Assembly: GCA_017477245.1 (NCBI GenBank)
Contig: JAFUWY010000036.1
Location: 26,495-90,494, forward strand
Direction: 5' to 3'
DNA length: 64,000 bases
Origin: Bacteroidales bacterium
GTDB lineage: Bacteria; Bacteroidota; Bacteroidia; Bacteroidales; UBA932
A program made the translations under genes and the position numbers. Below, in pieces: positions 1 through 64,000 of this stretch. Positions within the stretch are counted from its first letter, which is position 1; each line of letters opens with the position of its first letter. The notes beneath the pieces are model-generated. The model searched no databases and was not told the DNA's origin. It was given only the letters and a program-made list of their open reading frames with translations.

Positions 1-1
1 G

Positions 2-313
2 GTCGAGGGCAACAGCATCAATATACTGCAGGTACTGGCCCGCACCAGCGGTGCAAACGAATATACCAACCTCCAGGACGTGATGGTCATCCGCACCGAG
101 GAGGGCGAGCGCGTCGCCCACTCCATCAACCTCCAGTCCAAGAGCCTCTTCGACTCGCCGGTCTACTACCTGCAGCAGAACGATGTCGTATATGTTAAAC
201 CACGCGGCTTGCGCCCATCTTCGACCATGACGGCTATCATGTCCGCGTTCACTCCGCTCATAACCGTCGGATCGACCCTATCTACCCTGATTCTCCTCTT
301 AACCAGACTCTAG
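2..313 (+). CDS. Polysaccharide export outer-membrane protein, Wza/SLBB family (C-terminal part)
   Basis: The gene enters from the left edge and is open in the frame that begins at base 2; only its last 103 residues are present. They show the end of a SLBB (beta-grasp, polysaccharide-binding) domain with the pattern FDSPVYYLQQNDVVYVKP. This pattern is typical of Wza-like channels that carry exopolysaccharide or capsule across the outer membrane. A hydrophobic C-terminal segment (about the last 30 residues) is common in Bacteroidota members of the family. The stop lies 3 bp before the Wzc-like gene, so the two are translationally coupled and almost certainly work together. The family call is firm; the polymer exported is unknown because the rest of the locus lies outside the window. 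Confidence 0.8.
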   Translation, partial: VEGNSINILQVLARTSGANEYTNLQDVMVIRTEEGERVAHSINLQSKSLFDSPVYYLQQNDVVYVKPRGLRPSSTMTAIMSAFTPLITVGSTLSTLILLLTRL

Positions 314-316
314 ACC

Positions 317-2704
317 ATGGCAGCCAAACAGAACAAAGCCCGCAACGAACAGATCAACCTGGTCGACCTGTTCTTCTTCCTGCTGAACCATTGGTATTGG
401 TTTGTGATTTGCATAGCACTGGCCGTCGGATACGCTTATTTCCGCTATTCGAAGAGTCCCTTGCTCTACCAGAGCAACGTAACGGTCATCATCAAGGACC
501 CGAGCAACAGCACCCGCTCGGTCCGCATGGATAACTACAGCAACATCATCAACACGGTCAGTATGACCAACGAGATGCTCCAATTGCGCTCCAAAACGAT
601 GATGTCCGAAGTGGTCCGTTCGCTGGATGCCGATGTCAACTATCTGGAACACATCAAACTACGCGATATCGAACTTTACCGGAATTCGCCGGTGCGCGTA
701 TTCTTCTCGCGCAACGAAGGGGAGGATCCCGGGACTTTCTCCATCAAGGTGACTCCTGTCGATGCCCGGACGATCCGGTTGGAGAGTGCCGCCGGCGTCC
801 AGAACGTCTCCCTGGACGACACCCTCGCCCTAGGCAGTGGCAAAGTTGTCTTCCAACCTACAGCAGCCTACAATCCGTCAGCTTATGGCCGGGAGATCAA
901 GATCCAGAAGATCCCGGTCCGCTCCGCAGCCGTAGGATTCCTGTCACGATTGAGCGTCACCCAGGATGGCAAGATTCTGACCATGAGCCAGAAGGACTAT
1001 AATGTCCAGCGCGCCAGCGATATCCTCAGCACGCTCATCGAGAAATACAACGAGGATGCCGTCCGGGAGAAGAACCGCGTGGCCGTCAACACTGCTGCCT
1101 TCATCAACGACCGCCTGGTCATCATCCAGGATGAACTCGGCGCCGTGGAGGATGACTTGGCCGAGTTCAAGAGTTCCCAGCGGCTCATGAACGTGGACGA
1201 GGCCGCTTCGCGCTACCTCAACGAAAGCCGCGGCTACAACGCCGAGATCGTCCAGCTGGAGACACGCATCTCGCTGGCAGAATACCTGCGCGACTACATC
1301 CAAGGATCTGCCGGCTCCTACGAGATGATCCCGGTCAACACCGGCCTCAACGACAGCAACGCCGACAGGGCCATCAGCCAGTACAATGAGGCGATCCTGC
1401 GGCGCGAAAGGCTGGTCGCCGCCTCCAGTCTGTCCAGCCCGGCCGTCAAGCAGATCGAGACCAGCATCGCCTCCATGCGCCAGAATATCCTGGGCATCGT
1501 CCAGAACCTGCTGACCAGCCTCAACGTGAAGCGGCAGGACCTCTCCGCCCAGGAGAACTCCTCCATCCAGAAATTTACCGCCATGCCAGCCAAGGCCAAG
1601 CAGATGCTCAACATCCAGCGCCAGCAGCAGATCAAGGAGTCGCTCTATATCTTCTTGCTCAACAAGCGCGAGGAGAATGCCCTCACCCAGGCCATGGTGG
1701 ACAACAATGCCCGCATGATCGATGCTCCCGAAGGTTCCTGGGCTCCGGTCTTCCCGCAGCGCAACCGCATGTTGCTGCTCGCGTTCCTGATCGGCCTGCT
1801 GGTGCCGGCCGTGATCCTGATTGCCTGGAAATTCCTCGACACCCGGGTCCGCACCCGCAAGGAACTCGAGGAGATGGTCTCCGTACCGGTCCTTGCTGAA
1901 ATCCCGCTGGATCCTTCCGCCAAAAAGAATAAGAAGACCCGCAAGAAGAAAGATGCCAAGGAAGATGCAGCCTCCCCCATCGTCTACGATCCGGACTCCA
2001 AGGGCATCTTCACCGAGTCCATGCGCATGATGTGCACCAACCTCGACTTCATGAAGCCCGAGGGCGTGGAGCATCCGGTCGTGGCCCTGACGTCCTTCGC
2101 CGTGTCCGCCGGCAAGACTTTCCTGACGGCCAACATGGCCCGCTGTCTCGCTGACGCCAAGAAGCGCGTGCTGCTGATGGATCTCGACCTGCGCAAGCGT
2201 ACGATCTCCAAGTCCTTCGGCCTCAAGCACAAGACCACAGGTCTGTCCAACTACCTCTACGAAGAGCGCGTCCAGATCAAGGACATCATCCACAAGGATG
2301 TCGCCGAGGGCGTCGACTTCGTGCCGGCCGGTCACATCCCGCCCAACCCGACGGAGCTCCTGAGCCGCAAGCGCTTCGACGAACTGATCGCCGAACTCAA
2401 GAAAGAATACGACTACATCCTGCTCGACAGCGTGCCTGTGCAGGTCGTCGCCGACCCGATGATCATCAGCCGCGTGGTGGACGTCAACCTGTTCGTGCTC
2501 CGCTCCGGCCAGCTCGACCGCCGCATCATGCCGCAGCTCGACGAACTGCAGGACGGCGGCCGCCTGAAGAACCTCGCCATCATCTTCAACGGATCCGAAC
2601 TCAAGAAGGGCCTGGGCTACGGCGCCTACGGCTATGGTTACGGATATGGCTACGGTTACGGATACAGCTATGGCTACGGTTATGGCGAGAACAACGACGA
2701 CTAG
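317..2704 (+). CDS. Wzc-like polysaccharide co-polymerase / tyrosine autokinase (BY-kinase)
   Basis: The protein has 795 residues. It contains a Wzz-type chain-length domain between two membrane segments (about residues 20-45 and 488-508) with a long coiled-coil periplasmic part between them. A cytoplasmic BY-kinase domain follows, with a Walker A stretch FAVSAGKTF near residue 595, Walker A' LLMDLDLRK near 618 and Walker B YILLDSVPV near 701. The Walker A is unusual: the common GEGK is replaced by VSAGK, but the Lys-Thr is kept. The C-terminus is a tyrosine cluster with 11 Tyr alternating with Gly (about residues 768-790), the autophosphorylation tail of the family. It regulates polymer length and export together with the Wza-like protein 3 bp upstream. 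In Bacteroidota the polymerase domain and the kinase are fused in one chain, as seen here. Confidence 0.93.
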   Translation: MAAKQNKARNEQINLVDLFFFLLNHWYWFVICIALAVGYAYFRYSKSPLLYQSNVTVIIKDPSNSTRSVRMDNYSNIINTVSMTNEMLQLRSKTMMSEVVRSLDADVNYLEHIKLRDIELYRNSPVRVFFSRNEGEDPGTFSIKVTPVDARTIRLESAAGVQNVSLDDTLALGSGKVVFQPTAAYNPSAYGREIKIQKIPVRSAAVGFLSRLSVTQDGKILTMSQKDYNVQRASDILSTLIEKYNEDAVREKNRVAVNTAAFINDRLVIIQDELGAVEDDLAEFKSSQRLMNVDEAASRYLNESRGYNAEIVQLETRISLAEYLRDYIQGSAGSYEMIPVNTGLNDSNADRAISQYNEAILRRERLVAASSLSSPAVKQIETSIASMRQNILGIVQNLLTSLNVKRQDLSAQENSSIQKFTAMPAKAKQMLNIQRQQQIKESLYIFLLNKREENALTQAMVDNNARMIDAPEGSWAPVFPQRNRMLLLAFLIGLLVPAVILIAWKFLDTRVRTRKELEEMVSVPVLAEIPLDPSAKKNKKTRKKKDAKEDAASPIVYDPDSKGIFTESMRMMCTNLDFMKPEGVEHPVVALTSFAVSAGKTFLTANMARCLADAKKRVLLMDLDLRKRTISKSFGLKHKTTGLSNYLYEERVQIKDIIHKDVAEGVDFVPAGHIPPNPTELLSRKRFDELIAELKKEYDYILLDSVPVQVVADPMIISRVVDVNLFVLRSGQLDRRIMPQLDELQDGGRLKNLAIIFNGSELKKGLGYGAYGYGYGYGYGYGYSYGYGYGENNDD

Positions 2705-2713
2705 GAGAAAACC

Positions 2714-3118
2714 ATGACCATCGCAGTAGATTTCGACGGCACCATCGTCGAACACAAGTTCCCCGAGATCGGCAAGGAGAAACCCTTCGCCATCGAGACC
2801 CTCCTGCAGCTGCAGGAGGACGGTAACAAACTGATCCTTTGGACTTCCCGCGAGGGAGAACTGCTGGAGGCAGCCATCAGATTCTGCCACGAACGCGGCC
2901 TGGATTTCTACGCCGTCAACAGCAACCAGCCCCGCGGCGCCCTCTTCACCGGCCAGGCCGGCACCAAGGTCGTGGCGGACGTCTACATCGACGACCGCAA
3001 CCTGGGAGGCCTCCCCGACTGGGGCACGATCTACGAGATCATCTGCGCCAAGCGGGCCCGCCACCACGCGAAGAACCGGAAGAAGAAATCTTTCTGGAAG
3101 CGGCTCTTCGGCAGATAG
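2714..3118 (+). CDS. Small HAD-superfamily hydrolase
   Basis: This 134-residue protein begins with the HAD motif I DFDGTI (residues 6-11), followed by a motif II Thr in LILWTSREGE and a motif IV acidic pair in YIDDRNLGG. It has no cap domain, so it belongs to the small phosphatase-like HAD proteins common in Bacteroidota. The C-terminus is basic (AKNRKKKSFWKRLF), which may bind membrane or nucleic acid. It starts 9 bp after the BY-kinase gene, so it is probably the last gene of the polysaccharide operon; a terminator hairpin follows at 3153-3183. The substrate is unknown; a sugar phosphate or nucleotide-sugar precursor would fit the context but is only inferred. Confidence 0.75.
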   Translation: MTIAVDFDGTIVEHKFPEIGKEKPFAIETLLQLQEDGNKLILWTSREGELLEAAIRFCHERGLDFYAVNSNQPRGALFTGQAGTKVVADVYIDDRNLGGLPDWGTIYEIICAKRARHHAKNRKKKSFWKRLFGR

Positions 3119-3132
3119 CCGGAGATGCCGGA

Positions 3133-4200
3133 TCAGAAACGATTCCCTGTCAGGACGCCCAAGGTTTTGGGCGTCCATTTTTTCATCCCGGCGAAGAGCA
3201 GGAGGCACATCGCCACGGCCAGCCCGGCCTTGACGAAAAGCGCCAGGCATTTGCCTGCTGTGCTTGTGAAGGGAAGCAGGTGCAGGGTGATGTAATGGGC
3301 GAAATCGTGCAGGATCAGGATAGCATGGGAGGCGTAGACAAAGAAACTGGACGAGGACAAGAATGCGTTGGTGTGCACCCGACCTGTATCCAACAAGCCG
3401 GCGGCCAGATTGACCACGGATATCGTCCCGCACAGGACGAACAGATACTTGATGTACCGATAGGCCAACGGATTCTCCCGGTAAGTGCATGCGATCAGCA
3501 CGATGCCGGCGAGGCTCAGCAGATACGCCGGCCACTTGGCCCGGGCAAAGACCTGCAGGAAATCCACGGATGACAGCTGGAAACAGGCACCCAGCACGAA
3601 ATAGAACAATCCCTCCAAGTCCCGCGACCCGGTCAGCCCGAAGGCCACGAACAGGACGGCCGCGCCCCAGAAGCGGCACTTCCTGGCCAGAAGCCAGACC
3701 AGCGGCGAAGCGGCGACGAACAGGATCAGGTCGCGGATGAACCAGAGCGGGTAGTCGACCGGACACCCGTAGGTCGAGGCCCAGAAGATGTTGAGCCAAC
3801 CGTTGTCACGCAGGGTCTCCACAAGCGTCGCCGGAACGATCCCGGGGTTGAAGCGCGACCGCAGCCAGCCATAGCCGAACCCGACCAGCAGGGCCAGGAT
3901 GTTCCAAAGCAGGTAAGGGACCAGCAGGGTCCGCCCCCGCTTGCGGATCTTGTCCAGCCAGACCTGCGTATCCCAGTCCCGGAGTTTCGTAAAGAACAGG
4001 AAACCAGAGAACAGGAAGAAACACGGCACGGCGATCCGACAGATGCCTTGTGACAGAACGATACGAAGGGTCCCGGAAAAGTCCATGTCGTACGAGCCGG
4101 TCGTGCTCTCCCCTGCATGCAGCAGCACCACCGCCGCCGCCAGCGGGAAACGGAGCCAGTCGATCACCTGCGACTGCCGGGATGTAATATTCACGGACAT
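3133..4200 (-). CDS. Membrane acyltransferase, Acyltransferase_3 family
   Basis: The protein has 355 residues and about ten hydrophobic segments. The N-terminus, IDWLRFPLAAAVVLLHAG, matches the start of acyltransferase-3 (OafA/WecH-like) proteins, including the Arg and the likely catalytic His of the R-x10-H pattern. Such enzymes O-acylate cell-surface sugars using cytoplasmic acyl donors. The gene is convergent with the polysaccharide export operon and divergent from the FkbH cassette, so it probably modifies the same polymer. Its stop lies 14 bp from the HAD gene, and its last codons contain the plus-strand terminator. A TAnnTTTG box (TAACTTTG) on the minus strand at 4208-4215 lies only 7 bp before the start codon, suggesting a very short or absent leader. 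Confidence 0.85.
   Translation of the reverse strand: MSVNITSRQSQVIDWLRFPLAAAVVLLHAGESTTGSYDMDFSGTLRIVLSQGICRIAVPCFFLFSGFLFFTKLRDWDTQVWLDKIRKRGRTLLVPYLLWNILALLVGFGYGWLRSRFNPGIVPATLVETLRDNGWLNIFWASTYGCPVDYPLWFIRDLILFVAASPLVWLLARKCRFWGAAVLFVAFGLTGSRDLEGLFYFVLGACFQLSSVDFLQVFARAKWPAYLLSLAGIVLIACTYRENPLAYRYIKYLFVLCGTISVVNLAAGLLDTGRVHTNAFLSSSSFFVYASHAILILHDFAHYITLHLLPFTSTAGKCLALFVKAGLAVAMCLLLFAGMKKWTPKTLGVLTGNRF
3153..3183 (+). terminator. Intrinsic terminator of the polysaccharide operon
   Basis: A perfect 10-bp stem (GGACGCCCAA at 3153-3162 pairing with 3167-3176) with a 4-nt GGTT loop is followed by a run of six T. It ends the plus-strand operon 35 bp after the HAD gene stop. It lies inside the 3' end of the convergent acyltransferase gene, so the last codons of that gene are constrained by it. 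Confidence 0.8.
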
Positions 4201-4207
4201 AGGTCTA

Positions 4208-4215
4208 CAAAGTTA
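4208..4215 (-). promoter_or_regulatory. Minus-strand -7 box for the acyltransferase gene
   Basis: TAACTTTG (read on the minus strand) matches the Bacteroidota TAnnTTTG element. No convincing TTTG -33 partner is visible. The short distance to the ATG at 4200 implies a near-leaderless transcript. Confidence 0.45.
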
Positions 4216-4279
4216 GAAAAATGCGCGGTCTTTGCAGAATTTTTCCGAAATTTGTCTGTTATTGAGTTCTGTGCCAAGC

Positions 4280-6007
4280 ATGAAATCTCTCCAGCAACTG
4301 AAACGGCTGCTCAAACAGGAGCACCCGGACTACCCGCACATCAAGCTGGCGCTCCTGGGCGACAGCGCCACGCAGTTCCTGGCCACGGCGATCCGGGGCG
4401 AGGGCGTGGCGCGCGGCCTGTCCGTGGACCTGTTTGAAGCCGAGTACAACCAGGTGGAGCGCCAGGTCCTGGACCCGACATCCGACCTGCACGGCTTCCG
4501 TGCTGAATTCACCGTCGTGTTCCAGTCCTCGCACAAGTTGCTGGAGAAATACAGCCTTGCCCCGGCAGAAGCCCGCGCCAACCTGGCGCAGGAGCGGCTG
4601 GACTTCGTCCGCACGCTCTGCACCTCGGTGCCCGGCAAGGTCATTTACTACAATTATCCCGAGATCGGCGACGGTGTGTTCGGCAGCTACCAGAACAAGG
4701 TCGCCGGATCCTTCGTCTACCAGGTCCGCAAGCTCAACCTGGGACTCATGGAGCTCTCGCAGGAGTTCCCCAACCTGTACGTCTGCGACCTGGCCGAACT
4801 GCAGGCCAAGCTGGGCCGGGATTTCTGCTTCGACAGCAGCGTCTACGTGAGCACGGAAATGCTGCTCAGCCTGGACGCCCTCCCCTATGTGGCATCGCGC
4901 ACGCTGGACATCGTCTGCGCCATCCGCGGCCAGTTCAAGAAATGCCTCATCCTCGACCTCGACAACACCCTCTGGGGCGGTGTCGTAGGCGATGACGGCT
5001 GGGAGAACATCCAGGTCGGCCACGGCCTGGGCATCGGCAAGGCATTCTCGGAGTTCCAGCAGTGGGTCCGCAAGCTCAAGGACCGCGGCATCATCCTCTG
5101 CGTCTGCAGCAAGAACGACGCAGACAAGGCCCGCGAGCCTTTCGAGAAGAATCCCGAGATGGTGCTGCACCTGGACGACTTCGCCGTATTCATGGCCAAC
5201 TGGGACAACAAGGTCGACAACATCCGGACCATCCGGGAGATCCTCAACATCGGCTTCGACTCCATGGTCTTCCTGGATGACAATCCCTTCGAGCGCAACA
5301 TGGTGCGCGAGGGCATCCCGGAGCTCTGCGTGCCCGAACTTCCCGAGGATCCGGGAGACTACCTGGAATACCTCTACGGGCTGAATCTCTTCGAGACAGC
5401 CTCCTATTCCTCGGCCGACAAGGACCGGACGAAGCAATACCAGGTCGAGGCCCGGCGCGCCAGTTCCGCGCTCTCCTTCGCCAACGAGGCGGATTTCCTG
5501 AAATCCCTGGGGATGGTCAGCGAGGTGCGCGGGTTCGACAGTTTCAATACGCCCCGCGTCGCGCAACTGTCCCAGCGGAGCAACCAGTTCAACCTCCGGA
5601 CGGTCCGCTACACGGAAGACGAAGTGCGCCGTCTCGGCGCGGATCCCGGATTCGCCTGCTTCAGCTTCACGCTGGCGGACAAGTTCGGCGACAACGGCCT
5701 CATCTGCGTGGTCATCCTCGAGAAGCGGGATGCCGGCACGCTCTTCATCAACACCTGGCTGATGAGCTGCCGTGTCCTCAAGCGCGGCATGGAGGCATTC
5801 ACGCTCAACACCCTGGTCGCCTTCGCCCGGGAGCACGGTTTCCGGCGTCTGATCGGCGAATACCTCCCGACCGCCAAGAACGGGATGGTCGCGGAGCACT
5901 ACCCGCGGCTCGGCTTCACCCCCCTGCCGGAGGCGCCGGAGCGCCTGTTTGCGCTGGAGGTGGAGGATTACCAACCCCTCGAATGTTATATCGAAAAGAA
6001 ATCATAG
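4280..6007 (+). CDS. FkbH-like HAD-family acyl-carrier loading protein
   Basis: The protein has 575 residues from the ATG at 4280. An in-frame ATG at 4232 would add 16 residues, but the family-like sequence (MKSLQQLKRLLKQEH) begins at 4280. The central HAD domain carries LDLDNTLWGG (about residues 224-233) and FLDDNPFERNMVR, hallmarks of FkbH. The C-terminal third resembles a GNAT-like acyltransferase fold (TWLMSCRVLKRGMEAF, GEYLPTAKN). Characterised FkbH-type proteins take a glyceryl group from 1,3-bisphosphoglycerate, remove the phosphate and load D-glycerate onto an acyl carrier protein. An acyl carrier protein gene starts 2 bp downstream, which strongly supports that role here. The acyl group itself is inferred, not seen. 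Confidence 0.85.
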   Translation: MKSLQQLKRLLKQEHPDYPHIKLALLGDSATQFLATAIRGEGVARGLSVDLFEAEYNQVERQVLDPTSDLHGFRAEFTVVFQSSHKLLEKYSLAPAEARANLAQERLDFVRTLCTSVPGKVIYYNYPEIGDGVFGSYQNKVAGSFVYQVRKLNLGLMELSQEFPNLYVCDLAELQAKLGRDFCFDSSVYVSTEMLLSLDALPYVASRTLDIVCAIRGQFKKCLILDLDNTLWGGVVGDDGWENIQVGHGLGIGKAFSEFQQWVRKLKDRGIILCVCSKNDADKAREPFEKNPEMVLHLDDFAVFMANWDNKVDNIRTIREILNIGFDSMVFLDDNPFERNMVREGIPELCVPELPEDPGDYLEYLYGLNLFETASYSSADKDRTKQYQVEARRASSALSFANEADFLKSLGMVSEVRGFDSFNTPRVAQLSQRSNQFNLRTVRYTEDEVRRLGADPGFACFSFTLADKFGDNGLICVVILEKRDAGTLFINTWLMSCRVLKRGMEAFTLNTLVAFAREHGFRRLIGEYLPTAKNGMVAEHYPRLGFTPLPEAPERLFALEVEDYQPLECYIEKKS

Positions 6008-6009
6008 CC

Positions 6010-6252
6010 ATGCAAAGAGAAGAATTGTTGCTGCAGATCCAGGAGATCTTCCGCGATGTGCTCGACGATGAGGAGATCGTGCTTGAGCCTGCTACCACCG
6101 CTGACGACGTGGAGGGTTGGGATTCCCTGACCCACATCCAGCTTATCGTGGCCATCGAGAAGCATTTCAAGATCAAGTTCACCTCCAAGGAGATCCTGTC
6201 CTGGAAGAATGTCGGGGAACTCGTAGACTGCCTCGCTTCGAAACTCGCCTGA
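6010..6252 (+). CDS. Acyl carrier protein
   Basis: This 80-residue acidic helical protein has the phosphopantetheine site GWDSLTH, with Ser39 as the attachment residue. An in-frame ATG at 5983 lies inside the FkbH gene; the ATG at 6010, just after that gene's stop, gives the usual ACP length. It sits between an FkbH-type loader and an MBOAT, so it most likely carries the acyl group from one to the other, as DltC does between DltA and DltB. It is not next to fatty-acid synthesis genes, so it is a dedicated carrier. Confidence 0.92.
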   Translation: MQREELLLQIQEIFRDVLDDEEIVLEPATTADDVEGWDSLTHIQLIVAIEKHFKIKFTSKEILSWKNVGELVDCLASKLA

Positions 6253-6256
6253 CGAC

Positions 6257-7708
6257 ATGGGTTTCAACTCACTGCCCTTCCTGCTGTTCTTCGTCGCCGT
6301 CTTCACCCTTTACTGGTTTCCGCTCCGGGAGAAGACGAAGGCGCAGAACGTCCTTATCCTGCTGGCCAGCTGGTTCTTCTATGGATATGCCAGCCTCAAG
6401 ATGCTGCCGCTCCTGATCGGGGCGACGGTGGCGTACTACGGTCTCGGGATCTGGATCCGGAATTGCCGTTCCGAGAAACAGGCATCCTGGATCAGCGCCC
6501 TGGGTGTTGTGCTGGGAGTCGGGCTGCTGCTGTATTTCAAATATTTCAATTTCTTCATCGAATCCTTCGCCTCGCTTTTCGGGGTCATGGGATTGCAGAC
6601 GAACTGGCGGACCTTTGACATCATCCTCCCGCTCGGACTTAGTTTCGTGACCTTCAAGCTGATCAGCTACTGCGTGGAGATCCGGCGCGGCAAGATCGAG
6701 CCGGAGACGGATTTCATCGCCTTTGCCGCTTATGTGGCTTTCTTCCCCTGCCTGCTTTCGGGGCCGATCGACCGGCCGCAGTTCCTGGGGCAGCTGCACA
6801 AGACGAGGGCCTTCGACTACGACACGGCGGCAGAGGGCATCCGGCAATTCCTCTGGGGCCTGGCGAAGAAGGTCTTGATCGCAGATCGTTGCGTGTATGT
6901 GATCGATCCGGTCTGGGAGAACATCGGAGAGGCTTCCGGAAGTTCGCTGCTGATGGCGGCACTGCTGTATACCTTCCAGATGTATACGGATTTCTCGGGT
7001 TATTCTGACATGGCCATCGGCACGGGCAAGCTGCTGGGATTCCGGGTCACGCGCAACTTCAACTACCCGTTCTTCTCGACCAACGTCGCGGAATACTGGC
7101 GGCGCTGGCACATGTCCCTGACCTCCTGGCTGACGGACTATGTGTTCATGCCGCTGAACGTCCGGTTCCGCGACTGGGGGAAGATGGGGATGATCCTGGC
7201 CATCATCATCAATATGGTCCTGGTGGGTCTGTGGCACGGGGCCAACTGGACCTTCGGTGTGTTCGGGCTCTACCACGGACTGCTGTTCGTGCCGCTGATC
7301 CTGAGCGGGGCCTTTGCCAAGCGGCATAAGTTGAAAGACGGTTGGATGGGGCTTCCGAAGTTGTCCGACCTCGGCGGGATGATACTGACCTTCCTGCTGG
7401 TGACCATCGGCCTGGTGATTTTCCGGGCGGAGTCCGTCGGGCAGGCCTGGCAATTCCTGTCCGGCATGGCCCACCTCGAGACCCTGAAGGGTTTCTGGCT
7501 CTTCTTCCTGCATCCGGATTTCCGGACCAAGACCATCCTGATCGTGGCGCTGATGGCCATCGAGTGGTGGAACCGCTCCGTGGAGTTCCCGCTGGTCCCG
7601 ATGAAGGATTATCACTGGACGGCACGGTACGCCATCTACCTGGGGCTGGCCTGCCTGCTGATCATGCTCTGGGGTAAGAATCTGACTTTCTTATACATCG
7701 ACTTTTGA
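6257..7708 (+). CDS. MBOAT-family membrane O-acyltransferase (AlgI/DltB-like)
   Basis: The protein has 483 residues and about ten membrane segments. It shows the MBOAT signature: YWRRWHMSLTSWLTDYVFMPL near residue 283 and LVGLWHGANWTFGVFGLYHG with the conserved His near residue 325. AlgI and DltB use this fold to pass an acyl group from the cytoplasmic side to an extracytoplasmic polymer. DltB takes its group from a carrier protein, and the ACP gene 4 bp upstream supports the same mode here. The target is probably the exopolysaccharide exported by the Wza/Wzc proteins at the left edge, although teichoic-acid-like or lipid targets cannot be excluded. Confidence 0.92.
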   Translation: MGFNSLPFLLFFVAVFTLYWFPLREKTKAQNVLILLASWFFYGYASLKMLPLLIGATVAYYGLGIWIRNCRSEKQASWISALGVVLGVGLLLYFKYFNFFIESFASLFGVMGLQTNWRTFDIILPLGLSFVTFKLISYCVEIRRGKIEPETDFIAFAAYVAFFPCLLSGPIDRPQFLGQLHKTRAFDYDTAAEGIRQFLWGLAKKVLIADRCVYVIDPVWENIGEASGSSLLMAALLYTFQMYTDFSGYSDMAIGTGKLLGFRVTRNFNYPFFSTNVAEYWRRWHMSLTSWLTDYVFMPLNVRFRDWGKMGMILAIIINMVLVGLWHGANWTFGVFGLYHGLLFVPLILSGAFAKRHKLKDGWMGLPKLSDLGGMILTFLLVTIGLVIFRAESVGQAWQFLSGMAHLETLKGFWLFFLHPDFRTKTILIVALMAIEWWNRSVEFPLVPMKDYHWTARYAIYLGLACLLIMLWGKNLTFLYIDF

Positions 7709-8712
7709 GACGGTTCGCTATAAAATTCTACGCCATCGTGGCGATCATCCTTCCGGTCATTGCCTATTACAACTGGAAGGTCGCCCCCAATGTGTCCGGT
7801 GACCTGGGTCTGTTGAACCTGGTCCCTTACGGACAGGAGTATGCTTCGCTGAACGTCGGAGGCATGGTCCATCCCGAGACGGATTCACTGTGCGTCACGC
7901 AGATCCACGATGCCGCCGATATCCGGAAGTACCCCGTCGTGACGATTGGCGACTCCTTCAGCAACCAGGGGTTCGTGTCCTTCCCCCATTTCCTGGGCCG
8001 GGACCATGGTTTCAAGGTAGGGAACGTCGAGCGGAGCATGTTCTACCAGCCCGTGCAGGATTACCTCTCGCTGCTCAATGCCGGCGCTTTCGTGCCAGGT
8101 CAGACAGCCATCGTGGAGATCGTCGAGCACTATTATGTCTGGCGCCTGGCATGGCTGGACTTCGACAGCACAGAATATTCGGAACTGGGCCCCATCGTGC
8201 CGGGCAAGTGGCAGAAGGACGTCCTCTCCGAGACCGCCCGGTGGGTGCGCCTCTCCATCGGATACAACAATCCTGTCCGGAGATTCAAGTTGGACAAGGA
8301 TTGTTTCTCCCACCCTACCCGAGCCCGCGAGTTGTACGTCTACCGCGAGGAAATGAGTTTCCTGGAGATTTCGGATGAACTTGTCATCCAGGCTTTGGAT
8401 AACCTGGCACGCCTCCAGGCCCTGTCCCGGGAGAAGGGCGTCGATATGTATTTCCTGATCTGCTCGGACAAGTATGACGCCTATGAGCCGTGGATTGCGG
8501 GGAAACATCCTGACAACCAGATCCTGCGCCGTGTACCCGAAGACGACCATATCATCGTGATGACCCCCTACATGCGCGAACTGATCGCTGACGGCGTCAA
8601 AGATGTCTACATGGTCAATGACGGGCACGCCTCCACCATCGGCGCCGCCCGCTGCGCGCAAGTGCTGGCCGAAACCCTAGGGACTCCTGATTCTCAGGCA
8701 CTTACAAATTAA
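7705..8712 (+). CDS. SGNH-like secreted or membrane-anchored acyltransferase partner of the MBOAT (AlgJ/AlgX/DltD-type role)
   Basis: The protein has 335 residues, an N-terminal membrane anchor (residues 5-24) and an extracytoplasmic domain. It has GDSFSNQG near residue 82 and a late NDGHAS near residue 306, which match the Ser and Asp/His blocks of SGNH hydrolase-like AlgX/AlgJ domains. Such proteins complete the transfer of the MBOAT-delivered acyl group onto the polymer. The start is TTG at 7705, overlapping the TGA stop of the MBOAT gene as TTGA, so the pair is translationally coupled. No ATG occurs in frame near this point and the signal anchor begins here, which fixes the start. A strong hairpin overlaps the stop codon. 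Confidence 0.8.
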   Translation: MRRFAIKFYAIVAIILPVIAYYNWKVAPNVSGDLGLLNLVPYGQEYASLNVGGMVHPETDSLCVTQIHDAADIRKYPVVTIGDSFSNQGFVSFPHFLGRDHGFKVGNVERSMFYQPVQDYLSLLNAGAFVPGQTAIVEIVEHYYVWRLAWLDFDSTEYSELGPIVPGKWQKDVLSETARWVRLSIGYNNPVRRFKLDKDCFSHPTRARELYVYREEMSFLEISDELVIQALDNLARLQALSREKGVDMYFLICSDKYDAYEPWIAGKHPDNQILRRVPEDDHIIVMTPYMRELIADGVKDVYMVNDGHASTIGAARCAQVLAETLGTPDSQALTN

Positions 8713-8743
8713 CCTTCGGAGGAATGCCCGAAGGTTAATTTGT
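8704..8743. terminator. Perfect hairpin overlapping the end of the acylation cassette
   Basis: A 16-bp perfect stem (8704-8719 with 8728-8743) surrounds an 8-nt loop; its left arm includes the TAA stop of the SGNH-like gene. The following bases are T-rich but lack a long T run. A small palindrome with stem ATTGA, loop TAA and stem TCAAT lies at 8748-8760. It most likely terminates the cassette. Confidence 0.65.
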
Positions 8744-8800
8744 ATCTTATTGATAATCAATCAGCCGTCCTCGCCCTTCATAAATCGCAGGCGCGCTGAA

Positions 8801-8832
8801 AAGTGTCCGGAAGCAGATTCCGGCCACTTTTT
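8801..8832 (+). terminator. Second intrinsic terminator before the pspC operon
   Basis: An AAGTG-x-CCGGAA stem (8801-8812) pairs with 8818-8829 with one mismatch and runs into six T. It would stop any readthrough past the hairpin at 8704-8743 and insulate the downstream pspC promoter. Confidence 0.6.
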
Positions 8833-8852
8833 TAATATTTTTGGTACTATGT

Positions 8853-8885
8853 ATTGCAAGGTATTAAAATTTATTTATATCTTTG
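8853..8885 (+). promoter_or_regulatory. Bacteroidota-type promoter of the pspC-padR-pspC operon
   Basis: TATCTTTG at 8878-8885 matches the TAnnTTTG -7 element. ATTG at 8853-8856 lies 21 bp upstream as a plausible -33 element. The ATG at 8908 leaves a leader of roughly 18 nt. PadR repressors often control their own operon, so an operator may overlap this site, but none can be read with confidence. Confidence 0.6.
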
Positions 8886-8907
8886 CAGTGTCAAAGTTCT
8901 ATAAGAA

Positions 8908-9504
8908 ATGAAAAAGGTACTGAACATCAGTCTCGGAAACAGGAGTTTCGCCATCGAGGAGGACGCATACAAGCGTCTGAGCACTTATCTGGAGCACTTC
9001 CGCACGCGCCTGGCGCAGCAGTCGGGAGTCCCCTACACGCAGAACGCGGAGGTGATGGAGGATCTCGAGTCCCGCATCGCCGAGCTCTTCCTGCAGGAAG
9101 TCGGCACGGACGGCCGCGTGGTCGGGATCGACCTCGTGGAGCGCGTGGCGGGCCGGCTCGGGATGCCGGACGGGGCGCCTGAGCGCCCGGCATCCGCCGC
9201 CGGCACGTACAGCGCGGCATCGGACGAGCCGCAGGTCCGCAAGAAGATCTACCGCGACTACGACAACCGCCGTATCGCCGGCGTGTGCGCCGGCCTGGCG
9301 GCCTATCTCGACATCGACGTGGTGCTCACGCGCATCCTGATGCTCGTGGCGCTGATCGCCGGCACGGCCGGGTTCTGGATCTACGTGATCTGCTGGATCG
9401 CGATCCCCAAGGCCGTCACGCCCACGCAGAAGTGCGAGATGAACGGCCTGCCCGTCACGGCGGAGAATCTCTCGAAGTTTGCAAACAGCACCCAAAAGAG
9501 ATAG
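8908..9504 (+). CDS. PspC-domain membrane protein
   Basis: The protein has 198 residues. Residues 1-80 form a helical region of the kind found before PspC domains in Bacteroidota (MKKVLNISLGNRSFAIEEDAYKRL). A PspC domain follows (about 110-175) with KKIYRDYDNRRIAGVCAGLAAYLDIDVVLTRI and one or two membrane segments ending in YVICWIAIPKA. PspC proteins belong to the membrane-stress (phage-shock) network; the exact role in Bacteroidota is not settled. It is the first gene of a three-gene operon with padR and a second pspC, and its N-terminal part is related to that of the second. Confidence 0.9.
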   Translation: MKKVLNISLGNRSFAIEEDAYKRLSTYLEHFRTRLAQQSGVPYTQNAEVMEDLESRIAELFLQEVGTDGRVVGIDLVERVAGRLGMPDGAPERPASAAGTYSAASDEPQVRKKIYRDYDNRRIAGVCAGLAAYLDIDVVLTRILMLVALIAGTAGFWIYVICWIAIPKAVTPTQKCEMNGLPVTAENLSKFANSTQKR

Positions 9505-9507
9505 CGT

Positions 9508-9840
9508 ATGGAGAACACGGCTGAAAACGTGCGCGCACAGATGCGCAAGGGGATGCTCGAATACTGCATCCTGTCGCTGCTCAACAAGCGCGAGGCCTAC
9601 GCTTCCTCGATCATCGAGGAGCTGAAGGCGGCGGGCATGATCGTCGTCGAAGGCACGCTCTACCCCCTGCTGATCCGTCAGAAGAACCAGGGGCTGCTGT
9701 CCTACCGCTGGGAAGAGTCCACGCAGGGCCCGCCCCGCAAGTATTACGTCATCACCGACAAGGGCCGCGAGCAGCTCGCCGAGATGGACGCGGCCTGGAG
9801 AGAACTCGTAGAGACCATCGAAACACTCAAGCGCGTATGA
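9508..9840 (+). CDS. PadR-family transcriptional regulator
   Basis: The protein has 110 residues with the PadR winged helix: LEYCILSLLNKREAYASSIIEELKAAGMIVVEGTLYPLLIRQKNQGLL, then the wing containing GPPRKYYVITDKGREQL and a short C-terminal dimerisation helix. PadR proteins are usually ligand- or stress-responsive repressors of adjacent membrane-stress or efflux genes. It starts 3 bp after pspC and its stop overlaps the next pspC by 4 bp (ATGA). This arrangement strongly suggests that it regulates this operon. Confidence 0.93.
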   Translation: MENTAENVRAQMRKGMLEYCILSLLNKREAYASSIIEELKAAGMIVVEGTLYPLLIRQKNQGLLSYRWEESTQGPPRKYYVITDKGREQLAEMDAAWRELVETIETLKRV

Positions 9841-11009
9841 AAGAAGTAGAAAGGGTCAGTCTGGGCGGCTACGCGTTCACGCTGGACGCCGACGCCGCGG
9901 CGCTCGCCGGAGAGTACCTCGGCGAGCTGGAGCGCCACTACGGCGGCCGCGAGGGCGGCGCCGAGATCCTCGAAGGGATCGAGGAGCGGATGGCCGAGCT
10001 GCTGCACGAGAAGTGCGGCCGCGACGGCGTGGTGTCCCGCGCCGCCATCGAGGGGATCATCGCGATCCTGGGGCGGCCGGAGGAGATTGCGGAGGAGGGA
10101 GATTCGCCGGTCGAGCCGGCGAATGACGGAAGTGGCAACCCGGCAAACGACGGAACAGGACAGACAGCAAATGACGGGACAGGCAAGGCAAGAAGCCATT
10201 CCGGAATTGACCCGGAATCTCCCCGCCAGAAACGCAAACTCTTCCGCGACGTGTCCGACAAGGTCGTCGCGGGCGTGTGCAGCGGACTGGGGGCTTATTT
10301 CCAGACGGACAAGGTGTTCTTCCGGCTCCTGTTCGCCATCGGCACGGCAGTCACGTTCTTCGGGATCGGCTGGCACCGGGGATTCTCCATGTCGCTCCAG
10401 CTCATCTTCCCGGTCTTGTATGTCATTCTCTGGATCTGCATGCCGCCGGCGAAGACCGTCCGCCAGCGCTGGGAGCAGCGCGGCGAGGACGGGACGATTC
10501 TCGGCATCCAGCAGCGCGTCGAGAGCGGCGCGGGCGAGATGGGCGAAGCCATCCGTTCCGTCGGGCAGTCCAATGCCTGGGGCGAGATCGGCCGGATCCT
10601 TGAGAAGGTCATCGGCGTCTTGCTGCTGGTGGTCGGGTTCGGCGGGTTGTTCGCCGGCGGCGTCGCGCTCTTCGGATCCGGCGCGCTGAGCCATCAGGGC
10701 TGGATCGGCGGGAACCGGGGTTTCCTGGGTCTGGGCCAGCTCTATGACGAAGGCATGCGCGAACTGTACGACGAGGCGCCGGCCATCGCCGACGCCCTCA
10801 TGCAGCCCTGGGTCCAGGGCGTATTGATCCTGGTGGTCCTCCTCCCCTTCCTGGGCATCCTCTATGGCGCCCTGCAGATGCTCTTCGGCTTCAAGTCGCC
10901 GAAATGGCACCCGGGGCTGGTGATCTTCATCCTCTGGCTGATGTCCATCATCGCCGCGGGAATCCTGATCTTCACCGGGGCGGCCACAAACGAGTGGCTT
11001 ACAATCTGA
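9837..11009 (+). CDS. PspC-domain membrane protein with repeat-encoded linker
   Basis: The protein has 390 residues. An N-terminal domain (about 1-80) resembles the start of the first PspC protein. A PspC domain follows near residues 135-205 (KLFRDVSDKVVAGVCSGLGAYFQTDKVFFRLLF), and three more membrane segments lie in the C-terminal half. Between the first two parts, residues about 87-130 are encoded by a palindrome plus three 24-bp repeats (PANDGSGN, PANDGTGQ, TANDGTGK). These are the same repeat units found between the epimerase and copA, so the linker is a repeat insertion that kept the frame. The gene overlaps padR by 4 bp and converges on the epimerase gene with an 11-bp overlap. Confidence 0.88.
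   Translation: MKEVERVSLGGYAFTLDADAAALAGEYLGELERHYGGREGGAEILEGIEERMAELLHEKCGRDGVVSRAAIEGIIAILGRPEEIAEEGDSPVEPANDGSGNPANDGTGQTANDGTGKARSHSGIDPESPRQKRKLFRDVSDKVVAGVCSGLGAYFQTDKVFFRLLFAIGTAVTFFGIGWHRGFSMSLQLIFPVLYVILWICMPPAKTVRQRWEQRGEDGTILGIQQRVESGAGEMGEAIRSVGQSNAWGEIGRILEKVIGVLLLVVGFGGLFAGGVALFGSGALSHQGWIGGNRGFLGLGQLYDEGMRELYDEAPAIADALMQPWVQGVLILVVLLPFLGILYGALQMLFGFKSPKWHPGLVIFILWLMSIIAAGILIFTGAATNEWLTI
10102..10222 (+). repeat. Palindrome plus 24-bp minisatellite inside a pspC coding sequence
   Basis: A perfect 9-bp-stem palindrome (ATTCGCCGG, TCGAG, CCGGCGAAT; 10102-10124) is followed by three 24-bp units with the core AATGACGGAARTGGCAACCC. An imperfect palindrome (ATTCCGG to CCGGAAT) lies at about 10198-10217. 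All units are multiples of 3 bp and stay in frame. The unit is near-identical to that of the intergenic array at 12154-12342. Confidence 0.85.
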
Positions 11010-12144
11010 CGAGACCCAGGCCGGGCGCATCCGGCAGGGTGATCCGCCCCTGATTCACCGTCATGCCGCGGAAGCGGTCGTTGGTGATCAGCAGGTTGCC
11101 GTCCAGGTCGGCGAAGTCGGCCAGCGGCGAGAGGTGGGCTGCAGCCGTGACGGCGCAAGACGTCTCGGTCATGCAGCCCACCATCACGCGCATCCCTTCC
11201 GCCCGGGCATAACATGCCATCTTCCAGGCTTCGCGCATGCCGGTGCATTTCATCAGCTTGATGTTGATCCCGGTGTACGCGCCCTTGATGGATGGGATGT
11301 CCGCGAGGCGCTGGATGGCCTCGTCGGCGAAAATGGGCAGCGGGCTGCGTTCGGTGATCCAGGCGTTGTCGTCGAGTCGCTCCTTGGGCATGGGCTGCTC
11401 AACCATCACGACGCCGTGCTCCTGCAGCCAGAAGATCTCGTCGAGCGCCTGCTGGCGGTCTTTCCAGCCTTGGTTGGCGTCGACGGCGATGGGCAGCTGC
11501 GTGATCTCGCGGATGGTGCGAATCATCTCGTAGTCGTTGTCCAGGCCGACCTTGACCTTGAGGATATTGAAGCGGTCCACACATTCGCGGGTCTTCTCGC
11601 GGACGACCTCCGGCGTGTCGATGCCGATGGTGAAGGTGGTGTCGGGCGCCTTGGCGGCGTCCAGCCCCCACAGGCGCCACCAGGGCTGACCCAGGAGCTG
11701 GCCCACGAGGTCGTGCAGGGCGATGTCGACCGCCGCCTTGGCGGCCGAGTCGCCCGGCGAGAGGCTGTCCACGTAGGCAAGGATGTCCTCCAGCTGGAAG
11801 GGGTCCGCGAACTGCGAGAGGTCGACCTTCTGCAGGAAGGCGCAGACGCTCTCGACCGTCTGGCCGAGGTACGGGGGCATCGAGGCTTCGCCGTAGCCGA
11901 CGAACCCATCGTAATGGATCTCAACCTGCACGTCCGGGGTCGTGGTGCGGGAGTAGGAGGCCACGGTGAAGGTGTGGGCCAGCTGGAGCTCGTAGGGCTG
12001 CCAGCTGAGCTGCATGCGGGCCTTGCCGCCCACGCGGTAGGGTACCGGGGCGGCAGGGCGCGGGGCGCAGGCGCCTGCGGCGCCCAGCAGCGCCGCGCCC
12101 GCTCCGGCCGCCCCTGCAGCCTTGAGGAATTCTCTTCTTTTCAT
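10999..12144 (-). CDS. Dipeptide epimerase, enolase superfamily (L-Ala-D/L-Glu epimerase-like), Tat lipoprotein-like
   Basis: The protein has 381 residues from the ATG at 12144; an upstream ATG at 12156 would add four residues drawn from the repeat array. The N-terminus MKRREFLKAAGAAGAGAALLGAAGAC is a twin-arginine signal with a lipobox-like LGAAGAC, so export is likely. The mandelate racemase/muconate lactonizing fold is complete: LKVKVG (catalytic KxK), the metal ligands VDANQ, VEQP and ADEA, and the opposite Lys in INIKLMK. Relatives interconvert L-Ala-D-Glu and L-Ala-L-Glu during murein peptide recycling. Most are cytoplasmic, but secreted versions occur in Bacteroidota. The exact dipeptide is not predictable by eye. 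Confidence 0.88.
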   Translation of the reverse strand: MKRREFLKAAGAAGAGAALLGAAGACAPRPAAPVPYRVGGKARMQLSWQPYELQLAHTFTVASYSRTTTPDVQVEIHYDGFVGYGEASMPPYLGQTVESVCAFLQKVDLSQFADPFQLEDILAYVDSLSPGDSAAKAAVDIALHDLVGQLLGQPWWRLWGLDAAKAPDTTFTIGIDTPEVVREKTRECVDRFNILKVKVGLDNDYEMIRTIREITQLPIAVDANQGWKDRQQALDEIFWLQEHGVVMVEQPMPKERLDDNAWITERSPLPIFADEAIQRLADIPSIKGAYTGINIKLMKCTGMREAWKMACYARAEGMRVMVGCMTETSCAVTAAAHLSPLADFADLDGNLLITNDRFRGMTVNQGRITLPDAPGLGLVRL

Positions 12145-12153
12145 ACTTACCAT

Positions 12154-12342
12154 CATTCGCCGGCTTTTCGTTTCGTCATTCGCCGACTTTTCGTTTCGTC
12201 ATTCGCCGGCTTTTGTTTCCATCTTTCGACAACTTGCCGTTTCCGTCATTCGCCGGATTACCGATTCCGTCATTCGCCGGATTACCATTTCCGTCATTCG
12301 CCGGCTTACCATCTCCGTCATTCGCCGGCTTGACCGGCGAAT
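12154..12342. repeat. Minisatellite of eight 23-24 bp units ending in a palindrome
   Basis: CATTCGCC starts at 12154, 12177, 12200, (degenerate near 12223), 12247, 12271, 12295 and 12319. The last unit extends to a perfect palindrome (12320-12342, arms ATTCGCCGG and CCGGCGAAT, spacer CTTGA). It fills the divergent gap between the epimerase and copA. Its first unit abuts the epimerase start region. Confidence 0.9.
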
Positions 12343-12363
12343 CTATTTCTCCCCAAAATTAGC

Positions 12364-12371
12364 TAAATTTG
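12364..12371 (+). promoter_or_regulatory. -7 box for copA
   Basis: TAAATTTG matches the TAnnTTTG element and lies 19 bp before the copA ATG. No clear -33 TTTG at 19-21 bp is seen; the region upstream is the repeat array. Confidence 0.5.
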
Positions 12372-12390
12372 CAAAAAAGATCATACGATT

Positions 12391-14616
12391 ATGTCCAATA
12401 CCGTCCGAAAGAATTTCCCCGTGACCGGGATGGGCTGCGCAGCCTGCGTCGCCCGTGTCCAGAAGGCGCTCCAGCAGAGCGCCGGTGTCCACGAGGCCGA
12501 GGTCAGCCTCGCCTCCAACTCCGCCCGGATCGACTACGATCCCGCCGTCACCTCCCCTGCCGCCCTGCGCCAGAGCGTGCAGGATGCCGGCTACGACCTC
12601 ATCGTCCCGGAAGGGGACGACGAAGACGACTCGGACCTAAGCGAAGAAGAATCGCTGGAGGCGCGGGCCGAGGAGGCGCATGAGAGCGCCTACCGCGGCC
12701 TGCGCCGCGACGCGCTGCTCGACATCGTCCTCGCCGTCCTCGTGATGGCCGTCGGCATGGCGGCGCCGGATTTCCCGGGCAAGGGCTGGGTGCTCGCCGC
12801 GCTCGCCGCCGTCAGCGTGGGCTGGTGCGGGCGGCGCTTCTTCGGCGTCGCCTGGAAACAGGCACGCCACGGCCACGCCGGGATGGATACGCTCGTGGCC
12901 CTGTCCGTGGGCATTTCCTTCCTGTTCAGCCTGTTCAACCTCCTGTTCCCGCAGGTGTGGACCTCGCGCGGGCTGGAGGCCGGACTCTATTTTGAGTCTT
13001 CGGCGATGATCGTCGCCTTCATCCTGCTGGGGCGCCTGCTGGAGGAGCGCGCCAAGCACCGCACCACGCAGGCGGTGCGGGCGCTGACCGGCCTGCAGCC
13101 GCAGCGCCGTGGCATCCGCCGCGGGGACCTCGTGCAGGTGCTCCCCGGCGAGCGGATCCCTGCTGACGGCACGGTCGAGGGAGGCGCTTCCTACGTGGAC
13201 GAGAGCATGCTCACGGGCGAGCCCATCGCCGTCTTCAAGGAGGCGGGCTCCGCCGTCTACACCGGCACGCTCAACGGCCAGGGCGCCCTGCAGGTGCGCG
13301 CCACGCAGGTGGGCCGCGACACGATGCTCTCCGCCATCATCCGGATGGTGCAGGACGCGCAGGGCAGCAAGGCCCGCATCCAGCACACCGTGGACAAGGT
13401 CTGCGCGTGGTTCGTGCCGGCGGTCATCGTCATCGCCTTGCTTGCCCTGCTCGGATGGACCTTCCTGACGCCCGACGGGTTCGTGCGCGGCCTGCTGGCC
13501 TGCGTCACCGTGCTCGTCGTGGCCTGTCCCTGCTCGCTGGGCCTCGCTACGCCCACGGCGCTCACCGCCGGCATCGGCCGGGGCGCCTCGCGCGGCATCC
13601 TGATCCGTGACGCCGACAGCCTGCAGGTCGCCGCCCGCATCGACACCGTGGTGCTCGACAAGACCGGTACCGTCACGAGCGGCCACCCCGAGGTCGTCGA
13701 GCTGCGCTGGCTCTCGGACGACCCTTCCCTCCCCCCGCTGCTGCGGGAAATGGAATCCCGCTCCGGCCACCCGCTGGGCGCAGCGATCGCCTCAGCAATC
13801 GCCGCGACCGCCTCGACCTCTCCGTCATGCGCCGGCCTGGCCCCTTCGTCATTCGCCGGCTCGACCGGCGAATCCCCCGAACCCGAATCCGTCACCGCCC
13901 TCCTCGGAGAAGGGGTCCAGGCGGTCTGGCACGGCAAGACCTACCACGTCGGCAAACACACCCCCGAACGCTTCGAGGTGGCCGAGCGCTGGCGCGAGGC
14001 CGGCCGCACCGTCGTCTACTTCCACGACGGGGAGCGGCTGCTGGCCGCCATCGCCATTGCCGACGCCGTCAAGCCGGACTCCGCCGATGCCATCCGCACG
14101 TTAGCACAACAAGGTATCACCGTCCATCTGCTGACCGGCGACCACGCCGCTTCGGCGGCTGCCGTGGCGCGCGAAGTCGGCATCGCCGACGTGCGCGCCG
14201 ACGCCCTGCCGGCCGACAAAGTCGAGTATATCAAGAAGTTGCAATCCGACGGGCACTGCGTCGCCATGGTCGGAGACGGCATCAACGACAGCGCCGCCCT
14301 CGCCCAGGCCAACCTCGGCGTGGCTATGGGCGGCGGCAGCGACATCGCCATCCACACGGCGATGGCCACGATCGTCTCGTCGAGCCTGTCGAAACTGCCG
14401 GAGCTCGTCTCGCTCTCGCGCCGCACGATCCGCATCATCCGCGAGAACCTCGGCTGGGCCTTCCTCTACAACCTCATCGCCATCCCCGTGGCGACGGGCG
14501 TGCTGTCCGGCGCCCTCGGCTTCGTGCTCAACCCGATGGTCGCTGCAGCCGCCATGGCCTGCAGCTCGGTCCTGGTCGTCTCGAACAGCCTCCGCCTCCT
14601 CCTGCCCCGCAAATAA
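12391..14616 (+). CDS. copA: Copper-translocating P1B-type ATPase
   Basis: The protein has 741 residues. One N-terminal heavy-metal domain has GMGCAAC (Cys16/Cys19), followed by eight membrane helices. The ion-binding CPC sits in VACPCSLG (Cys379, Cys381), the phosphorylation site is DKTGTVTSG (Asp423) and the hinge is GDGINDSAAL near 628. CPC together with this metal domain indicates Cu(I) export from the cytoplasm. The nucleotide-binding domain contains an in-frame insertion (about residues 473-496) encoded by two 24-bp repeats and a palindrome, seen as SPSCAGLAPSSFAGSTGESP, which is low in complexity and absent from the usual fold. No copper chaperone or regulator gene lies beside it. Confidence 0.95.
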   Translation: MSNTVRKNFPVTGMGCAACVARVQKALQQSAGVHEAEVSLASNSARIDYDPAVTSPAALRQSVQDAGYDLIVPEGDDEDDSDLSEEESLEARAEEAHESAYRGLRRDALLDIVLAVLVMAVGMAAPDFPGKGWVLAALAAVSVGWCGRRFFGVAWKQARHGHAGMDTLVALSVGISFLFSLFNLLFPQVWTSRGLEAGLYFESSAMIVAFILLGRLLEERAKHRTTQAVRALTGLQPQRRGIRRGDLVQVLPGERIPADGTVEGGASYVDESMLTGEPIAVFKEAGSAVYTGTLNGQGALQVRATQVGRDTMLSAIIRMVQDAQGSKARIQHTVDKVCAWFVPAVIVIALLALLGWTFLTPDGFVRGLLACVTVLVVACPCSLGLATPTALTAGIGRGASRGILIRDADSLQVAARIDTVVLDKTGTVTSGHPEVVELRWLSDDPSLPPLLREMESRSGHPLGAAIASAIAATASTSPSCAGLAPSSFAGSTGESPEPESVTALLGEGVQAVWHGKTYHVGKHTPERFEVAERWREAGRTVVYFHDGERLLAAIAIADAVKPDSADAIRTLAQQGITVHLLTGDHAASAAAVAREVGIADVRADALPADKVEYIKKLQSDGHCVAMVGDGINDSAALAQANLGVAMGGGSDIAIHTAMATIVSSSLSKLPELVSLSRRTIRIIRENLGWAFLYNLIAIPVATGVLSGALGFVLNPMVAAAAMACSSVLVVSNSLRLLLPRK
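13825..13873 (+). repeat. Two minisatellite units and a palindrome inside copA
   Basis: Units start at 13825 (TCATGCGCCGG) and 13849 (TCATTCGCCGG), exactly 24 bp apart. A perfect palindrome follows at 13851-13873 (arms ATTCGCCGG and CCGGCGAAT, spacer CTCGA). It is the same family as at 10102 and 12154 and stays in frame in the N-domain loop of the ATPase. Confidence 0.85.
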
Positions 14617-14670
14617 TGCTGGATGCACCCCCGCCGCGCTTGCGTGGTAGCAGCAAACTGGAAGAAAGCA

Positions 14671-14870
14671 TCGGCCCGGATACAGGCCTTATCCTGTCGG
14701 ACTCCTGCTGGCAACCACCCTTCGGCCCGGATTTGAGCCCTATCCTGCCCGGACCCCCTTCGCCACCTACCCTTCGGCCCGGATATAGGCCCCATCCTGC
14801 CCGAACTCCCTCCGATATCTACCCTTCGGACCGGATTTGGGCTCTATCCTGCCCGAACCCGGGCAGGCGG
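14671..14870. repeat. Four ~52-bp tandem repeats
   Basis: Units begin with TCGGCCCGGAT at 14671, 14722, 14774 and (variant TCGGACCGGAT) 14826. Each continues with a purine-rich segment and TATCCTG or CATCCTG. Spacing is 51, 52 and 52 bp. No gene is involved. Confidence 0.8.
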
Positions 14871-14998
14871 AGGTCCGGACGAGCCCTCAAAGCTCGTCCG
14901 GATCCTCCGGCAGCCGCCGCTCTCCGTATTGAGCGGCGGCGGTGCCCCAACTTTGACCAACCTCTTGTCTCCTGGCTCAGAAACTGGACCCGCAGTGA

Positions 14999-15026
14999 AC
15001 CGCCGCGCCGGGTTAAGCGCGGCGGT
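14999..15026. repeat. GC hairpin, copy 1 of 3
   Basis: A perfect 10-bp stem, ACCGCCGCGC with GCGCGGCGGT, encloses an 8-nt loop. Related hairpins with the same loop length lie at 15409-15434 and 15494-15521, so this is a small dispersed REP-like family. Confidence 0.8.
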
Positions 15027-15145
15027 GAGTCGCCCTCTCGCCAGGAGTGTGATGGTTAAAGGATTGAATATCAGTGTTTACGCCTCATTTTTTTGCGATT
15101 TGTGGCGACATGATAGAGCATGATATGCCATGCGGGCGACTCACC
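15024..15145. repeat. 12-bp inverted repeat, 98 bp apart
   Basis: GGTGAGTCGCCC at 15024-15035 and its exact complement at 15134-15145 flank an AT-rich 98-bp segment. A weaker copy, GGGCGAATCAC, lies at about 15399-15409. The left arm overlaps the GC hairpin. No transposase is present. Confidence 0.65.
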
Positions 15146-15247
15146 CTCTTATCATACCTCATAGACCAACCATAAACCCAACCATACACCCAAACATACA
15201 TCCAACCAACCATACACCCCTGACACCTTAAAAACCCTTACAAGGGG

Positions 15248-15356
15248 GCGTGATGAGCAAACAGTTGATACTAAATGTTTTATGAAATCCCTAGTACCTA
15301 CCGGAGGGACTAGAGATTTTCGTTTTTATTGATAATCAAATGGTTCCTCATCACGC
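15248..15356. repeat. 109-bp structured element, copy A
   Basis: Terminal inverted repeats (GCGTGATGAGCAA at 15248-15260 and its complement at 15344-15356, one mismatch) enclose two hairpins. The first pairs 15285-15295 with 15309-15319; the second pairs TTGA at 15329-15332 with TCAA at 15336-15339 around a TAA loop. It aligns without gaps to 37248-37356 (about 63% identity by my count), with paired changes that keep both stems. Confidence 0.75.
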
Positions 15357-15408
15357 TTTTGGGAAGAAAGCGGATGGGATTTGAAATGGGATGCCAGAGG
15401 GCGAATCA

Positions 15409-15434
15409 CAGCCGCGCATAACCAGGCGCGGCTG
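15409..15434. repeat. GC hairpin, copy 2 of 3
   Basis: A perfect 9-bp stem, CAGCCGCGC with GCGCGGCTG, encloses an 8-nt loop ATAACCAG. Relative to the other copies, C-G has become A-T at the second pair, a compensatory change. Confidence 0.8.
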
Positions 15435-15493
15435 TTCCCTGCGGGGAGTCACCAGGTGTTTTCTCCGAAGATGGTGTGTTCCGATGGTGCACC

Positions 15494-15521
15494 ACCGCCG
15501 CGCATAATCCGGCGCGGCGGT
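15494..15521. repeat. GC hairpin, copy 3 of 3
   Basis: The same perfect 10-bp stem as copy 1 encloses an 8-nt loop ATAATCCG, close to that of copy 2. Confidence 0.8.
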
Positions 15522-15615
15522 TAGCGTGGCTCGCCGGGAGCTTTGGAGGCTCCCGGCGGCCGCGCTTGCCCGGCAACGTTGCTCCTCCCGCCCAGAAGAA
15601 ACTGAGGCCCCTCCC

Positions 15616-15656
15616 GGTGGACCTGGTCCGACTTTACGGGGTGTACCAGGTCCACC
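15616..15656. repeat. 12-bp perfect inverted repeat (GGTGGACCTGGT)
   Basis: GGTGGACCTGGT at 15616-15627 pairs with ACCAGGTCCACC at 15645-15656. The same core recurs in the 40-bp direct repeats at 15691 and 16041. Confidence 0.7.
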
Positions 15657-15690
15657 TACCCTGCCTCAAAAGCCCCTTTGGGGCATATCC

Positions 15691-16080
15691 GGTGGACCTG
15701 GTACAGGCCCTCAAAGTGGACCTGGTCCACCCGACTTTCCCTCCAGGCTTTCCTACCCGACTTTCCATCTCGGCGGTTTCGGGAAAAAGAAAAGTGGTTG
15801 CTGGGGGCGGAGAAGGGCGCCAGCGCCCCTGGCAGCAACGAAAATCGGTTGCCGAGGGCAGAGAAGGGCGCCAGCGCCCCTGGCAGCAGAGAAAACCGCT
15901 TGCCGGGGGCGGAGAAGGGCGCCAGCGCCCCTGGCAGCAACGAAAACCGCTTGCCTTCATTGTCAGGTGGACAAGGTGGGATTTCAGAGGGTGTACCAGG
16001 TACACCCATAATGGCTCTGAAGGGGTTCTGAGGCAGGGTCGGTGGACCTGGTACAGGTCTTCAAAGTGGACCTGGTCCAC
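15691..16080. repeat. 40-bp direct repeat flanking the 51-bp array
   Basis: 15691-15730 and 16041-16080 are near-identical (two differences): GGTGGACCTGGTACAGG, then TCAAAGTGGACCTGGTCCAC. They bracket the three 51-bp units, 350 bp apart. Confidence 0.8.
15821..15970. repeat. Three 51-bp tandem units, locus 1
   Basis: CAGCGCCCCTGGCAGC starts at 15821, 15872 and 15923, a 51-bp period. Each is followed by an A-rich run and then TTGCCGRGGGCRGAGAAGG. The unit is the same as at 24181-24815. Confidence 0.9.
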
Positions 16081-16131
16081 TGCTGGGGTTGAGCGAAGGG
16101 GGGGGGGTGACCATCGGAACTGACCGATGGG

Positions 16132-16250
16132 TTGACCGAAGGCCTGAGCGAAGGGGCGTGACTGCCGGGGTTGACCGAAGGCCTGAGCGAAGGGGTGTGA
16201 CTGCCAGGGTTGAGCGAAGGGGCATGACCGCCGGGGATGAGTGTGAGGGG
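16132..16250. repeat. 39-bp tandem repeats
   Basis: TTGACCGAAGGCCTGAGCGA starts at 16132 and 16171; a shortened unit TTGAGCGAAGG starts near 16209. The units share GGGGYGTGACTGCC. The period is 39 bp. Confidence 0.7.
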
Positions 16251-16401
16251 GAGGGCGTGACCGCCGGAGCTGGCCGAGGCCTGATCGAAGACCTGGTCGA
16301 AGGGGCAAGACTGACACCCGTAACGAAGAGGCGTGTTCGGCTAGGGAAGAAGTGCTCTGCGGCGGAAGGGGCAGGAGGGGCGGAAGGGGCGGGAGGGGTA
16401 G

Positions 16402-16438
16402 AAAAAACCCTCCGTAATCTTGCGATTAGGAGGGTTTT
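16402..16438 (-). terminator. Terminator of tRNA-Val
   Basis: On the minus strand, AAAACCCTCC pairs with GGAGGGTTTT (16429-16438 with 16404-16413) and an inner TAATC/GATTA stem continues it. The hairpin ends in a T run. It begins directly at the CCA end of the tRNA. Confidence 0.85.
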
Positions 16439-16515
16439 GGTAGGGACGATCGGGGTCGAACCGATGACCTCTTGAATGTGACTCAAGCGCTCTGAACCAA
16501 CTGAGCTACGCCCCT
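16438..16515 (-). tRNA. tRNA-Val (anticodon CAC)
   Basis: Read on the minus strand, the cloverleaf is complete. The acceptor stem is AGGGGCG/CGTCCCT with one G-U pair, the D stem GCTC/GAGC, the anticodon stem CTTGA/TCAAG with loop GTCACAT, and the T stem ATCGG/CCGAT with loop TTCGACC. Position 33 is T and 34-36 read CAC, decoding GUG. The discriminator is A73, as expected for valine. The CCA end is encoded (16438-16440). Confidence 0.93.
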
Positions 16516-16532
16516 GTCTCATTGCGGGATTG

Positions 16533-16564
16533 CAAAAGTAGTGGTTTTTTGTCAAACCCGCAAG
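16533..16564 (-). promoter_or_regulatory. Promoter of tRNA-Val
   Basis: On the minus strand, CTTG (16561-16564) lies 20 bp before TACTTTTG (16533-16540). This matches the Bacteroidota TTTG-N20-TAnnTTTG pattern. Transcription would start about 12-13 bp before the mature tRNA end. Confidence 0.7.
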
Positions 16565-16578
16565 AGTTTGCCCCAAAT

Positions 16579-19128
16579 TTATTCTCCGACCAGGTCCTTG
16601 GCGGCCAGCACCAGGAACATGTAGTGCGAAGACCCGCCGCCCATCACGTACTCGACCTGCTGCCAGAGGTACGGGAAGGTCAGCAGTTCCGGGAAGTCCG
16701 GGCGGATCAAGGCCGTGCCCGACACCGTGCCGCCGGGGATGTAGGACCAGTCGGCGCGGTTCAGGCCGTAGCCGACCGTGGCCGACTGGGCGCCCACGCC
16801 GCCGGCGAAGGAGGCCTGGTTGGAGCCCGGATGACGGCCCAGGATGAAGTGCAGGGCATCCAGGACCTGATCCGGCTCGAAGATGTCCGGATAGGCCTTC
16901 GCCAGGAAAAAATGGCGGTAGCCGAAGGACTGGATGTCCCAGCCGGCGCCCCAGATGCTCGGGCGATAAGGCACGCCGTAGGGCGTCTCCGCGCTCTGGC
17001 GGTCGAGCTGGGCGCGGTAGCGCACGAGCGCGTCGCGGAACCGCTCGCACTGCTTGACGTATCTGCCCTGCGCTTCCATCTGCTTCTCCACGCGCGCGAT
17101 GTACCATGCGCAGCTGGGCGCGGAGGCCACGACGGCATCCCAGTTCCGCAGGATGAAGTCGAAGTACTGCGCCTCCCCCGTCGTCAGGTACAGTTCGACG
17201 GCCAGCTGCATCCGGCCCATCGGCCGGTCGCGGCCGGAGCGCGCCGCGGCGGCCTGCGCCCGCGCGAAGGTCTCCCGGGCGATCCGCACGCAGTGCGTGG
17301 CCAGGGTGTCATTGTAGCCGCGCAGCACGCGGGCGGAGGCGGCCAGGTTGACCGCGTGGCCGACGCCGTCGCCCGTGTCCGGGAAGATCCAGCGGTCGTC
17401 CTCGTTGCCCAGAACGCCGTCGGACATCGTGGAGGTGTCGCCGAGCAGGGTGTACTGCCGCAGGTTATTGGTGATGATGCCCTTGGCGAAACGACCCAGC
17501 GCCAGGTAGCAGCTGACGTCGTGCAGCATGCCGTGCTCGACCTGCTGCAGGATGTCGTTGCGCCCGTCGGGCTCATGGATCTCGACGGTGCGGCGCTCCT
17601 GGTCGATGGCCGTGGCGTCGATCTCCGGGTGGAAGGCCTCCAGGGCCATCGTGAGGATGTAGCATTCGTTGCCGGTCGTGTGGCGGACATCGTCGTCGCC
17701 GGCGTCGTGCCAGCCGCCGCGGTTGACGCCCGGCACGGGATCGAGGGCCTTGAAACGCGTCCCGTTGTCGGCCGGCTGGACGTAACCGTCGATATGGTTG
17801 CCCGCAGGGGCCATCAGGGCGTCGTCCAGGTGGCAGGTGTCGTGCCAGACGCGGTATTTCTCCATCACCTTCATGTGGCACATCTGCACGGGCAGGAAAT
17901 ACTCGACCACCGGCTGCCAGACGCCCCGGTCATAGACGTCGGGGGCGATCCGGAAGATCGGAGAGACGCTGTCGCCGTAGCGCACCTGGTAGAGCCCCTC
18001 CTCCCGGATCTCGGAGAAATCGGCCTTCAGGTACTCGTAGCGCAGGAAATGTCCCTCCCAGTGCTCGGTCGGGAAACGACGCACCAGGTGCTCGCCGTCG
18101 GCGTCGATGCGCAGCAGCTCCACCGCCGCGCGCGGCGTGTCGCGCGGGTCGCACTCGACGATCGCGACCTTGCGCTGCGCCGGCAGATAGCCCACTTGGG
18201 AGGTCTGCACCACCGGCTTGTAGATCCACCCGGGCACGACGTTGGGCTCGATGTACCATTTGACGGCGCCCTCCGTCACCCCCGCCGGGATGTCCGAGCG
18301 GAGGACGAACCAGCCGTTGTTGTGGTTCATCCGGCCGTCATAGAGTTTCAGCTCCGCGTCCGTCAAGGTCTTGATGGTCAGGCGGCTGTACGGGTCGTCC
18401 GGACGGACGGTGAAGCTCCGGCCCACGGCGTAGGGCTCCGCGATCACGGCATCCGCCGTGAAAGGGCTGTAGCCCTCGCCGATCAGGTGCTTCACGTCCG
18501 TGTCCGGCGCCTTGGCCGGGCGGAAGTCGCCGACGCTCCGGGAGACGTAGCTCTCCTGGGTCAGCAGCGGCGAGTTGGGCTGCTGGGGGAAGATCCCCTG
18601 CTTGTCATCCATGATCCAGGGCTTGCCGAAGAGGTCGCCCGGGAAGAACTCCAGGTTGAATCCGGCCCGGCCGGCCAGGGCCTCCGGCACCGGCCGGTCC
18701 AGGTCCACGGTCACCAGGAACCCTTTGCCCGACGGCTCCAGCGACACCGTGTAGGTCAGCTGGACGTCGGGGTAGATCATCGGGTTGAATCCCGTGAAAT
18801 GCCGGCTGGAGTCGGGGTAGCACAGCGTCGTGACGATGCGGCTGCCCTCCACCTTGCGGTCGAGCTGCTTGGGCACGGGCTGCCACTGGCCGGGGGTAGG
18901 CTCGAAACGGATGTCACCGTTGCTCGCCACGCGCCGGCCGTGCATCAGGATGGAGATGCCGCCTTGGTGCCCCTCGGGATAGAAGTCGTTGAATGCCATG
19001 ACGTCCACGCCTTCGCGGTTGAAATAACCGGAAGCGTTGAGTCGGAAATCCTGGGCTTGGAGCCCGTCCGCACAGAGGAGGACGGCGGCCGCGGCCAGGA
19101 GCGCGGAAAGGAAGGAAGTTCGTTTCAT
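16579..19128 (-). CDS. Secreted glycoside hydrolase, GH9-like
   Basis: The protein has 849 residues with a Sec signal peptide (MKRTSFLSALLAAAAVLLCADGLQAQ). A long N-terminal beta-rich region (to about 295) is followed by an Ig-like module starting near QVGYLPAQRKVAIV (about 312). An (alpha/alpha)6-type domain carries GGWHDAGDDD near 469, the GH9 motif that supplies the catalytic base Asp, and a C-terminal ILGRHPGSNQASFAGG block. GH9 enzymes cut beta-1,4-glucans; this multi-domain Bacteroidota type is not well characterised, and I cannot place the acid Glu with certainty. It is the last gene of a three-gene operon, 1 bp after the epimerase/GH30 gene. Confidence 0.78.
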   Translation of the reverse strand: MKRTSFLSALLAAAAVLLCADGLQAQDFRLNASGYFNREGVDVMAFNDFYPEGHQGGISILMHGRRVASNGDIRFEPTPGQWQPVPKQLDRKVEGSRIVTTLCYPDSSRHFTGFNPMIYPDVQLTYTVSLEPSGKGFLVTVDLDRPVPEALAGRAGFNLEFFPGDLFGKPWIMDDKQGIFPQQPNSPLLTQESYVSRSVGDFRPAKAPDTDVKHLIGEGYSPFTADAVIAEPYAVGRSFTVRPDDPYSRLTIKTLTDAELKLYDGRMNHNNGWFVLRSDIPAGVTEGAVKWYIEPNVVPGWIYKPVVQTSQVGYLPAQRKVAIVECDPRDTPRAAVELLRIDADGEHLVRRFPTEHWEGHFLRYEYLKADFSEIREEGLYQVRYGDSVSPIFRIAPDVYDRGVWQPVVEYFLPVQMCHMKVMEKYRVWHDTCHLDDALMAPAGNHIDGYVQPADNGTRFKALDPVPGVNRGGWHDAGDDDVRHTTGNECYILTMALEAFHPEIDATAIDQERRTVEIHEPDGRNDILQQVEHGMLHDVSCYLALGRFAKGIITNNLRQYTLLGDTSTMSDGVLGNEDDRWIFPDTGDGVGHAVNLAASARVLRGYNDTLATHCVRIARETFARAQAAAARSGRDRPMGRMQLAVELYLTTGEAQYFDFILRNWDAVVASAPSCAWYIARVEKQMEAQGRYVKQCERFRDALVRYRAQLDRQSAETPYGVPYRPSIWGAGWDIQSFGYRHFFLAKAYPDIFEPDQVLDALHFILGRHPGSNQASFAGGVGAQSATVGYGLNRADWSYIPGGTVSGTALIRPDFPELLTFPYLWQQVEYVMGGGSSHYMFLVLAAKDLVGE

Positions 19129-19129
19129 G

Positions 19130-22100
19130 TTACCGGACGAAGATGCTGATGAAACTTTCGGCAGGCAGCTCGAGCGCGACGCGGCCGTCCCGGACGGGCA
19201 GGCACTGCGCCACGGAGTTGGTGCCGGAGTTGGTTACGTGCACGACGGCGCACGTCGCGGACGCCGGGAGCCCGGATACTTCGGCCGGGCAGGAGGCGGC
19301 GTTGTTGACGATGTGTACGGCTCCCTCGCCGCGGGCCGTGTTGACGAAGGCAGCCACATTGAGGTCCTGCTTGTTGCAGGAAGCGGGGATGGCGAAGGCG
19401 TCCGCCGGCGTCAGGGACAGCTGGCGGAGGTTCCAGAAGCGCTGGGTCGGGCGCAGCGGCCCCTCGGAGCCGTAGATGCCGTCGCCCCAGAGCGGCGAGT
19501 AATCGGAGGTCAGCTGCCACTGCAGGATGCTGAGCGGCTGGCAGATGGCACAGATGCGCGTGTAGAGGTTGATCTCGTAGAGGGCGAAGGTGGACTCGTT
19601 GAAGATGGCCGGGTACTGGTGCGCGGCGGCGTCCGTGCTGCCCTCGGCGACGAGGAGCGGCACGCCGATGCGCTGCGCTGCGCCGGCCCAGCGACGCAGC
19701 GTCGCGTCGTCGCAACCCCGCCAGGAGTGGAAGGAGACGGCGCCCACGTAGCGCAGGGCGTCCGGATCCTCCAGCGTGGGGACGATAAAGTCGTAGGTCG
19801 TGGCGTCGGAGTTGTCACCGAGCAGCATGCGGGTCTTCAGGTCGCTGTCCATCAGGTATTTGCCGAACTGCTTGATGAAGTCGCGGTGCTGCTCCGGGGT
19901 GTGGACGACGTCGATCCCGAGGTCGGATTCGTTGAAGGAGAAATAGTCCGCCTCCACGCCGTACTCCTGCTTCAGGAAAAGGAGGTACGAGGCGATCGAG
20001 CGGAAGATCCGCTCCTGCAGGGCGGGCTTGAGCGCCCAGGCCCGCGAGGTGCCGTCCGAGCGGGTGGTGCGCTCGGCCGCCCACTCCGGCGGGAACCACG
20101 CGCTGACGATCACGGGCATGCCTGCCTGTTTGAGGCGGCGGGCCATCTCCGCGCTGCGGCGGACGTGGTCCGTCGGGTTGGCGCCGGGCTGCGCGGCCTG
20201 CTGGGGATCCCATTGCGCCCAGGGGAATTCGACGCGGCCGAAGGCCACGCGCATGTTCTCCAGGCAGTAGTCGATCACGGTCGGGTCCTTGCGGACGTTC
20301 TGGATGCGGAAATTGCCGCCGAACCCGGCGAACTCCCGCCCGGGATGCGCAAGGTCCAGCGCGATGGCCGCCGCCTCGTGGTGGTGCGTGCCGGAGACCT
20401 TCATCTCCGCGGCGAGCGAGGCCTTGGCGCCCTCTTTAAGACGCGGCAACAGGTTGACATAGAGCACCTTGTCTCCGTTCTCCTCACGCACGGCGGTCTT
20501 GACGGTCTTGTTGAAGGTCAGCGAGACGCTGCGGTCCGGCGCCGTGACGGTGACCTTGCGGCCGGTGGCCTTGACGGTCGCGCCGGCATAGTAGCGCGGC
20601 CCGAAGGCCATGCAGAAATAGACGCCGCCCTCGCCGGTCCTGTCGGCCTTGGCCTCCCAGCCGATCCGGACGGTGGACGCGTCCACGTCCTCCACGGTCT
20701 GGGTGATGGTGGCGCCGCTGCGCATCGGGGTAATCGTGGTCTGGACGTCCCCTGTGCGGCTGTAGCGGATGCCGGACTGGCGCTCGCGGCCGCTGGCCTC
20801 GATCCGTCCACCCGGCGTGCCGACGCGCAGGGACGACTCGAAGTCGATCAGTTCGCCCTCGCTGCGCACGCCGGTGATGTTGCTCCAAGCCATCACTTCC
20901 GTGTGGACGGCCGGGTGCTGCAGGCGCGTGCGGAGCTCGAAGCCGACGCGCGCGTTGTGGTAAGGACAGTTCCAGAGGCTGGCCTTGGGCTCGCGGGAGG
21001 GCGAGCCGTCCCGGGCGAGCCCCTTGTACCAGCCGCCGTGGGTCCGGTCGATGAAGTGTGCCTTGATATGCTCCCAGCAGCGCGCCGCGGCGTCGAAGTA
21101 GCGGCGCTCCCCCGTGATCTGCCAGGCATTGATGCACCCGATCACGGTCTCGCATTGCGGCCACCAGGAGCGGGTGCCGCTGTAGCCGGCGGCCGTGCGC
21201 TCATAGCGCATCGCGCCGTCGGCGTCCAGGCCCTCGGCGAGGGCCGTGTCCACCATCTGCACGGCCTGGCGGCGCACCCTTTCGAGCAGCGCCGGCTCCC
21301 CTACCGCCTCCGCGGCTTCGCACATCAGCCAGGAGGTCTCGATGTCGTGGCCGAAGGAATCCACCGGGTCCATGGGCTTCCAGTCGTCGTCGCAGTAGAG
21401 GATCAGGTGGTGCGTCCGCGCGTCGTAGAGCCGGGTCTGGAGGATATCCAAGAGCTCCGTCAGGGCCGCCTTCACCTCCGGGTCGGGCCAGGCGAGGTAG
21501 AGGCCCGTCAGACCTTCGAGCAGGTGGATGTGGGTGTTCATCGTCTTCGTGGCGCCGGCATGGCCGTCGACGCCCTTGATCTCCGCACGCGCGCCGTCGC
21601 GGGCGAGCACCTCGCGGTAGCCGCCGCGCGCCGCGTCATGGGCCCGGTCCTGGACGAAGCGGAAGAGCGCCTGCGCGGCCGCCAGGCTCGAGAGGTCTCC
21701 CGTGGCGCGGAAGTGCTCGGACAGGCCGTAGATGCCGAAGGCGCTGGCGTAGATCTGCTTGGTGCCGTCCTTCATGGTGCCTTCGCAGTCCACGGTCCAG
21801 TAGACGCCGCCGTAGCGCGGGTCGATGAAATGCTCCTTGAACCAGGCCGCGGCCCGGTCGGCCGCCTCCTTGTAGGATGCCAGGCCATACGTGCGGTAGG
21901 CCCGGGAGAAGGTCCAGAGGATGCGGGCGTTCAGGATCGCGCCCTTGTCGGCACCGGGTTGGGGCGTGCCGTCGTTGGCGACCGTGCCGTAGAAACCGCC
22001 GGCGGGGTCGACCGTATGGTCCAGCCAGAAGGGCAGGATGCCCTCTGTCAGGTCCTGCTCCACCTCCTGGGCGAGCGTCCGGGTCTGGGCGAGGGTCTGG

Positions 22101-22165
22101 GCGCTGGCGGCGACGGGCGCAAGCAGCGCCAGCGCGCCCAGCATCAAGGTTGCAATACGTTTCAT
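19130..22165 (-). CDS. Secreted fusion: cellobiose 2-epimerase-like domain + GH30-like glycosidase
   Basis: The protein has 1011 residues from the ATG at 22165, where a Sec signal begins (MKRIATLMLGALALLAPVAASAQ); an ATG at 22186 would overlap the upstream gene. Residues about 25-400 form an AGE/cellobiose-2-epimerase domain with MNTHIHLLEGLTGLY near 208 and FGHDIETSWLMCEAAEA near 271, both family hallmarks with the catalytic His. A beta-sandwich linker follows. From about 610 a GH30-type TIM barrel starts with FAGFGGNFR, with acid/base in YFSFNESD (near 744) and nucleophile in LLVAEGST (near 838). Cellobiose 2-epimerases are normally single-domain and cytoplasmic, so an exported epimerase fused to a glycosidase is unusual. 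A beta-glucan or mannan substrate would fit. Confidence 0.85.
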   Translation of the reverse strand: MKRIATLMLGALALLAPVAASAQTLAQTRTLAQEVEQDLTEGILPFWLDHTVDPAGGFYGTVANDGTPQPGADKGAILNARILWTFSRAYRTYGLASYKEAADRAAAWFKEHFIDPRYGGVYWTVDCEGTMKDGTKQIYASAFGIYGLSEHFRATGDLSSLAAAQALFRFVQDRAHDAARGGYREVLARDGARAEIKGVDGHAGATKTMNTHIHLLEGLTGLYLAWPDPEVKAALTELLDILQTRLYDARTHHLILYCDDDWKPMDPVDSFGHDIETSWLMCEAAEAVGEPALLERVRRQAVQMVDTALAEGLDADGAMRYERTAAGYSGTRSWWPQCETVIGCINAWQITGERRYFDAAARCWEHIKAHFIDRTHGGWYKGLARDGSPSREPKASLWNCPYHNARVGFELRTRLQHPAVHTEVMAWSNITGVRSEGELIDFESSLRVGTPGGRIEASGRERQSGIRYSRTGDVQTTITPMRSGATITQTVEDVDASTVRIGWEAKADRTGEGGVYFCMAFGPRYYAGATVKATGRKVTVTAPDRSVSLTFNKTVKTAVREENGDKVLYVNLLPRLKEGAKASLAAEMKVSGTHHHEAAAIALDLAHPGREFAGFGGNFRIQNVRKDPTVIDYCLENMRVAFGRVEFPWAQWDPQQAAQPGANPTDHVRRSAEMARRLKQAGMPVIVSAWFPPEWAAERTTRSDGTSRAWALKPALQERIFRSIASYLLFLKQEYGVEADYFSFNESDLGIDVVHTPEQHRDFIKQFGKYLMDSDLKTRMLLGDNSDATTYDFIVPTLEDPDALRYVGAVSFHSWRGCDDATLRRWAGAAQRIGVPLLVAEGSTDAAAHQYPAIFNESTFALYEINLYTRICAICQPLSILQWQLTSDYSPLWGDGIYGSEGPLRPTQRFWNLRQLSLTPADAFAIPASCNKQDLNVAAFVNTARGEGAVHIVNNAASCPAEVSGLPASATCAVVHVTNSGTNSVAQCLPVRDGRVALELPAESFISIFVR

Positions 22166-22175
22166 ACGCTCTGTG

Positions 22176-23651
22176 TTACCGTGCATCTTTGGTCCATTGC
22201 ATCACCGCGACGGCGCCGTCGATGTCCGTGATGATGTCGGCCGGCTTGGTGACGCCCTTGGCGTTCCAGATATTCATGTCGGCGAGCGACTCGACCACGG
22301 TGCCGCTCTCGTCGAAGCGGCCGTCGGGGCCCACCAGGCCCGTGGTGTCCAGGCCCCACTGGCGGGCGAGGAATCCATAGGCCGCGTTGCGCTTGTCGAA
22401 GTCATAATTGTGCTGGCCCAGCGGGAAATGGACGCTCTCGATCCGGTCCCCGGCCCCGTAGAACCCGTAGATGCGCTGGACATACGGGACTTCGATTTCG
22501 GGATTCATGGCGGTCCAGTCGCCGCCGTCGGAGACCAGCAGCATCGGGCGCGGGGCGCACATCGCCGCGATCTCGGGGTTGGAGGTACCGCCGCCGCTCA
22601 GGGGCAGCAGGGTGCCGCTCTCGCATTCGCAGCCGCCGGCGAAGTACGAAGACATCATCACCACGGGGATGGAGAGGGTGATGCGGTCGTCGATGGCAGT
22701 GACGAACATGCACTGGCTGCCGCCGCCGGAGCATCCGGTGATGCCCACGCGGCTGGGATCGACCTCCTTGAACTGCAGCGCGTAGTCCAGCAGGCGCTCG
22801 GCGCAAAGAATGTTGTAGGGCTGCGCGAGACCGGTCTTGTGGTAGGCAGGGGCGAACTGGGGGCTGGGGCCGTTGCAGAACATGCTGAAAGACACGGCGA
22901 TGCACCCCATGCTGGCCTGCATCGCGCAGCGGCGCTGCACCACTTCGGAGCCGTGGCCGGCATCGCTGTGGCCGTGCGGGTTGATCACCAGCGGATGCGC
23001 GCCCCGGGAGGTCTTCGCTGGCCAGTAGATGGCGCCGAAGCTATACAGCCCGGGAAGGATCTCGAGCGCGAAGTCCTGCACGAGGTACTTGCCGTGGTTG
23101 CGCTTCCTGGAGAGGAACACCTTGCCGTCGAAATGCGCCGGGACCTTGTCCAGGCCCACGCTGTGGCGGATGTCGGCCTTCAGGACGGCCTTGCGGGCCT
23201 CCCAGGAAGCCTGGTCGTCATACTTGGAGGATAGGTAGTCCAGGAGCGCGCGCCCCTCGTCAGGGTTGCGGCGGGAATGCCGGATCCTGGAGATGCCGTA
23301 GTAGGGGTTGCCGTTGCCGTTGTTCCATTCTGCATTGTAACCCAACGGCCAAAGCAGCGCCTCGAGGGTCTGCTCCAGGTCCCAGGGACGGATCCGGAAA
23401 TCGGCGAAGTCCACCATCAGGTCCTCGGGGACGGCGCCTGCATTGATGCGGACGCCGAACTGCTCCGCCACGTCCGCGAGCACCTCGCGCAGCGGGCGGG
23501 AGAAGGTATTGACATACTTGGAGAGGTCGGGCTGCGCCGGCTGCTGCGGCTGCGGTTGCTGCGAGTGCTGCGAGTGCTGCGGCTGCTGCGCCGCGGCGCT
23601 CCCGGCGAAGAACAATGCGGCGGACAATGCCGCCAGAAGGGTCTTTCTCAT
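22176..23651 (-). CDS. Secreted alpha/beta-hydrolase esterase with N-terminal STN domain
   Basis: The protein has 491 residues with a signal peptide (MRKTLLAALSAALFFAGSAAAQ) and a Gln/His/Pro-rich spacer. An STN-like domain (about 48-110; PLREVLADVAEQFGVRINA) is of the kind normally found at the start of secretins and TonB-linked transducers. The rest is an alpha/beta-hydrolase with nucleophile motif GCSGGGSQ (near 309), an oxyanion-side PHGHSDAGHG and a late His in LGQHNYDF, resembling acetyl-xylan esterase/AXE7-type enzymes. It probably removes acetyl or acyl groups from the polysaccharide cut by the two downstream enzymes. It heads the operon; no convincing promoter is seen upstream. Confidence 0.8.
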   Translation of the reverse strand: MRKTLLAALSAALFFAGSAAAQQPQHSQHSQQPQPQQPAQPDLSKYVNTFSRPLREVLADVAEQFGVRINAGAVPEDLMVDFADFRIRPWDLEQTLEALLWPLGYNAEWNNGNGNPYYGISRIRHSRRNPDEGRALLDYLSSKYDDQASWEARKAVLKADIRHSVGLDKVPAHFDGKVFLSRKRNHGKYLVQDFALEILPGLYSFGAIYWPAKTSRGAHPLVINPHGHSDAGHGSEVVQRRCAMQASMGCIAVSFSMFCNGPSPQFAPAYHKTGLAQPYNILCAERLLDYALQFKEVDPSRVGITGCSGGGSQCMFVTAIDDRITLSIPVVMMSSYFAGGCECESGTLLPLSGGGTSNPEIAAMCAPRPMLLVSDGGDWTAMNPEIEVPYVQRIYGFYGAGDRIESVHFPLGQHNYDFDKRNAAYGFLARQWGLDTTGLVGPDGRFDESGTVVESLADMNIWNAKGVTKPADIITDIDGAVAVMQWTKDAR

Positions 23652-23798
23652 ATGAATTACTTAACGGTTATTCCCTGTTCGTGTCCGTGTGTGGTCATGC
23701 TGCACGGAAGTAGGATTGATTTCCAGGTTCAAGATAATCATTTTTCGCCAAAATCACACACATTTGCCCCCGATTCCGTCCAGCCCGCCACCGGAAGA

Positions 23799-23960
23799 CC
23801 GTCCGCCGTCGAGAGATTGTCCGCCATCCGAAGACCGTCCGCCGCCCGAGAAATCGTCCGCCATCCGAAGACCGTCCGCCACCCGAGAAATCGTCCGCCC
23901 CACCAAAAGACCGTCCGCCACGAGAAGCCCGCCCGCCGTCCGGAAAATCGTCCCCCCAAG
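23799..23960. repeat. 18-20 bp tandem repeats (GTCCGCC core)
   Basis: GTCCGCC recurs at 23801, 23819, 23837, 23856, 23874, 23893 and 23913, separated by alternating GAAGACC and GAGAAATC segments. The period drifts between 18 and 20 bp. The repeat decays toward 23960. Confidence 0.8.
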
Positions 23961-23995
23961 AAAATCTCCCTTCGTCGGGAGACCGTCCGCAGCAG

Positions 23996-24120
23996 TGGGA
24001 AACAAAGACATGGTCCAGGCGGCCTCTGCGGCAGCCACATGTTTCCCACGGGCCGAAATTGGGCCCATGGGAAACAACGATGCCCAATAGGGATCTTCTG
24101 CGGGGTGCGATCGTTTCCCA
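23996..24120. repeat. Four TGGGAAAC motifs in alternating orientation
   Basis: TGGGAAAC lies forward at 23996-24003 and 24068-24075 and reverse (GTTTCCCA) at 24041-24048 and 24113-24120. The two inverted pairs have identical spacing (38 nt between arms), and the pair itself is repeated with a 72-bp period. The segments between differ. Confidence 0.75.
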
Positions 24121-24180
24121 CCTCAACCACAACGTCCCCGACAAAAAGGAAAAGCCCTCGCCAGGGGCAAAAAATACCCA

Positions 24181-24815
24181 CAGCGCCCCTGGCAGCAGGA
24201 AAAAGCAGTTGCCAAGGGCGGAGAAAGGCCTCAGCGCCCCTGACGGCAGGAAAAAACAGTTACCGAGGGCGGAAAAGGCCCTCAGCGCCCCTAGCAGCGA
24301 GAAAAAGCAGTTGCCGAGGGCGAAGAAGGTCCTCAGCGCCCCTGGCAGCAGAAAAAAAACAGTTACCGAGGGCGGAGAAGGGCCCCAGTGCCCCTGGCGG
24401 CAGGAAAAAGCAGTTGCCGAGGGCGAAGAAGGCCATCAGCGCCCCTAGCAGCGGGAAAAAGCTGTTGCCGAGGGCGGAAAAGGCCCTCAGCGCCCCTGGC
24501 GGCAGGAAAAAGCAGTTGCCGAGGGCAGAGAAGGCCCTCTGCGCCCCTGGCAGCAGAAATAAACAGTTGCCAAGGGCAGAGAAGGCCCTCAGCGCCCCTG
24601 GCAGCGGGAAAAAGCAGTTGCCGAGGGCGAAGAAGGCCATCAGCGCCCCTGGCAGCAGAAATAAACAGTTGCCGAGGGCGGAAAAGGCCCTCAGCGCCCC
24701 TGGCAGCGAGAAAAAGCTGTTGCCGAGGGCGGAAAAGGCCCTCAGCGCCCCTGACGGCAGGAAAAAGCAGTTGCCAAGGGCGGAGAAAGGCCTCAGCGCC
24801 CCTGGCGGCAGGGAT
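24181..24815. repeat. Thirteen 51-bp tandem units, locus 2
   Basis: CAGCGCCCCT or a close variant starts at 24181, 24232, 24283, 24334, 24386, 24437, 24488, 24539, 24590, 24641, 24692, 24743 and 24794. The period is 51 bp with one 52-bp step. Units alternate in detail (GGCAGCAG, GACGGCAG, AGCAGCGA), suggesting amplification of multi-unit blocks. The same unit occurs three times at 15821-15970. Confidence 0.93.
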
Positions 24816-24962
24816 AACAGTTCGAGCGGAGCGAGGCGTCGTCAGGCGCGTGCCGAAAAGAAGGAAGGAAGGAAAAGGAGAAGGAAAGGGAGGGAGGAGC
24901 GATGCGACGACCGGAAGGCATCCGGCGCGAAGGCATCCCGGGGCCGGAGGCCGCAGGCCGGC

Positions 24963-25078
24963 AGAAGGGGGACGACGGCAGAAGGGGGACGACGGCAGAA
25001 AGGGGACGACGGCAGCAAGGGGACGACGGCAGAAGGGGGACGACGGCAGAAGGGGGACGACGGCAGAAGGGGGACGGC
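24963..25078. repeat. 17-bp tandem repeat, nearly seven copies
   Basis: AGAAGGGGGACGACGGC starts at 24963, 24980, 24997, 25014, 25031, 25048 and 25065, with two base variants and a truncated last unit. The period is not divisible by three, so it is not a coding repeat. Confidence 0.9.
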
Positions 25079-25101
25079 AAAGCCGTGCGGGGGAATCGCG
25101 A

Positions 25102-25125
25102 AACGCCAGCAAAAATGCTGGCGTT
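25102..25125 (-). terminator. Hairpin downstream of tRNA-Ser(CGA)
   Basis: A perfect 9-bp stem (AACGCCAGC with GCTGGCGTT) has a 6-nt loop just past the tRNA 3' end on the minus strand. It is followed by only three T. Confidence 0.65.
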
Positions 25126-25129
25126 GATG

Positions 25130-25214
25130 CGGTGAGTGAGGGATTCGAACCCCCGGTACGTTGCCGTACACCTGTTTTCGAGGCAGGCTCCTTCAACCAC
25201 TCGGACAACTCACC
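25130..25214 (-). tRNA. tRNA-Ser (anticodon CGA)
   Basis: On the minus strand it has acceptor GGTGAGT/ACTCACC, anticodon loop CTCGAAA (anticodon CGA, codon UCG) and a long type II variable arm (TGTACGGCAACGTACC). The T loop is TTCGAAT and the discriminator is G73. The stem pair 31-39 is C-A. CCA is not encoded. Confidence 0.92.
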
Positions 25215-25228
25215 ATCGAATCGGACTA

Positions 25229-25236
25229 CAAAGGTA
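25229..25236 (-). promoter_or_regulatory. -7 box of tRNA-Ser(CGA)
   Basis: TACCTTTG on the minus strand lies 14 bp before the tRNA 5' end. No TTTG is found at the usual distance. Confidence 0.5.
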
Positions 25237-25275
25237 GGAAAAAATCTCATTCTTCCATAATTTCGGCAAAAAACG

Positions 25276-25283
25276 TATATTTG
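25276..25283 (+). promoter_or_regulatory. -7 box for the STAS/alarmone operon
   Basis: TATATTTG matches TAnnTTTG and leaves a leader of about 30 nt before the STAS gene. The -33 region has no clear TTTG. Confidence 0.55.
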
Positions 25284-25317
25284 TAAGTTAAGACGATAAA
25301 CAACCATACCCGAAAAC

Positions 25318-25626
25318 ATGGAAATCAATATCACAAACAACGGCGACTCGATGGTCTGCACCCTCGCGGGACGGCTGGACACACCCGCTTCCCTGCAGGT
25401 TTCCAAGGACATCCAGCCCCTGCTGGACAACGCCGACAAGGAGATCATACTAGACTGCACCGACCTGGAGTACATCAGCAGCTCGGGCCTGCGGATCCTG
25501 CTCGGCATCCGCAAGGAGACCGCCCGCAAGGGCGGCAAGGTGATCCTCAAGCACATCCGCGAGGAGATCCGCCAGGTCTTCCTGATGACCGGCTTCTACA
25601 ACCTGTTCGAGATCCAGGATTCCTGA
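25318..25626 (+). CDS. STAS-domain anti-sigma-factor antagonist (RsbV/SpoIIAA-like)
   Basis: This 102-residue single-domain protein has the STAS signature LDCTDLEYISSSGLRILLG. The Ser just before the Gly (Ser56) matches the regulatory phospho-Ser of SpoIIAA/RsbV; the usual Asp-Ser-Ser-Gly is Ser-Ser-Ser-Gly here. In partner switching the unphosphorylated form binds an RsbW-type kinase and frees the target. A SpoIIE-type phosphatase joined to an RsbW-like domain is encoded at the end of the same operon (28781-30856), so both control enzymes are present. Its TGA overlaps the next ATG (TGATG), showing tight coupling with the (p)ppGpp synthetase gene. Confidence 0.93.
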   Translation: MEINITNNGDSMVCTLAGRLDTPASLQVSKDIQPLLDNADKEIILDCTDLEYISSSGLRILLGIRKETARKGGKVILKHIREEIRQVFLMTGFYNLFEIQDS

Positions 25627-26714
25627 TGGCGGACTACGGACTTGACCCGCACGGGAACCTCATCCTGGACGAGTACCGCCAGATGCGCCCGGCGCTGCAG
25701 AAGATGAAGGAGGTCGCACTCTCCATCATCCGGAAGGACATTGCCGACAAGAACCTCATGGTCACGGCGACGGAAGCCCGGGTGAAGGAGGAGGGCAGCC
25801 TGGCCGGCAAGCTTGCGCTCAAAGGCCACAAGTACGCCACGGCGCGGGACATCACCGACCTGCTGGGCGTACGCGTCATCACCTTCTACAGCGACGACGT
25901 GGACAAGATCGCAGCCATGGCCGAAAACCTCTTCTGGATCGACCGGGAGAACTCCGTGGACAAGCGCAAGATGCACCAGCTCGACAGTTTCGGCTACAAC
26001 TCCCTGCACTACATCTGCCGCATCCCCGAATATCTCTACAAGGACCCGGACTTCCCGGAGATCAACGAGATCCGCTTCGAGCTCCAGATCCGCACCTCCC
26101 TGCAGCATGTCTGGGCCACCCTCTACCACGACTCCGGCTACAAATCCGGCGTGGAGGTGCCCAGCCAGTACCTCCGGCAGATGAACCGCCTGGCCGGCAT
26201 GCTCGAACTGGCGGACGAGCAGTTCTGCGTGATCCGCCGCGACATCAACGACTACCGCCGCCGCGTGCAGTCGCTCGTCTCCGACGGCCGCCTGGAGGAA
26301 GTCGCGCTCGACGGCGACACGTTCAAGAGCTACCTCGCGATGCAGCCCTTCGACACCCTCAACCGCCGGATCGCCGCCCTCAACCAGGCGGAGATCCAGG
26401 AAGTCCCCCTGCAGCGCTACCTCCCCGTCCTCAAGGACCTGGGCATGACCACCCTCGGAGACGTGGAGCAGATGATCCGGGGCGGCCAGGAGGACGCCTA
26501 CCGGCTGGCCTCCTACCAGCTCGGCGTGACCGACATCGACATCATCACCTCCGCCGTGGCCATCCAGAACCTCTGCATCGTCACCATCCTGCGCAACGGC
26601 GGCGGCAAGCCCGGCCTGCAGTCCCTGTTCGACACGATCAACGGCCAGTCCGAGGCCAACGCATCCCTGGCAGAGATGATTTACCATCAGGCAGAAAACC
26701 TCAAACTAATCTGA
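25626..26714 (+). CDS. RelA/SpoT-type (p)ppGpp synthetase without hydrolase domain
   Basis: The protein has 362 residues. The first ~220 form a RelA/SpoT nucleotidyltransferase domain: VTATEARVKEEGSLAGKLALKG near residues 41-62 (equivalent of the R-x-K-x3-S-x2-K stretch), DLLGVRVITFYSDD, DSFGYNSLHYI near 121, and FELQIRTSLQHVWA near 154, which has the catalytic Glu and the Q-x-R-T motif. There is no HD domain and no TGS/ACT, so it is a synthetase-only type, though longer than the usual ~210-250 residue small alarmone synthetases. The C-terminal ~140 residues are helical and unassigned. The hydrolase-type HD protein is encoded two genes downstream, suggesting a split synthesis/turnover pair. 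Confidence 0.88.
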   Translation: MADYGLDPHGNLILDEYRQMRPALQKMKEVALSIIRKDIADKNLMVTATEARVKEEGSLAGKLALKGHKYATARDITDLLGVRVITFYSDDVDKIAAMAENLFWIDRENSVDKRKMHQLDSFGYNSLHYICRIPEYLYKDPDFPEINEIRFELQIRTSLQHVWATLYHDSGYKSGVEVPSQYLRQMNRLAGMLELADEQFCVIRRDINDYRRRVQSLVSDGRLEEVALDGDTFKSYLAMQPFDTLNRRIAALNQAEIQEVPLQRYLPVLKDLGMTTLGDVEQMIRGGQEDAYRLASYQLGVTDIDIITSAVAIQNLCIVTILRNGGGKPGLQSLFDTINGQSEANASLAEMIYHQAENLKLI

Positions 26715-26717
26715 CCC

Positions 26718-27374
26718 ATGCAAACCCAAGAGAAATTCGTCATCACCATCAGCCGCGAACTCGGCTCCGGCGGCCGGACCATCGGCCGCAAGCTCGCCGG
26801 GAAGCTCGGCGTGCGATACTGCGACAAGCTTCTGGTCCAGTCCCTGGTCGAGAAGTTCAACCTGACCACCTATGAGATCGAGAAGATCAAGGGCCAGAAG
26901 AAAAACTGGCTGTCCGACTTCCTCGACAAGGTGGCCCCCATCCCCCGGGCCGACCTGATGATCGGCCCGCGCGCCGCGGCCACCGAGAACCCGTATCCCC
27001 ACCATACCACCTCCGACGAGCTCTTCGCTGCGGAGACCGAGATCCTCAATGCCATCGCGGACGAGGCATCCTGCGTCATCGCCGGCCGCTCCGGATTCTT
27101 CGTCCTGAAAGACCGGCCCAACAAGCTCGACATCCTGATCCGTGCGCCGCGCGAGGAGCGCATCGCGCGCGTCATGCGCAGGCAGAACGTCTCGCAGGAG
27201 GAAGCGGCGACCCTCATCGACAGCGTCGACGCAGGGCGCGACAACTTCGTCAAGCACTTCGCCGGCGTGAGCCGGTACGACGCCCGCAACTACGACCTCG
27301 TCCTGAATGTCGGCGGGATGAGCGAAGACGATGCCGTGGAGATCATCCTGGACTACATCAAGCACAGCGCATAA
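26718..27374 (+). CDS. Cytidylate kinase-like P-loop protein
   Basis: The protein has 218 residues with an N-terminal P-loop ITISRELGSGGRTIGRKLA (about 8-26), the form seen in the cytidylate-kinase-like family, and a later VIAGRSGFFVL and LIRAPREERIARVMRR (lid arginines). The true Cmk has a different length and a distinct NMP-binding insert, so the substrate may not be CMP. Nucleotide phosphorylation would fit an operon that makes and degrades guanosine tetraphosphate, but this is inference. It starts 3 bp after the synthetase gene, and its TAA overlaps the next start (TAATG). Confidence 0.85.
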   Translation: MQTQEKFVITISRELGSGGRTIGRKLAGKLGVRYCDKLLVQSLVEKFNLTTYEIEKIKGQKKNWLSDFLDKVAPIPRADLMIGPRAAATENPYPHHTTSDELFAAETEILNAIADEASCVIAGRSGFFVLKDRPNKLDILIRAPREERIARVMRRQNVSQEEAATLIDSVDAGRDNFVKHFAGVSRYDARNYDLVLNVGGMSEDDAVEIILDYIKHSA

Positions 27375-28774
27375 TGGCCAACCGTCCCCTCGACACGCAC
27401 CTGCTGGACAGGGCCATCGGCTTCGCCGTGCAGGCGCACGCCGGGACGGAGCGCCGCGGCAAGGGTTACCCCTATATCCTCCATCCGCTCGAGGCTGCCG
27501 CCATCGCGGCCACGATCACGCCGGACCAGGAGATCCTCGCGGCCGCCGTCCTGCACGACACCGTCGAGGACACGGACGTGACCGTCGAAGCGCTCCGCGC
27601 CGAGTTCGGCGACCGGATCGCCGAACTGGTGGCCGCGGAGAGCGACGACCCGATGGAGCATCTCCCCGCCTCGGCCAGCTGGCACACCCGCAAGCAGGCC
27701 GCGATCGACCGGCTGGCCCGGGCATCGCACGACGCCAAGATCGTGGCGATGGGAGACAAACTCTCCAACATGCGCGCGATCGCGCAGGACTATGCCGCCC
27801 GGGGCGAAGAACTGTGGAAGATCTTCCACGTCACCGACCGCCGGGAGCACGAGTGGCACTACCGCGGCCTCGCCGCCTCGCTCTCCGAGCTCTCCGGCAC
27901 GGCCGCCTACCAGGAGTTCGTCCGCCTCATCGACGAGGTGTTCAGCCAGCCCGTCCGCATCGACCTCGCGGACTACGAGCCCGCCGGCGAAGGAGCCAAC
28001 GGCAGCAGCTACAACCACCGCACCGACCCGGACGTTATGCTCAAGCTCTACAAGCCCGGGGTCACCCGGCAGCCGATGGACGAAGTCAACGTGGCCCGCA
28101 AGGTGTTCGAAACCGGCATCCCGACGCCCGAACCGGGCGAGCTCGTGACCGACGGGGAGCGGCTCGGCATCCGCTTCCGCCGCATCCCCGGCAAGGTGTC
28201 CTTCTCCCGCGCCATCGGCGAGGATCCTTCCCGCGTGGGCGAATTCGCCACCCTGTTCGCGCAGATGTGCCGTCAACTGCACGCTACCCGCCTCGACACC
28301 TCGCGTTTCGAGAACGTCAAGGACCGCTACCTGCGGCTGCTCGACGAGAATCCTTTCTTCACCGATTTCCAGAAACGCCGGATCGTGAAGTTCATCCGCC
28401 AGGCGCCGGACGCCGACACGGCCCTCCACGGCGACCTGCAGTTCAGCAACGTCATCTTCGCCGGGGACAAGCGCTACTTCATCGACCTCGGAGACTTCTG
28501 CTACGGGCATCCCCTGTTCGACCTCGGGATGGTCTACCTGTGCAGCAAGCTGAGCAGCGAAGACTTCATCCGCGAGACCTACCACATGGACAAGTCCACC
28601 GCCATCGCGTTCTGGGACGCCTTCGTGCCCACCTACTTCGGGCCGGACGCCGACCCGCAGGCCATTGAGCGCGAAGTCCGAATCTATGCCGGCCTCAAGA
28701 CCCTGATCATCGAACGCGACACCCGCTGCCCGATGCCCGAGTTCCGCGCTGCCCTCGAGCCCCTTTTCAAATAG
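27374..28774 (+). CDS. HD hydrolase (SpoT-type) fused to a kinase-fold (APH-like) domain
   Basis: The protein has 466 residues. Residues 1-190 are an HD domain close to that of SpoT/RelA hydrolases: AHAG (22), GYPYILHPLEAAAI with His37, AAVLHDTVEDT with His61-Asp62 and Glu65-Asp66, and a later MGDKLSNMRA. Residues about 205-466 resemble the aminoglycoside-phosphotransferase-like family: an N-lobe with GEGANGSSYNH and VMLKLYKPG (probable ATP Lys), HGDLQFSNVIF (catalytic loop, near 352) and FIDLGDFCYGHPLFDLG (metal Asp). Both active sites look intact. The HD part probably hydrolyses (p)ppGpp; what the kinase phosphorylates is unknown. Confidence 0.85.
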   Translation: MANRPLDTHLLDRAIGFAVQAHAGTERRGKGYPYILHPLEAAAIAATITPDQEILAAAVLHDTVEDTDVTVEALRAEFGDRIAELVAAESDDPMEHLPASASWHTRKQAAIDRLARASHDAKIVAMGDKLSNMRAIAQDYAARGEELWKIFHVTDRREHEWHYRGLAASLSELSGTAAYQEFVRLIDEVFSQPVRIDLADYEPAGEGANGSSYNHRTDPDVMLKLYKPGVTRQPMDEVNVARKVFETGIPTPEPGELVTDGERLGIRFRRIPGKVSFSRAIGEDPSRVGEFATLFAQMCRQLHATRLDTSRFENVKDRYLRLLDENPFFTDFQKRRIVKFIRQAPDADTALHGDLQFSNVIFAGDKRYFIDLGDFCYGHPLFDLGMVYLCSKLSSEDFIRETYHMDKSTAIAFWDAFVPTYFGPDADPQAIEREVRIYAGLKTLIIERDTRCPMPEFRAALEPLFK

Positions 28775-28780
28775 ACACCC

Positions 28781-30856
28781 ATGAGAGTCAAGAATACATT
28801 CCGGCGCCTGTTCGCCATCCACGGCCTCGCGTTCATCCTGGTCGTAGCCACGCTGCTGGAGGCCACATCCCTCATCCAGTACCACTTCATGAAGAAGGGC
28901 ATGCTGGAAGAAGCCGACCGGCGCGCCGAGAGCGAGCTCGCCATCGCGCGGCTCCAGATCGAGAAGGTGACCAGTTCCGTGGAGTCCACCGTCCGGAACA
29001 CCGCTTGGGCCCTGACCGACACGCTCTCCCATCCGGAAGTCCTCAACGTCTACATCCGCAAGATGCTGGACACCAATCCCACCATCATCGATGCCGGCAT
29101 GGCCTTCGTCTCGGATTATTACCCCGCGAAGGGCCATTGGTTCGAGCCGCTCATCGCCCGCCGGACGGACGGTTCCTACGAAGAGATGGTCCTGGGGTCC
29201 GAGTCGCACGATTACTTCCAGACGGACTGGTTCCAGAAAGGCCTCCAGGCTGAGGAAGGCTATTGGAGCGAGCCCTATTTCGACGAAAGCGGCGGCCGGA
29301 CGACCCTGGTCAGCTATTCCTTCCCCCTGCGTGACCCGTCGGGAGCGACGGTGGGTGTCGTCGTCGCGGACCTCTCCCTGGCCTGGCTCACCGAAATGAT
29401 CGTCGGCGTGCAGCCCTACCCCGACTCCTTCGGCACGATCACCAGCCGCGAAGGCAAGCTGATGGCCGCCCCGGCGGAGACGCTCCGGGTAGCCAACCCC
29501 CTGCGCTACGAGTCCCAGATCGAGAATACCGGATGGAATTTGTCCATCGTCCTCCCCGAGAAAGAAGTCTACGGCAACGCCAACCGCATCGGCGGCCTGG
29601 TCCTGCTCCTGCAGTTGGTCGGCCTCGCACTGCTCGGCCTGATCCTCCACCGCACCGCGCGCAACCTCTACAAGCTCAAGAGCGTCTCCGAGACCAAGGA
29701 GAAGATCGAGAACGAACTCCGCATCGCCAGCAACATCCAGATGGCGATGCTTCCGAAGATCTTCCCGCCCTACCCGGACCGCCAGGACATCGACATCTTC
29801 GCCTCCCTCGTGCCCGCCAAGGAAGTCGGCGGCGACCTGTTCGACTATTTCATCCGCGACGAGCGGCTCTATTTCTGCATCGGCGACGTCTCCGGCAAGG
29901 GCGTGCCCGCCTCGCTGGTGATGGCGGTCACGCGCAGCCTCTTCCGCACCGTGTCCGGCCACGAGATCTATCCCGCCCGGATCGTCTCGCACATGAACGA
30001 CTCGATGTCGGAGGGCAACGACAACAACATGTTCGTCACCTTCTTCGTCGGCGTGCTGGACATGACGACCGGCGTGCTGCGCTATTGCAATGCCGGGCAC
30101 AACGCTCCCCTGCTGCTGCACGACGGAGCCGTGACGCCCGTCAGCGTGAAGCCCAACCTCCCGCTCGGCGTGGCCGGCGGCATGCGTTTCGTCCAGCAGG
30201 AGATGACGGTGCCTTCCGGCAGCGCCCTGTTCCTCTACACGGACGGACTGACCGAGGCGGAGAACGCCCGCCACGAGCTGTTCAGCGAGCGGCGCCTGCT
30301 CAAGGTGGCTGCCGACGTGAGCACCCTCAGCGCCCGCGAGCAGGTGGCCGGCATCCACGAGGCGGTGCGCCGGCATGTCAAGGACGCGCCGCAGAGCGAC
30401 GACCTGACGATGCTCTGCATCCGCTACCTGGGCCAGCCCGAACAGGTGAGCGACCGCCACCTCATCCTGCACAACGACATCCAGCAGATCCCCCAGCTGG
30501 CCGATTTCGTGGAGACCATCGCCGAGGAGTCCGGCCTCAGCCAGCCCCTCGCCATGAGCCTCAACCTGGCGCTGGAAGAAGCCGTCACCAATGTGATCGT
30601 GTATGCCTACCCGGAGGGGACGGACGGGCTCGTGGACATCGAAGCCATCATCCGCAAGGACCTCATCCGCTTCATCATCAGCGACAGCGGACAGCCGTTC
30701 GACCCCACCCAGGTCGAGGCCGTGGACATCAACCTGCCGCTGGACGAGCGCCCGATCGGCGGCCTGGGCATCCACCTCGTCCGCAGCATCATGGACGAAG
30801 TCTCCTACGAACGCGTCGACGGCAAGAACCACCTCTACCTCATCAAGAAACTGTAG
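28781..30856 (+). CDS. Membrane sensor with SpoIIE/PP2C phosphatase and RsbW-like kinase domains
   Basis: The protein has 691 residues. A membrane helix (about 10-32), a ~235-residue extracytoplasmic sensor region of Cache type (ESHDYFQTDWFQKGLQAEEGYWSEPYFDE) and a second helix (about 270-292) come first. A SpoIIE-type PP2C phosphatase domain follows (IQMAMLPKIFPP, then VGGDLFDYF near 348 and GDVSGKGVPASLVM). The C-terminal ~135 residues form an RsbW-like GHKL kinase (LALEEAVTNVIVYAYP near 596, FIISDSGQPFDP, GGLGIHLVRSIMD). Phosphatase and kinase act in opposite directions on STAS proteins, so this one polypeptide could set the phosphorylation of the STAS protein encoded first in the operon. 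No HAMP domain is seen. Confidence 0.93.
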   Translation: MRVKNTFRRLFAIHGLAFILVVATLLEATSLIQYHFMKKGMLEEADRRAESELAIARLQIEKVTSSVESTVRNTAWALTDTLSHPEVLNVYIRKMLDTNPTIIDAGMAFVSDYYPAKGHWFEPLIARRTDGSYEEMVLGSESHDYFQTDWFQKGLQAEEGYWSEPYFDESGGRTTLVSYSFPLRDPSGATVGVVVADLSLAWLTEMIVGVQPYPDSFGTITSREGKLMAAPAETLRVANPLRYESQIENTGWNLSIVLPEKEVYGNANRIGGLVLLLQLVGLALLGLILHRTARNLYKLKSVSETKEKIENELRIASNIQMAMLPKIFPPYPDRQDIDIFASLVPAKEVGGDLFDYFIRDERLYFCIGDVSGKGVPASLVMAVTRSLFRTVSGHEIYPARIVSHMNDSMSEGNDNNMFVTFFVGVLDMTTGVLRYCNAGHNAPLLLHDGAVTPVSVKPNLPLGVAGGMRFVQQEMTVPSGSALFLYTDGLTEAENARHELFSERRLLKVAADVSTLSAREQVAGIHEAVRRHVKDAPQSDDLTMLCIRYLGQPEQVSDRHLILHNDIQQIPQLADFVETIAEESGLSQPLAMSLNLALEEAVTNVIVYAYPEGTDGLVDIEAIIRKDLIRFIISDSGQPFDPTQVEAVDINLPLDERPIGGLGIHLVRSIMDEVSYERVDGKNHLYLIKKL

Positions 30857-30868
30857 GGCCTACGCGAA

Positions 30869-30895
30869 AGAAGCAGCGCTCGATGCGCTGCTTCT
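30869..30895 (-). terminator. Hairpin between the alarmone operon and tRNA-Ser(TGA)
   Basis: A perfect 11-bp stem (AGAAGCAGCGC, 30869-30879 with 30885-30895) has a 5-nt loop. On the minus strand it is followed by a short T-rich tail, so it suits the tRNA best. It may also end the plus-strand operon, 12 bp after its last stop. Confidence 0.65.
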
Positions 30896-30899
30896 GAAG

Positions 30900-30984
30900 C
30901 GGAGGCGGAGGGATTCGAACCCCCGGTACGTTGCCGTACAACAGTTTTCAAGACTGCCGCCATCGACCACTCGGCCACACCTCC
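30900..30984 (-). tRNA. tRNA-Ser (anticodon TGA)
   Basis: On the minus strand it has acceptor GGAGGTG/CGCCTCC and anticodon loop CTTGAAA (TGA, codon UCA). The long variable arm TGTACGGCAACGTACC is identical to that of the tRNA-Ser(CGA) at 25130. The discriminator is G73. CCA is not encoded. Confidence 0.93.
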
Positions 30985-30996
30985 GGAAAGGGGCTG

Positions 30997-31028
30997 CAAA
31001 GATAGCAATAATTCGATTCCGGGTCAAG
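30997..31028 (-). promoter_or_regulatory. Promoter of tRNA-Ser(TGA)
   Basis: On the minus strand, CTTG (31025-31028) lies 20 bp before TATCTTTG (30997-31004). The -33 box is part of the palindromic repeat at 31016-31036, so a dispersed repeat supplies a promoter element here. Confidence 0.7.
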
Positions 31029-31036
31029 CCCGGAAT
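31016..31036. repeat. Palindromic repeat (REP-like)
   Basis: The perfect 8-bp stem ATTCCGGG/CCCGGAAT around TCAAG is followed by GACGG. It resembles the palindromes at 10102, 12320 and 13851 (arms ATTCGCCGG, spacer TCRAG, tail GACGG). Confidence 0.7.
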
Positions 31037-31041
31037 GACGG

Positions 31042-31593
31042 CTATGCCTTCTTCTCGTCCTTGGCGAAGAACCTCCACTGGAACAGGACCAGGTAGAACG
31101 CGCCGACCGTCACGCAGGAGTCGGCGAAGTTGAATACTGGACTGAAGAAGATCACACGTGCGCCGTCCCGGATGATCGGGAAGAAGAACATGTCGACCAC
31201 CTTGCCGAACATGAACGGGGCATAGTCCCAGATCAAGCCATAGAAGAGGCAGTCGATGATGTTGCCCACGGCGCCGGCCGTGATCAGCGTCAGGCCGACC
31301 AGCACACCCGTCGGGGTCGTTCCTTTCTTATTCAAGGAACGGATCCACCAGATCAGGAAGCCGCTGAGGATGATGCGGAAGAGCGAGAGGAGGAACTTGC
31401 CGACCTGTCCGCCGAAGGACATGCCGAAAGCCATCCCCTCGTTCTCCACGAAGCACAGACGGAACCACTCCCCGATCACGTAGATCTGCTCGCCGAGCTC
31501 CATGTTGGTCTTGACCAGGTATTTGATGACCTGGTCGATGACGACGAGCACGACGCCCAGTATGAGGAGGAGGGTCCCCCGTTTGGTTTTCAT
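31042..31593 (-). CDS. lspA: Lipoprotein signal peptidase (signal peptidase II)
   Basis: The protein has 183 residues and four membrane helices. The two catalytic aspartates lie in VVDMFFFP and FNFADSCVTVG, with NEGMAFG and GAVGNIIDCLFYG as the other conserved blocks. It removes the signal peptide of lipid-modified prolipoproteins at the inner membrane. The start at 31593 is chosen because it begins with the basic-then-hydrophobic MKTKRGTLLLILG and clears the stop of the preceding gene (31595). An ATG 24 bp upstream would overlap it. It is the third gene of the ileS-dksA-like-lspA unit. The loop between helices 3 and 4 is longer than in E. coli, as usual for Bacteroidota. Confidence 0.95.
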   Translation of the reverse strand: MKTKRGTLLLILGVVLVVIDQVIKYLVKTNMELGEQIYVIGEWFRLCFVENEGMAFGMSFGGQVGKFLLSLFRIILSGFLIWWIRSLNKKGTTPTGVLVGLTLITAGAVGNIIDCLFYGLIWDYAPFMFGKVVDMFFFPIIRDGARVIFFSPVFNFADSCVTVGAFYLVLFQWRFFAKDEKKA

Positions 31594-31594
31594 A

Positions 31595-31993
31595 TCAATT
31601 CTTACCTTGCTTGGCAAGCATCTCCTTGGCCTCGACGGTCAGGGTGGCGTGCGGGACCAGGCGGAGGCGCTCCTTGGGGATGAGCTTGCCGGTCACGCGG
31701 CAGATGCCGTAGCTCTTGTTTTCGATGCGGACCAGGGCGGCCTCGAGGTTCTGGATGAACTTGTACTGGCGCTGCGCCATCTGGCTGGCTTCCTCCTTGG
31801 AGAGCTGGAACGCTCCGTCGTCCTCGACGGTCCGGAAGGAAGGCGTTGTGTCCTCGATATCGTTGGTGCCGTTGTGCATCACGATGTGACGGAGGGTGTT
31901 GTACTCTGCTTTCGCCTTGGCGAGCTTCTCTTCGATGATGGCCTTGAACTCGGCGAGTTCGGCATCAGAATAGCGTGTCTTAGTTTCTGCCAT
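31595..31993 (-). CDS. DksA/TraR-family regulator
   Basis: The protein has 132 residues with an N-terminal helical hairpin (about 10-85) and a C-terminal finger region YGICRVTGKLIPKERLRLVPHATL. The classic C4 zinc finger is reduced to a single Cys, as in many Bacteroidota members, so zinc binding is unlikely. DksA-type proteins enter the RNA polymerase secondary channel and often act with (p)ppGpp; the alarmone operon lies 0.7 kb away on the other strand. It is placed 12 bp after ileS and 1 bp before lspA. Confidence 0.9.
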   Translation of the reverse strand: MAETKTRYSDAELAEFKAIIEEKLAKAKAEYNTLRHIVMHNGTNDIEDTTPSFRTVEDDGAFQLSKEEASQMAQRQYKFIQNLEAALVRIENKSYGICRVTGKLIPKERLRLVPHATLTVEAKEMLAKQGKN

Positions 31994-32005
31994 GACTATG
32001 AAAGG

Positions 32006-35000
32006 TTAGTTATTATTTTTAGTGACTTTGATCCGGATATAGGTATCTTCCCATTCGACCTGCGCGGCCTCCTGCGGGGCTTCGGAGAGGGGCCGCTGCT
32101 CCAGCGAGACGGACAGGGTCTGGGCGGAGACGTAGGCGGCGTGCTCAGAGAGCGCCTCGGCGATGGCCTCGCCGGCGGCGCCTTCGGCGTAGATGACGGT
32201 GCTGATCCGGTCGGTGACCTCGAACCCGCTCTCCTTGCGGAGGTTCTGGATCGGGTGGATCAGCTCGCGCGCAACGCCTTCACGGAGCAGCTCGGGGGTC
32301 TGGATGATGTCCAGCGCCACGGTCAGGGCGCCGTCGGAAGCCACGAGCCAGCCCGGCATGTCCTCGGAGTGGATCTCGTAGTCCTCCTTGCGGAGCGTGA
32401 CGTCGCCGGACGGGAGCGCGAGGACGTAGTCACCCTCCGCGCGCTCGATGGCGGCGATCTCCTCCTGGGAGAGCTGCCCGAAGGCGGCGGCGATCTCCTT
32501 CATCTGCTTGCCGTAGATCTTGCCCAGGGTCTTGAAGTTGGGCTTGATCTTCTTGGTGATGATGCCGGTGGTGTCGTGCAGGAACTCGATCTGCTTGACG
32601 TTGACCTCCGTGAGGAAGATGTCGCTCACGCGCTGGATGTGCTCCCTGACCGTGTCGTCAAGCACGGGCACGAGCACCTTGGCGAGGGGCTTGCGGACGT
32701 TGATGCCGACCTTCTTGCGCAGGGCGAGCACCATCGAGGAAGCCTTCTGGGCGAAGCTCATGCTCTCCTCGAGGCCCTTGTCCACGAGCGTGGGCTCGAA
32801 CTGCGGCATCGGGCAGTAGTGCACGGAGTCCGCCCCGGGGACGAGGTCCAGCCACAGGCGGTCCATGAAGAACGGGGCGATCGGAGCGCCCAGCAGGGCG
32901 ATCCCCTTGAGCACCTCGTAGAGGGTCTGGTAGGCGGAGAGCTTGTCCTCGGTCATGCCCGCGCCCCAGAGGCGCTTCTTGTTGAGGCGGATGTACCAGT
33001 TGGACAGGTCGTCGCAGACGAAATCCTGCACCAGGCGGCCCGCCAGCGTGATGTCGTAGTCCTCGTAGGCGGCCACGACCCCCTGCACCAGGGTATTGAG
33101 CCGGCTGATGATCCAGCGGTCGAACATCGGACGGTGCTCGTAGGGCACGGCCTCGGCCGCCGGGTCGAACTTGTCGATGTTGGCGTAGAGCGCGAAGACG
33201 GAGTAGGAGTTGTAGAGCGTGCCGAAGAACTTGCGGCGCACTTCCTCCACGCCGGCCTCGTCGAACTTGAGGTTGTCCCAGGGCTGGGCGTTGGTCATCA
33301 TGTACCAGCGCAGGGCGTCGGGACCGTATTTGTCCATGGCCTGGAAGGGATCGACGGCGTTGCCGAGGCGCTTGCTCATCTTCTCCCCCTTCTTGTCGAG
33401 CACCAGGCCGTTGGAGATCACGCGCCTGAAGGCGGGCGTGCCGCTCACCATCGTGTGGATGGCGTGCAGGGTGTAGAACCACCCGCGCGTCTGGTCCACG
33501 CCTTCGGCGATGAAGTCGGCCGTGGCGCCGAAGTCCGGGGTGTCGATGCCACGCAGGCCCGTCTGGGCATAGGGCATCGCGCCGGAGTCGAACCACACGT
33601 CGATGAGGTCGGTCTCGCGGGTCATCCTGCGGCCCGTCGGGCTCACGAGGAAAATCTGGTCCACGTAGGGACGGTGGAGGTCGATCCGGTCGTAGTTGGC
33701 CTTGGACATGTCGGCGGGGTCGAATCCGCGCTCGCGCAGCGGATTGGACGCCATCACGCCTGCGGCGACGGCCTTGTCGATCTGCTCATAAAGCTCCTTC
33801 ACGCTGCCGATGCAGATCTCCTCCTTGCCGTCTTCGGTGCGCCAGACCGGGAGCGGGGTGCCCCAGTAGCGGCTGCGGCTGAGGTTCCAGTCCTGGATGT
33901 TCTCCAGCCACTTGCCGAAGCGGCCCGTGCCCGTGGACTCGGGCTTCCAGGTGATCTGCTCGTTGAGCGCCATCATCTGCTCGCGCACGGCCGTTGTCTT
34001 GATGAACCAGCTGTCCAGCGGGTAGTAGAGGACGGGCTTGTCGGTGCGCCAGCAGTGCGGGTAGGAGTGGACGTGCTTCTCGATGCGGAAGGCCTTACCG
34101 GCCGCCTTGAGCATGACGCAGAGGTCGATGTCCAGGGTCGGGGCGTCCGCGGGAAGCGAACTGTCGTAAGCGTTCTTGACATAGCGGCCGGACCACTCCT
34201 TGTAGTCCGGGCTCACGTGCGTGGCGACGTACGCCGGGTCGAGGTCCTCGAGGCGGCAGAAGCGGCCCTGGAGGTCCACCTGCGCCTGCGGATCGCCGTT
34301 GCGGTCGATGACCTGCAGGGCGGCGATGCCCGCGGCGCGGCCCACCTTGGCGTCGTCGGCGCCGAAGGTCGGCGCGATGTGGACGATGCCCGTACCCTCC
34401 TCCGTGCTGACATAGTCGCCGGGAATCACGCGGAAGGCGTCCCCGTCGGGACGGAACCAGGGGATGAGCTGCTCGTAGCGCAGCCCCACGAGGTCGCGGC
34501 CCTTGACGCTGCCGGGGAGCACCTCGAAGGGGACCTTGCCGCCAAAGAGGGCCGGGACCAGCGCCTCGGCCACGATGTACGTGGCGGGCGCGCCGGTGTA
34601 CGGGTTCGCGGAGCGGACCTTGACGTAGTCGATGTTCGGGCCCACGCAGAGCGCCGTGTTGGACGGGAGGGTCCAGGGGGTCGTGGTCCAGGCGAGGATG
34701 TAGAGGTCTTCCTCGCCCAGGACCTTGAACTGCACGGTGCAGGTCGTGTCCTTGACGTCGCGGTAGCAGCCGGGCTGGTTGAGCTCGTGCGTGCTCAGGC
34801 CCGTGCCGGCGGCCGGGGAATACGGCTGGATGCTCTTGCCCTTGTAGAGCAGGCCCTTGCCGTAGATATCCTTGAGGAGGTACCAGAGGGTCTCGATGTA
34901 GCGGTTGTCGTAGGTGATGTACGGATCGTCCATGTCGACCCAGTAGCCGATGCGCTCGGTGAGGGTGCGCCATTCGGCGGTATACTTCATCACCTCCTCG

Positions 35001-35362
35001 CGGCAGGTCCGGTTGTAGTCCTCCACGGAGATCTTGGTGCCGATGTCTTCCTTGGTGATGCCGAGCTTCTTCTCCACGCCCAGCTCGACCGGCAGGCCGT
35101 GGGTGTCCCAGCCCGCGCGGCGGCGGACCTTGTAGCCCGACTGCGTCTTATAACGGCAGATGGCGTCCTTGATGGAGCGCGCCATCACGTGGTGGATGCC
35201 CGGCATGCCGTTGGCGGAGGGAGGGCCCTCGAAGAAGACGAACTCGGGCGCGCCCTCACGGAGCGCCAGCGAGCGTGCGAACGCATGGTTCTTCTGCCAG
35301 CGTTCAAGTACTTCTTTCCCCACGGAGACCAGGTCCAGGCCGTTATATTCGTGAAATGTCAT
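32006..35362 (-). CDS. ileS: Isoleucine-tRNA ligase
   Basis: The 1118-residue class I synthetase charges tRNA-Ile with isoleucine. The HIGH-type motif is in GPPSANGMPGIHHVMAR (about 48-64) and the KMSKS motif in KKGEKMSKRLGNAVDP. The large editing (CP1) domain with TWTLPSNTAL lies between them. Its length fits the long IleS type of Bacteroidota, with a C-terminal extension. It is the first gene of a unit with the DksA-like gene and lspA and has a near-perfect promoter at 35398-35429. The start at 35362 gives MTFHEYNGLDLVSVGKEVLERW, typical for the family. Confidence 0.98.
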   Translation of the reverse strand: MTFHEYNGLDLVSVGKEVLERWQKNHAFARSLALREGAPEFVFFEGPPSANGMPGIHHVMARSIKDAICRYKTQSGYKVRRRAGWDTHGLPVELGVEKKLGITKEDIGTKISVEDYNRTCREEVMKYTAEWRTLTERIGYWVDMDDPYITYDNRYIETLWYLLKDIYGKGLLYKGKSIQPYSPAAGTGLSTHELNQPGCYRDVKDTTCTVQFKVLGEEDLYILAWTTTPWTLPSNTALCVGPNIDYVKVRSANPYTGAPATYIVAEALVPALFGGKVPFEVLPGSVKGRDLVGLRYEQLIPWFRPDGDAFRVIPGDYVSTEEGTGIVHIAPTFGADDAKVGRAAGIAALQVIDRNGDPQAQVDLQGRFCRLEDLDPAYVATHVSPDYKEWSGRYVKNAYDSSLPADAPTLDIDLCVMLKAAGKAFRIEKHVHSYPHCWRTDKPVLYYPLDSWFIKTTAVREQMMALNEQITWKPESTGTGRFGKWLENIQDWNLSRSRYWGTPLPVWRTEDGKEEICIGSVKELYEQIDKAVAAGVMASNPLRERGFDPADMSKANYDRIDLHRPYVDQIFLVSPTGRRMTRETDLIDVWFDSGAMPYAQTGLRGIDTPDFGATADFIAEGVDQTRGWFYTLHAIHTMVSGTPAFRRVISNGLVLDKKGEKMSKRLGNAVDPFQAMDKYGPDALRWYMMTNAQPWDNLKFDEAGVEEVRRKFFGTLYNSYSVFALYANIDKFDPAAEAVPYEHRPMFDRWIISRLNTLVQGVVAAYEDYDITLAGRLVQDFVCDDLSNWYIRLNKKRLWGAGMTEDKLSAYQTLYEVLKGIALLGAPIAPFFMDRLWLDLVPGADSVHYCPMPQFEPTLVDKGLEESMSFAQKASSMVLALRKKVGINVRKPLAKVLVPVLDDTVREHIQRVSDIFLTEVNVKQIEFLHDTTGIITKKIKPNFKTLGKIYGKQMKEIAAAFGQLSQEEIAAIERAEGDYVLALPSGDVTLRKEDYEIHSEDMPGWLVASDGALTVALDIIQTPELLREGVARELIHPIQNLRKESGFEVTDRISTVIYAEGAAGEAIAEALSEHAAYVSAQTLSVSLEQRPLSEAPQEAAQVEWEDTYIRIKVTKNNN

Positions 35363-35372
35363 ATTTTTTGCC

Positions 35373-35380
35373 TAATTTTG
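35373..35380 (+). promoter_or_regulatory. -7 box for cvpA-tsaB
   Basis: TAATTTTG on the plus strand lies 54 bp before the cvpA start. The -33 position holds TTCG, a weak match. It overlaps the ileS leader, so the two divergent promoters are back to back. Confidence 0.45.
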
Positions 35381-35397
35381 CAATTGTTTTTAGCCTA

Positions 35398-35429
35398 CAA
35401 ATTTAGCGATTTCTAAACATTTAACCAAA
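35398..35429 (-). promoter_or_regulatory. Promoter of ileS-dksA-like-lspA
   Basis: On the minus strand, TTTG (35426-35429) and TAAATTTG (35398-35405) are separated by exactly 20 bp, an ideal Bacteroidota promoter. The leader would be about 30 nt. Confidence 0.8.
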
Positions 35430-35434
35430 AGGAT

Positions 35435-35947
35435 ATGGCGATTCTGGATATCATTCTCCTCCTTTGCTTCGTGCCCGCGATCGTCAGCGGCATCTCCAAG
35501 GGCTTCGTCAAGCAGGTGGTCGATCTGGCCGCGATCCTGGTGGCCGCCTGGGCCGCCTTCCATTTCTCGACCGTCCTGGGCGGCTGGCTGGGCCGGTACA
35601 TCACCCTCGAGCCGTCCATCCTGAACGTCATCAGCTTCGTGCTGATCATCATCGTGGCCGCCGTGCTGCTCAACCTGGTCGGCACCCTGGTCACCAAGGC
35701 CCTCCAGGCCGTGTCGCTGGGCTTCGTCAACCGCCTGCTCGGCCTGGTGTTCGCCGTGCTCAAGGTGGCGGTCGTCCTGGGCTTGCTGATCCTGCTGTTC
35801 GAGACGCTCAACAGCACCCTGCATATCCTCAAACCCGAGTCCACGGCCGACGCCGTGGTCTACAATGCGCTGAAGGAAGCCGCGGAGAAGGTCTTCCCCA
35901 TCCTCAAAACCTTTGTCACGGGCGAACCCGCCGCTGCCAATGCCTAG
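35435..35947 (+). CDS. CvpA-family membrane protein
   Basis: The protein has 170 residues and four membrane helices. Its start, MAILDIILLLCFVPAIVSGISKGFVKQVVDLAAILVAAW, matches the CvpA family; E. coli CvpA is needed for colicin V production and envelope resilience, and its molecular role is not settled. The gene overlaps tsaB by 8 bp. The C-terminal tail (KTFVTGEPAAANA) is soluble. Confidence 0.9.
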   Translation: MAILDIILLLCFVPAIVSGISKGFVKQVVDLAAILVAAWAAFHFSTVLGGWLGRYITLEPSILNVISFVLIIIVAAVLLNLVGTLVTKALQAVSLGFVNRLLGLVFAVLKVAVVLGLLILLFETLNSTLHILKPESTADAVVYNALKEAAEKVFPILKTFVTGEPAAANA

Positions 35948-36635
35948 AAGAATCCTCCTGATCGAAACCTCGACCTCGCTCTGCTCGGTGGCCCTCGCCG
36001 AGGACGGAGCCGTCACCGCGCAGCGGGAGAGCACGGAGCCCCGTGCCCACGCTGCCCTTACCGCCCCCTTTGTCAAGGAAGTCCTGGACGGGCGCGGCCT
36101 GCGCGCCACCGACCTCGACGCCGTCTGCGTGAGCGCCGGGCCGGGGTCCTACACCGGCCTGCGCGTGGGCGTGTCCACGGCCAAGGGCATCTGCTTCGCC
36201 GCCGGGATCCCCCTGCTGTCGGTCGGCACGCTCGACGTGCTGGTGAGCCAGGCCCGCGCCGAGGGGCTGGTCCCCGAGGGCTGCCGGGCCGTCATCCCGA
36301 TGATCGACGCCCGGCGGATGGAAGTCTACACGGCCGTCTACTCCCCGGCGGGAGAGCGCCTGACGGAGGTGGAGCCGCGCGTGATCGACGGCGACAGCTT
36401 CCGCGAGGAGCGGGCCGCCGGCCCGGTGCTCTTCATCGGAGACGGCGCGGAGAAGTGCCGCGCGGCGCTGGACGCCCCCGGCATGCGCTTCGTGCAGACG
36501 TGCCCCCGCGCCGCGGCGATGCTCGCCCCGGCCCTGCGGGAGTTCGAAGCCGGCCATTTCCGCGACACGGCGTATTTCGAGCCGTTCTACCTCAAGGATT
36601 TCGTCGCCACGGTCAGCCGGAAGAAACTCTTCTAG
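35940..36635 (+). CDS. tsaB: tRNA threonylcarbamoyladenosine biosynthesis protein TsaB
   Basis: The protein has 231 residues. The N-terminus MPRRILLIETSTSLCSVAL and the block VSAGPGSYTGLRVGVSTAKGICFA are diagnostic of TsaB, the non-catalytic ASKHA-fold partner of TsaD in making t6A37 on tRNAs that read ANN codons. The start at 35940 is preferred over 35913 because the family sequence begins there. It overlaps the end of cvpA. The C-terminus (AYFEPFYLKDFVAT) is family-typical. Confidence 0.95.
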   Translation: MPRRILLIETSTSLCSVALAEDGAVTAQRESTEPRAHAALTAPFVKEVLDGRGLRATDLDAVCVSAGPGSYTGLRVGVSTAKGICFAAGIPLLSVGTLDVLVSQARAEGLVPEGCRAVIPMIDARRMEVYTAVYSPAGERLTEVEPRVIDGDSFREERAAGPVLFIGDGAEKCRAALDAPGMRFVQTCPRAAAMLAPALREFEAGHFRDTAYFEPFYLKDFVATVSRKKLF

Positions 36636-36698
36636 GCCCGGACCGTCATCCCCGGCTTCGGCCATTTCCCCATTCCGGGCCTGACCCAGACCCTCCTA

Positions 36699-36730
36699 TT
36701 TGGATTTGTCTGTCCGAAATACTATATTTG
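36699..36730 (+). promoter_or_regulatory. Strong promoter with start codon immediately downstream
   Basis: TTTG (36699-36702), 20 bp, TATATTTG (36723-36730) form an ideal promoter. The ATG of the next gene begins at 36735, only 4 bp after the -7 box, so the message is probably leaderless. Confidence 0.75.
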
Positions 36731-36734
36731 GAGT

Positions 36735-37253
36735 ATGGACTGGGATGTATTGATCCCCATACTGATGTTTCTGTTCCCGCTCGTCGTCTCGATCCTCGAC
36801 AAGCGGGCGAAGAAGCGTAAGGGCGTCCCGCCGGTCAAGGCGGAGCCGCTCTTCCCTCCTGCGGAGGATATTGACCAGGAGGAGCGTGCGGAGGCGCCGG
36901 GTCGCGCCAGCGACTACCCGACCATCCCCCTTGAGGGGGCGCAGGGGGTGAATGTTTTCCGGCGCTCCGTAGAGAGCGCCGAGGGTGGCACGGTTCGCCC
37001 GGGGCGACCCTCAGAACCGCTTTCCCAGGCGCAGCAGGACGTCTTCCGGGGGGAACTCCCGATCCGCTCTCCGCAGGAGGGAAAGCCCGATACCTTCGTA
37101 ATGGAAGCCACGCAAACGGTCACCGAAGGACAGCGGGCCATAGACCGGCACATCGAGACACCCGCCGGGAGCGAAGAGAAGCCGAAGCTGGAGATCGACA
37201 AGAAGAAGCTGATCCTCTACTCCGAGATCCTCAAACCCAAGTTCGACGCGTGA
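36735..37253 (+). CDS. Hypothetical single-pass membrane protein with disordered tail
   Basis: The protein has 172 residues and is not recognised. A membrane segment (DVLIPILMFLFPLVVSIL, about 4-21) is followed by a basic patch (DKRAKKRKG) and a long Pro/Glu/Arg-rich, low-complexity region. The C-terminal helix PKLEIDKKKLILYSEILKPKFDA looks like the only folded part and may be the conserved interaction element. The promoter ends 4 bp before the ATG, so the start is either leaderless or the internal ATG at residue 11. The stop codon lies within the left terminal repeat of the 109-bp element, which also provides its terminator. Confidence 0.65.
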   Translation: MDWDVLIPILMFLFPLVVSILDKRAKKRKGVPPVKAEPLFPPAEDIDQEERAEAPGRASDYPTIPLEGAQGVNVFRRSVESAEGGTVRPGRPSEPLSQAQQDVFRGELPIRSPQEGKPDTFVMEATQTVTEGQRAIDRHIETPAGSEEKPKLEIDKKKLILYSEILKPKFDA

Positions 37254-37356
37254 TCAGCAAATCACTGAACGACAATTCATTACAAAAACACTAGTACCCA
37301 AATCGGATACTAGTGTTTTCAGTTTTCGCTGACTATCAGCGACTTGCTCATCACGC
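37248..37356. repeat. 109-bp structured element, copy B
   Basis: The terminal repeats are GCGTGATCAGCAA (37248-37260) and TTGCTCATCACGC (37344-37356). Hairpin 1 has a perfect 12-bp stem (37285-37296 with 37308-37319); hairpin 2 is CGCTGA-CTA-TCAGCG (37327-37341). It fills the whole gap between two convergent genes and aligns without gaps to 15248-15356. Confidence 0.75.
37285..37326. terminator. Intrinsic terminator formed by hairpin 1 of the 109-bp element
   Basis: A 12-bp perfect stem (AAAACACTAGTA with TACTAGTGTTTT) has an 11-nt loop followed by TTTTCAGTTTT on the plus strand and an A/T tail on the minus strand. It can stop both convergent transcripts. Confidence 0.7.
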
Positions 37357-37360
37357 TTTC

Positions 37361-38461
37361 CTATTTCAGCAGGCGCGCAAGCTCGCGGCGCAGGCCGTCC
37401 GAGCCGGTGAGCGGCTGCGTGCTGAGCTCGCCGTTCACGATCAGGAAGGAGTTCGGCAGCGAGGTCACATGGTACATGTTGATCGCGGAAGAAGCGGCGC
37501 CCAGTCCTTCGTAGACATTGATCCAGGGCAGCTTCTGCGCCAGGACGGTGGAGGCCCAGTCAGGCTTCTCCGGCGAGCAGCCGATGGCGTAGATCTCGAA
37601 GCCGCGGCCGTGGAACTCCTTGTAGAGCGGCAGGAGCTGGTCGACGTTGAGCATCTTCTGCGCGGCATCCGTAGCGTCCCAGAAATGGACGAGGATCACC
37701 TTGGCGTCCACCTTGCTGAGCGACTGGCGCTCCCCCTTCATGTCCGGCAGGGTGATGTCGGGGAAAGCCAGTTCGGTGGCCGACTGCAGCTGGCTGTTCA
37801 GGTCGAGCAGGCGCATGCGCCGGTCGGCTTCCTTCTCCAGGGCCTTGACGTAGCGGGAGTCCGGATAGACGGTCTTGAGCGAGTCGGCACCCTGGCGGAA
37901 CAGGATGGCGTCCGTAGTCTGGGAGAAGATGTTGGCATCGCCCAGGCGCTCGAAGAACACGGGGACCGTGGTCAGCGAGAAGGGATGCTCCATCACGTAT
38001 TTGACGCAGGCGCGGTAGTGCTGGATGTAGTCCCGGGTCATCTGGGCCGGTTCGTTCTCGTGGGCCTGCAGGTCGGCGATGAACCGGGCGTAGGCCTGGT
38101 CCACCTTGGCGAGCTCGGCGGAGCCTTCGGAGCCCGTGACCGTGTAGGTGCCGAGCGTGTCGGCCTGGACCGTCGCGGTCTCGCCCTTCTCGAGTAGCAG
38201 GGCTGCGATACGGGTGTCTCCGTAGTAGAGGTAGATGAACTCCGGCTGGCCGGCCGCCACCTTCACGTCGTAGCGGAAGGAGCCGTCGGTCCGGGTCTTG
38301 ATGGTGTCGAGGTCGCGGTAGGTATTGACCTCCAGCTGCTTGACGACGATGTCCCGGCCGGGCGTACCGGCCAGGGTCCCCTTGATATGGGCCTTGTCGC
38401 CGCAGGCCGCCAGGGAGAGCGCCGCGAAAGCGAGCGCCAGGATCTTATTGCAATTTTTCAT
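37361..38461 (-). CDS. TlpA/AhpC-like thioredoxin-fold lipoprotein lacking the CxxC motif
   Basis: The protein has 366 residues. The start at 38461 gives a lipoprotein signal MKNCNKILALAFAALSLAAC with lipobox Cys; upstream in-frame sequence is the HIT gene read out of frame. An N-terminal beta-rich domain of the DUF4369 type (about 25-120, IKGTLAGTPGRDIVVKQLE) is followed by helices and a C-terminal thioredoxin-like domain (about 225-366). Where active members have WCxxC, this one has VILVHFWDATDAAQKML, with no Cys, so it cannot act as a dithiol oxidoreductase. A scaffold or ligand-binding role is possible. It overlaps the HIT gene by 17 bp. Confidence 0.83.
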   Translation of the reverse strand: MKNCNKILALAFAALSLAACGDKAHIKGTLAGTPGRDIVVKQLEVNTYRDLDTIKTRTDGSFRYDVKVAAGQPEFIYLYYGDTRIAALLLEKGETATVQADTLGTYTVTGSEGSAELAKVDQAYARFIADLQAHENEPAQMTRDYIQHYRACVKYVMEHPFSLTTVPVFFERLGDANIFSQTTDAILFRQGADSLKTVYPDSRYVKALEKEADRRMRLLDLNSQLQSATELAFPDITLPDMKGERQSLSKVDAKVILVHFWDATDAAQKMLNVDQLLPLYKEFHGRGFEIYAIGCSPEKPDWASTVLAQKLPWINVYEGLGAASSAINMYHVTSLPNSFLIVNGELSTQPLTGSDGLRRELARLLK

Positions 38462-38852
38462 ACTCGGAGAGGATTGCGGCGGCGGTCTGCGCCATCTGTT
38501 CCGGCGAGATGGCCGGACGCGTCTTGCGGAAGTCGAGGTCGCCCTCGGTCTGGAGGGGCACCAGGTGGACGTGCGTGTGCGGCACTTCCATGCCGAGCAC
38601 GGCCACGCCCACGCGCTGGCAGGGCACGGCGGCCTTGAGCGCGAGCGCGACCTGGCGGGCAAAGGCCCACAGGCCGGCGTAGACCGGTTCGTCCAGGTGG
38701 AAGATGTAGTCGTCCTCCACGTGTTTGGGGATTACGAGGGTGTGGCCCAGCGCCAGCGGGCTGATGTCCAGGAAGGCGTAGTAGTCTTCGTTTTCCGCCA
38801 CCTTGTAGGACGGAATCTCGCCTTGGGCGATGCGGGTAAAGATCGTTGCCAT
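38445..38852 (-). CDS. HIT-family (histidine triad) nucleotide-binding protein
   Basis: The protein has 135 residues. The triad HTHVHLVP is near residue 91, and the N-terminal part IFTRIAQGEIPSYKVAENEDYYAFLDISPLALGHTLVIPK is typical of HINT/HIT hydrolases acting on AMP-linked amines or dinucleotides. It lies between greA and the thioredoxin-like lipoprotein. Its start overlaps the greA stop by one base, and its end overlaps the lipoprotein gene. Confidence 0.95.
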   Translation of the reverse strand: MATIFTRIAQGEIPSYKVAENEDYYAFLDISPLALGHTLVIPKHVEDDYIFHLDEPVYAGLWAFARQVALALKAAVPCQRVGVAVLGMEVPHTHVHLVPLQTEGDLDFRKTRPAISPEQMAQTAAAILSEYEKLQ

Positions 38853-39322
38853 CAGAGGGTGATATCGAGGATCTTGAACTTGATGATGCCGGAGGGGACC
38901 TTGGCCTCCACGGTCTCGCCCTTGCCGTGGCCCATCAGGGCCTTGCCGATCGGGGTCGTGGCGGCGAGCTTGCCCTTGGAGAAGTCGGCTTCGCTCTCGC
39001 CCACGATGGTGAACTCCATGATGCGGTGGTTGTTCAGGTTCTCGACCTTGACGGTATTGAGCATCTGGACCTGGTCGGTGTTGAGCTGGGAGCTGTCCAG
39101 GACCTTGGCATTGACGATCTGGTTCTGAAGTTTGGCGATCCGCAGTTCAAGCAGGCCCTGCGCCTCGCGCGCAGATTCGTATTCGGCGTTCTCGGAGAGG
39201 TCTCCCTTCTCGCGCGCCTCCGCGATGGCCGCGGAGATGACCGGGCGCTGAGCCAACGCCTCGGCGAGTTCTTTCTTGAGCTTGTCCAGCCCTTCCTGGC
39301 TCATGTAATGCACTTCTGCCAT
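38852..39322 (-). CDS. greA: Transcription elongation factor GreA
   Basis: The protein has 156 residues. The N-terminal coiled-coil (to about 78) carries the acidic tip GDLSENAEYESAREAQ that reaches the polymerase active site and stimulates transcript cleavage. The C-terminal FKBP-like domain has SPIGKALMGHGKGETVEAKVPSG-like sequence. It rescues arrested RNA polymerase. It has its own promoter (39390-39420) and a ~60-nt leader containing a small hairpin (CTGCC/GGCAG at 39360-39375). Confidence 0.97.
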   Translation of the reverse strand: MAEVHYMSQEGLDKLKKELAEALAQRPVISAAIAEAREKGDLSENAEYESAREAQGLLELRIAKLQNQIVNAKVLDSSQLNTDQVQMLNTVKVENLNNHRIMEFTIVGESEADFSKGKLAATTPIGKALMGHGKGETVEAKVPSGIIKFKILDITL

Positions 39323-39389
39323 GTAATTCTGATTTCGGTAGGTTAACTAAAAAGGAGTCCTGCCTCGCGCGGCAGAACCCTTAACAATG

Positions 39390-39420
39390 CAAATATAGCA
39401 ATTATTCCAGAATAATCAAA
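39390..39420 (-). promoter_or_regulatory. Promoter of the greA operon
   Basis: On the minus strand, TTTG (39417-39420), 19 bp, TATATTTG (39390-39397). It sits 4 bp downstream of the ribF stop codon. Confidence 0.78.
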
Positions 39421-39424
39421 GCGG

Positions 39425-40297
39425 TCACAGCGAGCCCAGCAGCCCGCGGCAGGCGGCTTCGTCGGCGGCGAGCTGGGCCTTGAGGGCGTCGAGGCCGTCG
39501 AAACTGCACATGGCGCGCAGCCAGCGGCGGAAGCGGATCTGCAGGTCGAGGCCATAGATGTCTTCGCTGAAGTCGAAGATGTGGGTCTCGATGATGTCGC
39601 CCACGTTGGTCATGCCCCAGTAGTGGCTGCCCAGCACCTCCACCTCCGTCAGGTAGACGCCCCGGGCGGGGACCAGCTTCATCGGGTCGTAGAGGCGCAG
39701 GTTGGCCGTCGGATACCCCAGGGTCCGCCCCAGCTGCTTGCCGCCCACGACCACGCCCCGCAGCATGTACGCGTAGCCCAGCATCGCTTCGGCCGCGTCG
39801 ACTTCTCCCCTGCTTAATGCTTCCCGGATCTTCGTCGAGCTAACAGCCGTTGCCGGCGTAGTGGAAGCGGCAACGGCGGCAGGGACGATAACGACTTCGA
39901 GTCCGAGGGATTGCGCCAACGGGGCGATCTGGTCCGGGGTCAGGCGGTCGGAGCCGAGGCGGTTGTCGTAGCCGAGCACGAGCCGGGTGGCGCCGAGGCG
40001 CCCCTGCAGGACGGTCCGGACATACTGCTCCGCCGTCAGGCGGGCAAAGGACCTGTCGAAGGGCAGCACCTCCACCCGGTCCACGCCCAGGGCGCGCAGC
40101 AGCGCCTCTTTCTCCTGCGGGGAATTGAGCAGCCGCAGGTCGCGCGCGTCCTGCTGGAGGACGGCGCGCGGATGCTGCGCAAAGGTAACGACAATCGCCT
40201 CCTCGCCCTTCTGGCGGGCGGAGGAGACGAGCGTCTGGATGACCTGGCGGTGTCCGAGATGGACCCCGTCGAAGAATCCGGTGGCGACTACAGCCAT
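39425..40297 (-). CDS. ribF: Bifunctional riboflavin kinase / FMN adenylyltransferase
   Basis: The protein has 290 residues from the ATG at 40297. A long upstream extension in this frame is glgP sequence read out of frame and is rejected. The N-terminal nucleotidyltransferase has ATGFFDGVHLGHRQVI (about 5-20) and a later SSTKIREAL. The C-terminal flavokinase domain has GKQLGRTLGYPTANL and GVYLTEVE. It makes FMN and FAD from riboflavin. It overlaps glgP by 10 bp and is the last gene of the glycogen unit. Confidence 0.96.
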   Translation of the reverse strand: MAVVATGFFDGVHLGHRQVIQTLVSSARQKGEEAIVVTFAQHPRAVLQQDARDLRLLNSPQEKEALLRALGVDRVEVLPFDRSFARLTAEQYVRTVLQGRLGATRLVLGYDNRLGSDRLTPDQIAPLAQSLGLEVVIVPAAVAASTTPATAVSSTKIREALSRGEVDAAEAMLGYAYMLRGVVVGGKQLGRTLGYPTANLRLYDPMKLVPARGVYLTEVEVLGSHYWGMTNVGDIIETHIFDFSEDIYGLDLQIRFRRWLRAMCSFDGLDALKAQLAADEAACRGLLGSL

Positions 40298-42849
40298 TTG
40301 ACCAGCGGGAAGTCCTGGCGGTGCGGCAGCAGCGGGTTCTTCGGGAAGATACGCTTGGCCACCTGGTACATGCCGGTATGCTCCGGAAGCACCTCCGTGC
40401 GGAAGGTGGCGATGCCGTTCTCGTAGCTCACGAGCTTGAGCTCCTCGACATCCTGGATGTGCTGCTCGCCCTTGGCGTCCTGCGTCGTGAAGAGCACCTC
40501 CACGCCGATGTCCTCGGGCTTGATGCGGCCCAGGTCGAGGACGACCTCGCTCTTGAGCATGTTGTCCTGCGAGAGCACGTACGAAGCCTCGGGCTCCTTG
40601 CTGGAGACGATCTTGAGGTTGCGCCACTCCACCAGCATCATCTGCTTCCAGGCCGCGATCTCACGGGCCAGGCGGGCACCGTCGGCGGAGAGCTCGACCG
40701 TACGCTTGGCCTGCGGGATGTAGTACTGGTTGCAGTAGTCGGTGAGCATGCGGTTGGTCGTGAAGTTGCAAGCCACGCGGGCGATGGTATTCTTGATGTA
40801 GCCGACCCACACCGGGGAGAGTCCGGAGTTCTTGTCCACGTCGTAGTACGTCGGGGCGATCTGGGTTTCGATCGTGGCGTAGATCGTGGCGGAATCCAGC
40901 TCGTTCTGGTAGTTCTGGTCATCGTAGGTCTTCTCGAGCGGCAGGGCCCAGCCGGCGCCCTCCTTGTAGCCCTCGACCCACCAGCCGTCCAGCACGGAGA
41001 AGTGCATGACGCCGTTCATCGCGGCCTTCTCGCCGGAAGTACCGGAGGCCTCGAGCGGACGGGTCGGATTGTTCATCCAGACATCCACGCCCTGGACCAT
41101 ACGCTTGGCGAGCGTGATGTCATAGCCGGGCACGAAGATGATGCGGCCCAGGAAGCGGTCCTGCTTGGAAATCTCGATGATCTGCTTGATGAGGTCCTGG
41201 CCCATGCCGTCGGCCGGGTGGGCCTTGCCGGCGAAGATGAACTGCACCGGACGCTTGGGGTCGTTGACGATGGCGTCGAGCCGGTCGAGGTCGCTGAACA
41301 GGAGCGTAGCACGCTTGTAGGTCGCGAAGCGGCGGGCGAAGCCGATGGTGAGCACGTCCTCGCGCAGGCGCTCCTTGATCGTGACGACCTGGCGCGGGGT
41401 GTAGTGGGCGCTCAGCTGCGGGTCGGACAGGCGCTCGCGGATGGTGCGGACCAGCTCCTTCTTGAGGGTCTTGCGGATGTCCCAGATCTCGGCATCCGAC
41501 ACGGAGTAGATCCCCTCGAAGCAGGACTTGTCATAATGGTGGGTCTGGAACTCGGGGCCGAACACCTTGGCGTGCAGCTCCTTCCAGTATTTGGAAGCCC
41601 AGGTCGGATAGTGGACGCCGTTGGTGACGTAGCTGATGTAGAGCTCCTCCGGGAGGTAGCCCGGATACATGTCGGCGAAGATGTCCTGGCTGACCTTGCC
41701 GTGCAGCATGGACACACCGTTGACATTCTGCGAGAGGTTGGCGGCGAGGTGGCTCATGGAGAACTTCTCGTCGCGGTTGTCGGCGTTGATGCGGCCCAGG
41801 CCCATCAGCGTGCGCCAGTCGATGCCCAGGCGGCCGGGATAGTGGCCGAAGTAGCGGCCGATCATCTCCTCGGAGAAGGCGTCGTGGCCGGCAGGCACCG
41901 GGGTGTGCGTCGTGTAGAGGCCGGACACGCGGACCATCTCCATCGCTTCGTTGAAGGAGAGGTGCTCGTCCTGGATGCACTCGCGCAGGCGCTCCAGGCC
42001 GGCGAAGGCGGCGTGGCCTTCGTTGTAGTGGTAGATCGTGGGATGCAGGCCCAGGGCGCGCAGGGCGCGCACGCCGCCGATGCCCAGCAGGATCTCCTGC
42101 TTGATGCGGTTCTCCCAGTCACCGCCGTAGAGCTGGTGCGTGACCTGGCGGTCTTCGGGAAGGTTGTCCTCGTAGTCGGTGTCCAGCAGGTAGAGGTCGG
42201 TACGGCCGACCGCCACCTTCCAGATACGGGCCTTCATCTGGCGGCCCGGCATCTGCACGGCGACCGTCTTCCAGGCGCCGTTCTCGTCCAGGACGGGCTC
42301 GGCCGGGATCTTGAGGAAGTCCTGCGGCTTGTACTCGGCCACCTGGTTGCCCTGCGGGGTGAGGCGCTGGGTGAAGTAGCCGTAGCGGTAGAGCAGGCCC
42401 ACCGCCACGAGGTTGACGTTCATGTCGCTGGTCTCCTTGAGGTAGTCGCCGGCCAGGATGCCCAGGCCGCCGGAATAGATCATCAGGGAGGTATCCAGAC
42501 CGTATTCCATGCAGAAATATCCGACGGAGGGCTCGGTGCGCTCGGCCTTCGCCGCCATGTAGGCGTTGAAGTCCGCCATCACCTCGTCGAGACGGGCGAG
42601 GAACTCCTTGTCCTTGGCGAGCTCCTTGTACCGCTTGAGGCTGACCTTGTCCAGGATCACCATCGGGTTGTGGCCGGATTTGTGCCACAGTTCGTAATCA
42701 ATGGAGCGGAACAGGGCTTTCGCATTGTCGTTCCAGCACCACCAGAGGTTCTTGCACAGGGTCTCGAGGCCCGAGAGCTCCTCCGGCAGATGCCGCGTCA
42801 CCATCACACTTTTCCACACGGGCGCGGCCATTTCAATGTTATTCATCAT
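40288..42849 (-). CDS. glgP: Glycogen/alpha-glucan phosphorylase, GT35 (short type)
   Basis: The protein has 853 residues. It releases glucose-1-phosphate from alpha-1,4-glucans with pyridoxal phosphate as cofactor. Signatures include the N-terminal LETLCKNLWWCWNDNAKALF, VGYFCMEYGLDTSLMIYSGGLGILAGDYLK, YNEGHAAFAGLERLRE, and the cofactor region NPTRPLEASGTSGEKAAMNGVMHFSVLDGWWVEGY. The opening sequence and these blocks mark the archaeal/bacterial alpha-glucan phosphorylase subtype rather than the E. coli type. It lies 23 bp after the GH57 gene and works in glycogen breakdown. Confidence 0.96.
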   Translation of the reverse strand: MMNNIEMAAPVWKSVMVTRHLPEELSGLETLCKNLWWCWNDNAKALFRSIDYELWHKSGHNPMVILDKVSLKRYKELAKDKEFLARLDEVMADFNAYMAAKAERTEPSVGYFCMEYGLDTSLMIYSGGLGILAGDYLKETSDMNVNLVAVGLLYRYGYFTQRLTPQGNQVAEYKPQDFLKIPAEPVLDENGAWKTVAVQMPGRQMKARIWKVAVGRTDLYLLDTDYEDNLPEDRQVTHQLYGGDWENRIKQEILLGIGGVRALRALGLHPTIYHYNEGHAAFAGLERLRECIQDEHLSFNEAMEMVRVSGLYTTHTPVPAGHDAFSEEMIGRYFGHYPGRLGIDWRTLMGLGRINADNRDEKFSMSHLAANLSQNVNGVSMLHGKVSQDIFADMYPGYLPEELYISYVTNGVHYPTWASKYWKELHAKVFGPEFQTHHYDKSCFEGIYSVSDAEIWDIRKTLKKELVRTIRERLSDPQLSAHYTPRQVVTIKERLREDVLTIGFARRFATYKRATLLFSDLDRLDAIVNDPKRPVQFIFAGKAHPADGMGQDLIKQIIEISKQDRFLGRIIFVPGYDITLAKRMVQGVDVWMNNPTRPLEASGTSGEKAAMNGVMHFSVLDGWWVEGYKEGAGWALPLEKTYDDQNYQNELDSATIYATIETQIAPTYYDVDKNSGLSPVWVGYIKNTIARVACNFTTNRMLTDYCNQYYIPQAKRTVELSADGARLAREIAAWKQMMLVEWRNLKIVSSKEPEASYVLSQDNMLKSEVVLDLGRIKPEDIGVEVLFTTQDAKGEQHIQDVEELKLVSYENGIATFRTEVLPEHTGMYQVAKRIFPKNPLLPHRQDFPLVKWL

Positions 42850-42872
42850 ACACTACTAGGTTGGTTTGGCAA

Positions 42873-44069
42873 TTACTGTCTTTCCGCCATGGCGTTGTCG
42901 ACCCGGATGATGAAATCGCTCAGGACGTTCATGTAGTTGATGAACGCCTCGTACGGGGTATCATAGGGGTTGAAGCGCTTGTGGATCTCGCCGTCGGAGA
43001 AGAACTTCGTGCACATATAGTACAGGTGGTCGCTCTCCTGGAGGTGGCCGTAATCGTTCCACAGGGCGGCGTCGTTGAGGATGGAAAGCTTCTCTTCGAG
43101 GCCGTAGAGCTTGTTGTAAGCATCCTGCTGGAGTTCATTGCCGAGCCAGGCGGTGATGTCACGCTCCTCGTCGGCCCAGGAGATGGGCTGCGGCACGGAG
43201 AGGTCGCCCACGGACTTGTGCTTCGCGGCGGCGCGCTCCGGCGTCACGAACTCGAGCTCCTTGTCCTTGGCCACGGCATCGGGCAGGGCGCGCATGAACT
43301 CGAAGATGCCGCACTCGGCACCCTGGTGCTCGCCGAAGGTCTCATAGTCCATGAAGAGGTTGACGATCTCGCCCTCGGAGGACTTGACCCAGCCGAGGAA
43401 CTTCTCGACGGTCAGCGGCCATTCGGCCCAGCCGCGGTCGGAGAAGCGGAAGGCGATGTCGTCGCTGAGGGAATAGTTTCGGAGCAGGAGCTTGAGGCCG
43501 GGACGGAGGTCGTTGTTGTAGACGTAGTCCGGGCTCTTCCAGCCCATGATGTGGCGGGCGCCCTCGGTGAGCATCGTCTTGAAGCCCAGGTCATTGACCA
43601 TCGCGCCGATGCCGTCGGAGTAGATCAGCTCGGTGTTGCGGAAGGTCTTGGGGGTCACGCCGAAATACTGCTCCACGGCCGCCTTGTGCTTGAGTACCTG
43701 GTGTTCGAACTCCTGCTTGGAGGCCAGGGAGGCCAGGGAATGGTTGTAGGTCTCGCAGAGGAACTCCACGCAGCCGGTCTCGGCCAGCTTGCGGAAGCTC
43801 TCGATGACCTCGGGGGCGTAGCGGTCGAACTGCTCCAGCGCGGAGCCGGAGATGGAGAAGGCCAGCTTGAACTTGCCCTTGTTCTTCTTGACAGCCTCGA
43901 GTAGCAGCTCGTTCATCGGCAGATAGCACTTCTGGGCGATGCGCTTGAGGATCGTCCTGTTGGCGAAATCGTCATAGTAATGGGAGTCCTTGCCGATATC
44001 GAAGAAACGGTAGAGGCGCAGACGGGTAGGCTGGTGGACCTGGAAGTACAGGCAGATAGACTTCTTCAT
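42873..44069 (-). CDS. GH57 family alpha-amylase/4-alpha-glucanotransferase-like
   Basis: The protein has 398 residues. The N-terminus ICLYFQVHQPTRLRLYRFFD is the GH57 His-Gln-Pro motif, and LFMDYETFGEHQ matches the conserved motif containing the Asp acid. GH57 enzymes act on alpha-1,4- or alpha-1,6-glucans by retention. The gene lies 1 bp after the synthase-like gene, so it is part of glycogen metabolism, probably a maltodextrin hydrolase or transferase. Exact specificity cannot be read from the sequence. Confidence 0.93.
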   Translation of the reverse strand: MKKSICLYFQVHQPTRLRLYRFFDIGKDSHYYDDFANRTILKRIAQKCYLPMNELLLEAVKKNKGKFKLAFSISGSALEQFDRYAPEVIESFRKLAETGCVEFLCETYNHSLASLASKQEFEHQVLKHKAAVEQYFGVTPKTFRNTELIYSDGIGAMVNDLGFKTMLTEGARHIMGWKSPDYVYNNDLRPGLKLLLRNYSLSDDIAFRFSDRGWAEWPLTVEKFLGWVKSSEGEIVNLFMDYETFGEHQGAECGIFEFMRALPDAVAKDKELEFVTPERAAAKHKSVGDLSVPQPISWADEERDITAWLGNELQQDAYNKLYGLEEKLSILNDAALWNDYGHLQESDHLYYMCTKFFSDGEIHKRFNPYDTPYEAFINYMNVLSDFIIRVDNAMAERQ

Positions 44070-44070
44070 A

Positions 44071-45363
44071 TTATTGGTTGACTACTGATTCATAAACTTT
44101 CTTGAGCTTCGCGGTGGCATTGTTCCACTTGAGCGCGTTGACTTCGTCGAATCCCTGGCGGTTGGCGAAATCCGATAGCGCAGGGTACTGCAGCAGGGCA
44201 TAGATGTCGTCGGCCATCGCATCGACATCCCAGAAGTCCACCTTGAGGGCGTACTTGAGCACCTCGGCGGCGCCGGACTGGTGGGAGATGATGGAGGGGA
44301 CGTTGGAGCGCATCGCCTCGAGCGGGGAGATGCCGAAGGGCTCGGACACGGACGGCATGATGTAGACGTCCGACAGGGCGAACATCTTCTGGACCTCCTG
44401 TCCGCGGAGGAATCCCGTGAAATGGAAGCGGTCGGAGATGCCGAGCCGCGCCACCTGACGGATGGCGCGCTGCATCATGTCGCCGCTGCCGGCCATCACG
44501 AACCGGACGTTCTTGGTGCGCTTGAGCACCTTGGCGGCCGCCTCGATGAAGTACTCGGGGCCCTTCTGGAAGGTGATGCGGCCCAGGAAGGTGACGACCT
44601 TGTCACGCACGCCGCGCTCGACCTGGAGGTTCTCACGGCCGCTGAAGTCCACGGCGTTGTGGACGGTCACGACCTTCGCGGGGTCGATGCCGTATTTGTT
44701 GATGACGATGTTGCGCGTCAGGTCGGAGACCGTGACCACGCGGTCGGCGGCCTCCATGCCGCGCTTCTCGATGGCGTAGACGCGGGAGTCGACCATGTCG
44801 TCGGAGCCGCGGTCGAAGGACGTGGCGTGGACGTGGACGACGAGCGGCTTGCCGGAGAGCTCCTTGGCGGCGATGCCGGCCAGGTAGGTCAGCCAGTCGT
44901 GGGCGTGGATGACGTCGAAGTCGCCCGCGTGCTGCATCGCGATGGTGCCGCCCACCTGGGCGTAGCGGGACACCTCCTCGAGGAGGTTGGCGCCGTACTT
45001 GCCGGAGAACTTGAACTTCTGGCCGAAGCCGACGGTGGTCTCGCGGACCTGCTCGCGCTTCATCTTCTCGATGGCCTCGAAGTACTCGTCCGGATCCACG
45101 TAGGGGACGATATTGGAGTCGACGTTGATGAATTTGACCTTGTCGATGAACTCCTCGACGGTGTCGCTGACATGCTGCACCGCCACGTCGCTCGCATTGA
45201 GGATCGTCGTGCAGCTCTGGTCTTCGTCGCCGGAGGCGGACGGCATCACGAAGAGCGTCTCAACCCCGTTGTGCGCAAGACCCTTGACGATGCCCTCGCA
45301 GGCCGTACCCAGACCGCCTGCGATGTGGGGAGGAAACTCCCACCCGAACATCAATACTCTCAT
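44071..45363 (-). CDS. Glycogen synthase-like glycosyltransferase (GT-B fold, GT4/GT5 type)
   Basis: The protein has 430 residues. The N-terminus MRVLMFGWEFPPHIAGGLGTACEGIVKGL is the sugar-nucleotide synthase start with a Gly-rich loop. VIHAHDWLTYLAGIAAKELSGKPLVVHVHATSFDRG and the C-terminal GRITFQKGPEYFIEAA and SVSEPFGISPLEAMRSNVPSI complete the GT-B fold with the E-x7-E motif. It probably extends alpha-1,4-glucan using ADP- or UDP-glucose. The gene is within the glycogen operon between the debranching and GH57 genes, with gaps of 3 and 1 bp. Confidence 0.92.
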   Translation of the reverse strand: MRVLMFGWEFPPHIAGGLGTACEGIVKGLAHNGVETLFVMPSASGDEDQSCTTILNASDVAVQHVSDTVEEFIDKVKFINVDSNIVPYVDPDEYFEAIEKMKREQVRETTVGFGQKFKFSGKYGANLLEEVSRYAQVGGTIAMQHAGDFDVIHAHDWLTYLAGIAAKELSGKPLVVHVHATSFDRGSDDMVDSRVYAIEKRGMEAADRVVTVSDLTRNIVINKYGIDPAKVVTVHNAVDFSGRENLQVERGVRDKVVTFLGRITFQKGPEYFIEAAAKVLKRTKNVRFVMAGSGDMMQRAIRQVARLGISDRFHFTGFLRGQEVQKMFALSDVYIMPSVSEPFGISPLEAMRSNVPSIISHQSGAAEVLKYALKVDFWDVDAMADDIYALLQYPALSDFANRQGFDEVNALKWNNATAKLKKVYESVVNQ

Positions 45364-45366
45364 AGC

Positions 45367-47304
45367 TTAGTCCTCCTTGTATTTGTCCAACATATATTCG
45401 ATGGCGAGGATCGCCGACGTGCTGAGCGCCGAAGAGATGGCGCCGTGCGGCTCGTGAGGGGGATCGCCGTCATAGAGCTCCGAGAAGGCGCCGACGCCAT
45501 GTTTGCCGAGGTCGGCGTAGAAGCCCTCGATCAGCCACTCGGCCCGCTTCCAGAAGGCCGGGCCCTTGACGCGGAAGCTCACCTCCACGTACGGCCGGAG
45601 CAGGAAGGGACGGGTACTGCCCTGGTGGTAGGCCAGGTCGCGGTCGCGCTGGGCGCCCTCGTAGACGGCCCGGTACTTGGGGTCGCGGGGCGACAGCGTC
45701 CGCAGGCCGCGGGCGGTCACCAGCTCGTTGTCGAAGACGCGGAGGATGGACGGGGCGAGCTCCTCGTCCACCGGGGAGTACTTGACGGAGATGGCATAGA
45801 TCTGGTTCGGACGGATGTCCATGTTCTGCCCGGCGTTGTCGACGTAGTCGGCCAGGCATCCGCGCTGTTCGTTCCAGAAGGTCGGCTGGTAGTTCTTGCG
45901 GACCAGGTCGCGGATGGCCGTCCACTTGGTGACGAAGCGGCTGCCCTTGGCGCCGTATTTGCCTTCCATCTCGATGGCGAAGCAGATGGCGTTGTACCAG
46001 AATGCGTTGGTCTCCACCTGGTAGCCGGCGCGCTCGGTGACGGGGCGGCCGTCGGCATAGGCGTTCATCCAGCTCAGCGCGACGCCGTCCTTCTGGGCCC
46101 AGAGCAGGCCGTTGGGCTGCATCGAGATCTCGGCGCGCTCGCCGGGGAGGTAGCTCTCGATGATGCCGCGGATGATGATGCCGTATTTCTTCCAGACCTG
46201 CTTCTCGTCGGCGCCGTAGTCGATGTAGGCCTGCAGGACGCTGGCCATGTAGAGCGGGGCCTCGACCTGCGTGGTGCGGCGGAAGAGCCGCTCCTGCTCG
46301 TCGGCGATGAGGTTGGCGAGGATCTCCTCGAACTGCTTGGGGTCATGCAGGCCGTAGAGCGTGAGGCCCGGCAGGGCCTGGAGCGTCTCGCGGAGCATGC
46401 CGGTGTAGAGCCAGGAGAATCCGGCGTTGATGCGCTTGCGGTTGTTGTGGTCGATGATCAGCGCGTCGGCGCAGCGGCGCAGCTGGTCGCGGTAGCTCGT
46501 GATCTCGCCGGCATTCCTGACCAGGGCCGTGAAGCGGCGCTTGAACTCGGTCGGGTCCTCCTGCATCAGGGATGCGGAGAAGACCAGCACGTCGCCGGCC
46601 TTGAGGCGGGACTCGAACCGGCCGGGGACCACCAGGTCCTCCCGGCAGTCGAAGCCGCGGCGGTATTCGTCGGAGTAGGTGATGTTCTTGTTCCAGTAGG
46701 GGCCGGCGATGAACTTCGCGCGGCTGTCGCTGACCTGGAGGTTGAGGTTGGGGAAGTTGGCGTAGAGCCGGTAGGCCATGCCGTTCTGGATGTCGGAACC
46801 GGCGAGGTTGGCGTCGCCGTTCTCGTGGGTCAGGTCGTGGACGTTGCGGAACGCCAGGTACGGACGCAGCTGGAGCGTGACGGGCGTCGGGCTCTCGAGG
46901 ACCTCGAACTTGACCATGACCTGGTCGCGGTCCTGGGCGAGGACCAGGCTCTTGCGGAACACGATCTCGCCGACCTTGTAGGTGATCTGGGGCACGGGAT
47001 CCGCGCTGAAGTCGACCACGTATTTGTGACCGCGCGGCTCGTAGGAATCCCCGTAGCAATGGATGCCGAGGTTGAACTGCTTGCCGTCCACCACCAGGCT
47101 TTCGTCGAGGTCGGACAGCAGAAGGAAGCGGTCGCCGCCGAAGCGGTCCAGGGTCACAGCCAGCAGGCCATGATAGCGGCGCGTGTTGCAGGTCACGATG
47201 GACGTGTTGCAGTAGGCTCCGGTCTTGTTGGAGCACAAGATCTCGCGCTTGAGCGAGTACGCCAGGTTGACAAGCTCCGATTTGTTGAATTTCAGAAATG
47301 CCAT
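45367..47304 (-). CDS. Glycogen debranching enzyme (amylo-alpha-1,6-glucosidase type)
   Basis: The protein has 645 residues. An N-terminal beta-sandwich domain (SNKTGAYCNTSIVTCNTRRYHGLL, YVVDFSADPVPQITYKVG) is followed by an (alpha/alpha)6 barrel of the GDE_C/GH133 type. The barrel has FSWLYTGMLRETLQALPG, YGADEKQVWKKYG, GLLWAQKDGVALSWMNAY and a late HQGSTRPFLLRPY. It cleaves alpha-1,6 branch points of glycogen and is distinct from GlgX (GH13). It starts 7 bp after glgB. Confidence 0.93.
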   Translation of the reverse strand: MAFLKFNKSELVNLAYSLKREILCSNKTGAYCNTSIVTCNTRRYHGLLAVTLDRFGGDRFLLLSDLDESLVVDGKQFNLGIHCYGDSYEPRGHKYVVDFSADPVPQITYKVGEIVFRKSLVLAQDRDQVMVKFEVLESPTPVTLQLRPYLAFRNVHDLTHENGDANLAGSDIQNGMAYRLYANFPNLNLQVSDSRAKFIAGPYWNKNITYSDEYRRGFDCREDLVVPGRFESRLKAGDVLVFSASLMQEDPTEFKRRFTALVRNAGEITSYRDQLRRCADALIIDHNNRKRINAGFSWLYTGMLRETLQALPGLTLYGLHDPKQFEEILANLIADEQERLFRRTTQVEAPLYMASVLQAYIDYGADEKQVWKKYGIIIRGIIESYLPGERAEISMQPNGLLWAQKDGVALSWMNAYADGRPVTERAGYQVETNAFWYNAICFAIEMEGKYGAKGSRFVTKWTAIRDLVRKNYQPTFWNEQRGCLADYVDNAGQNMDIRPNQIYAISVKYSPVDEELAPSILRVFDNELVTARGLRTLSPRDPKYRAVYEGAQRDRDLAYHQGSTRPFLLRPYVEVSFRVKGPAFWKRAEWLIEGFYADLGKHGVGAFSELYDGDPPHEPHGAISSALSTSAILAIEYMLDKYKED

Positions 47305-47311
47305 AGGTTGT

Positions 47312-49279
47312 TTATTTGGTTTGCTTCAGTACGATTGCGACCCGGCTGGGCAGGTAGAGCGACAAGCGGCCGTCCACGGTGGCATGGCGCTCGTCCTTGC
47401 GGAGCCTCGAGAATCCGCCGTATTCCGGCTCGTCGGAGTTGAATGCCATGGCATACTCGCTCCCTGGAGCCCAGAACGCGAAATTCTCGAAGGATGCATT
47501 CGCATTGAAATTGAATGCAAAGATACTATTTCCGCGGCTGAAAATCAAGACTTTTCTTTCTTCGTCCACATACAGCTGGCGGAGGGCGCCCGAGAGGATG
47601 TGCTCACGCTTGACGTAATGGATCATCGCGGCGTCGAAGGCCTGGAGCCCGCCGTAGCGGAGCTTCGGGTCGTCCGCGATGGACCACAGCCGGCGCGCAT
47701 GGGCGTAGGACCAGCCGTTGCCCTCGCGCGGGAAGTCGATCCACTCGGGATGGCCGAATTCGTTGCCCATGAAATTGAGGTAGCCCCCGCCGCTGGTGGC
47801 GAGCGTGACCAGGCGGATCATCTTGTGGAGCGCCACGCCGCGGTCCACGAGAAGGTTCTGCGAGCCCTTGTCCATCGACCAGTACATGTCCTTGTCGATC
47901 AGGCGGAAGATGATGGTCTTGTCGCCCACCAGCGCCTGGTCGTGGCACTCCGCGTAGGAGACCGTGCGCTCGTCGGCGCGCTTGTTGGTGAGTTCGTACC
48001 AGATGCCGCCCATGCTCCACTGCTCGTCGGAGAGCTCCTTGATCCACTTGATCCAGTGGTCGGCGATGCCCATCGCCATGCGGAAGTCGAAGCCGACGCC
48101 GCCCGCCTCGAAGGGGGCGGCCAGGCCGGCCATGCCGCTGACGTCCTCGGCGATCGTGATCGCCTCGGGGTTGAGCTCGTGGATGAGCTGGTTGGCGAGG
48201 GCGAGGTAGCTGACGGCGTTCTCGTCCACGCCCTGGTCGAAGTAGTAGCGGTAGTCGCCGAAGTCCTTGCCCAGGCCGTGGTCCCAGTAGATCATGCTCG
48301 TGACCCCGTCGAAGCGGAAGCCGTCGAGGTGGTACTCCTCCATCCAGTACTTGCAGTTGGCGAGCAGGAAGTACTTGACCTCGTCCTTGCCGTAGTCGAA
48401 GCAGCGGGAATCCCAGGCGGGATGGAAGCCCTGCGGGCCCTGGTAGAAATAGAGGTCCTCCCGGCCGTCCAGCCGGCTCAGGCCCTCCAGCTCGTTCCTG
48501 ACGGCGTGGGAGTGGACGATGTCCATGATCACCGCAATGCCGCGGCGGTGGGCGTCATCCACCAGCGCCTTGAACTCCTCGGGCGTGCCGAAACGCGAAC
48601 TGAGGGCGAAGAAATTGGATACCTGGTAGCCGAAGGAGCCGTAGTAGGGATGCTCCTGCAAAGCCATGATTTGCAATACGTTATAGCCAAGTTTCTGCAC
48701 GCGCGGCAGCACGTCGCGGCGGAAATCCTCGAACGTGGCCACCTTCTCCTGCTCGCTGCTCATGCCGATGTGGCACTCGTAGATCAGCGGATGCGGCCGG
48801 CGGCCGGGCTTGCGCCCCGTCCACTGATAGGGGACGGCCGGGTCCCAGACCTGCGCGGAGAAGAGCTTGGTCCCGGGGTCCTGGACCACGCGGGTCACGT
48901 AGGCCGGCAGGCGCTCCCCGCCCCCGCCCGGCCACTCGATCCAGAGTTTGTAGAGTTCGCCGTGATGCAGGAAGAGCTCCGGGACGCGCAGCTCCCAGTT
49001 GCCCCCGCCGACGGGCTTGAAGGCATAGCCTTCGGTGCGTTTCCAGTTGTTGCAGTCGCCGATGAGGTAGATGCGCGTGGCGTTGGGCGCCCATTCGCGG
49101 AGCACCCACTCCCCTTCCTCGCGGTGCAACGGGTAGTAGAGGTGGTTGTTGACGGCCGCCGAGAGCGGGCCTTCGCCCGCCAGCTTGCGGCGGTCGGCGA
49201 GGATGCGGGCATGGCGCGCCTCGATGGCTTCCTTGTAGGGCTCCAGCCACGGATCGGTCTCGTAAATCTTGTCTATCAT
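47312..49279 (-). CDS. glgB: 1,4-alpha-glucan branching enzyme, GH13
   Basis: The protein has 655 residues. A CBM48-like N-terminal domain (LREWAPNATRIYLIGDCNNWKRTEGY) is followed by the GH13 barrel with DIVHSHAVRN, DGFRFDGVTSMIYWDHG (nucleophile Asp), ITIAEDVSGM (acid Glu) and SYAECHDQALVG (third Asp). The barrel motifs resemble the eukaryote-like branching enzyme type. It makes alpha-1,6 branches in glycogen. Its ATG overlaps the xseB stop (ATGA), an unusual coupling of a repair gene to glycogen synthesis. Confidence 0.95.
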   Translation of the reverse strand: MIDKIYETDPWLEPYKEAIEARHARILADRRKLAGEGPLSAAVNNHLYYPLHREEGEWVLREWAPNATRIYLIGDCNNWKRTEGYAFKPVGGGNWELRVPELFLHHGELYKLWIEWPGGGGERLPAYVTRVVQDPGTKLFSAQVWDPAVPYQWTGRKPGRRPHPLIYECHIGMSSEQEKVATFEDFRRDVLPRVQKLGYNVLQIMALQEHPYYGSFGYQVSNFFALSSRFGTPEEFKALVDDAHRRGIAVIMDIVHSHAVRNELEGLSRLDGREDLYFYQGPQGFHPAWDSRCFDYGKDEVKYFLLANCKYWMEEYHLDGFRFDGVTSMIYWDHGLGKDFGDYRYYFDQGVDENAVSYLALANQLIHELNPEAITIAEDVSGMAGLAAPFEAGGVGFDFRMAMGIADHWIKWIKELSDEQWSMGGIWYELTNKRADERTVSYAECHDQALVGDKTIIFRLIDKDMYWSMDKGSQNLLVDRGVALHKMIRLVTLATSGGGYLNFMGNEFGHPEWIDFPREGNGWSYAHARRLWSIADDPKLRYGGLQAFDAAMIHYVKREHILSGALRQLYVDEERKVLIFSRGNSIFAFNFNANASFENFAFWAPGSEYAMAFNSDEPEYGGFSRLRKDERHATVDGRLSLYLPSRVAIVLKQTK

Positions 49280-49455
49280 AGGGTTTCCATTTGGTCTCGT
49301 GTGGTACGGAGGTATTCGCGGCAGCGGCCGATCAGCGCGTCCGCCCGCTTGATGCAGCGGTCGATCTCGTCCAGCCCCGTGGCCGGGTCCTCCACCCGGG
49401 CGGCGATCTTCTCCAGTTCGGCGACCGCCTCGTTGTAGTCGAATCTTTCTTCCAT
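49276..49455 (-). CDS. xseB: Exodeoxyribonuclease VII small subunit
   Basis: This 59-residue protein reads MEERFDYNEAVAELEKIAAR, then VEDPATGLDEIDRCIKRADALI and a helical tail ending RDQMETL. The pattern F-x-YNEAVAELEKI...GLDE is the XseB signature. Several XseB chains bind one XseA to form exonuclease VII, which degrades single-stranded DNA. It lies 36 bp downstream of xseA, and its stop overlaps the glgB start by 4 bp. The Cys residues (34 and 45) are not usual but are not at functional positions. Confidence 0.93.
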   Translation of the reverse strand: MEERFDYNEAVAELEKIAARVEDPATGLDEIDRCIKRADALIGRCREYLRTTRDQMETL

Positions 49456-49491
49456 ATCGTCTTTCTTCCCCGGCCGGGCCGGGGTCTCATC

Positions 49492-50592
49492 CTATCGTAC
49501 GACGGCCTCCACCGTGCCGTCGGCAAACATCACGCGGAACGCCGTGCCCGCCGGCAGGTCGCGGGCCGACTTGACCACGACGCCGCGGCTGTCGGTCACG
49601 AGCGTGTACCCGCGCGCGAGCACCCCGCGGGGGTCGGCGCGGCGGATACGCTCGCCGAGCGCCTCGACGCGCTGCTCCATCGCGGCGAGCCGGGCCACGA
49701 AGGCCATCCGCAGGCGGGTGCCGAAGGCGCTGATGCGCTCGTCCTCGGCGGCGAAGGCCTCCACGAAGCGGTCGGCCAGGGCCGTGGGGGTCTTGACGGC
49801 CTCGTGGGCCACCCGGTCCGCGACATGGACGTCGCGGTCGTGACCGATGGCCGTGTAGACCGGCACCGGGCAGTTCGCGATGGCGAAGCACAGCGCATAG
49901 TCGTCGAAGCATGCGAGGTCCAGGGCAGAGCCGCCGCCGCGCATCAGCAGCACGGCGTCGTAGGGCTCCGGGGCGCACTCCACCCGCTCCAGCGCATCGA
50001 CGATGGAGGCGGGGGCGTCCTGCCCCTGCATCGTGGCCTCGAACAGGTCCACCCGGAACACGAAACCGTAGGCGTTCTCCTCCAGGTGGCGGCGGAAATC
50101 GCCGTAGCCGGCGGCGTCCCGCGCGGAGATCACGGCCAGGCGGTAGGGCAGCAGGGCGGGCTCCAGCTCCTGCTGGCGGTCCAGCAGGCCGTCCGCCTCC
50201 AGCTTCTCCAGCGTGCGGCGGCGCTGCAGCTCGGCCGCGCCGAGCGTGAAGCGCGGCTCGATCTCGTCGACCGTGAGGGTGAGCCCGTAGAGCTCGCTGT
50301 AGCTCACCTGCACGCGCAGCAGCACCTCCATCCCGGGCGCCAGGTCGCCGCCCGTCGCCTCGCGGAAATAAGCGCGCAGCGGCGCGTAACGGCTGCGCCA
50401 GACCACGGCCTTGGCCTTGGCCACGATCCGGCCGGATTCGCTCTGGCAGAGGTCCAGGTAGCAGTGGCCGTTGGCCTTGGCCTGCACCGAGGCCACCTCG
50501 GCGCGGACCCAGACCCTGTCGGGGAAGGCAACCTCGATCTCCTCACGCAGTTGCGCCTGCAACTCGGCCAGTTCGACATAGTCATGTTCCAT
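49492..50592 (-). CDS. xseA: Exodeoxyribonuclease VII large subunit
   Basis: The protein has 366 residues from the ATG at 50592. The frame stays open further upstream into the engB region, but the family sequence starts at MEHDYVELAELQAQLREEIE. An N-terminal OB-fold domain (VWVRAEVASVQAKANGHCYLDL) precedes the catalytic domain with ISARDAAGYGDF and LMRGGGSALDLACFDDYALCFAI. It is shorter than E. coli XseA (456 aa), lacking much of the C-terminal coiled-coil that recruits XseB, a form common in Bacteroidota. It heads the long operon that continues into the glycogen genes. Confidence 0.95.
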   Translation of the reverse strand: MEHDYVELAELQAQLREEIEVAFPDRVWVRAEVASVQAKANGHCYLDLCQSESGRIVAKAKAVVWRSRYAPLRAYFREATGGDLAPGMEVLLRVQVSYSELYGLTLTVDEIEPRFTLGAAELQRRRTLEKLEADGLLDRQQELEPALLPYRLAVISARDAAGYGDFRRHLEENAYGFVFRVDLFEATMQGQDAPASIVDALERVECAPEPYDAVLLMRGGGSALDLACFDDYALCFAIANCPVPVYTAIGHDRDVHVADRVAHEAVKTPTALADRFVEAFAAEDERISAFGTRLRMAFVARLAAMEQRVEALGERIRRADPRGVLARGYTLVTDSRGVVVKSARDLPAGTAFRVMFADGTVEAVVR

Positions 50593-50598
50593 ACCTGA

Positions 50599-50606
50599 CA
50601 AAATTA
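50599..50606 (-). promoter_or_regulatory. -7 box for the xseA-glycogen-ribF operon
   Basis: TAATTTTG on the minus strand, 6 bp before the xseA ATG, implies a near-leaderless start. There is no good -33 partner. Confidence 0.45.
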
Positions 50607-50628
50607 CGCAAAATCCGCAAAGAATTGC

Positions 50629-50636
50629 TATCTTTG
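50629..50636 (+). promoter_or_regulatory. -7 box for engB
   Basis: TATCTTTG lies 23 bp before the engB ATG and is divergent from the xseA element. The -33 box is weak. Confidence 0.5.
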
Positions 50637-50659
50637 CGGGGAATAAAGTTAGTATTTGC

Positions 50660-51256
50660 ATGAAGATCTCCGGGGCCACGTTTGCAGGAAGCAGCACCAG
50701 GGTCACCCAGAAGCCGAAAAGGAAATTGCCGGAATTCGCCTTCATCGGGCGGTCCAACGTCGGCAAGTCCTCGCTCATCAATTCCCTTTGCGGCAACAAG
50801 AAGCTCGCGATGACCTCCTCCACCCCCGGAAAGACCAAGCTGGTCAACCATTTCCTGATCAACGACAGCTGGTACCTCGTGGACCTGCCCGGTTACGGCT
50901 ACGCCCACATGGACCGCAAGGGGCGCGAGGAGCTCGCCGCCGTGATCCGGGACTACATCCTGAACTCGCAGGAGATGCAGCTCCTGTTCGTGCTCATCGA
51001 TTCGCGCCGCGACATCGGCCAGGTCGACCTCGACTTCCTCGCCGAGCTGGGCGAGCACGGGATCCCCTTCGCCCTGATCCTGACCAAGTGCGACAAGCAG
51101 GGCCCCAACGTGCTCGCCGCGCAGGTGGAGCGCGACCGGCAGATCCTGCTGCAGCAGTGGGAGGAGCTGCCTCCCCTCTTCTGCACCTCCTCGCAGACGC
51201 ATGCGGGCCGGCAGGAAGTCCTGGACTACATCGGGACGCTATTAGAAACAGTTTAA
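50660..51256 (+). CDS. engB: Ribosome-biogenesis GTPase EngB/YsxC
   Basis: This 198-residue single GTPase domain has G1 GRSNVGKSS (near 32), G3 DLPGYGYAHMDRKGREEL, G4 TKCDK and G5-like CTSSQTHAGR. It assists assembly of the large ribosomal subunit. The start at 50660 gives MKISGATFAGSSTRVTQKPKRKLPEFAFIG, typical of the family. It heads a plus-strand run with prs, a small membrane protein and der. Confidence 0.97.
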   Translation: MKISGATFAGSSTRVTQKPKRKLPEFAFIGRSNVGKSSLINSLCGNKKLAMTSSTPGKTKLVNHFLINDSWYLVDLPGYGYAHMDRKGREELAAVIRDYILNSQEMQLLFVLIDSRRDIGQVDLDFLAELGEHGIPFALILTKCDKQGPNVLAAQVERDRQILLQQWEELPPLFCTSSQTHAGRQEVLDYIGTLLETV

Positions 51257-51280
51257 TACACAATATACTAACGTAATATT

Positions 51281-52252
<972 letters not shown>

Positions 52253-52264
52253 TATTCCGCGCGT

Positions 52265-52501
52265 ATGTGGCAGGTCTTCCTCGTTGTACTGGTGCTCGTC
52301 GGGCTCTGTGTCGTGGGACTGGGGGTCAACATCCTCTTCTTCGGCAAGGAGTTCCCGAAGTACGACGTCGGGTCCAACGAGGAGATGCGCCGCCGCGGCA
52401 TCCGCTGCTTCAAGGATGAGGACGCCGCCCTGCACGGCAAGGCCTGCAACGGCAACCCGTCCGAAGCCTGCAAGGACTGCCAGCTTTACAACCAGCATTA
52501 A
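52265..52501 (+). CDS. Small single-pass membrane protein with Cys-rich tail
   Basis: The protein has 78 residues: a membrane helix (residues 4-26), then [21 protein letters not shown] and a short tail with four cysteines ending [14 protein letters not shown] recognise the overall look of a conserved Bacteroidota protein but no assigned function. The Cys pattern (one Cys, then Cys, then Cys-x2-Cys) could bind metal or an Fe-S cluster. It lies between prs and der with gaps of 12 and 10 bp, so co-transcription is likely. Confidence 0.8.
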
Positions 52502-52511
52502 TGTCATCCCT

Positions 52512-53819
52512 ATGAGTCTCGTCGCCATCGTAGGCCGGCCCAACGTCGGCAAATCCACCCTTTTCAACCGCCTGGTCGGCATGCGCCAGGCCATCGTCGA
52601 CGACACCGCCGGCGTGACCCGTGACCGCCACTACGGCCGCTGCGACTGGTGTGGCCGCGAGTTCTCCGTCGTGGACACCGGCGGCTACACCACCAACTCC
52701 GACGACGTCTTCGAGGCGGCCATCCGCTCGCAGGTCCAGATCGCCATCGACGAGGCGGACCTCGTGCTGTTCATGGTCGAGGCCGCGACCGGCATCACCG
52801 ACTACGACGCCGAGATCGCCGACATCCTCCGCCGCACCAAGAAGCCGGTCGTCCTCTGCGTCAACAAGGTGGACTCCGGCGACAAGATGTTCGACGCCTA
52901 CCAGTTCTACTCCCTGGGCCTGGGCGAGGTCTACAGCATCTCGGCCGCCAACGGCAGCGGCACCGGCGACCTGCTGGACGCCGTCGTGGCCGCCCTGCCG
53001 GAGGACACGCAGACCGAGGACCCGTACGCCGGACTCCCCCGCATCGCCATCGTGGGCAAGCCCAACGTGGGCAAGTCCTCACTCACCAACGCCCTGCTGG
53101 GCCAGGAGCGCAACATCGTCACCCCGGTGGCCGGCACGACGCGCGACGCCATCGAGACCTACTACAATAAATTCGGCTTCGAGTTCATGCTCGTGGACAC
53201 GGCCGGCATCCGCCGCAAGGCCAAGGTCCGCGAAGACCTGGAGTTCTACTCCGTGATGCGCTCCATCCGCGCCATCGAGCATGCCGACATCTGCATCCTG
53301 ATGATCGACGCCACCACGGGCATGGAGGCGCAGGACATGAACATCTTCAACCTGATCGTCAAGAACCGCAAGGGCTGCGTGGTCGTGGTCAACAAATGGG
53401 ACCTCTTCCTGAAGGATTCCAACACGATGCGCGAGTACTCCGAGGCGCTCAAGGAGCGGCTGGCCCCGTTCAACGACGTCCCCGTGATCTTCACCTCCGT
53501 GGTGAAGATGCAGCGCATCCAGGATGTCCTCAACGCCGCCACCGAAGTCTACGCCAACTACTCGCAGAAGATCCCCACGGCCCGCCTCAACGAGGCCCTG
53601 CTGCCCGTCATCGAGGAGACCCCGCCGCCGGCGTGGAAGGGCAAGTACGTCAAGGTCAAGTACATCACCCAGCTCCCCACGGCCTTCCCGGCCTTCGCCT
53701 TCTTCTGCAACCTCCCGCAGTACGTCAAGGATCCCTACAAGCGCTTCCTCGAGAACCAGCTCCGCAAGCATTTCAACCTTACGGGCTGTCCCGTGCAGAT
53801 CTACTGCAGGCAGAAATAA
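52512..53819 (+). CDS. der: Double-GTPase ribosome assembly factor Der (EngA)
   Basis: The protein has 435 residues from the ATG at 52512; an earlier in-frame extension is the small membrane protein read in another frame. Two tandem GTPase domains have G1 motifs GRPNVGKST (near residue 8) and GKPNVGKSS (near 181) and G3 motifs DTGGY and DTAGI. A C-terminal KH-like domain ([31 protein letters not shown]) follows. It is needed for 50S subunit maturation. It is followed by a shared convergent terminator. Confidence 0.97.
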
Positions 53820-53822
53820 AAG

Positions 53823-53850
53823 AAACCCCCGGCCGGACGCCGGGGGTTTT
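53823..53850. terminator. Bidirectional terminator between der and the OmpA-family gene
   Basis: An 11-bp perfect stem (AAACCCCCGGC with GCCGGGGGTTT) has a 5-nt loop CGGAC. It is flanked by T on one strand and A on the other. Confidence 0.85.
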
Positions 53851-53876
53851 CATTTCCTGAGGATCGGATCCGGAGA

Positions 53877-54554
53877 TTACTCACCGGCCTGCTTGGCAGC
53901 TTCTTCGATCATCTTCTCGTTGGCGGTGATGAAGACCTCGACGCGGCGGTTCTGCGCGCGGCCGGCCTCCGTGGAGTTGTCGGCGACAGGCTGGTCGTAG
54001 CCCATGCCCTGCATGGTGATGCGGCTCTTGGCGATACCCTTGCTGTTCAGGTAGTTGCCAACAGACTCTGCACGCTGGAGGGAGATCTTGCGGTTGGCAG
54101 CCTCACTACCCACGTTGTCCGTGTGGCCGTAGACGGTAATGCCGGTCTCCGTCATGTCGGACATCTCGGCGGCGAACTTGTCGAGGGAAGCCTTGGCCTC
54201 AGGCCGGAGCGTAGACTTGTTGAAGTCGAAGAGGATACCGCTGTCGAAGGTCACCTTGATGGCCTCCAGGCCATTGGCGTCCTTGACGGTCTCAACCTGG
54301 ACATTCTCCAGCTTGGCCAGTTCTTCGGCCTTCTTGTCCATCTGACGGCCGATGATGGTACCCGTACCGGCACCCACGCCGGCGCCGATGGCGGCACCGA
54401 TGGCGGCGCCCTTTTCACCACCGATCAAGGCTCCGATACCGGCACCCAGGCCAGCGCCTGCGCCCGTACCGATGATAGCACCCTTACCGGTCTTGGAGAT
54501 GCCGCAGCCCGCAAGGACGGCGACACAAAGAAGGAGAGATACAAATTTTTTCAT
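53877..54554 (-). CDS. OmpA-family lipoprotein with glycine-zipper segment
   Basis: The protein has 225 residues. The lipoprotein signal MKKFVSLLLCVAVLAGC is followed by a glycine-zipper region (GTGAGAGLGAGIGALIGGEKGAAIGAAIGAGVGAG is its span, residues about 29-67). The C-terminal OmpA-like domain (about 100-213) has FDSGILFDFNKSTLRPEAK, TVYGHTDNVGS and NRRVEVFI, the peptidoglycan-binding residues (Asp and Arg) being present. It probably links the outer membrane to the cell wall. It stands alone; a GATATTTG box (one mismatch to TAnnTTTG) at about 54601-54608 may be its promoter. Confidence 0.94.
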   Translation of the reverse strand: MKKFVSLLLCVAVLAGCGISKTGKGAIIGTGAGAGLGAGIGALIGGEKGAAIGAAIGAGVGAGTGTIIGRQMDKKAEELAKLENVQVETVKDANGLEAIKVTFDSGILFDFNKSTLRPEAKASLDKFAAEMSDMTETGITVYGHTDNVGSEAANRKISLQRAESVGNYLNSKGIAKSRITMQGMGYDQPVADNSTEAGRAQNRRVEVFITANEKMIEEAAKQAGE

Positions 54555-54620
54555 AATAGGAATGGATGATTTTAGTGGTGCTAATTTACGCTTTTTCTTG
54601 CAAATATCAAGCCTTTCGCC

Positions 54621-57116
54621 CTATTTCCATTCCGCACGCACGGAATGGACGAGGATGCGGCTCTCGGTGCCTACGGTGCTGGTGTGCTGCAGGCCGATGC
54701 CGCCGAAGCCGTTGGGCGTGATGGCGGCCTCAAGATCGACCGACGGATGGATGCGCGGATCGTCCGCGCAGGTGGCCATGTGGTTGGGGCCCTCGACGTG
54801 GGCGGTCAGGCGGTTGCCTTCGGCGCGGACCGTCAGGGTGCAGCCCGTCAGGAAGCAGTTGGTCGAGACCCCTTCGGTGAGCGGCGTCACGATTCCCTTG
54901 TCATAGCGGACCAGCTGGACGTCGACCGCGTCGGAGAACTTCACGGTGCGGATGACCCGCAGGGCGTAGCCCGTCAGGGTCTGCGTGTCGAACTTGATGA
55001 AGAGGTCGAGGTACTGCATCCGGGCGCTGGCGAAGCCCTGCCCGCCGTCCTTGGCGGGATCGACCTGCCAGGTCACGGACATGTCGCCGTAGGTACCCTT
55101 GACCGGCGTGTAGCGCAGCCGGGCGCCCTGCTGGAGCTGCTGGATACCCAGCCCCTTGGCGCCGTTGATGCCGGGACCGTAGGTCCAGCACGGCAGCGTA
55201 GGGTCTACGGTCCAGCTGTACTCCCGCGTGTCTTCGGGCTTGTTGGCGTCCACGGTCCAGTAGCCGGGCCGGACGAGCGGCTGGTTGTCCGTCGGGAAAT
55301 CGGAGAAGTCGGTCTCGAGCACCCGGCCGCCGGCCACTTGGGCGGCCTTGACCGGAGACTTGGAGACCACGCGCACTTCCTCGCCCGGCAGGCAGCGCAG
55401 GTGCTTGGGCGCGACGCCGACCGCCAGGTAGCGGCCCACGTCGCCGCGGGTCAGCCGGTAGGACGTGAGCGGCCGGCCGCCGCGGGAGACCGCCACGGGG
55501 ACGGCGCCGGAGCCCTTGCGGTCGTCGCAGCGGTACCAGGTCACGAGCGACTCGTCGGCACGGCCCTGCAGGTCGACGGCATAGTCCACCCGGGCCTCAC
55601 CGCCGGCGACCGTCAGCACGGGCGCCTTCGTCAGCGCCGGCGCCGCGACGAAGTCCGGCGCGACCGTCAGCTGCACGGCGCACTCCAGGCCTTCTTCCGT
55701 ATAGGCGACCAGGTCGAAGGTGCGCGTGAGGTCATCGTGGTTCACTGGCGTCACGACGATCCGCTTCCCTTCGCGGGCGGAGAGCTGCACGTAGCGCTCG
55801 TAGCCCGGCTGGACCCGCCAGAAGACCTTCTGGTTGTCGATCGGGTAGCCCAGGTGGCGGTAGGCCGTGGCCTGCAGCGTGAGCGGCTCGCCGCCCGTCT
55901 GCAGGGCGGCTTCGCGGACGTTGAGGTCCAGGCAGGTGGGGATGTTGGCGTAGTCGCGCCCGTCGCGCTTCGAGAGCGCCAGCACGCGGTCCTTGATGCC
56001 CTGGGGATCCCAGTCGTCGTCGCCGCGCAGCAGGTTGTAGGTATTGTAGAGCACCGTGCCGTCGTCCTCGACGAGGCGGTAGGCGGCCAGCTGGGCCTTC
56101 TGGTCCAGCACCACGGTGTTGTAGGGCTTGGCGGCGCCGACGAAGGCCGGCTGGCCGTCCAGCGTGATGTTGTACTGGTAGCAGCGCAGCCACTGCTCGG
56201 GCCGGAAGGTCCACGCCAGGTAGACCGGACGGCCGGAAGTGTGGTAGCGCACGTCGACGAGCGAGTGGCGGCCGACCCCCTTGCTGACGGCCTGGACCGG
56301 CTCGTCATGGCAGATGTTGAAGTCGCAGTCCATGAACACGGTCCCGTAGGTATCCACGCTGCCGAAAGGCTGGCGGCCCCAGAAATCGAGGTCGTTGTGC
56401 AGATAGACGCCACATCGGTTGAGCGAGTCGTCCGTGCTCTCCATGTGGCAGTTCACGAAGAGGACGCGCTTGGAGCCCGCCAGCGGGCTGAGGTTGAGCC
56501 GCGCCTCGAAGCGGACGTTCTCCGCGAGGATCCGGTCGCCGTGCGCGAAGGACACCTGGGCCTGCGTGATGGCGGAGTATTTCGCCTTGCGGCCGAGCTC
56601 CGGCTTGCGCGGGTAGACCAGGTCGATGTCGCAGTAGTTGCCCATCGTCAGGTCCTTGACCACGAGGTCGTCGCCCCAGAAGTCGAACATCGTGAAATTG
56701 CCCACGGCGCCCTGGGTCTGGCCCCGGGCGGAGGCAAGGATGACGTCGTGTGCGTCCTCGGTCATACCGAGCAGCTGGAGCGCCTCGCACCGGACCACCA
56801 TCCCGAAGGGGGTGCCTCCGTTCGCGGCGCGGCGCACCTGGCCGTCGTCGGGATCGTCCACCCAGTAGACCCAGGGGGCGATGTAGACGCGCATCGGCGC
56901 CTCCCGCGTGCCGTCCTGGAGATGCGACATCGCCTCATTGAAGGAATTGAAAACGTACGGCGACTTCGCCGCCTCGGCGGCGCTGAGGCTGCCGTCGACA
57001 TACAGTGCGCGGGGACCCAGCGTCACCTCCGCGCCCTTGTAACTGATCGTCTGCGCGGCAAGTCCCGCACAGGCCAGCAGGCCGCAGAGACCTGCCGCTA
57101 ACCATTTGTTTTTCAT
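54621..57116 (-). CDS. Secreted beta-helix protein, pectinesterase-like, with C-terminal beta-sandwich modules
   Basis: The protein has 831 residues with a signal peptide (MKNKWLAAGLCGLLACAGLAAQ). The N-terminal half contains repeating short beta-strands (VVRCEALQLLGM, NFTMFDFWGDDLVVKDLTMGNY, VLFVNCHMESTDDSLNRCGVYLHNDLDFWG, VFMDCDFNICHDEPVQ) typical of right-handed parallel beta-helices of the pectinesterase/pectate-lyase class. Two Ig-like modules (about 435-585) and a LamG-like C-terminal module follow. I cannot place a pectinesterase active site with certainty. It is the last gene of the GH106 operon, 1 bp after the GH43 gene, which supports a pectin-type substrate. Confidence 0.65.
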   Translation of the reverse strand: MKNKWLAAGLCGLLACAGLAAQTISYKGAEVTLGPRALYVDGSLSAAEAAKSPYVFNSFNEAMSHLQDGTREAPMRVYIAPWVYWVDDPDDGQVRRAANGGTPFGMVVRCEALQLLGMTEDAHDVILASARGQTQGAVGNFTMFDFWGDDLVVKDLTMGNYCDIDLVYPRKPELGRKAKYSAITQAQVSFAHGDRILAENVRFEARLNLSPLAGSKRVLFVNCHMESTDDSLNRCGVYLHNDLDFWGRQPFGSVDTYGTVFMDCDFNICHDEPVQAVSKGVGRHSLVDVRYHTSGRPVYLAWTFRPEQWLRCYQYNITLDGQPAFVGAAKPYNTVVLDQKAQLAAYRLVEDDGTVLYNTYNLLRGDDDWDPQGIKDRVLALSKRDGRDYANIPTCLDLNVREAALQTGGEPLTLQATAYRHLGYPIDNQKVFWRVQPGYERYVQLSAREGKRIVVTPVNHDDLTRTFDLVAYTEEGLECAVQLTVAPDFVAAPALTKAPVLTVAGGEARVDYAVDLQGRADESLVTWYRCDDRKGSGAVPVAVSRGGRPLTSYRLTRGDVGRYLAVGVAPKHLRCLPGEEVRVVSKSPVKAAQVAGGRVLETDFSDFPTDNQPLVRPGYWTVDANKPEDTREYSWTVDPTLPCWTYGPGINGAKGLGIQQLQQGARLRYTPVKGTYGDMSVTWQVDPAKDGGQGFASARMQYLDLFIKFDTQTLTGYALRVIRTVKFSDAVDVQLVRYDKGIVTPLTEGVSTNCFLTGCTLTVRAEGNRLTAHVEGPNHMATCADDPRIHPSVDLEAAITPNGFGGIGLQHTSTVGTESRILVHSVRAEWK

Positions 57117-57117
57117 A

Positions 57118-58620
57118 TTAATCGAGCTTACGGTATTTGAAGTTGCTGAAGCGGACTTCGCCCTCGCCGGCGGCGACCAGCCCCGGGAGCATGCTCTGGA
57201 ACTCGTGGAAGACGTTGTGGTTGTAGCCCGATATCTCGATGCCCCAGTCGTCCTGCTTCCACTCCTTGCCGTCGAGGCTGTAGTAGGCCGAGACGATCTG
57301 GTGGTCGTTGCGCAGGCGCAGCCAGATGTGGGTCACGTCCCGGGTGCGCATGGCGCGGCGCCCGCCGCGGTCGCGCCGCCAGCGGAGCGTGCCGGCGTTG
57401 CTGATGCCCTCGCCGATGTAGTACTGGCTGTTGTAGTAGATCACCAGGCCGGCGGTCGCGCCCGGGTCGCGGTCGATCTCCACCTCGAACTCGTAGGCCT
57501 GGTCGCCCGCCACGAACATCATCGGGGCGGCGTCGGCCGGGCTGCTGCCCGTGGCCTGCAGGGTCAGCACGCCGTTCTCCACCTTGGCGCGGGACGGGTC
57601 GAAATCCTTGTAGTACTTCCAGTCCAGGCCGATGCGGAACTCGCCCAGCCGGGCCTTGCGGTCGTAGGGCTGCAGCGGCAGCGGGGCGGCGATGGGATCC
57701 TCGACGATATTCTCGCCGTAGCTCCGCCACCAGCCGTCCTCGTCGAGCCACACCGGCTCCAGGAGCGTCTGGCGGCCGAGGTTGTAGTAGCCGTTCTCGT
57801 AGGCGTGGTAGACGATGTACCAGCGGCCGTCCGGCGTGTCGATGAGCGAGCCGTGGCCGCGGGACCACCAGCGGTCGGTGTTGTGGTAGGTGTGCACGAG
57901 CGGGTTGTAGGGCGACTCCTCCCACGGGCCGTCCAGGCTCTTGCTGCGGGCGATGGCCACGAGGTGGCTCGTGGGCGGGCCGGCGGTGCCGCCCTCGGCG
58001 GCGATGAAGTACCACCAGTCACCGACCTTGCGGATCTTCGGGCCTTCCATCGCGAGCCCTTCGGTGAGCCAGCCCTCGGGGATCTCCCAGCCGTCCCAGA
58101 CCTTCTCCAGGGTACCGGGGACGGTGTCCATGCCGTCGTCGGTCAGCTTGATGCGCTGGCCGCCGCTGAGGAAGAGCCACTTCTGCCCGTCGTCACCCAC
58201 GGCCGGGCAGGGGTCGATCTGGCCGACGTGCAGGTCGACCGGGTCGCTCCAGGGACCGTACGGCGTGTCGGCCGTGACCACCCAGTTGCTGCGGTTGTGG
58301 ACCGTGAAATAGATATAGAACTTGTCCCCGATCTTGGAGATGTCCGGGGCCCAGACGCTGCCCAGGTAGGTCTTCAGGGCATAGCTGATGGGCTCCCAGT
58401 TCACCAGGTCCTTCGAGTGCCAGACCACCAGGCCCGGGTTGTAGTCGAACGACGAATGGGTCATGTAGTAGTCGTCACCGTCCCGCACGATGGACGGGTC
58501 GGGATAGTCGCCCCCGAGGATGGGGTTGGTGTAGGTCCCGTAGGGGGCCTCCGGCGCGGAGCCGGCGCACGCGGCGAGCAGCAGCGCCGCCGCGGCCAGC
58601 AGGGTCAGGTGGTGTCTCAT
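57118..58620 (-). CDS. Secreted GH43 family glycosidase (lipoprotein)
   Basis: The protein has 500 residues from the ATG at 58620, which starts a lipoprotein signal (MRHHLTLLAAAALLLAAC). A five-blade propeller has the three GH43 acids: base Asp in NPILGGDYPDPSIVRDG, pKa-modulating Asp in WAPDISKIGDKFYIYF and acid Glu in GLAMEGPKIRKVGD. A C-terminal beta-sandwich (about 320-500, DWKYYKDFDPSRAKVENGVLTLQA) follows, as in GH43 subfamily 12-like enzymes. The activity is probably alpha-L-arabinofuranosidase or beta-xylosidase. Its start overlaps the end of the upstream gene (ATGA). Confidence 0.92.
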   Translation of the reverse strand: MRHHLTLLAAAALLLAACAGSAPEAPYGTYTNPILGGDYPDPSIVRDGDDYYMTHSSFDYNPGLVVWHSKDLVNWEPISYALKTYLGSVWAPDISKIGDKFYIYFTVHNRSNWVVTADTPYGPWSDPVDLHVGQIDPCPAVGDDGQKWLFLSGGQRIKLTDDGMDTVPGTLEKVWDGWEIPEGWLTEGLAMEGPKIRKVGDWWYFIAAEGGTAGPPTSHLVAIARSKSLDGPWEESPYNPLVHTYHNTDRWWSRGHGSLIDTPDGRWYIVYHAYENGYYNLGRQTLLEPVWLDEDGWWRSYGENIVEDPIAAPLPLQPYDRKARLGEFRIGLDWKYYKDFDPSRAKVENGVLTLQATGSSPADAAPMMFVAGDQAYEFEVEIDRDPGATAGLVIYYNSQYYIGEGISNAGTLRWRRDRGGRRAMRTRDVTHIWLRLRNDHQIVSAYYSLDGKEWKQDDWGIEISGYNHNVFHEFQSMLPGLVAAGEGEVRFSNFKYRKLD

Positions 58621-60194
58621 ATTCTCTTGATTCTCAATAACAGGTAAGGGGTGTCGGGCAGGCGGACGGAGCGTCCCTCCTTGTCGAGGATGCGGTAGCG
58701 GCCGGGGGCGGCGGTCTCGAAGACCACCGGCCAGGGCGTGACGGTCATGTTCCAGGTGTCGAGGATCTCCACGCGGAACTTCTGTCCGGCCTGCGGGCGG
58801 GCCCAGGGGCCGTTCTTGACCGGAAGGTCGAAGGCCCATTCGCTGCGGATCTCGTTGCCGAAGTAGACCAGGTAGTAGCCGTCGCCGGCCGTGGTGGTGT
58901 ATTCGTCCCAGTTGTGGTCCGCGAGGCCGAGGGGGTTCGGCAGGTCGTCGAGGATCCCGCGCAGGAAGCGGATGCGCTTCCAGGATTCGCCCCGGAAGTC
59001 GCCGCCGTAGGCGAGGAAATTGTTGGCATCTTCCGCCGAGGAGCCCTCCTCGGCGTTGAAGGTCTCGGCATGCGTGACGTAGGTGCCGGACATCAGGCCG
59101 TTGTACATCCGGCGCAGCATCTCCTGGCCGCTGAGCCAGCCCCAGCGGCTGCCGACGTTGCCCTCGTAGCAGACTTCGTCGAAGAGCACCGGCTTCTTGT
59201 AGATCTGGCTGACGGTATGCGCGCGGCCGCGCTCCAGCACGGGGCCGTGGTCCTGGATGCTGGCGTGCGTGAAGACGGGGTCAAAATAATCATAATAGGT
59301 GGCGGTGTAGCCGTGGATGGAGAGCAGGTGGCGGTACGGGTCCCCGGCGGAGATGGCCTGCGCGAACTTGTCCCAGTCCCCGGCCGGGATCCCCTTGACG
59401 CCGTCCCACTCGTTGGCGAGCGACCACCAGAGGTTGCGGAAGGCGGAGAAGCGGGCCGTGATGTAGGAGAGGTAGCGCAGGTTGGCTTCCAGCGGCATGC
59501 GGTCGAAGCCCCAGCGCCCGCCGTCGTAGGGGTGGAAGAGGACCAGGTCCGCCTCCACGCCGATCCGCTGCAGGGCGAGGATCCGGCGTTCGACGTACTG
59601 GAAATACGCCGGGTTGAAGCGCTCGTAGTCCCAGCTGCCGTCGGCCTTCTTCTCGAAGGGATAGACATCCGGGTACTCCACCGGCAGGTTGTGCAGGAAG
59701 AAGAGCATCCGGACCTTGTTGAAACCGGAGGCCTGCAGCGAGGCGATGGTGCGCTCCGCCGTGGCGTCGCCCACGTGCATCCAGTCGTAGGCCGTCGTGC
59801 CCACGGGATAGTAGCGGGTGCCGTCGGCGTACTTGAAATGCAGCCCGTCCGGCTCCACGGGCCCGTGGTTGCCTTCCGCGGGGGCCGTGCAGACGAAGCT
59901 GCCGCGCCGGCGGTTCAATGCTCCGGCGCGGCTCGCCGTCACATAGGTCCACGTGCCCTCGGTTCCGGGCATGAAGCGGACCTTGAAGGTGCCGTCGCCG
60001 TCGTAGAATCCGCGTACGGTCTGCGACGCGGCGCCGTTGGTGAAGGTCGCCGTCAGCTCCACGTCGAAGGGGTTGCCCTGTACCGCGGCGGGAAGGGAGA
60101 GTTCGAAGCAGCCCCAGCGCTCGACGCGCTGCTGCGCCGCGGCGGCGGCGCAAAGCCCCAGCAGCGAGGCGGCTATCAGCAGGATTCGTTTCAT
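58617..60194 (-). CDS. Secreted glycoside hydrolase with DUF5060 and DUF4038-type barrel (GH140-like)
   Basis: The protein has 525 residues. The signal MKRILLIAASLLGLCAAAAAQ begins at 60194; an ATG at 60200 would add two residues. A DUF5060 beta-sandwich (about 25-105, WGCFELSLPAAVQGNPFDVELTATF) precedes a TIM barrel with DGTRYYPVGTTAYDW. Probable catalytic Glu residues lie in WWSLANEWDG and KPVLFDEVCYEG, in the right order for a clan-A glycosidase. A C-terminal DUF5605-type beta-sandwich closes it. Characterised relatives include the apiosidases of rhamnogalacturonan-II breakdown, but the family is diverse, so the substrate is inferred from neighbours. Confidence 0.82.
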   Translation of the reverse strand: MKRILLIAASLLGLCAAAAAQQRVERWGCFELSLPAAVQGNPFDVELTATFTNGAASQTVRGFYDGDGTFKVRFMPGTEGTWTYVTASRAGALNRRRGSFVCTAPAEGNHGPVEPDGLHFKYADGTRYYPVGTTAYDWMHVGDATAERTIASLQASGFNKVRMLFFLHNLPVEYPDVYPFEKKADGSWDYERFNPAYFQYVERRILALQRIGVEADLVLFHPYDGGRWGFDRMPLEANLRYLSYITARFSAFRNLWWSLANEWDGVKGIPAGDWDKFAQAISAGDPYRHLLSIHGYTATYYDYFDPVFTHASIQDHGPVLERGRAHTVSQIYKKPVLFDEVCYEGNVGSRWGWLSGQEMLRRMYNGLMSGTYVTHAETFNAEEGSSAEDANNFLAYGGDFRGESWKRIRFLRGILDDLPNPLGLADHNWDEYTTTAGDGYYLVYFGNEIRSEWAFDLPVKNGPWARPQAGQKFRVEILDTWNMTVTPWPVVFETAAPGRYRILDKEGRSVRLPDTPYLLLRIKRI

Positions 60195-60206
60195 GGCCAT
60201 CGTCTT

Positions 60207-63200
60207 TTAATTGTTTACTACGCGTTCCTCACCCTCGCTGTAGAAGGTGACAGGCTTGGAGATGCCCGCCGGGTAGAGCTTGGCATATTCGTGCAGGATC
60301 TGCTGCGGCGGGATGTGCTTCTGCTGCAGCGGCGAGGTGGTCCAGTGCTTCTCGGTCGAGGGGACCCCCGCCTTGTCGCCGATCAGGCGGTTGCGCCAGG
60401 GGTTGGTGACGGTGATGACGAGTTCGTTGTCCCCCTCCCGCACGCAGGACGTGACGTCCGTGAGCGCGGCGGGGTCCCAGATGGTCTCCAGGGTGTGGCC
60501 GTTGAGCGTCACCGTCGCCGTGCTGCCGAAGGCGGGGATGGCGAGCAGCACCCGCCGGCCGGGCCGGATGAAGCCGGCCGGGAGCGTGGCCGACGTCCGG
60601 TAGGTCACGCGTCCGGAATAGTGGCTGATCCGGGGGTCGAGGAAGCCCGTGAACTCGCGGAAGCCGCCGATGGGCATCGTCCCGAGGGCCGGCTCGTCCT
60701 CGAAGGTCATCTTGCCGACAGTACCGTCGAGGACGACCTGCCGCGGCGCGGCGAGGTCAATCCGGCAGGCCACGTCGTCGGAGAATCCGGCGATGTAGGA
60801 GCCGGCGGTCAGGGCGCGCAGATGGATCTGGCCGTCCACGCCCCGGTAGGCTTCGGGCACGGCCCGGGAGAAGTCACCCGTCGTGTTGGGGAAGAGCTGG
60901 TCGCCCTGCAGGTCGGTCAGGCGGAAGATGTGCTGGACGCGGCTGCCGCCGCGGCGCAGCAGCACGAACACGCCCTGGCGGGGCTGCAGGGTGAGCGGCA
61001 CCACGGTGGCCCCGTGCTCGTCGGCGTACATCGTCTGCTCCCGGACCGTGCCGGTCATCGGGTCCCAGATCTCGGGCCGGCCGTCGGGCACGTCGAAGAG
61101 CGCCTCGAACCGGACGGCGCGGGCGTTGTCCTTGTTGGAGATATAATAATAGTCCACCTCGCCCAGCGTCTTGTGGTACCACAGGACATCGTCGATGGCG
61201 ATGCCGCGGACGCGCAGGTCGGGCGTATAGGCTGCGCGGAGCTCCTTCAGGGAGGTCATCACCCGGCCGCCGTCCCAGAGGCGGGCGGCGATCTGCCGGA
61301 GTTCGGCGTTGTTACGCTCGAAATCCTTCAGCGACAGGGTGCCGGCCGGCTTCGGGCCGCAGACCCGGGCGCCCGCATCCACGAGTTCGGCCACCCGGCG
61401 CGCCGTGGCGATCTCCATGCGGTCGCCGCGCAGCACCAGGAACTTGAAGGGATGCCGGCCGTCCAGCCAGATGCGGCCGTCGCGCACGCTGAGGCGGCTG
61501 AGGAGCACTTCCTGGTTGATATACTGGAACTTGATGTTCTCCGGCAGGGTGGCGGCGATCTCGGCAGCGGACATCTCCGTGTTGGGGAGCCGGTCGCCCA
61601 GGTAGACCAGCGCGTCGGCGCGGCGGTCGCCCTGCTGGAGCATATACTGGATGCGCGCCTCCGTGGCGAAGAAGCCGTCGGCGGCGTTGAACCAGGTGTT
61701 GTTGCGGTTGAAGGTCTGGCCATAGATGCCGAGCGTCACGCCGGGACGGCGGTCGTCCGGCTGGTGGACGTAGCTGTGGAGGATCATCCGGTTGACGCCC
61801 TGCGTGTAGGCCTGGTCGCCGTAGAGCTTCAGGTCCACGGGCGAGTCGCTGTAGAGCGCCATGCCCGTGAAGGCCTCGCTGCCCACCACCGGCTTGCCGT
61901 AGACCAGCGACACGTGGTACGGGATGGCATGGTTGCCGTAATTGTCCGGCCGGTAGACGATGGGCCAGTCGCGGTACTCGCTGGCCTGGGCCCAGAACTC
62001 GGTCATCGGCACGTCGCAGAATTCGTAGGATTTCAGCACGTCCACCGGGGGCATCGAGGCGCCGCCGTAGATGCCCTCCGACCAGAGCTGCATCCCCGCG
62101 CGGTGGCACAGGTCCGCCAGGTGCTTGAAGTAGTGCACGCGGACCAGCTCGCCGCGGACGCAGTCGAAGTCATGGACGAAGGCCGCGGAGAGGTCGGCAC
62201 TGCCGATCCGCTCGCCGCACAGGACGGGGATCCAGGGGATGAGGCTGTAACCCTGCTGCTTCTCGAACTCCTGCGGGAAGGCGGCCGTCCAGTTCTGCTG
62301 GCCGCACTCCCAGCTGTCCACGAGGAAATAGGTGAAGGTCTTGCCGGCATGGGGGCCGGCGGCCCGGATGAGCTTCTCCGGGAAGGCCCGGAAATGGATG
62401 TCCAGGGCCGTGGAGTCCATCTTGTCACACTCCAGGCCGACGCCCTGCGGGGAGGCCGGGTGGTTGAACTTGCCGTTGGAGGTGTAGCCGAAGCGGACCA
62501 CGGTCCACTGGCCCCTGGGGGCCTTCCAGCGGAGCGTCCCGTCGGCATCCATCAGGCCGGTCAGGTCCAGCACGTCCTCGGGACGGGCGATGGCGGTGCC
62601 CGGGTCCGTGTCCCAGACGCCGCGCTCGCCCGCCTGCAGCAGGCAGAGCTCGCTGAGCGTCGTCGGGGAGAGCGGCTCGTTGACCGTCAGGCGCCAGTGG
62701 CGGGCCGTCGTGCGGGCGAACGGGAGCTTCTGGAGCGCGTTCGCGGCCTTGACGTAGACGCGGCCGGCCTCGCGCCAGGCCGCGCCGTCGTCCGACACCT
62801 CGACCAGGACCGGGATTGGGAACTTGGCGGCGGACACCAGGACGTAGATGTGCAGCTGCTCGGCGGTGAAGGGCTTGGCGAAGTCGAGGCGGATGGTCTT
62901 GTCTTCGTTGATGGTCAGGCCCGTGGTGGGGTTGCCGTCGATGAGGATCTCCGCCGGGAAGTCGTCGAAGAGGTCGATGTGGCGGGTCTCGTCGTGGTAC
63001 TTGTGGCTCTTGATCAGGGTCTCGACCGGGTATCCGCCCTTGCAGGAGATTTGCGGGGCGGCCGCGACGAAGCTGTTGGGCGCAGCGTCGCGGTAGGCGA
63101 CCACGGCCACGTCGCGGTAGAAGCGCTCCTTGGAGAAGGGCTCCGCGAGCCGGACGGCCTGCTCGCGGCCGGTGCCGCGCACGAAGGTCTTGCGCCAGGT

Positions 63201-63608
63201 GTACTGCTTCATCGAGGTCTCGGGGGTGATCCAGGGGCCGCCGCTCTCGGACCAGCCGTCGCAGTTGGCGGCGCCGACCTGCATGCCCAGGCGGTCGGCT
63301 TCCTCCACGGCGTGGCGGAACATCGCGTACCATTCGGGGCTGTCGAACTTGACGGACTGGAAGCCGTCCTCGATGCCGATCAGGCGGTAGATGTTGAGGA
63401 TCGTGGCATTGCTGATGCCCTGGGCCTTCATCGCTTCGAGGTCCTTGGTGATGCCCTCGCGGGTGATGGCGCCATCCATCCAGTGCCACCAGGCAGCTGT
63501 CTGGTATTGTGCGGGCGGGTCGGCGAACACGGCCGGGTCCGGCGCCTGCTGCGCCCGGGCGCCCGCGGCGGCCAGGAGCAGCGGAAGGAAGATCAGGATA
63601 GGTTTCAT
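60207..63608 (-). CDS. Secreted GH106 alpha-L-rhamnosidase-like enzyme
   Basis: The protein has 1133 residues from the ATG at 63608, where a signal peptide starts (MKPILIFLPLLLAAAGARAQ). The start region PPAQYQTAAWWHWMDGAITREGITKDLEAMKAQGISNATILNI is diagnostic of GH106, and GAANCDGWSESGGPWITPE and the long multi-domain tail (CBM-like galactose-binding module, about 240-360) support it. GH106 enzymes remove alpha-L-rhamnose by inversion, mainly from rhamnogalacturonans and flavonoid glycosides. It heads the operon with GH140-like, GH43 and beta-helix genes. Confidence 0.9.
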   Translation of the reverse strand: MKPILIFLPLLLAAAGARAQQAPDPAVFADPPAQYQTAAWWHWMDGAITREGITKDLEAMKAQGISNATILNIYRLIGIEDGFQSVKFDSPEWYAMFRHAVEEADRLGMQVGAANCDGWSESGGPWITPETSMKQYTWRKTFVRGTGREQAVRLAEPFSKERFYRDVAVVAYRDAAPNSFVAAAPQISCKGGYPVETLIKSHKYHDETRHIDLFDDFPAEILIDGNPTTGLTINEDKTIRLDFAKPFTAEQLHIYVLVSAAKFPIPVLVEVSDDGAAWREAGRVYVKAANALQKLPFARTTARHWRLTVNEPLSPTTLSELCLLQAGERGVWDTDPGTAIARPEDVLDLTGLMDADGTLRWKAPRGQWTVVRFGYTSNGKFNHPASPQGVGLECDKMDSTALDIHFRAFPEKLIRAAGPHAGKTFTYFLVDSWECGQQNWTAAFPQEFEKQQGYSLIPWIPVLCGERIGSADLSAAFVHDFDCVRGELVRVHYFKHLADLCHRAGMQLWSEGIYGGASMPPVDVLKSYEFCDVPMTEFWAQASEYRDWPIVYRPDNYGNHAIPYHVSLVYGKPVVGSEAFTGMALYSDSPVDLKLYGDQAYTQGVNRMILHSYVHQPDDRRPGVTLGIYGQTFNRNNTWFNAADGFFATEARIQYMLQQGDRRADALVYLGDRLPNTEMSAAEIAATLPENIKFQYINQEVLLSRLSVRDGRIWLDGRHPFKFLVLRGDRMEIATARRVAELVDAGARVCGPKPAGTLSLKDFERNNAELRQIAARLWDGGRVMTSLKELRAAYTPDLRVRGIAIDDVLWYHKTLGEVDYYYISNKDNARAVRFEALFDVPDGRPEIWDPMTGTVREQTMYADEHGATVVPLTLQPRQGVFVLLRRGGSRVQHIFRLTDLQGDQLFPNTTGDFSRAVPEAYRGVDGQIHLRALTAGSYIAGFSDDVACRIDLAAPRQVVLDGTVGKMTFEDEPALGTMPIGGFREFTGFLDPRISHYSGRVTYRTSATLPAGFIRPGRRVLLAIPAFGSTATVTLNGHTLETIWDPAALTDVTSCVREGDNELVITVTNPWRNRLIGDKAGVPSTEKHWTTSPLQQKHIPPQQILHEYAKLYPAGISKPVTFYSEGEERVVNN

Positions 63609-63628
63609 CGGTTGGTGATTGGTTCGCT

Positions 63629-63636
63629 CAAAGATA
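63629..63636 (-). promoter_or_regulatory. -7 box for the GH106 operon
   Basis: TATCTTTG on the minus strand lies 20 bp before the GH106 start. No -33 TTTG is at the usual distance, which suits an activator-dependent catabolic promoter. Confidence 0.5.
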
Positions 63637-63690
63637 CACATTTTTCCGTCATGGTGGCCCTTGTTCAAAATATGGCGCAGATAAATACAC

Positions 63691-63725
63691 TTTGTACGCA
63701 TATATCAATAATTTTCGTATATTTG
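63691..63725 (+). promoter_or_regulatory. Promoter of the susC-like gene
   Basis: TATATTTG at 63718-63725 is a perfect -7 element. TTTG at 63691-63694 lies 23 bp upstream, slightly wider than usual. The leader would be about 65 nt, room for the post-transcriptional control known for sus-type messages. Confidence 0.55.
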
Positions 63726-63796
63726 TCGGATTTTAAAACGCGTTTATTAAATATTTTTACTAACCATACCTATTGTTTAACCAAATTTCCCACAAG

Positions 63797-64000
63797 ATGA
63801 AGAATCATCTCAGAATGGCGGTCGCGAGCCTGCTGATCCTCGTCAGCGGCGCCCTCGCATTCGCCCAGAACAAAGTCACGGGAACCGTCAAGGACGCCAA
63901 TGGCGAGCCCATCGTGGCTGCCAGCGTCGTCGTCCGCGGCACCACCATCGGTGTCGTCACCGACCTCGACGGCAACTACACCATCAGCGTTCCCGCGAAC
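63797..64000 (+). CDS. SusC/RagA-type TonB-dependent receptor (N-terminal part)
   Basis: The gene runs off the right edge; 68 residues are visible. A signal peptide (MKNHLRMAVASLLILVSGALAFAQ) is followed by the carboxypeptidase-regulatory-like domain that opens nearly all SusC proteins: KVTGTVKDANGEPIVAASVV and GTTIGVVTDLDGNYTISVP. SusC proteins import oligosaccharides through the outer membrane with a SusD partner, which should follow beyond 64000. Divergence from the GH106 operon supports a polysaccharide utilisation locus. Confidence 0.9.
   Translation, partial: MKNHLRMAVASLLILVSGALAFAQNKVTGTVKDANGEPIVAASVVVRGTTIGVVTDLDGNYTISVPAN

Follow-up and report, generated by a model that had tools for sequence, protein, structure and literature searches.

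The Bacteroidales operon described here encodes a small alarmone synthetase (SYN), an HD-type hydrolase fused to an APH-type kinase (HD-APH) and the modules of a partner switch. Its best reading, which has in our judgement an even chance of being correct, is a partner switch whose output would be alarmone metabolism and not a sigma factor, probably through contact with the HD-kinase protein. It is proposed that the PDC domain of the sensor protein senses an outside ligand and, as the families of its other domains suggest, that this signal sets the balance between a SpoIIE phosphatase and an RsbW-like kinase within the same protein. The balance would decide whether STAS Ser55 carries a phosphate, a role to which the conservation of this serine points, and STAS would dock on an operon enzyme in one of these forms, probably the one without phosphate. 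The best candidate for docking is the HD-kinase polypeptide via its APH/TIGR02172 half, and docking may shift the balance between (p)ppGpp synthesis by SYN and its destruction by HD.

The operon lies within a stretch of 64,000 nucleotides, the window, and its features are collected in the table. The junctions between the genes are, in gene order, a 1 bp overlap, a 3 bp gap, a 1 bp overlap and a 6 bp gap. The open reading frames together with Pfam and NCBIfam profile matches confirm the five genes, the spacing by overlaps or gaps of at most 6 bp and the module identities that a preliminary description had assigned. Its claim of one transcription unit is likewise upheld by the distribution of TAnnTTTG, which we take to be the Bacteroidota -7 promoter motif. 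The match ahead of the first gene is the sole one on the + strand across 12372-35372, and none is found on either strand within 25318-30856. Relatives show the same pattern: the motif is present in the 200 bp ahead of the SYN match in 60 of 99 genus loci, and in the 200 bp ahead of inner genes in 2 of 92 (HD), 4 of 92 (APH), 2 of 96 (PP2C) and 6 of 100 (STAS).

Table. Features of the operon and its surroundings in the window.
Feature	Position	Strand	Description	Profile matches
STAS protein	25318..25626	+	102 aa, SpoIIAA/RsbV-like	PF01740 1.4e-18; TIGR00377 75 bits (cut-off 53.45)
SYN, small alarmone synthetase	25626..26714	+	362 aa	RelA_SpoT PF04607 4.4e-16
CMK, cytidylate-kinase-like protein	26718..27374	+	218 aa	Cytidylate_kin2 PF13189 2.4e-46
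HD-APH	27374..28774	+		HD_4 1.1e-19; APH 2.3e-18; TIGR02172 3.3e-73
Sensor	28781..30856	+	691 aa	SpoIIE 8.9e-53; HATPase_c_2 4.9e-25; MCP-like_PDC_1 2.6e-22
Promoter-like motif TATATTTG	25276..25283	+	matches TAnnTTTG	
STAS Ser55 codon	25480-25482	+	aligned with SpoIIAA structures	

The arrangement is not a product of chance, because the switch modules recur on the strand of SYN in 90 genus loci, namely those with at least 6.5 kb on both sides of SYN. Same-strand matches within 6.5 kb of SYN were obtained for STAS and the RsbW-like kinase in 84 loci each, APH in 82, SpoIIE in 81 and HD in at least 81, which is a lower bound since the match in L172 is missed by the frame-based count. STAS, SpoIIE and the kinase are all found near SYN in 79 of the 90 loci, accompanied by HD in 74 and by both HD and APH in 72, and SYN stands without any of the three switch genes nearby in four (L165, L203, L238 and L244). 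The genes thus stay together in relatives, and the preliminary description is not refuted on this point. It had suggested a survey for conserved co-occurrence of all five, and such co-occurrence holds for the STAS, SYN, HD-APH and sensor modules but not for CMK, which is an accessory in the operon family and occurs near SYN in 11 of the 90 loci. At the four main junctions the frames overlap or lie at most 10 bp apart in 91-99% of 86 loci (those of 114 with SYN, PP2C, HATP, STAS and some flank), and the flanking genes of these loci vary, the commonest flanking family occurring in 21 and the next in 11. A set of 96 loci was drawn from a best-first listing of part of the SYN matches, and in these SYN lies about 7.6 kb or more from the contig start. 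Across 400 sampled genus genomes SYN is present in 228; 223 have both SYN and TIGR02172, five SYN only, 16 TIGR02172 only and 156 neither. Flanking tRNA-Ser genes, considered as an integration site, are common to the window and L022 and absent in 48 of the 50 genus loci scanned (of 113), and this candidate was discarded.

The sensor is predicted to be membrane-anchored, its PDC/Cache domain being flanked by hydrophobic segments at residues 10-28 and 270-288. Its metal-binding aspartates identify the SpoIIE domain as a phosphatase, D352, D540 and D541 being invariant and D369 and D488 conserved in 99% of 126 sequences. The N-box and G-boxes of the RsbW-like kinase are similarly intact (E600, N604 and G663 invariant, D635, G637 and G661 at 99% among 136 sequences), and the kinase domain scores below the NCBIfam RsbW and SpoIIAB equivalog cut-offs. 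In the STAS protein, which passes the TIGR00377 cut-off, S54 and S55 are invariant across 142 aligned sequences; Ser55 aligns with what is presumably the phospho-serine of SpoIIAA, as is characteristic of the antagonist of a partner-switching module. The RsbU/RsbW/RsbV-SigB and SpoIIE/SpoIIAB/SpoIIAA-SigF switches are built from these three module families as well, with the catalytic residues and the STAS serine conserved. Classical partner switches of this kind control sigma factors, and a second RsbW-like kinase is encoded at L327:7311-7718, both of which would suit a switch that controls a sigma factor elsewhere and has only incidental neighbours in the operon. This is nevertheless highly improbable. 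Unlike the SigB and SigF switches, the operon has no sigma factor among its five genes, as had been claimed, and one Sigma70_r3 protein was found in the 96% complete genome (ECF sigma factors lay outside the survey), which leaves no SigB/SigF-type candidate for a cognate alternative sigma factor. The operon STAS is also the only STAS domain found in the genome, and one STAS with one region-3 sigma factor makes a sigma target unlikely; the conserved linkage with SYN, HD and APH argues in the same direction.

SYN consists of a catalytic part (approximately residues 1-210) and a helical C-terminal part (approximately 215-362). It possesses a SYNTH domain without HD, TGS or ACT and keeps the catalytic positions of RelQ/RelP, which places it among the small alarmone synthetases, and the fold of residues 1-207 is closer to RelQ/RelP than to CapRel or the FaRel2 complex chain. 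Unlike RelQ/RelP it has an extra 150-residue helical part, and its score of 46.6 bits against the NCBIfam YjbM/RelQ equivalog (cut-off 320) indicates a distinct subfamily. HD-APH joins a small alarmone hydrolase-like HD domain (residues 14-140) to a TIGR02172/APH-type kinase (residues 196-421) that exceeds the curated TIGR02172 cut-off of 228.2 with 246.2 bits. The best PDB matches of the HD domain are Lmo0812 (4yf1), the HD proteins 7qoc and 7qoe, Rel proteins and MESH1. H37, H61, D62, E65, D66, D128 and N132 are invariant in an alignment of 170 sequences, and since we take these seven positions to be the catalytic residues of SpoT/Mesh1, a small alarmone hydrolase is predicted. The kinase half keeps K224, E237, H352, D354, N359 and D371 without exception in 131 sequences. 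HD differs from Mesh1-like hydrolases in being fused or adjacent to an APH kinase, and both SYN and HD differ from the RelQ/RelP and Mesh1-like enzymes in being encoded with a partner switch. An HD homologue on a Subdoligranulum plasmid has no switch genes in the 10.5 kb examined.

A possible objection is that the switch would control metabolism and not the stringent response, these enzymes acting on other nucleotides or metabolites such as (p)ppApp, NADPH or a kinase substrate. The SAS and SAH families are reported to include (p)ppApp synthetases and Mesh1, which is described as acting on NADPH (PMC12691689, PMC9765508), the operon holds two further kinases, and STAS-APH with switch genes is also found without SYN (see below). 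SYN and HD are mostly together and adjacent, however, with the catalytic positions of RelQ/RelP and SpoT/Mesh1 conserved, and this linkage fits one shared nucleotide, making the objection distinctly unlikely to hold.

Pairs of toxSAS and SAH likewise place an SAS beside an SAH. SAHs are reported to often accompany toxic synthetases (PMC9765508). SYN and HD might accordingly form a toxin-antitoxin or phage-defence pair that a stress switch has co-opted, a quite improbable reading with which several matches are consistent: the viral relatives of SYN are standalone in the best 80 of 94 loci, and SYN matches phrog_9640 (3.1e-56) and the PADLOC candidate PDC-S33 (1.8e-14). None of the best 80 of the 94 viral stretches has a match to STAS, HD, APH, CMK, PP2C or HATP. 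Twelve weaker SYN homologues (78-219 bits; L315-L326) from a 395-genome phylum sample have no switch, HD or APH match nearby.

The preliminary description, which is supported in part, inferred that STAS binds and tunes the synthetase or the HD-kinase protein. As for this putative contact made by STAS, the kinase half of HD-APH is favoured over the synthetase because Bacillota, like one Alistipes-labelled genome, encode STAS and a TIGR02172 kinase as a single polypeptide. A search with an HD-containing query yielded STAS-APH fusions in 18 loci, 17 from Bacillota MAGs and one Alistipes-labelled (L054). HD is nearby in all 18, the query itself having held HD, and a SpoIIE or RsbW-like match is also present in 13 of the 17 Bacillota loci. 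In L054, HD, SYN and the STAS-APH fusion stand in a row, and no phosphatase or kinase match of the switch is found in this stretch. The fused STAS keeps its serine and the fused kinase its catalytic residues in all 17 aligned proteins. With the fusion as query, 28 loci include six STAS-APH-RsbW triples. Counting against the preferred reading, APH has HD as a neighbour or fusion partner in only eight of the 28, and SYN in none.

The alternative that STAS acts directly on SYN, as SiaC does on SiaD (PMC8457831), with the HD-kinase protein merely a constitutive counterweight, is rather unlikely. In its favour, the STAS and SYN reading frames share 1 bp in the window, and STAS immediately precedes SYN in several relatives, L042, L056, L060, L065 and L068 among them. 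No TIGR02172 match was found in four genomes (L056, L065, L080 and L097) whose switch, SYN and HD share a locus; the kinase could be the only target there only if these MAGs are incomplete, and SYN or HD may also be direct targets. Four further loci (L037, L180, L182 and L219) keep switch, SYN and APH without HD, which also speaks for SYN as the target and led to the rejection of HD as the one indispensable output; the rearranged L025 lacks HD as well. Against direct action on SYN, no frame in the loci examined joins STAS to SYN. Frames joining STAS to APH are, by contrast, common and exist with switch genes where SYN is absent. The viral relatives match the operon profile up to position 350, so that the C-terminal part of SYN is shared with standalone proteins that have no STAS and is not specific to STAS control, which weakens its candidacy as a STAS-specific docking domain. 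STAS-partner covariation by mean-field DCA with a reduced alphabet (140 input rows, rows with identical SYN dropped) had an effective sequence number of 6-22, at which the control pair STAS-RsbW did no better than the other pairs, and it is given no weight here. The preferred reading is counted against by these loci lacking TIGR02172 or HD, by the four with SYN and no switch gene nearby, and by G008 and G015, the nearest relatives in SYN (81% and 77% complete), where STAS was not found in the operon stretches examined and adjoins a second kinase.

HsbR, like the sensor described here, is a joint kinase-phosphatase, and to our knowledge neither an HD hydrolase nor an APH kinase is part of the Hsb or Bgr switches. 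STAS or STAS-like proteins are described as controlling the diguanylate cyclases HsbD, BgrR and SiaD, in HsbA-HsbD and BgrSTUWV-BgrR through the STAS phosphorylation state, with c-di-GMP and not an alarmone as output (PMC8457831). The same source describes SiaABCD of Pseudomonas aeruginosa, in which control of a nucleotide second-messenger synthase depends on the phosphorylation of a STAS-like partner, together with a phosphatase and a kinase, and SiaC activates SiaD (PMC8457831). Against the SiaA model the window sensor scores 50.1 (1.6e-13), below the equivalog cut-off of 700. The operon differs from SiaABCD in encoding an alarmone synthetase and hydrolase instead of a c-di-GMP cyclase, in having kinase and phosphatase in one protein with an APH kinase added, and in using a true STAS partner (PF01740) and not DUF1987; none of the five proteins gave a profile match to GGDEF or DUF1987. 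Rsd/HPr and EIIA-Ntr are also partner proteins, with phosphorylation involved, reported to set the alarmone level via SpoT (PMC10704370), but the RSH protein on which they act is a long one, and they do not belong to the STAS partner switches. Partner switches on c-di-GMP synthases are already known. Among the matches listed, the titles and abstract openings of open-licence papers describe no partner switch acting on an alarmone enzyme, and the literature search found no open-licence paper on TIGR02172.

The operon may represent a new kind of signalling, a tentative view whose chances fall somewhat short of even, in which a partner-switch phospho-relay sets (p)ppGpp via a dedicated synthetase-hydrolase pair, a STAS-controlled APH-type kinase is an unrecognised third alarmone-linked enzyme, and the scheme is common to Bacteroidales (with SYN) and Bacillota (with STAS-kinase fusions), wired differently in each. 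Most descriptions of how the stringent response is controlled concern long RSH proteins, which sense ribosomes and intracellular metabolites. If the view is true, a periplasm-facing sensor would give (p)ppGpp an outside-in control as known for c-di-GMP, partner switching would extend to a second nucleotide messenger, the uncharacterised TIGR02172 kinases would gain a testable role, and the operon would account for some of the physiology of a large genus of uncultured rumen and gut bacteria. The premise of the preliminary description that alarmone synthesis and hydrolysis normally reside in one RSH protein is only half right. That synthetases (SAS) and hydrolases (SAH) also exist as separate proteins is well known (see also PMC3153485). 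The main text of that RSH survey mentions neither STAS, SpoIIE nor sigma. The source genome also retains two long RSH frames of 729 and 704 residues.

The five-gene arrangement set out in the preliminary description is borne out, with all five reading frames exactly as given there, and profile searches firmly identify all five proteins. The first gene encodes a SpoIIAA/RsbV-type STAS protein, followed by a stand-alone RelA_SpoT synthetase (SYN), a Cytidylate_kin2 protein (CMK), a TIGR02172/APH kinase fused to an HD_4 domain (HD-APH) and a PDC-SpoIIE-HATPase_c_2 sensor whose PDC domain is bracketed by two hydrophobic segments. The STAS/SYN and CMK/HD-APH junctions are 1 bp overlaps; SYN and CMK lie 3 bp apart, HD-APH and the sensor 6 bp. 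Long RSH frames, one of 729 and one of 704 aa, are also present in the window genome, and the operon therefore supplements the usual set of alarmone enzymes. The window holds 21 matches to TAnnTTTG, the -7 promoter motif of Bacteroidota, versus 5.4 expected, with a copy about 35 bp upstream of STAS and none found inside the operon in a motif scan of the window. Across loci of the genus the motif stands no more than 200 bp ahead of the SYN match in 60/99 cases, compared to 2/92 for HD, 4/92 for APH, 2/96 for PP2C and 6/100 for STAS, a similar pattern that agrees with the single transcription unit proposed earlier.

A search with a 47-row SYN alignment detects SYN in 228 of the 400 genus genomes sampled, and in 88 of the 150 better ones. 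In a phylum sample of 395 genomes the sole strong match is the window genome itself (601 bits), and 12 others match at 78-219 bits. The loci read within the genus number 114, namely the window, 17 from one search and 96 among the SYN-search matches listed; gene presence was counted on the 90 with at least 6.5 kb either side of SYN. STAS and the RsbW-like kinase are each found near SYN in 84 of these, APH in 82, HD and SpoIIE in 81 each and CMK in 11. The relatives thus keep the genes together, apart from the accessory CMK: the whole switch (STAS, SpoIIE phosphatase and RsbW-like kinase) accompanies SYN in 79/90 loci, with HD in 74 and with both HD and APH in 72, and four loci are without any switch gene. 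The commonest order is SYN HD APH PP2C-HATP STAS (66/114), of which the window is a variant with STAS first and CMK inserted. The flanking genes are not conserved, the commonest open-frame family occurring at 21 of 86 loci and the next at 11. The operon is almost certainly a conserved unit.

Accessory genes in or beside the relatives' clusters (see table) include a Na/H exchanger with TrkA_C (11 loci), an NMT1-type binding protein, an SBP_bac_3/ABC transporter, a Y_phosphatase3 and a YegS-type protein, and may hint at ligands or outputs.

TIGR02172 is found in 223/228 SYN-bearing genus genomes versus 16/172 without SYN (Fisher p 1e-84, which overstates independence as the genomes are related). 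Single genomes hold up to at least seven matches, so that most copies cannot all sit in the alarmone operon. Among the loci retrieved with HD-APH, 18 have STAS joined to the N-terminal end of an APH kinase, 17 from Bacillota MAGs and one from an Alistipes-labelled MAG (L054); switch and kinase are thus physically linked in two phyla. L054 carries HD, SYN and the fusion consecutively, with no phosphatase or RsbW-like match in that stretch; 13 of the 17 Bacillota loci also have SpoIIE or RsbW-like matches. In L084 and L085 a SAS of classical length is encoded on the opposite strand, at a distance of some kilobases. Because the HD-APH query itself contained HD, the search was redone with a STAS-APH fusion across 391 genomes from the class to which L099 belongs, matching 24, L099's own among them. 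STAS and APH share one frame in 25 of the 28 resulting loci, a share set by the choice of query and including one weak STAS match (L307); six of the 25 are STAS-APH-RsbW triples. Strong SpoIIE or RsbW-like matches lie within the stretch in 15/28, HD in 8/28 (six as a neighbouring gene, two as an HD-APH fusion like that of the window) and SYN in 0/28, and HD and SYN are therefore frequent but separable partners. Exclusivity is disfavoured by L056, L065, L080 and L097, where the switch, SYN and HD are all present although TIGR02172 has no match in the genome, and by L037, L180, L182 and L219, which are without HD. The switch probably controls the operon enzymes, and the identity of its direct target is held with lower confidence.

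The absence of a sigma factor noted earlier fits the window genome (96% complete), which has one STAS domain and, in a survey of Sigma70_r3 (non-ECF) factors, one such protein. Another RsbW-like kinase, 136 aa long, is encoded in this genome too; no STAS match adjoins it, and the frame after it resembles a solute-binding protein by eye. In G008 and G015, the two relatives nearest in SYN, STAS adjoins a 137-residue RsbW-like kinase, and the stretches of the operon that were read show none; a single STAS may thus serve both kinases.

Partner switches are known to set a nucleotide second messenger, c-di-GMP, in HsbA-HsbD, BgrV-BgrR and SiaC-SiaD (PMC8457831), and SpoT has partners with phosphorylation involved, Rsd with HPr and EIIA-Ntr (PMC10704370). 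Among the open-licence papers listed, judged by title and abstract opening, none connects a STAS switch with alarmone enzymes.

Full-length SYN relatives are standalone genes in viral contigs (phrog_9640), with no other operon genes beside them in the stretches read (best 80 of 94 loci). In a fast tree built from 47 operon rows, 21 viral rows and 12 from other Bacteroidota (80 in all, with roughly one third of the operon and viral sets included), the operon SYNs group in a single clade separate from the viral relatives, which suggests that a mobile synthetase was recruited once. Many of the standalone relatives in viral or prophage contigs (L338-L417) match into the C-terminal part, and SYN is matched by the PADLOC candidate PDC-S33; the viral relatives are possibly phage-defence or cargo genes.

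Two tandem arrays lie just before the operon: the first repeats a 51-bp unit 12.5 times at 84% matches, the second a 17-bp unit 6.9 times at 96%. In a scan of 50 loci of the genus, L022 alone resembles the window in having tRNA-Ser on both sides of the operon, and L212 has one tRNA-Ser.

Coordinates of features around the operon, in the window genome and in loci of relatives
Feature	Position	Remark
Tandem arrays	window 24177-24812 and 24959-25076	between upstream gene and tRNA-Ser
Two tRNA-Ser genes	window 25129-25214 and 30899-30984	bracketing operon, strand opposite operon
Second RsbW-like kinase	L327:7311-7718	window genome; domain at G000 C7:87337-87711
Accessory genes of relatives	L042:262-1788, L065:10549-11523, L109:3-2591, L079:9073-9993, L080:7681-8682	in or beside clusters
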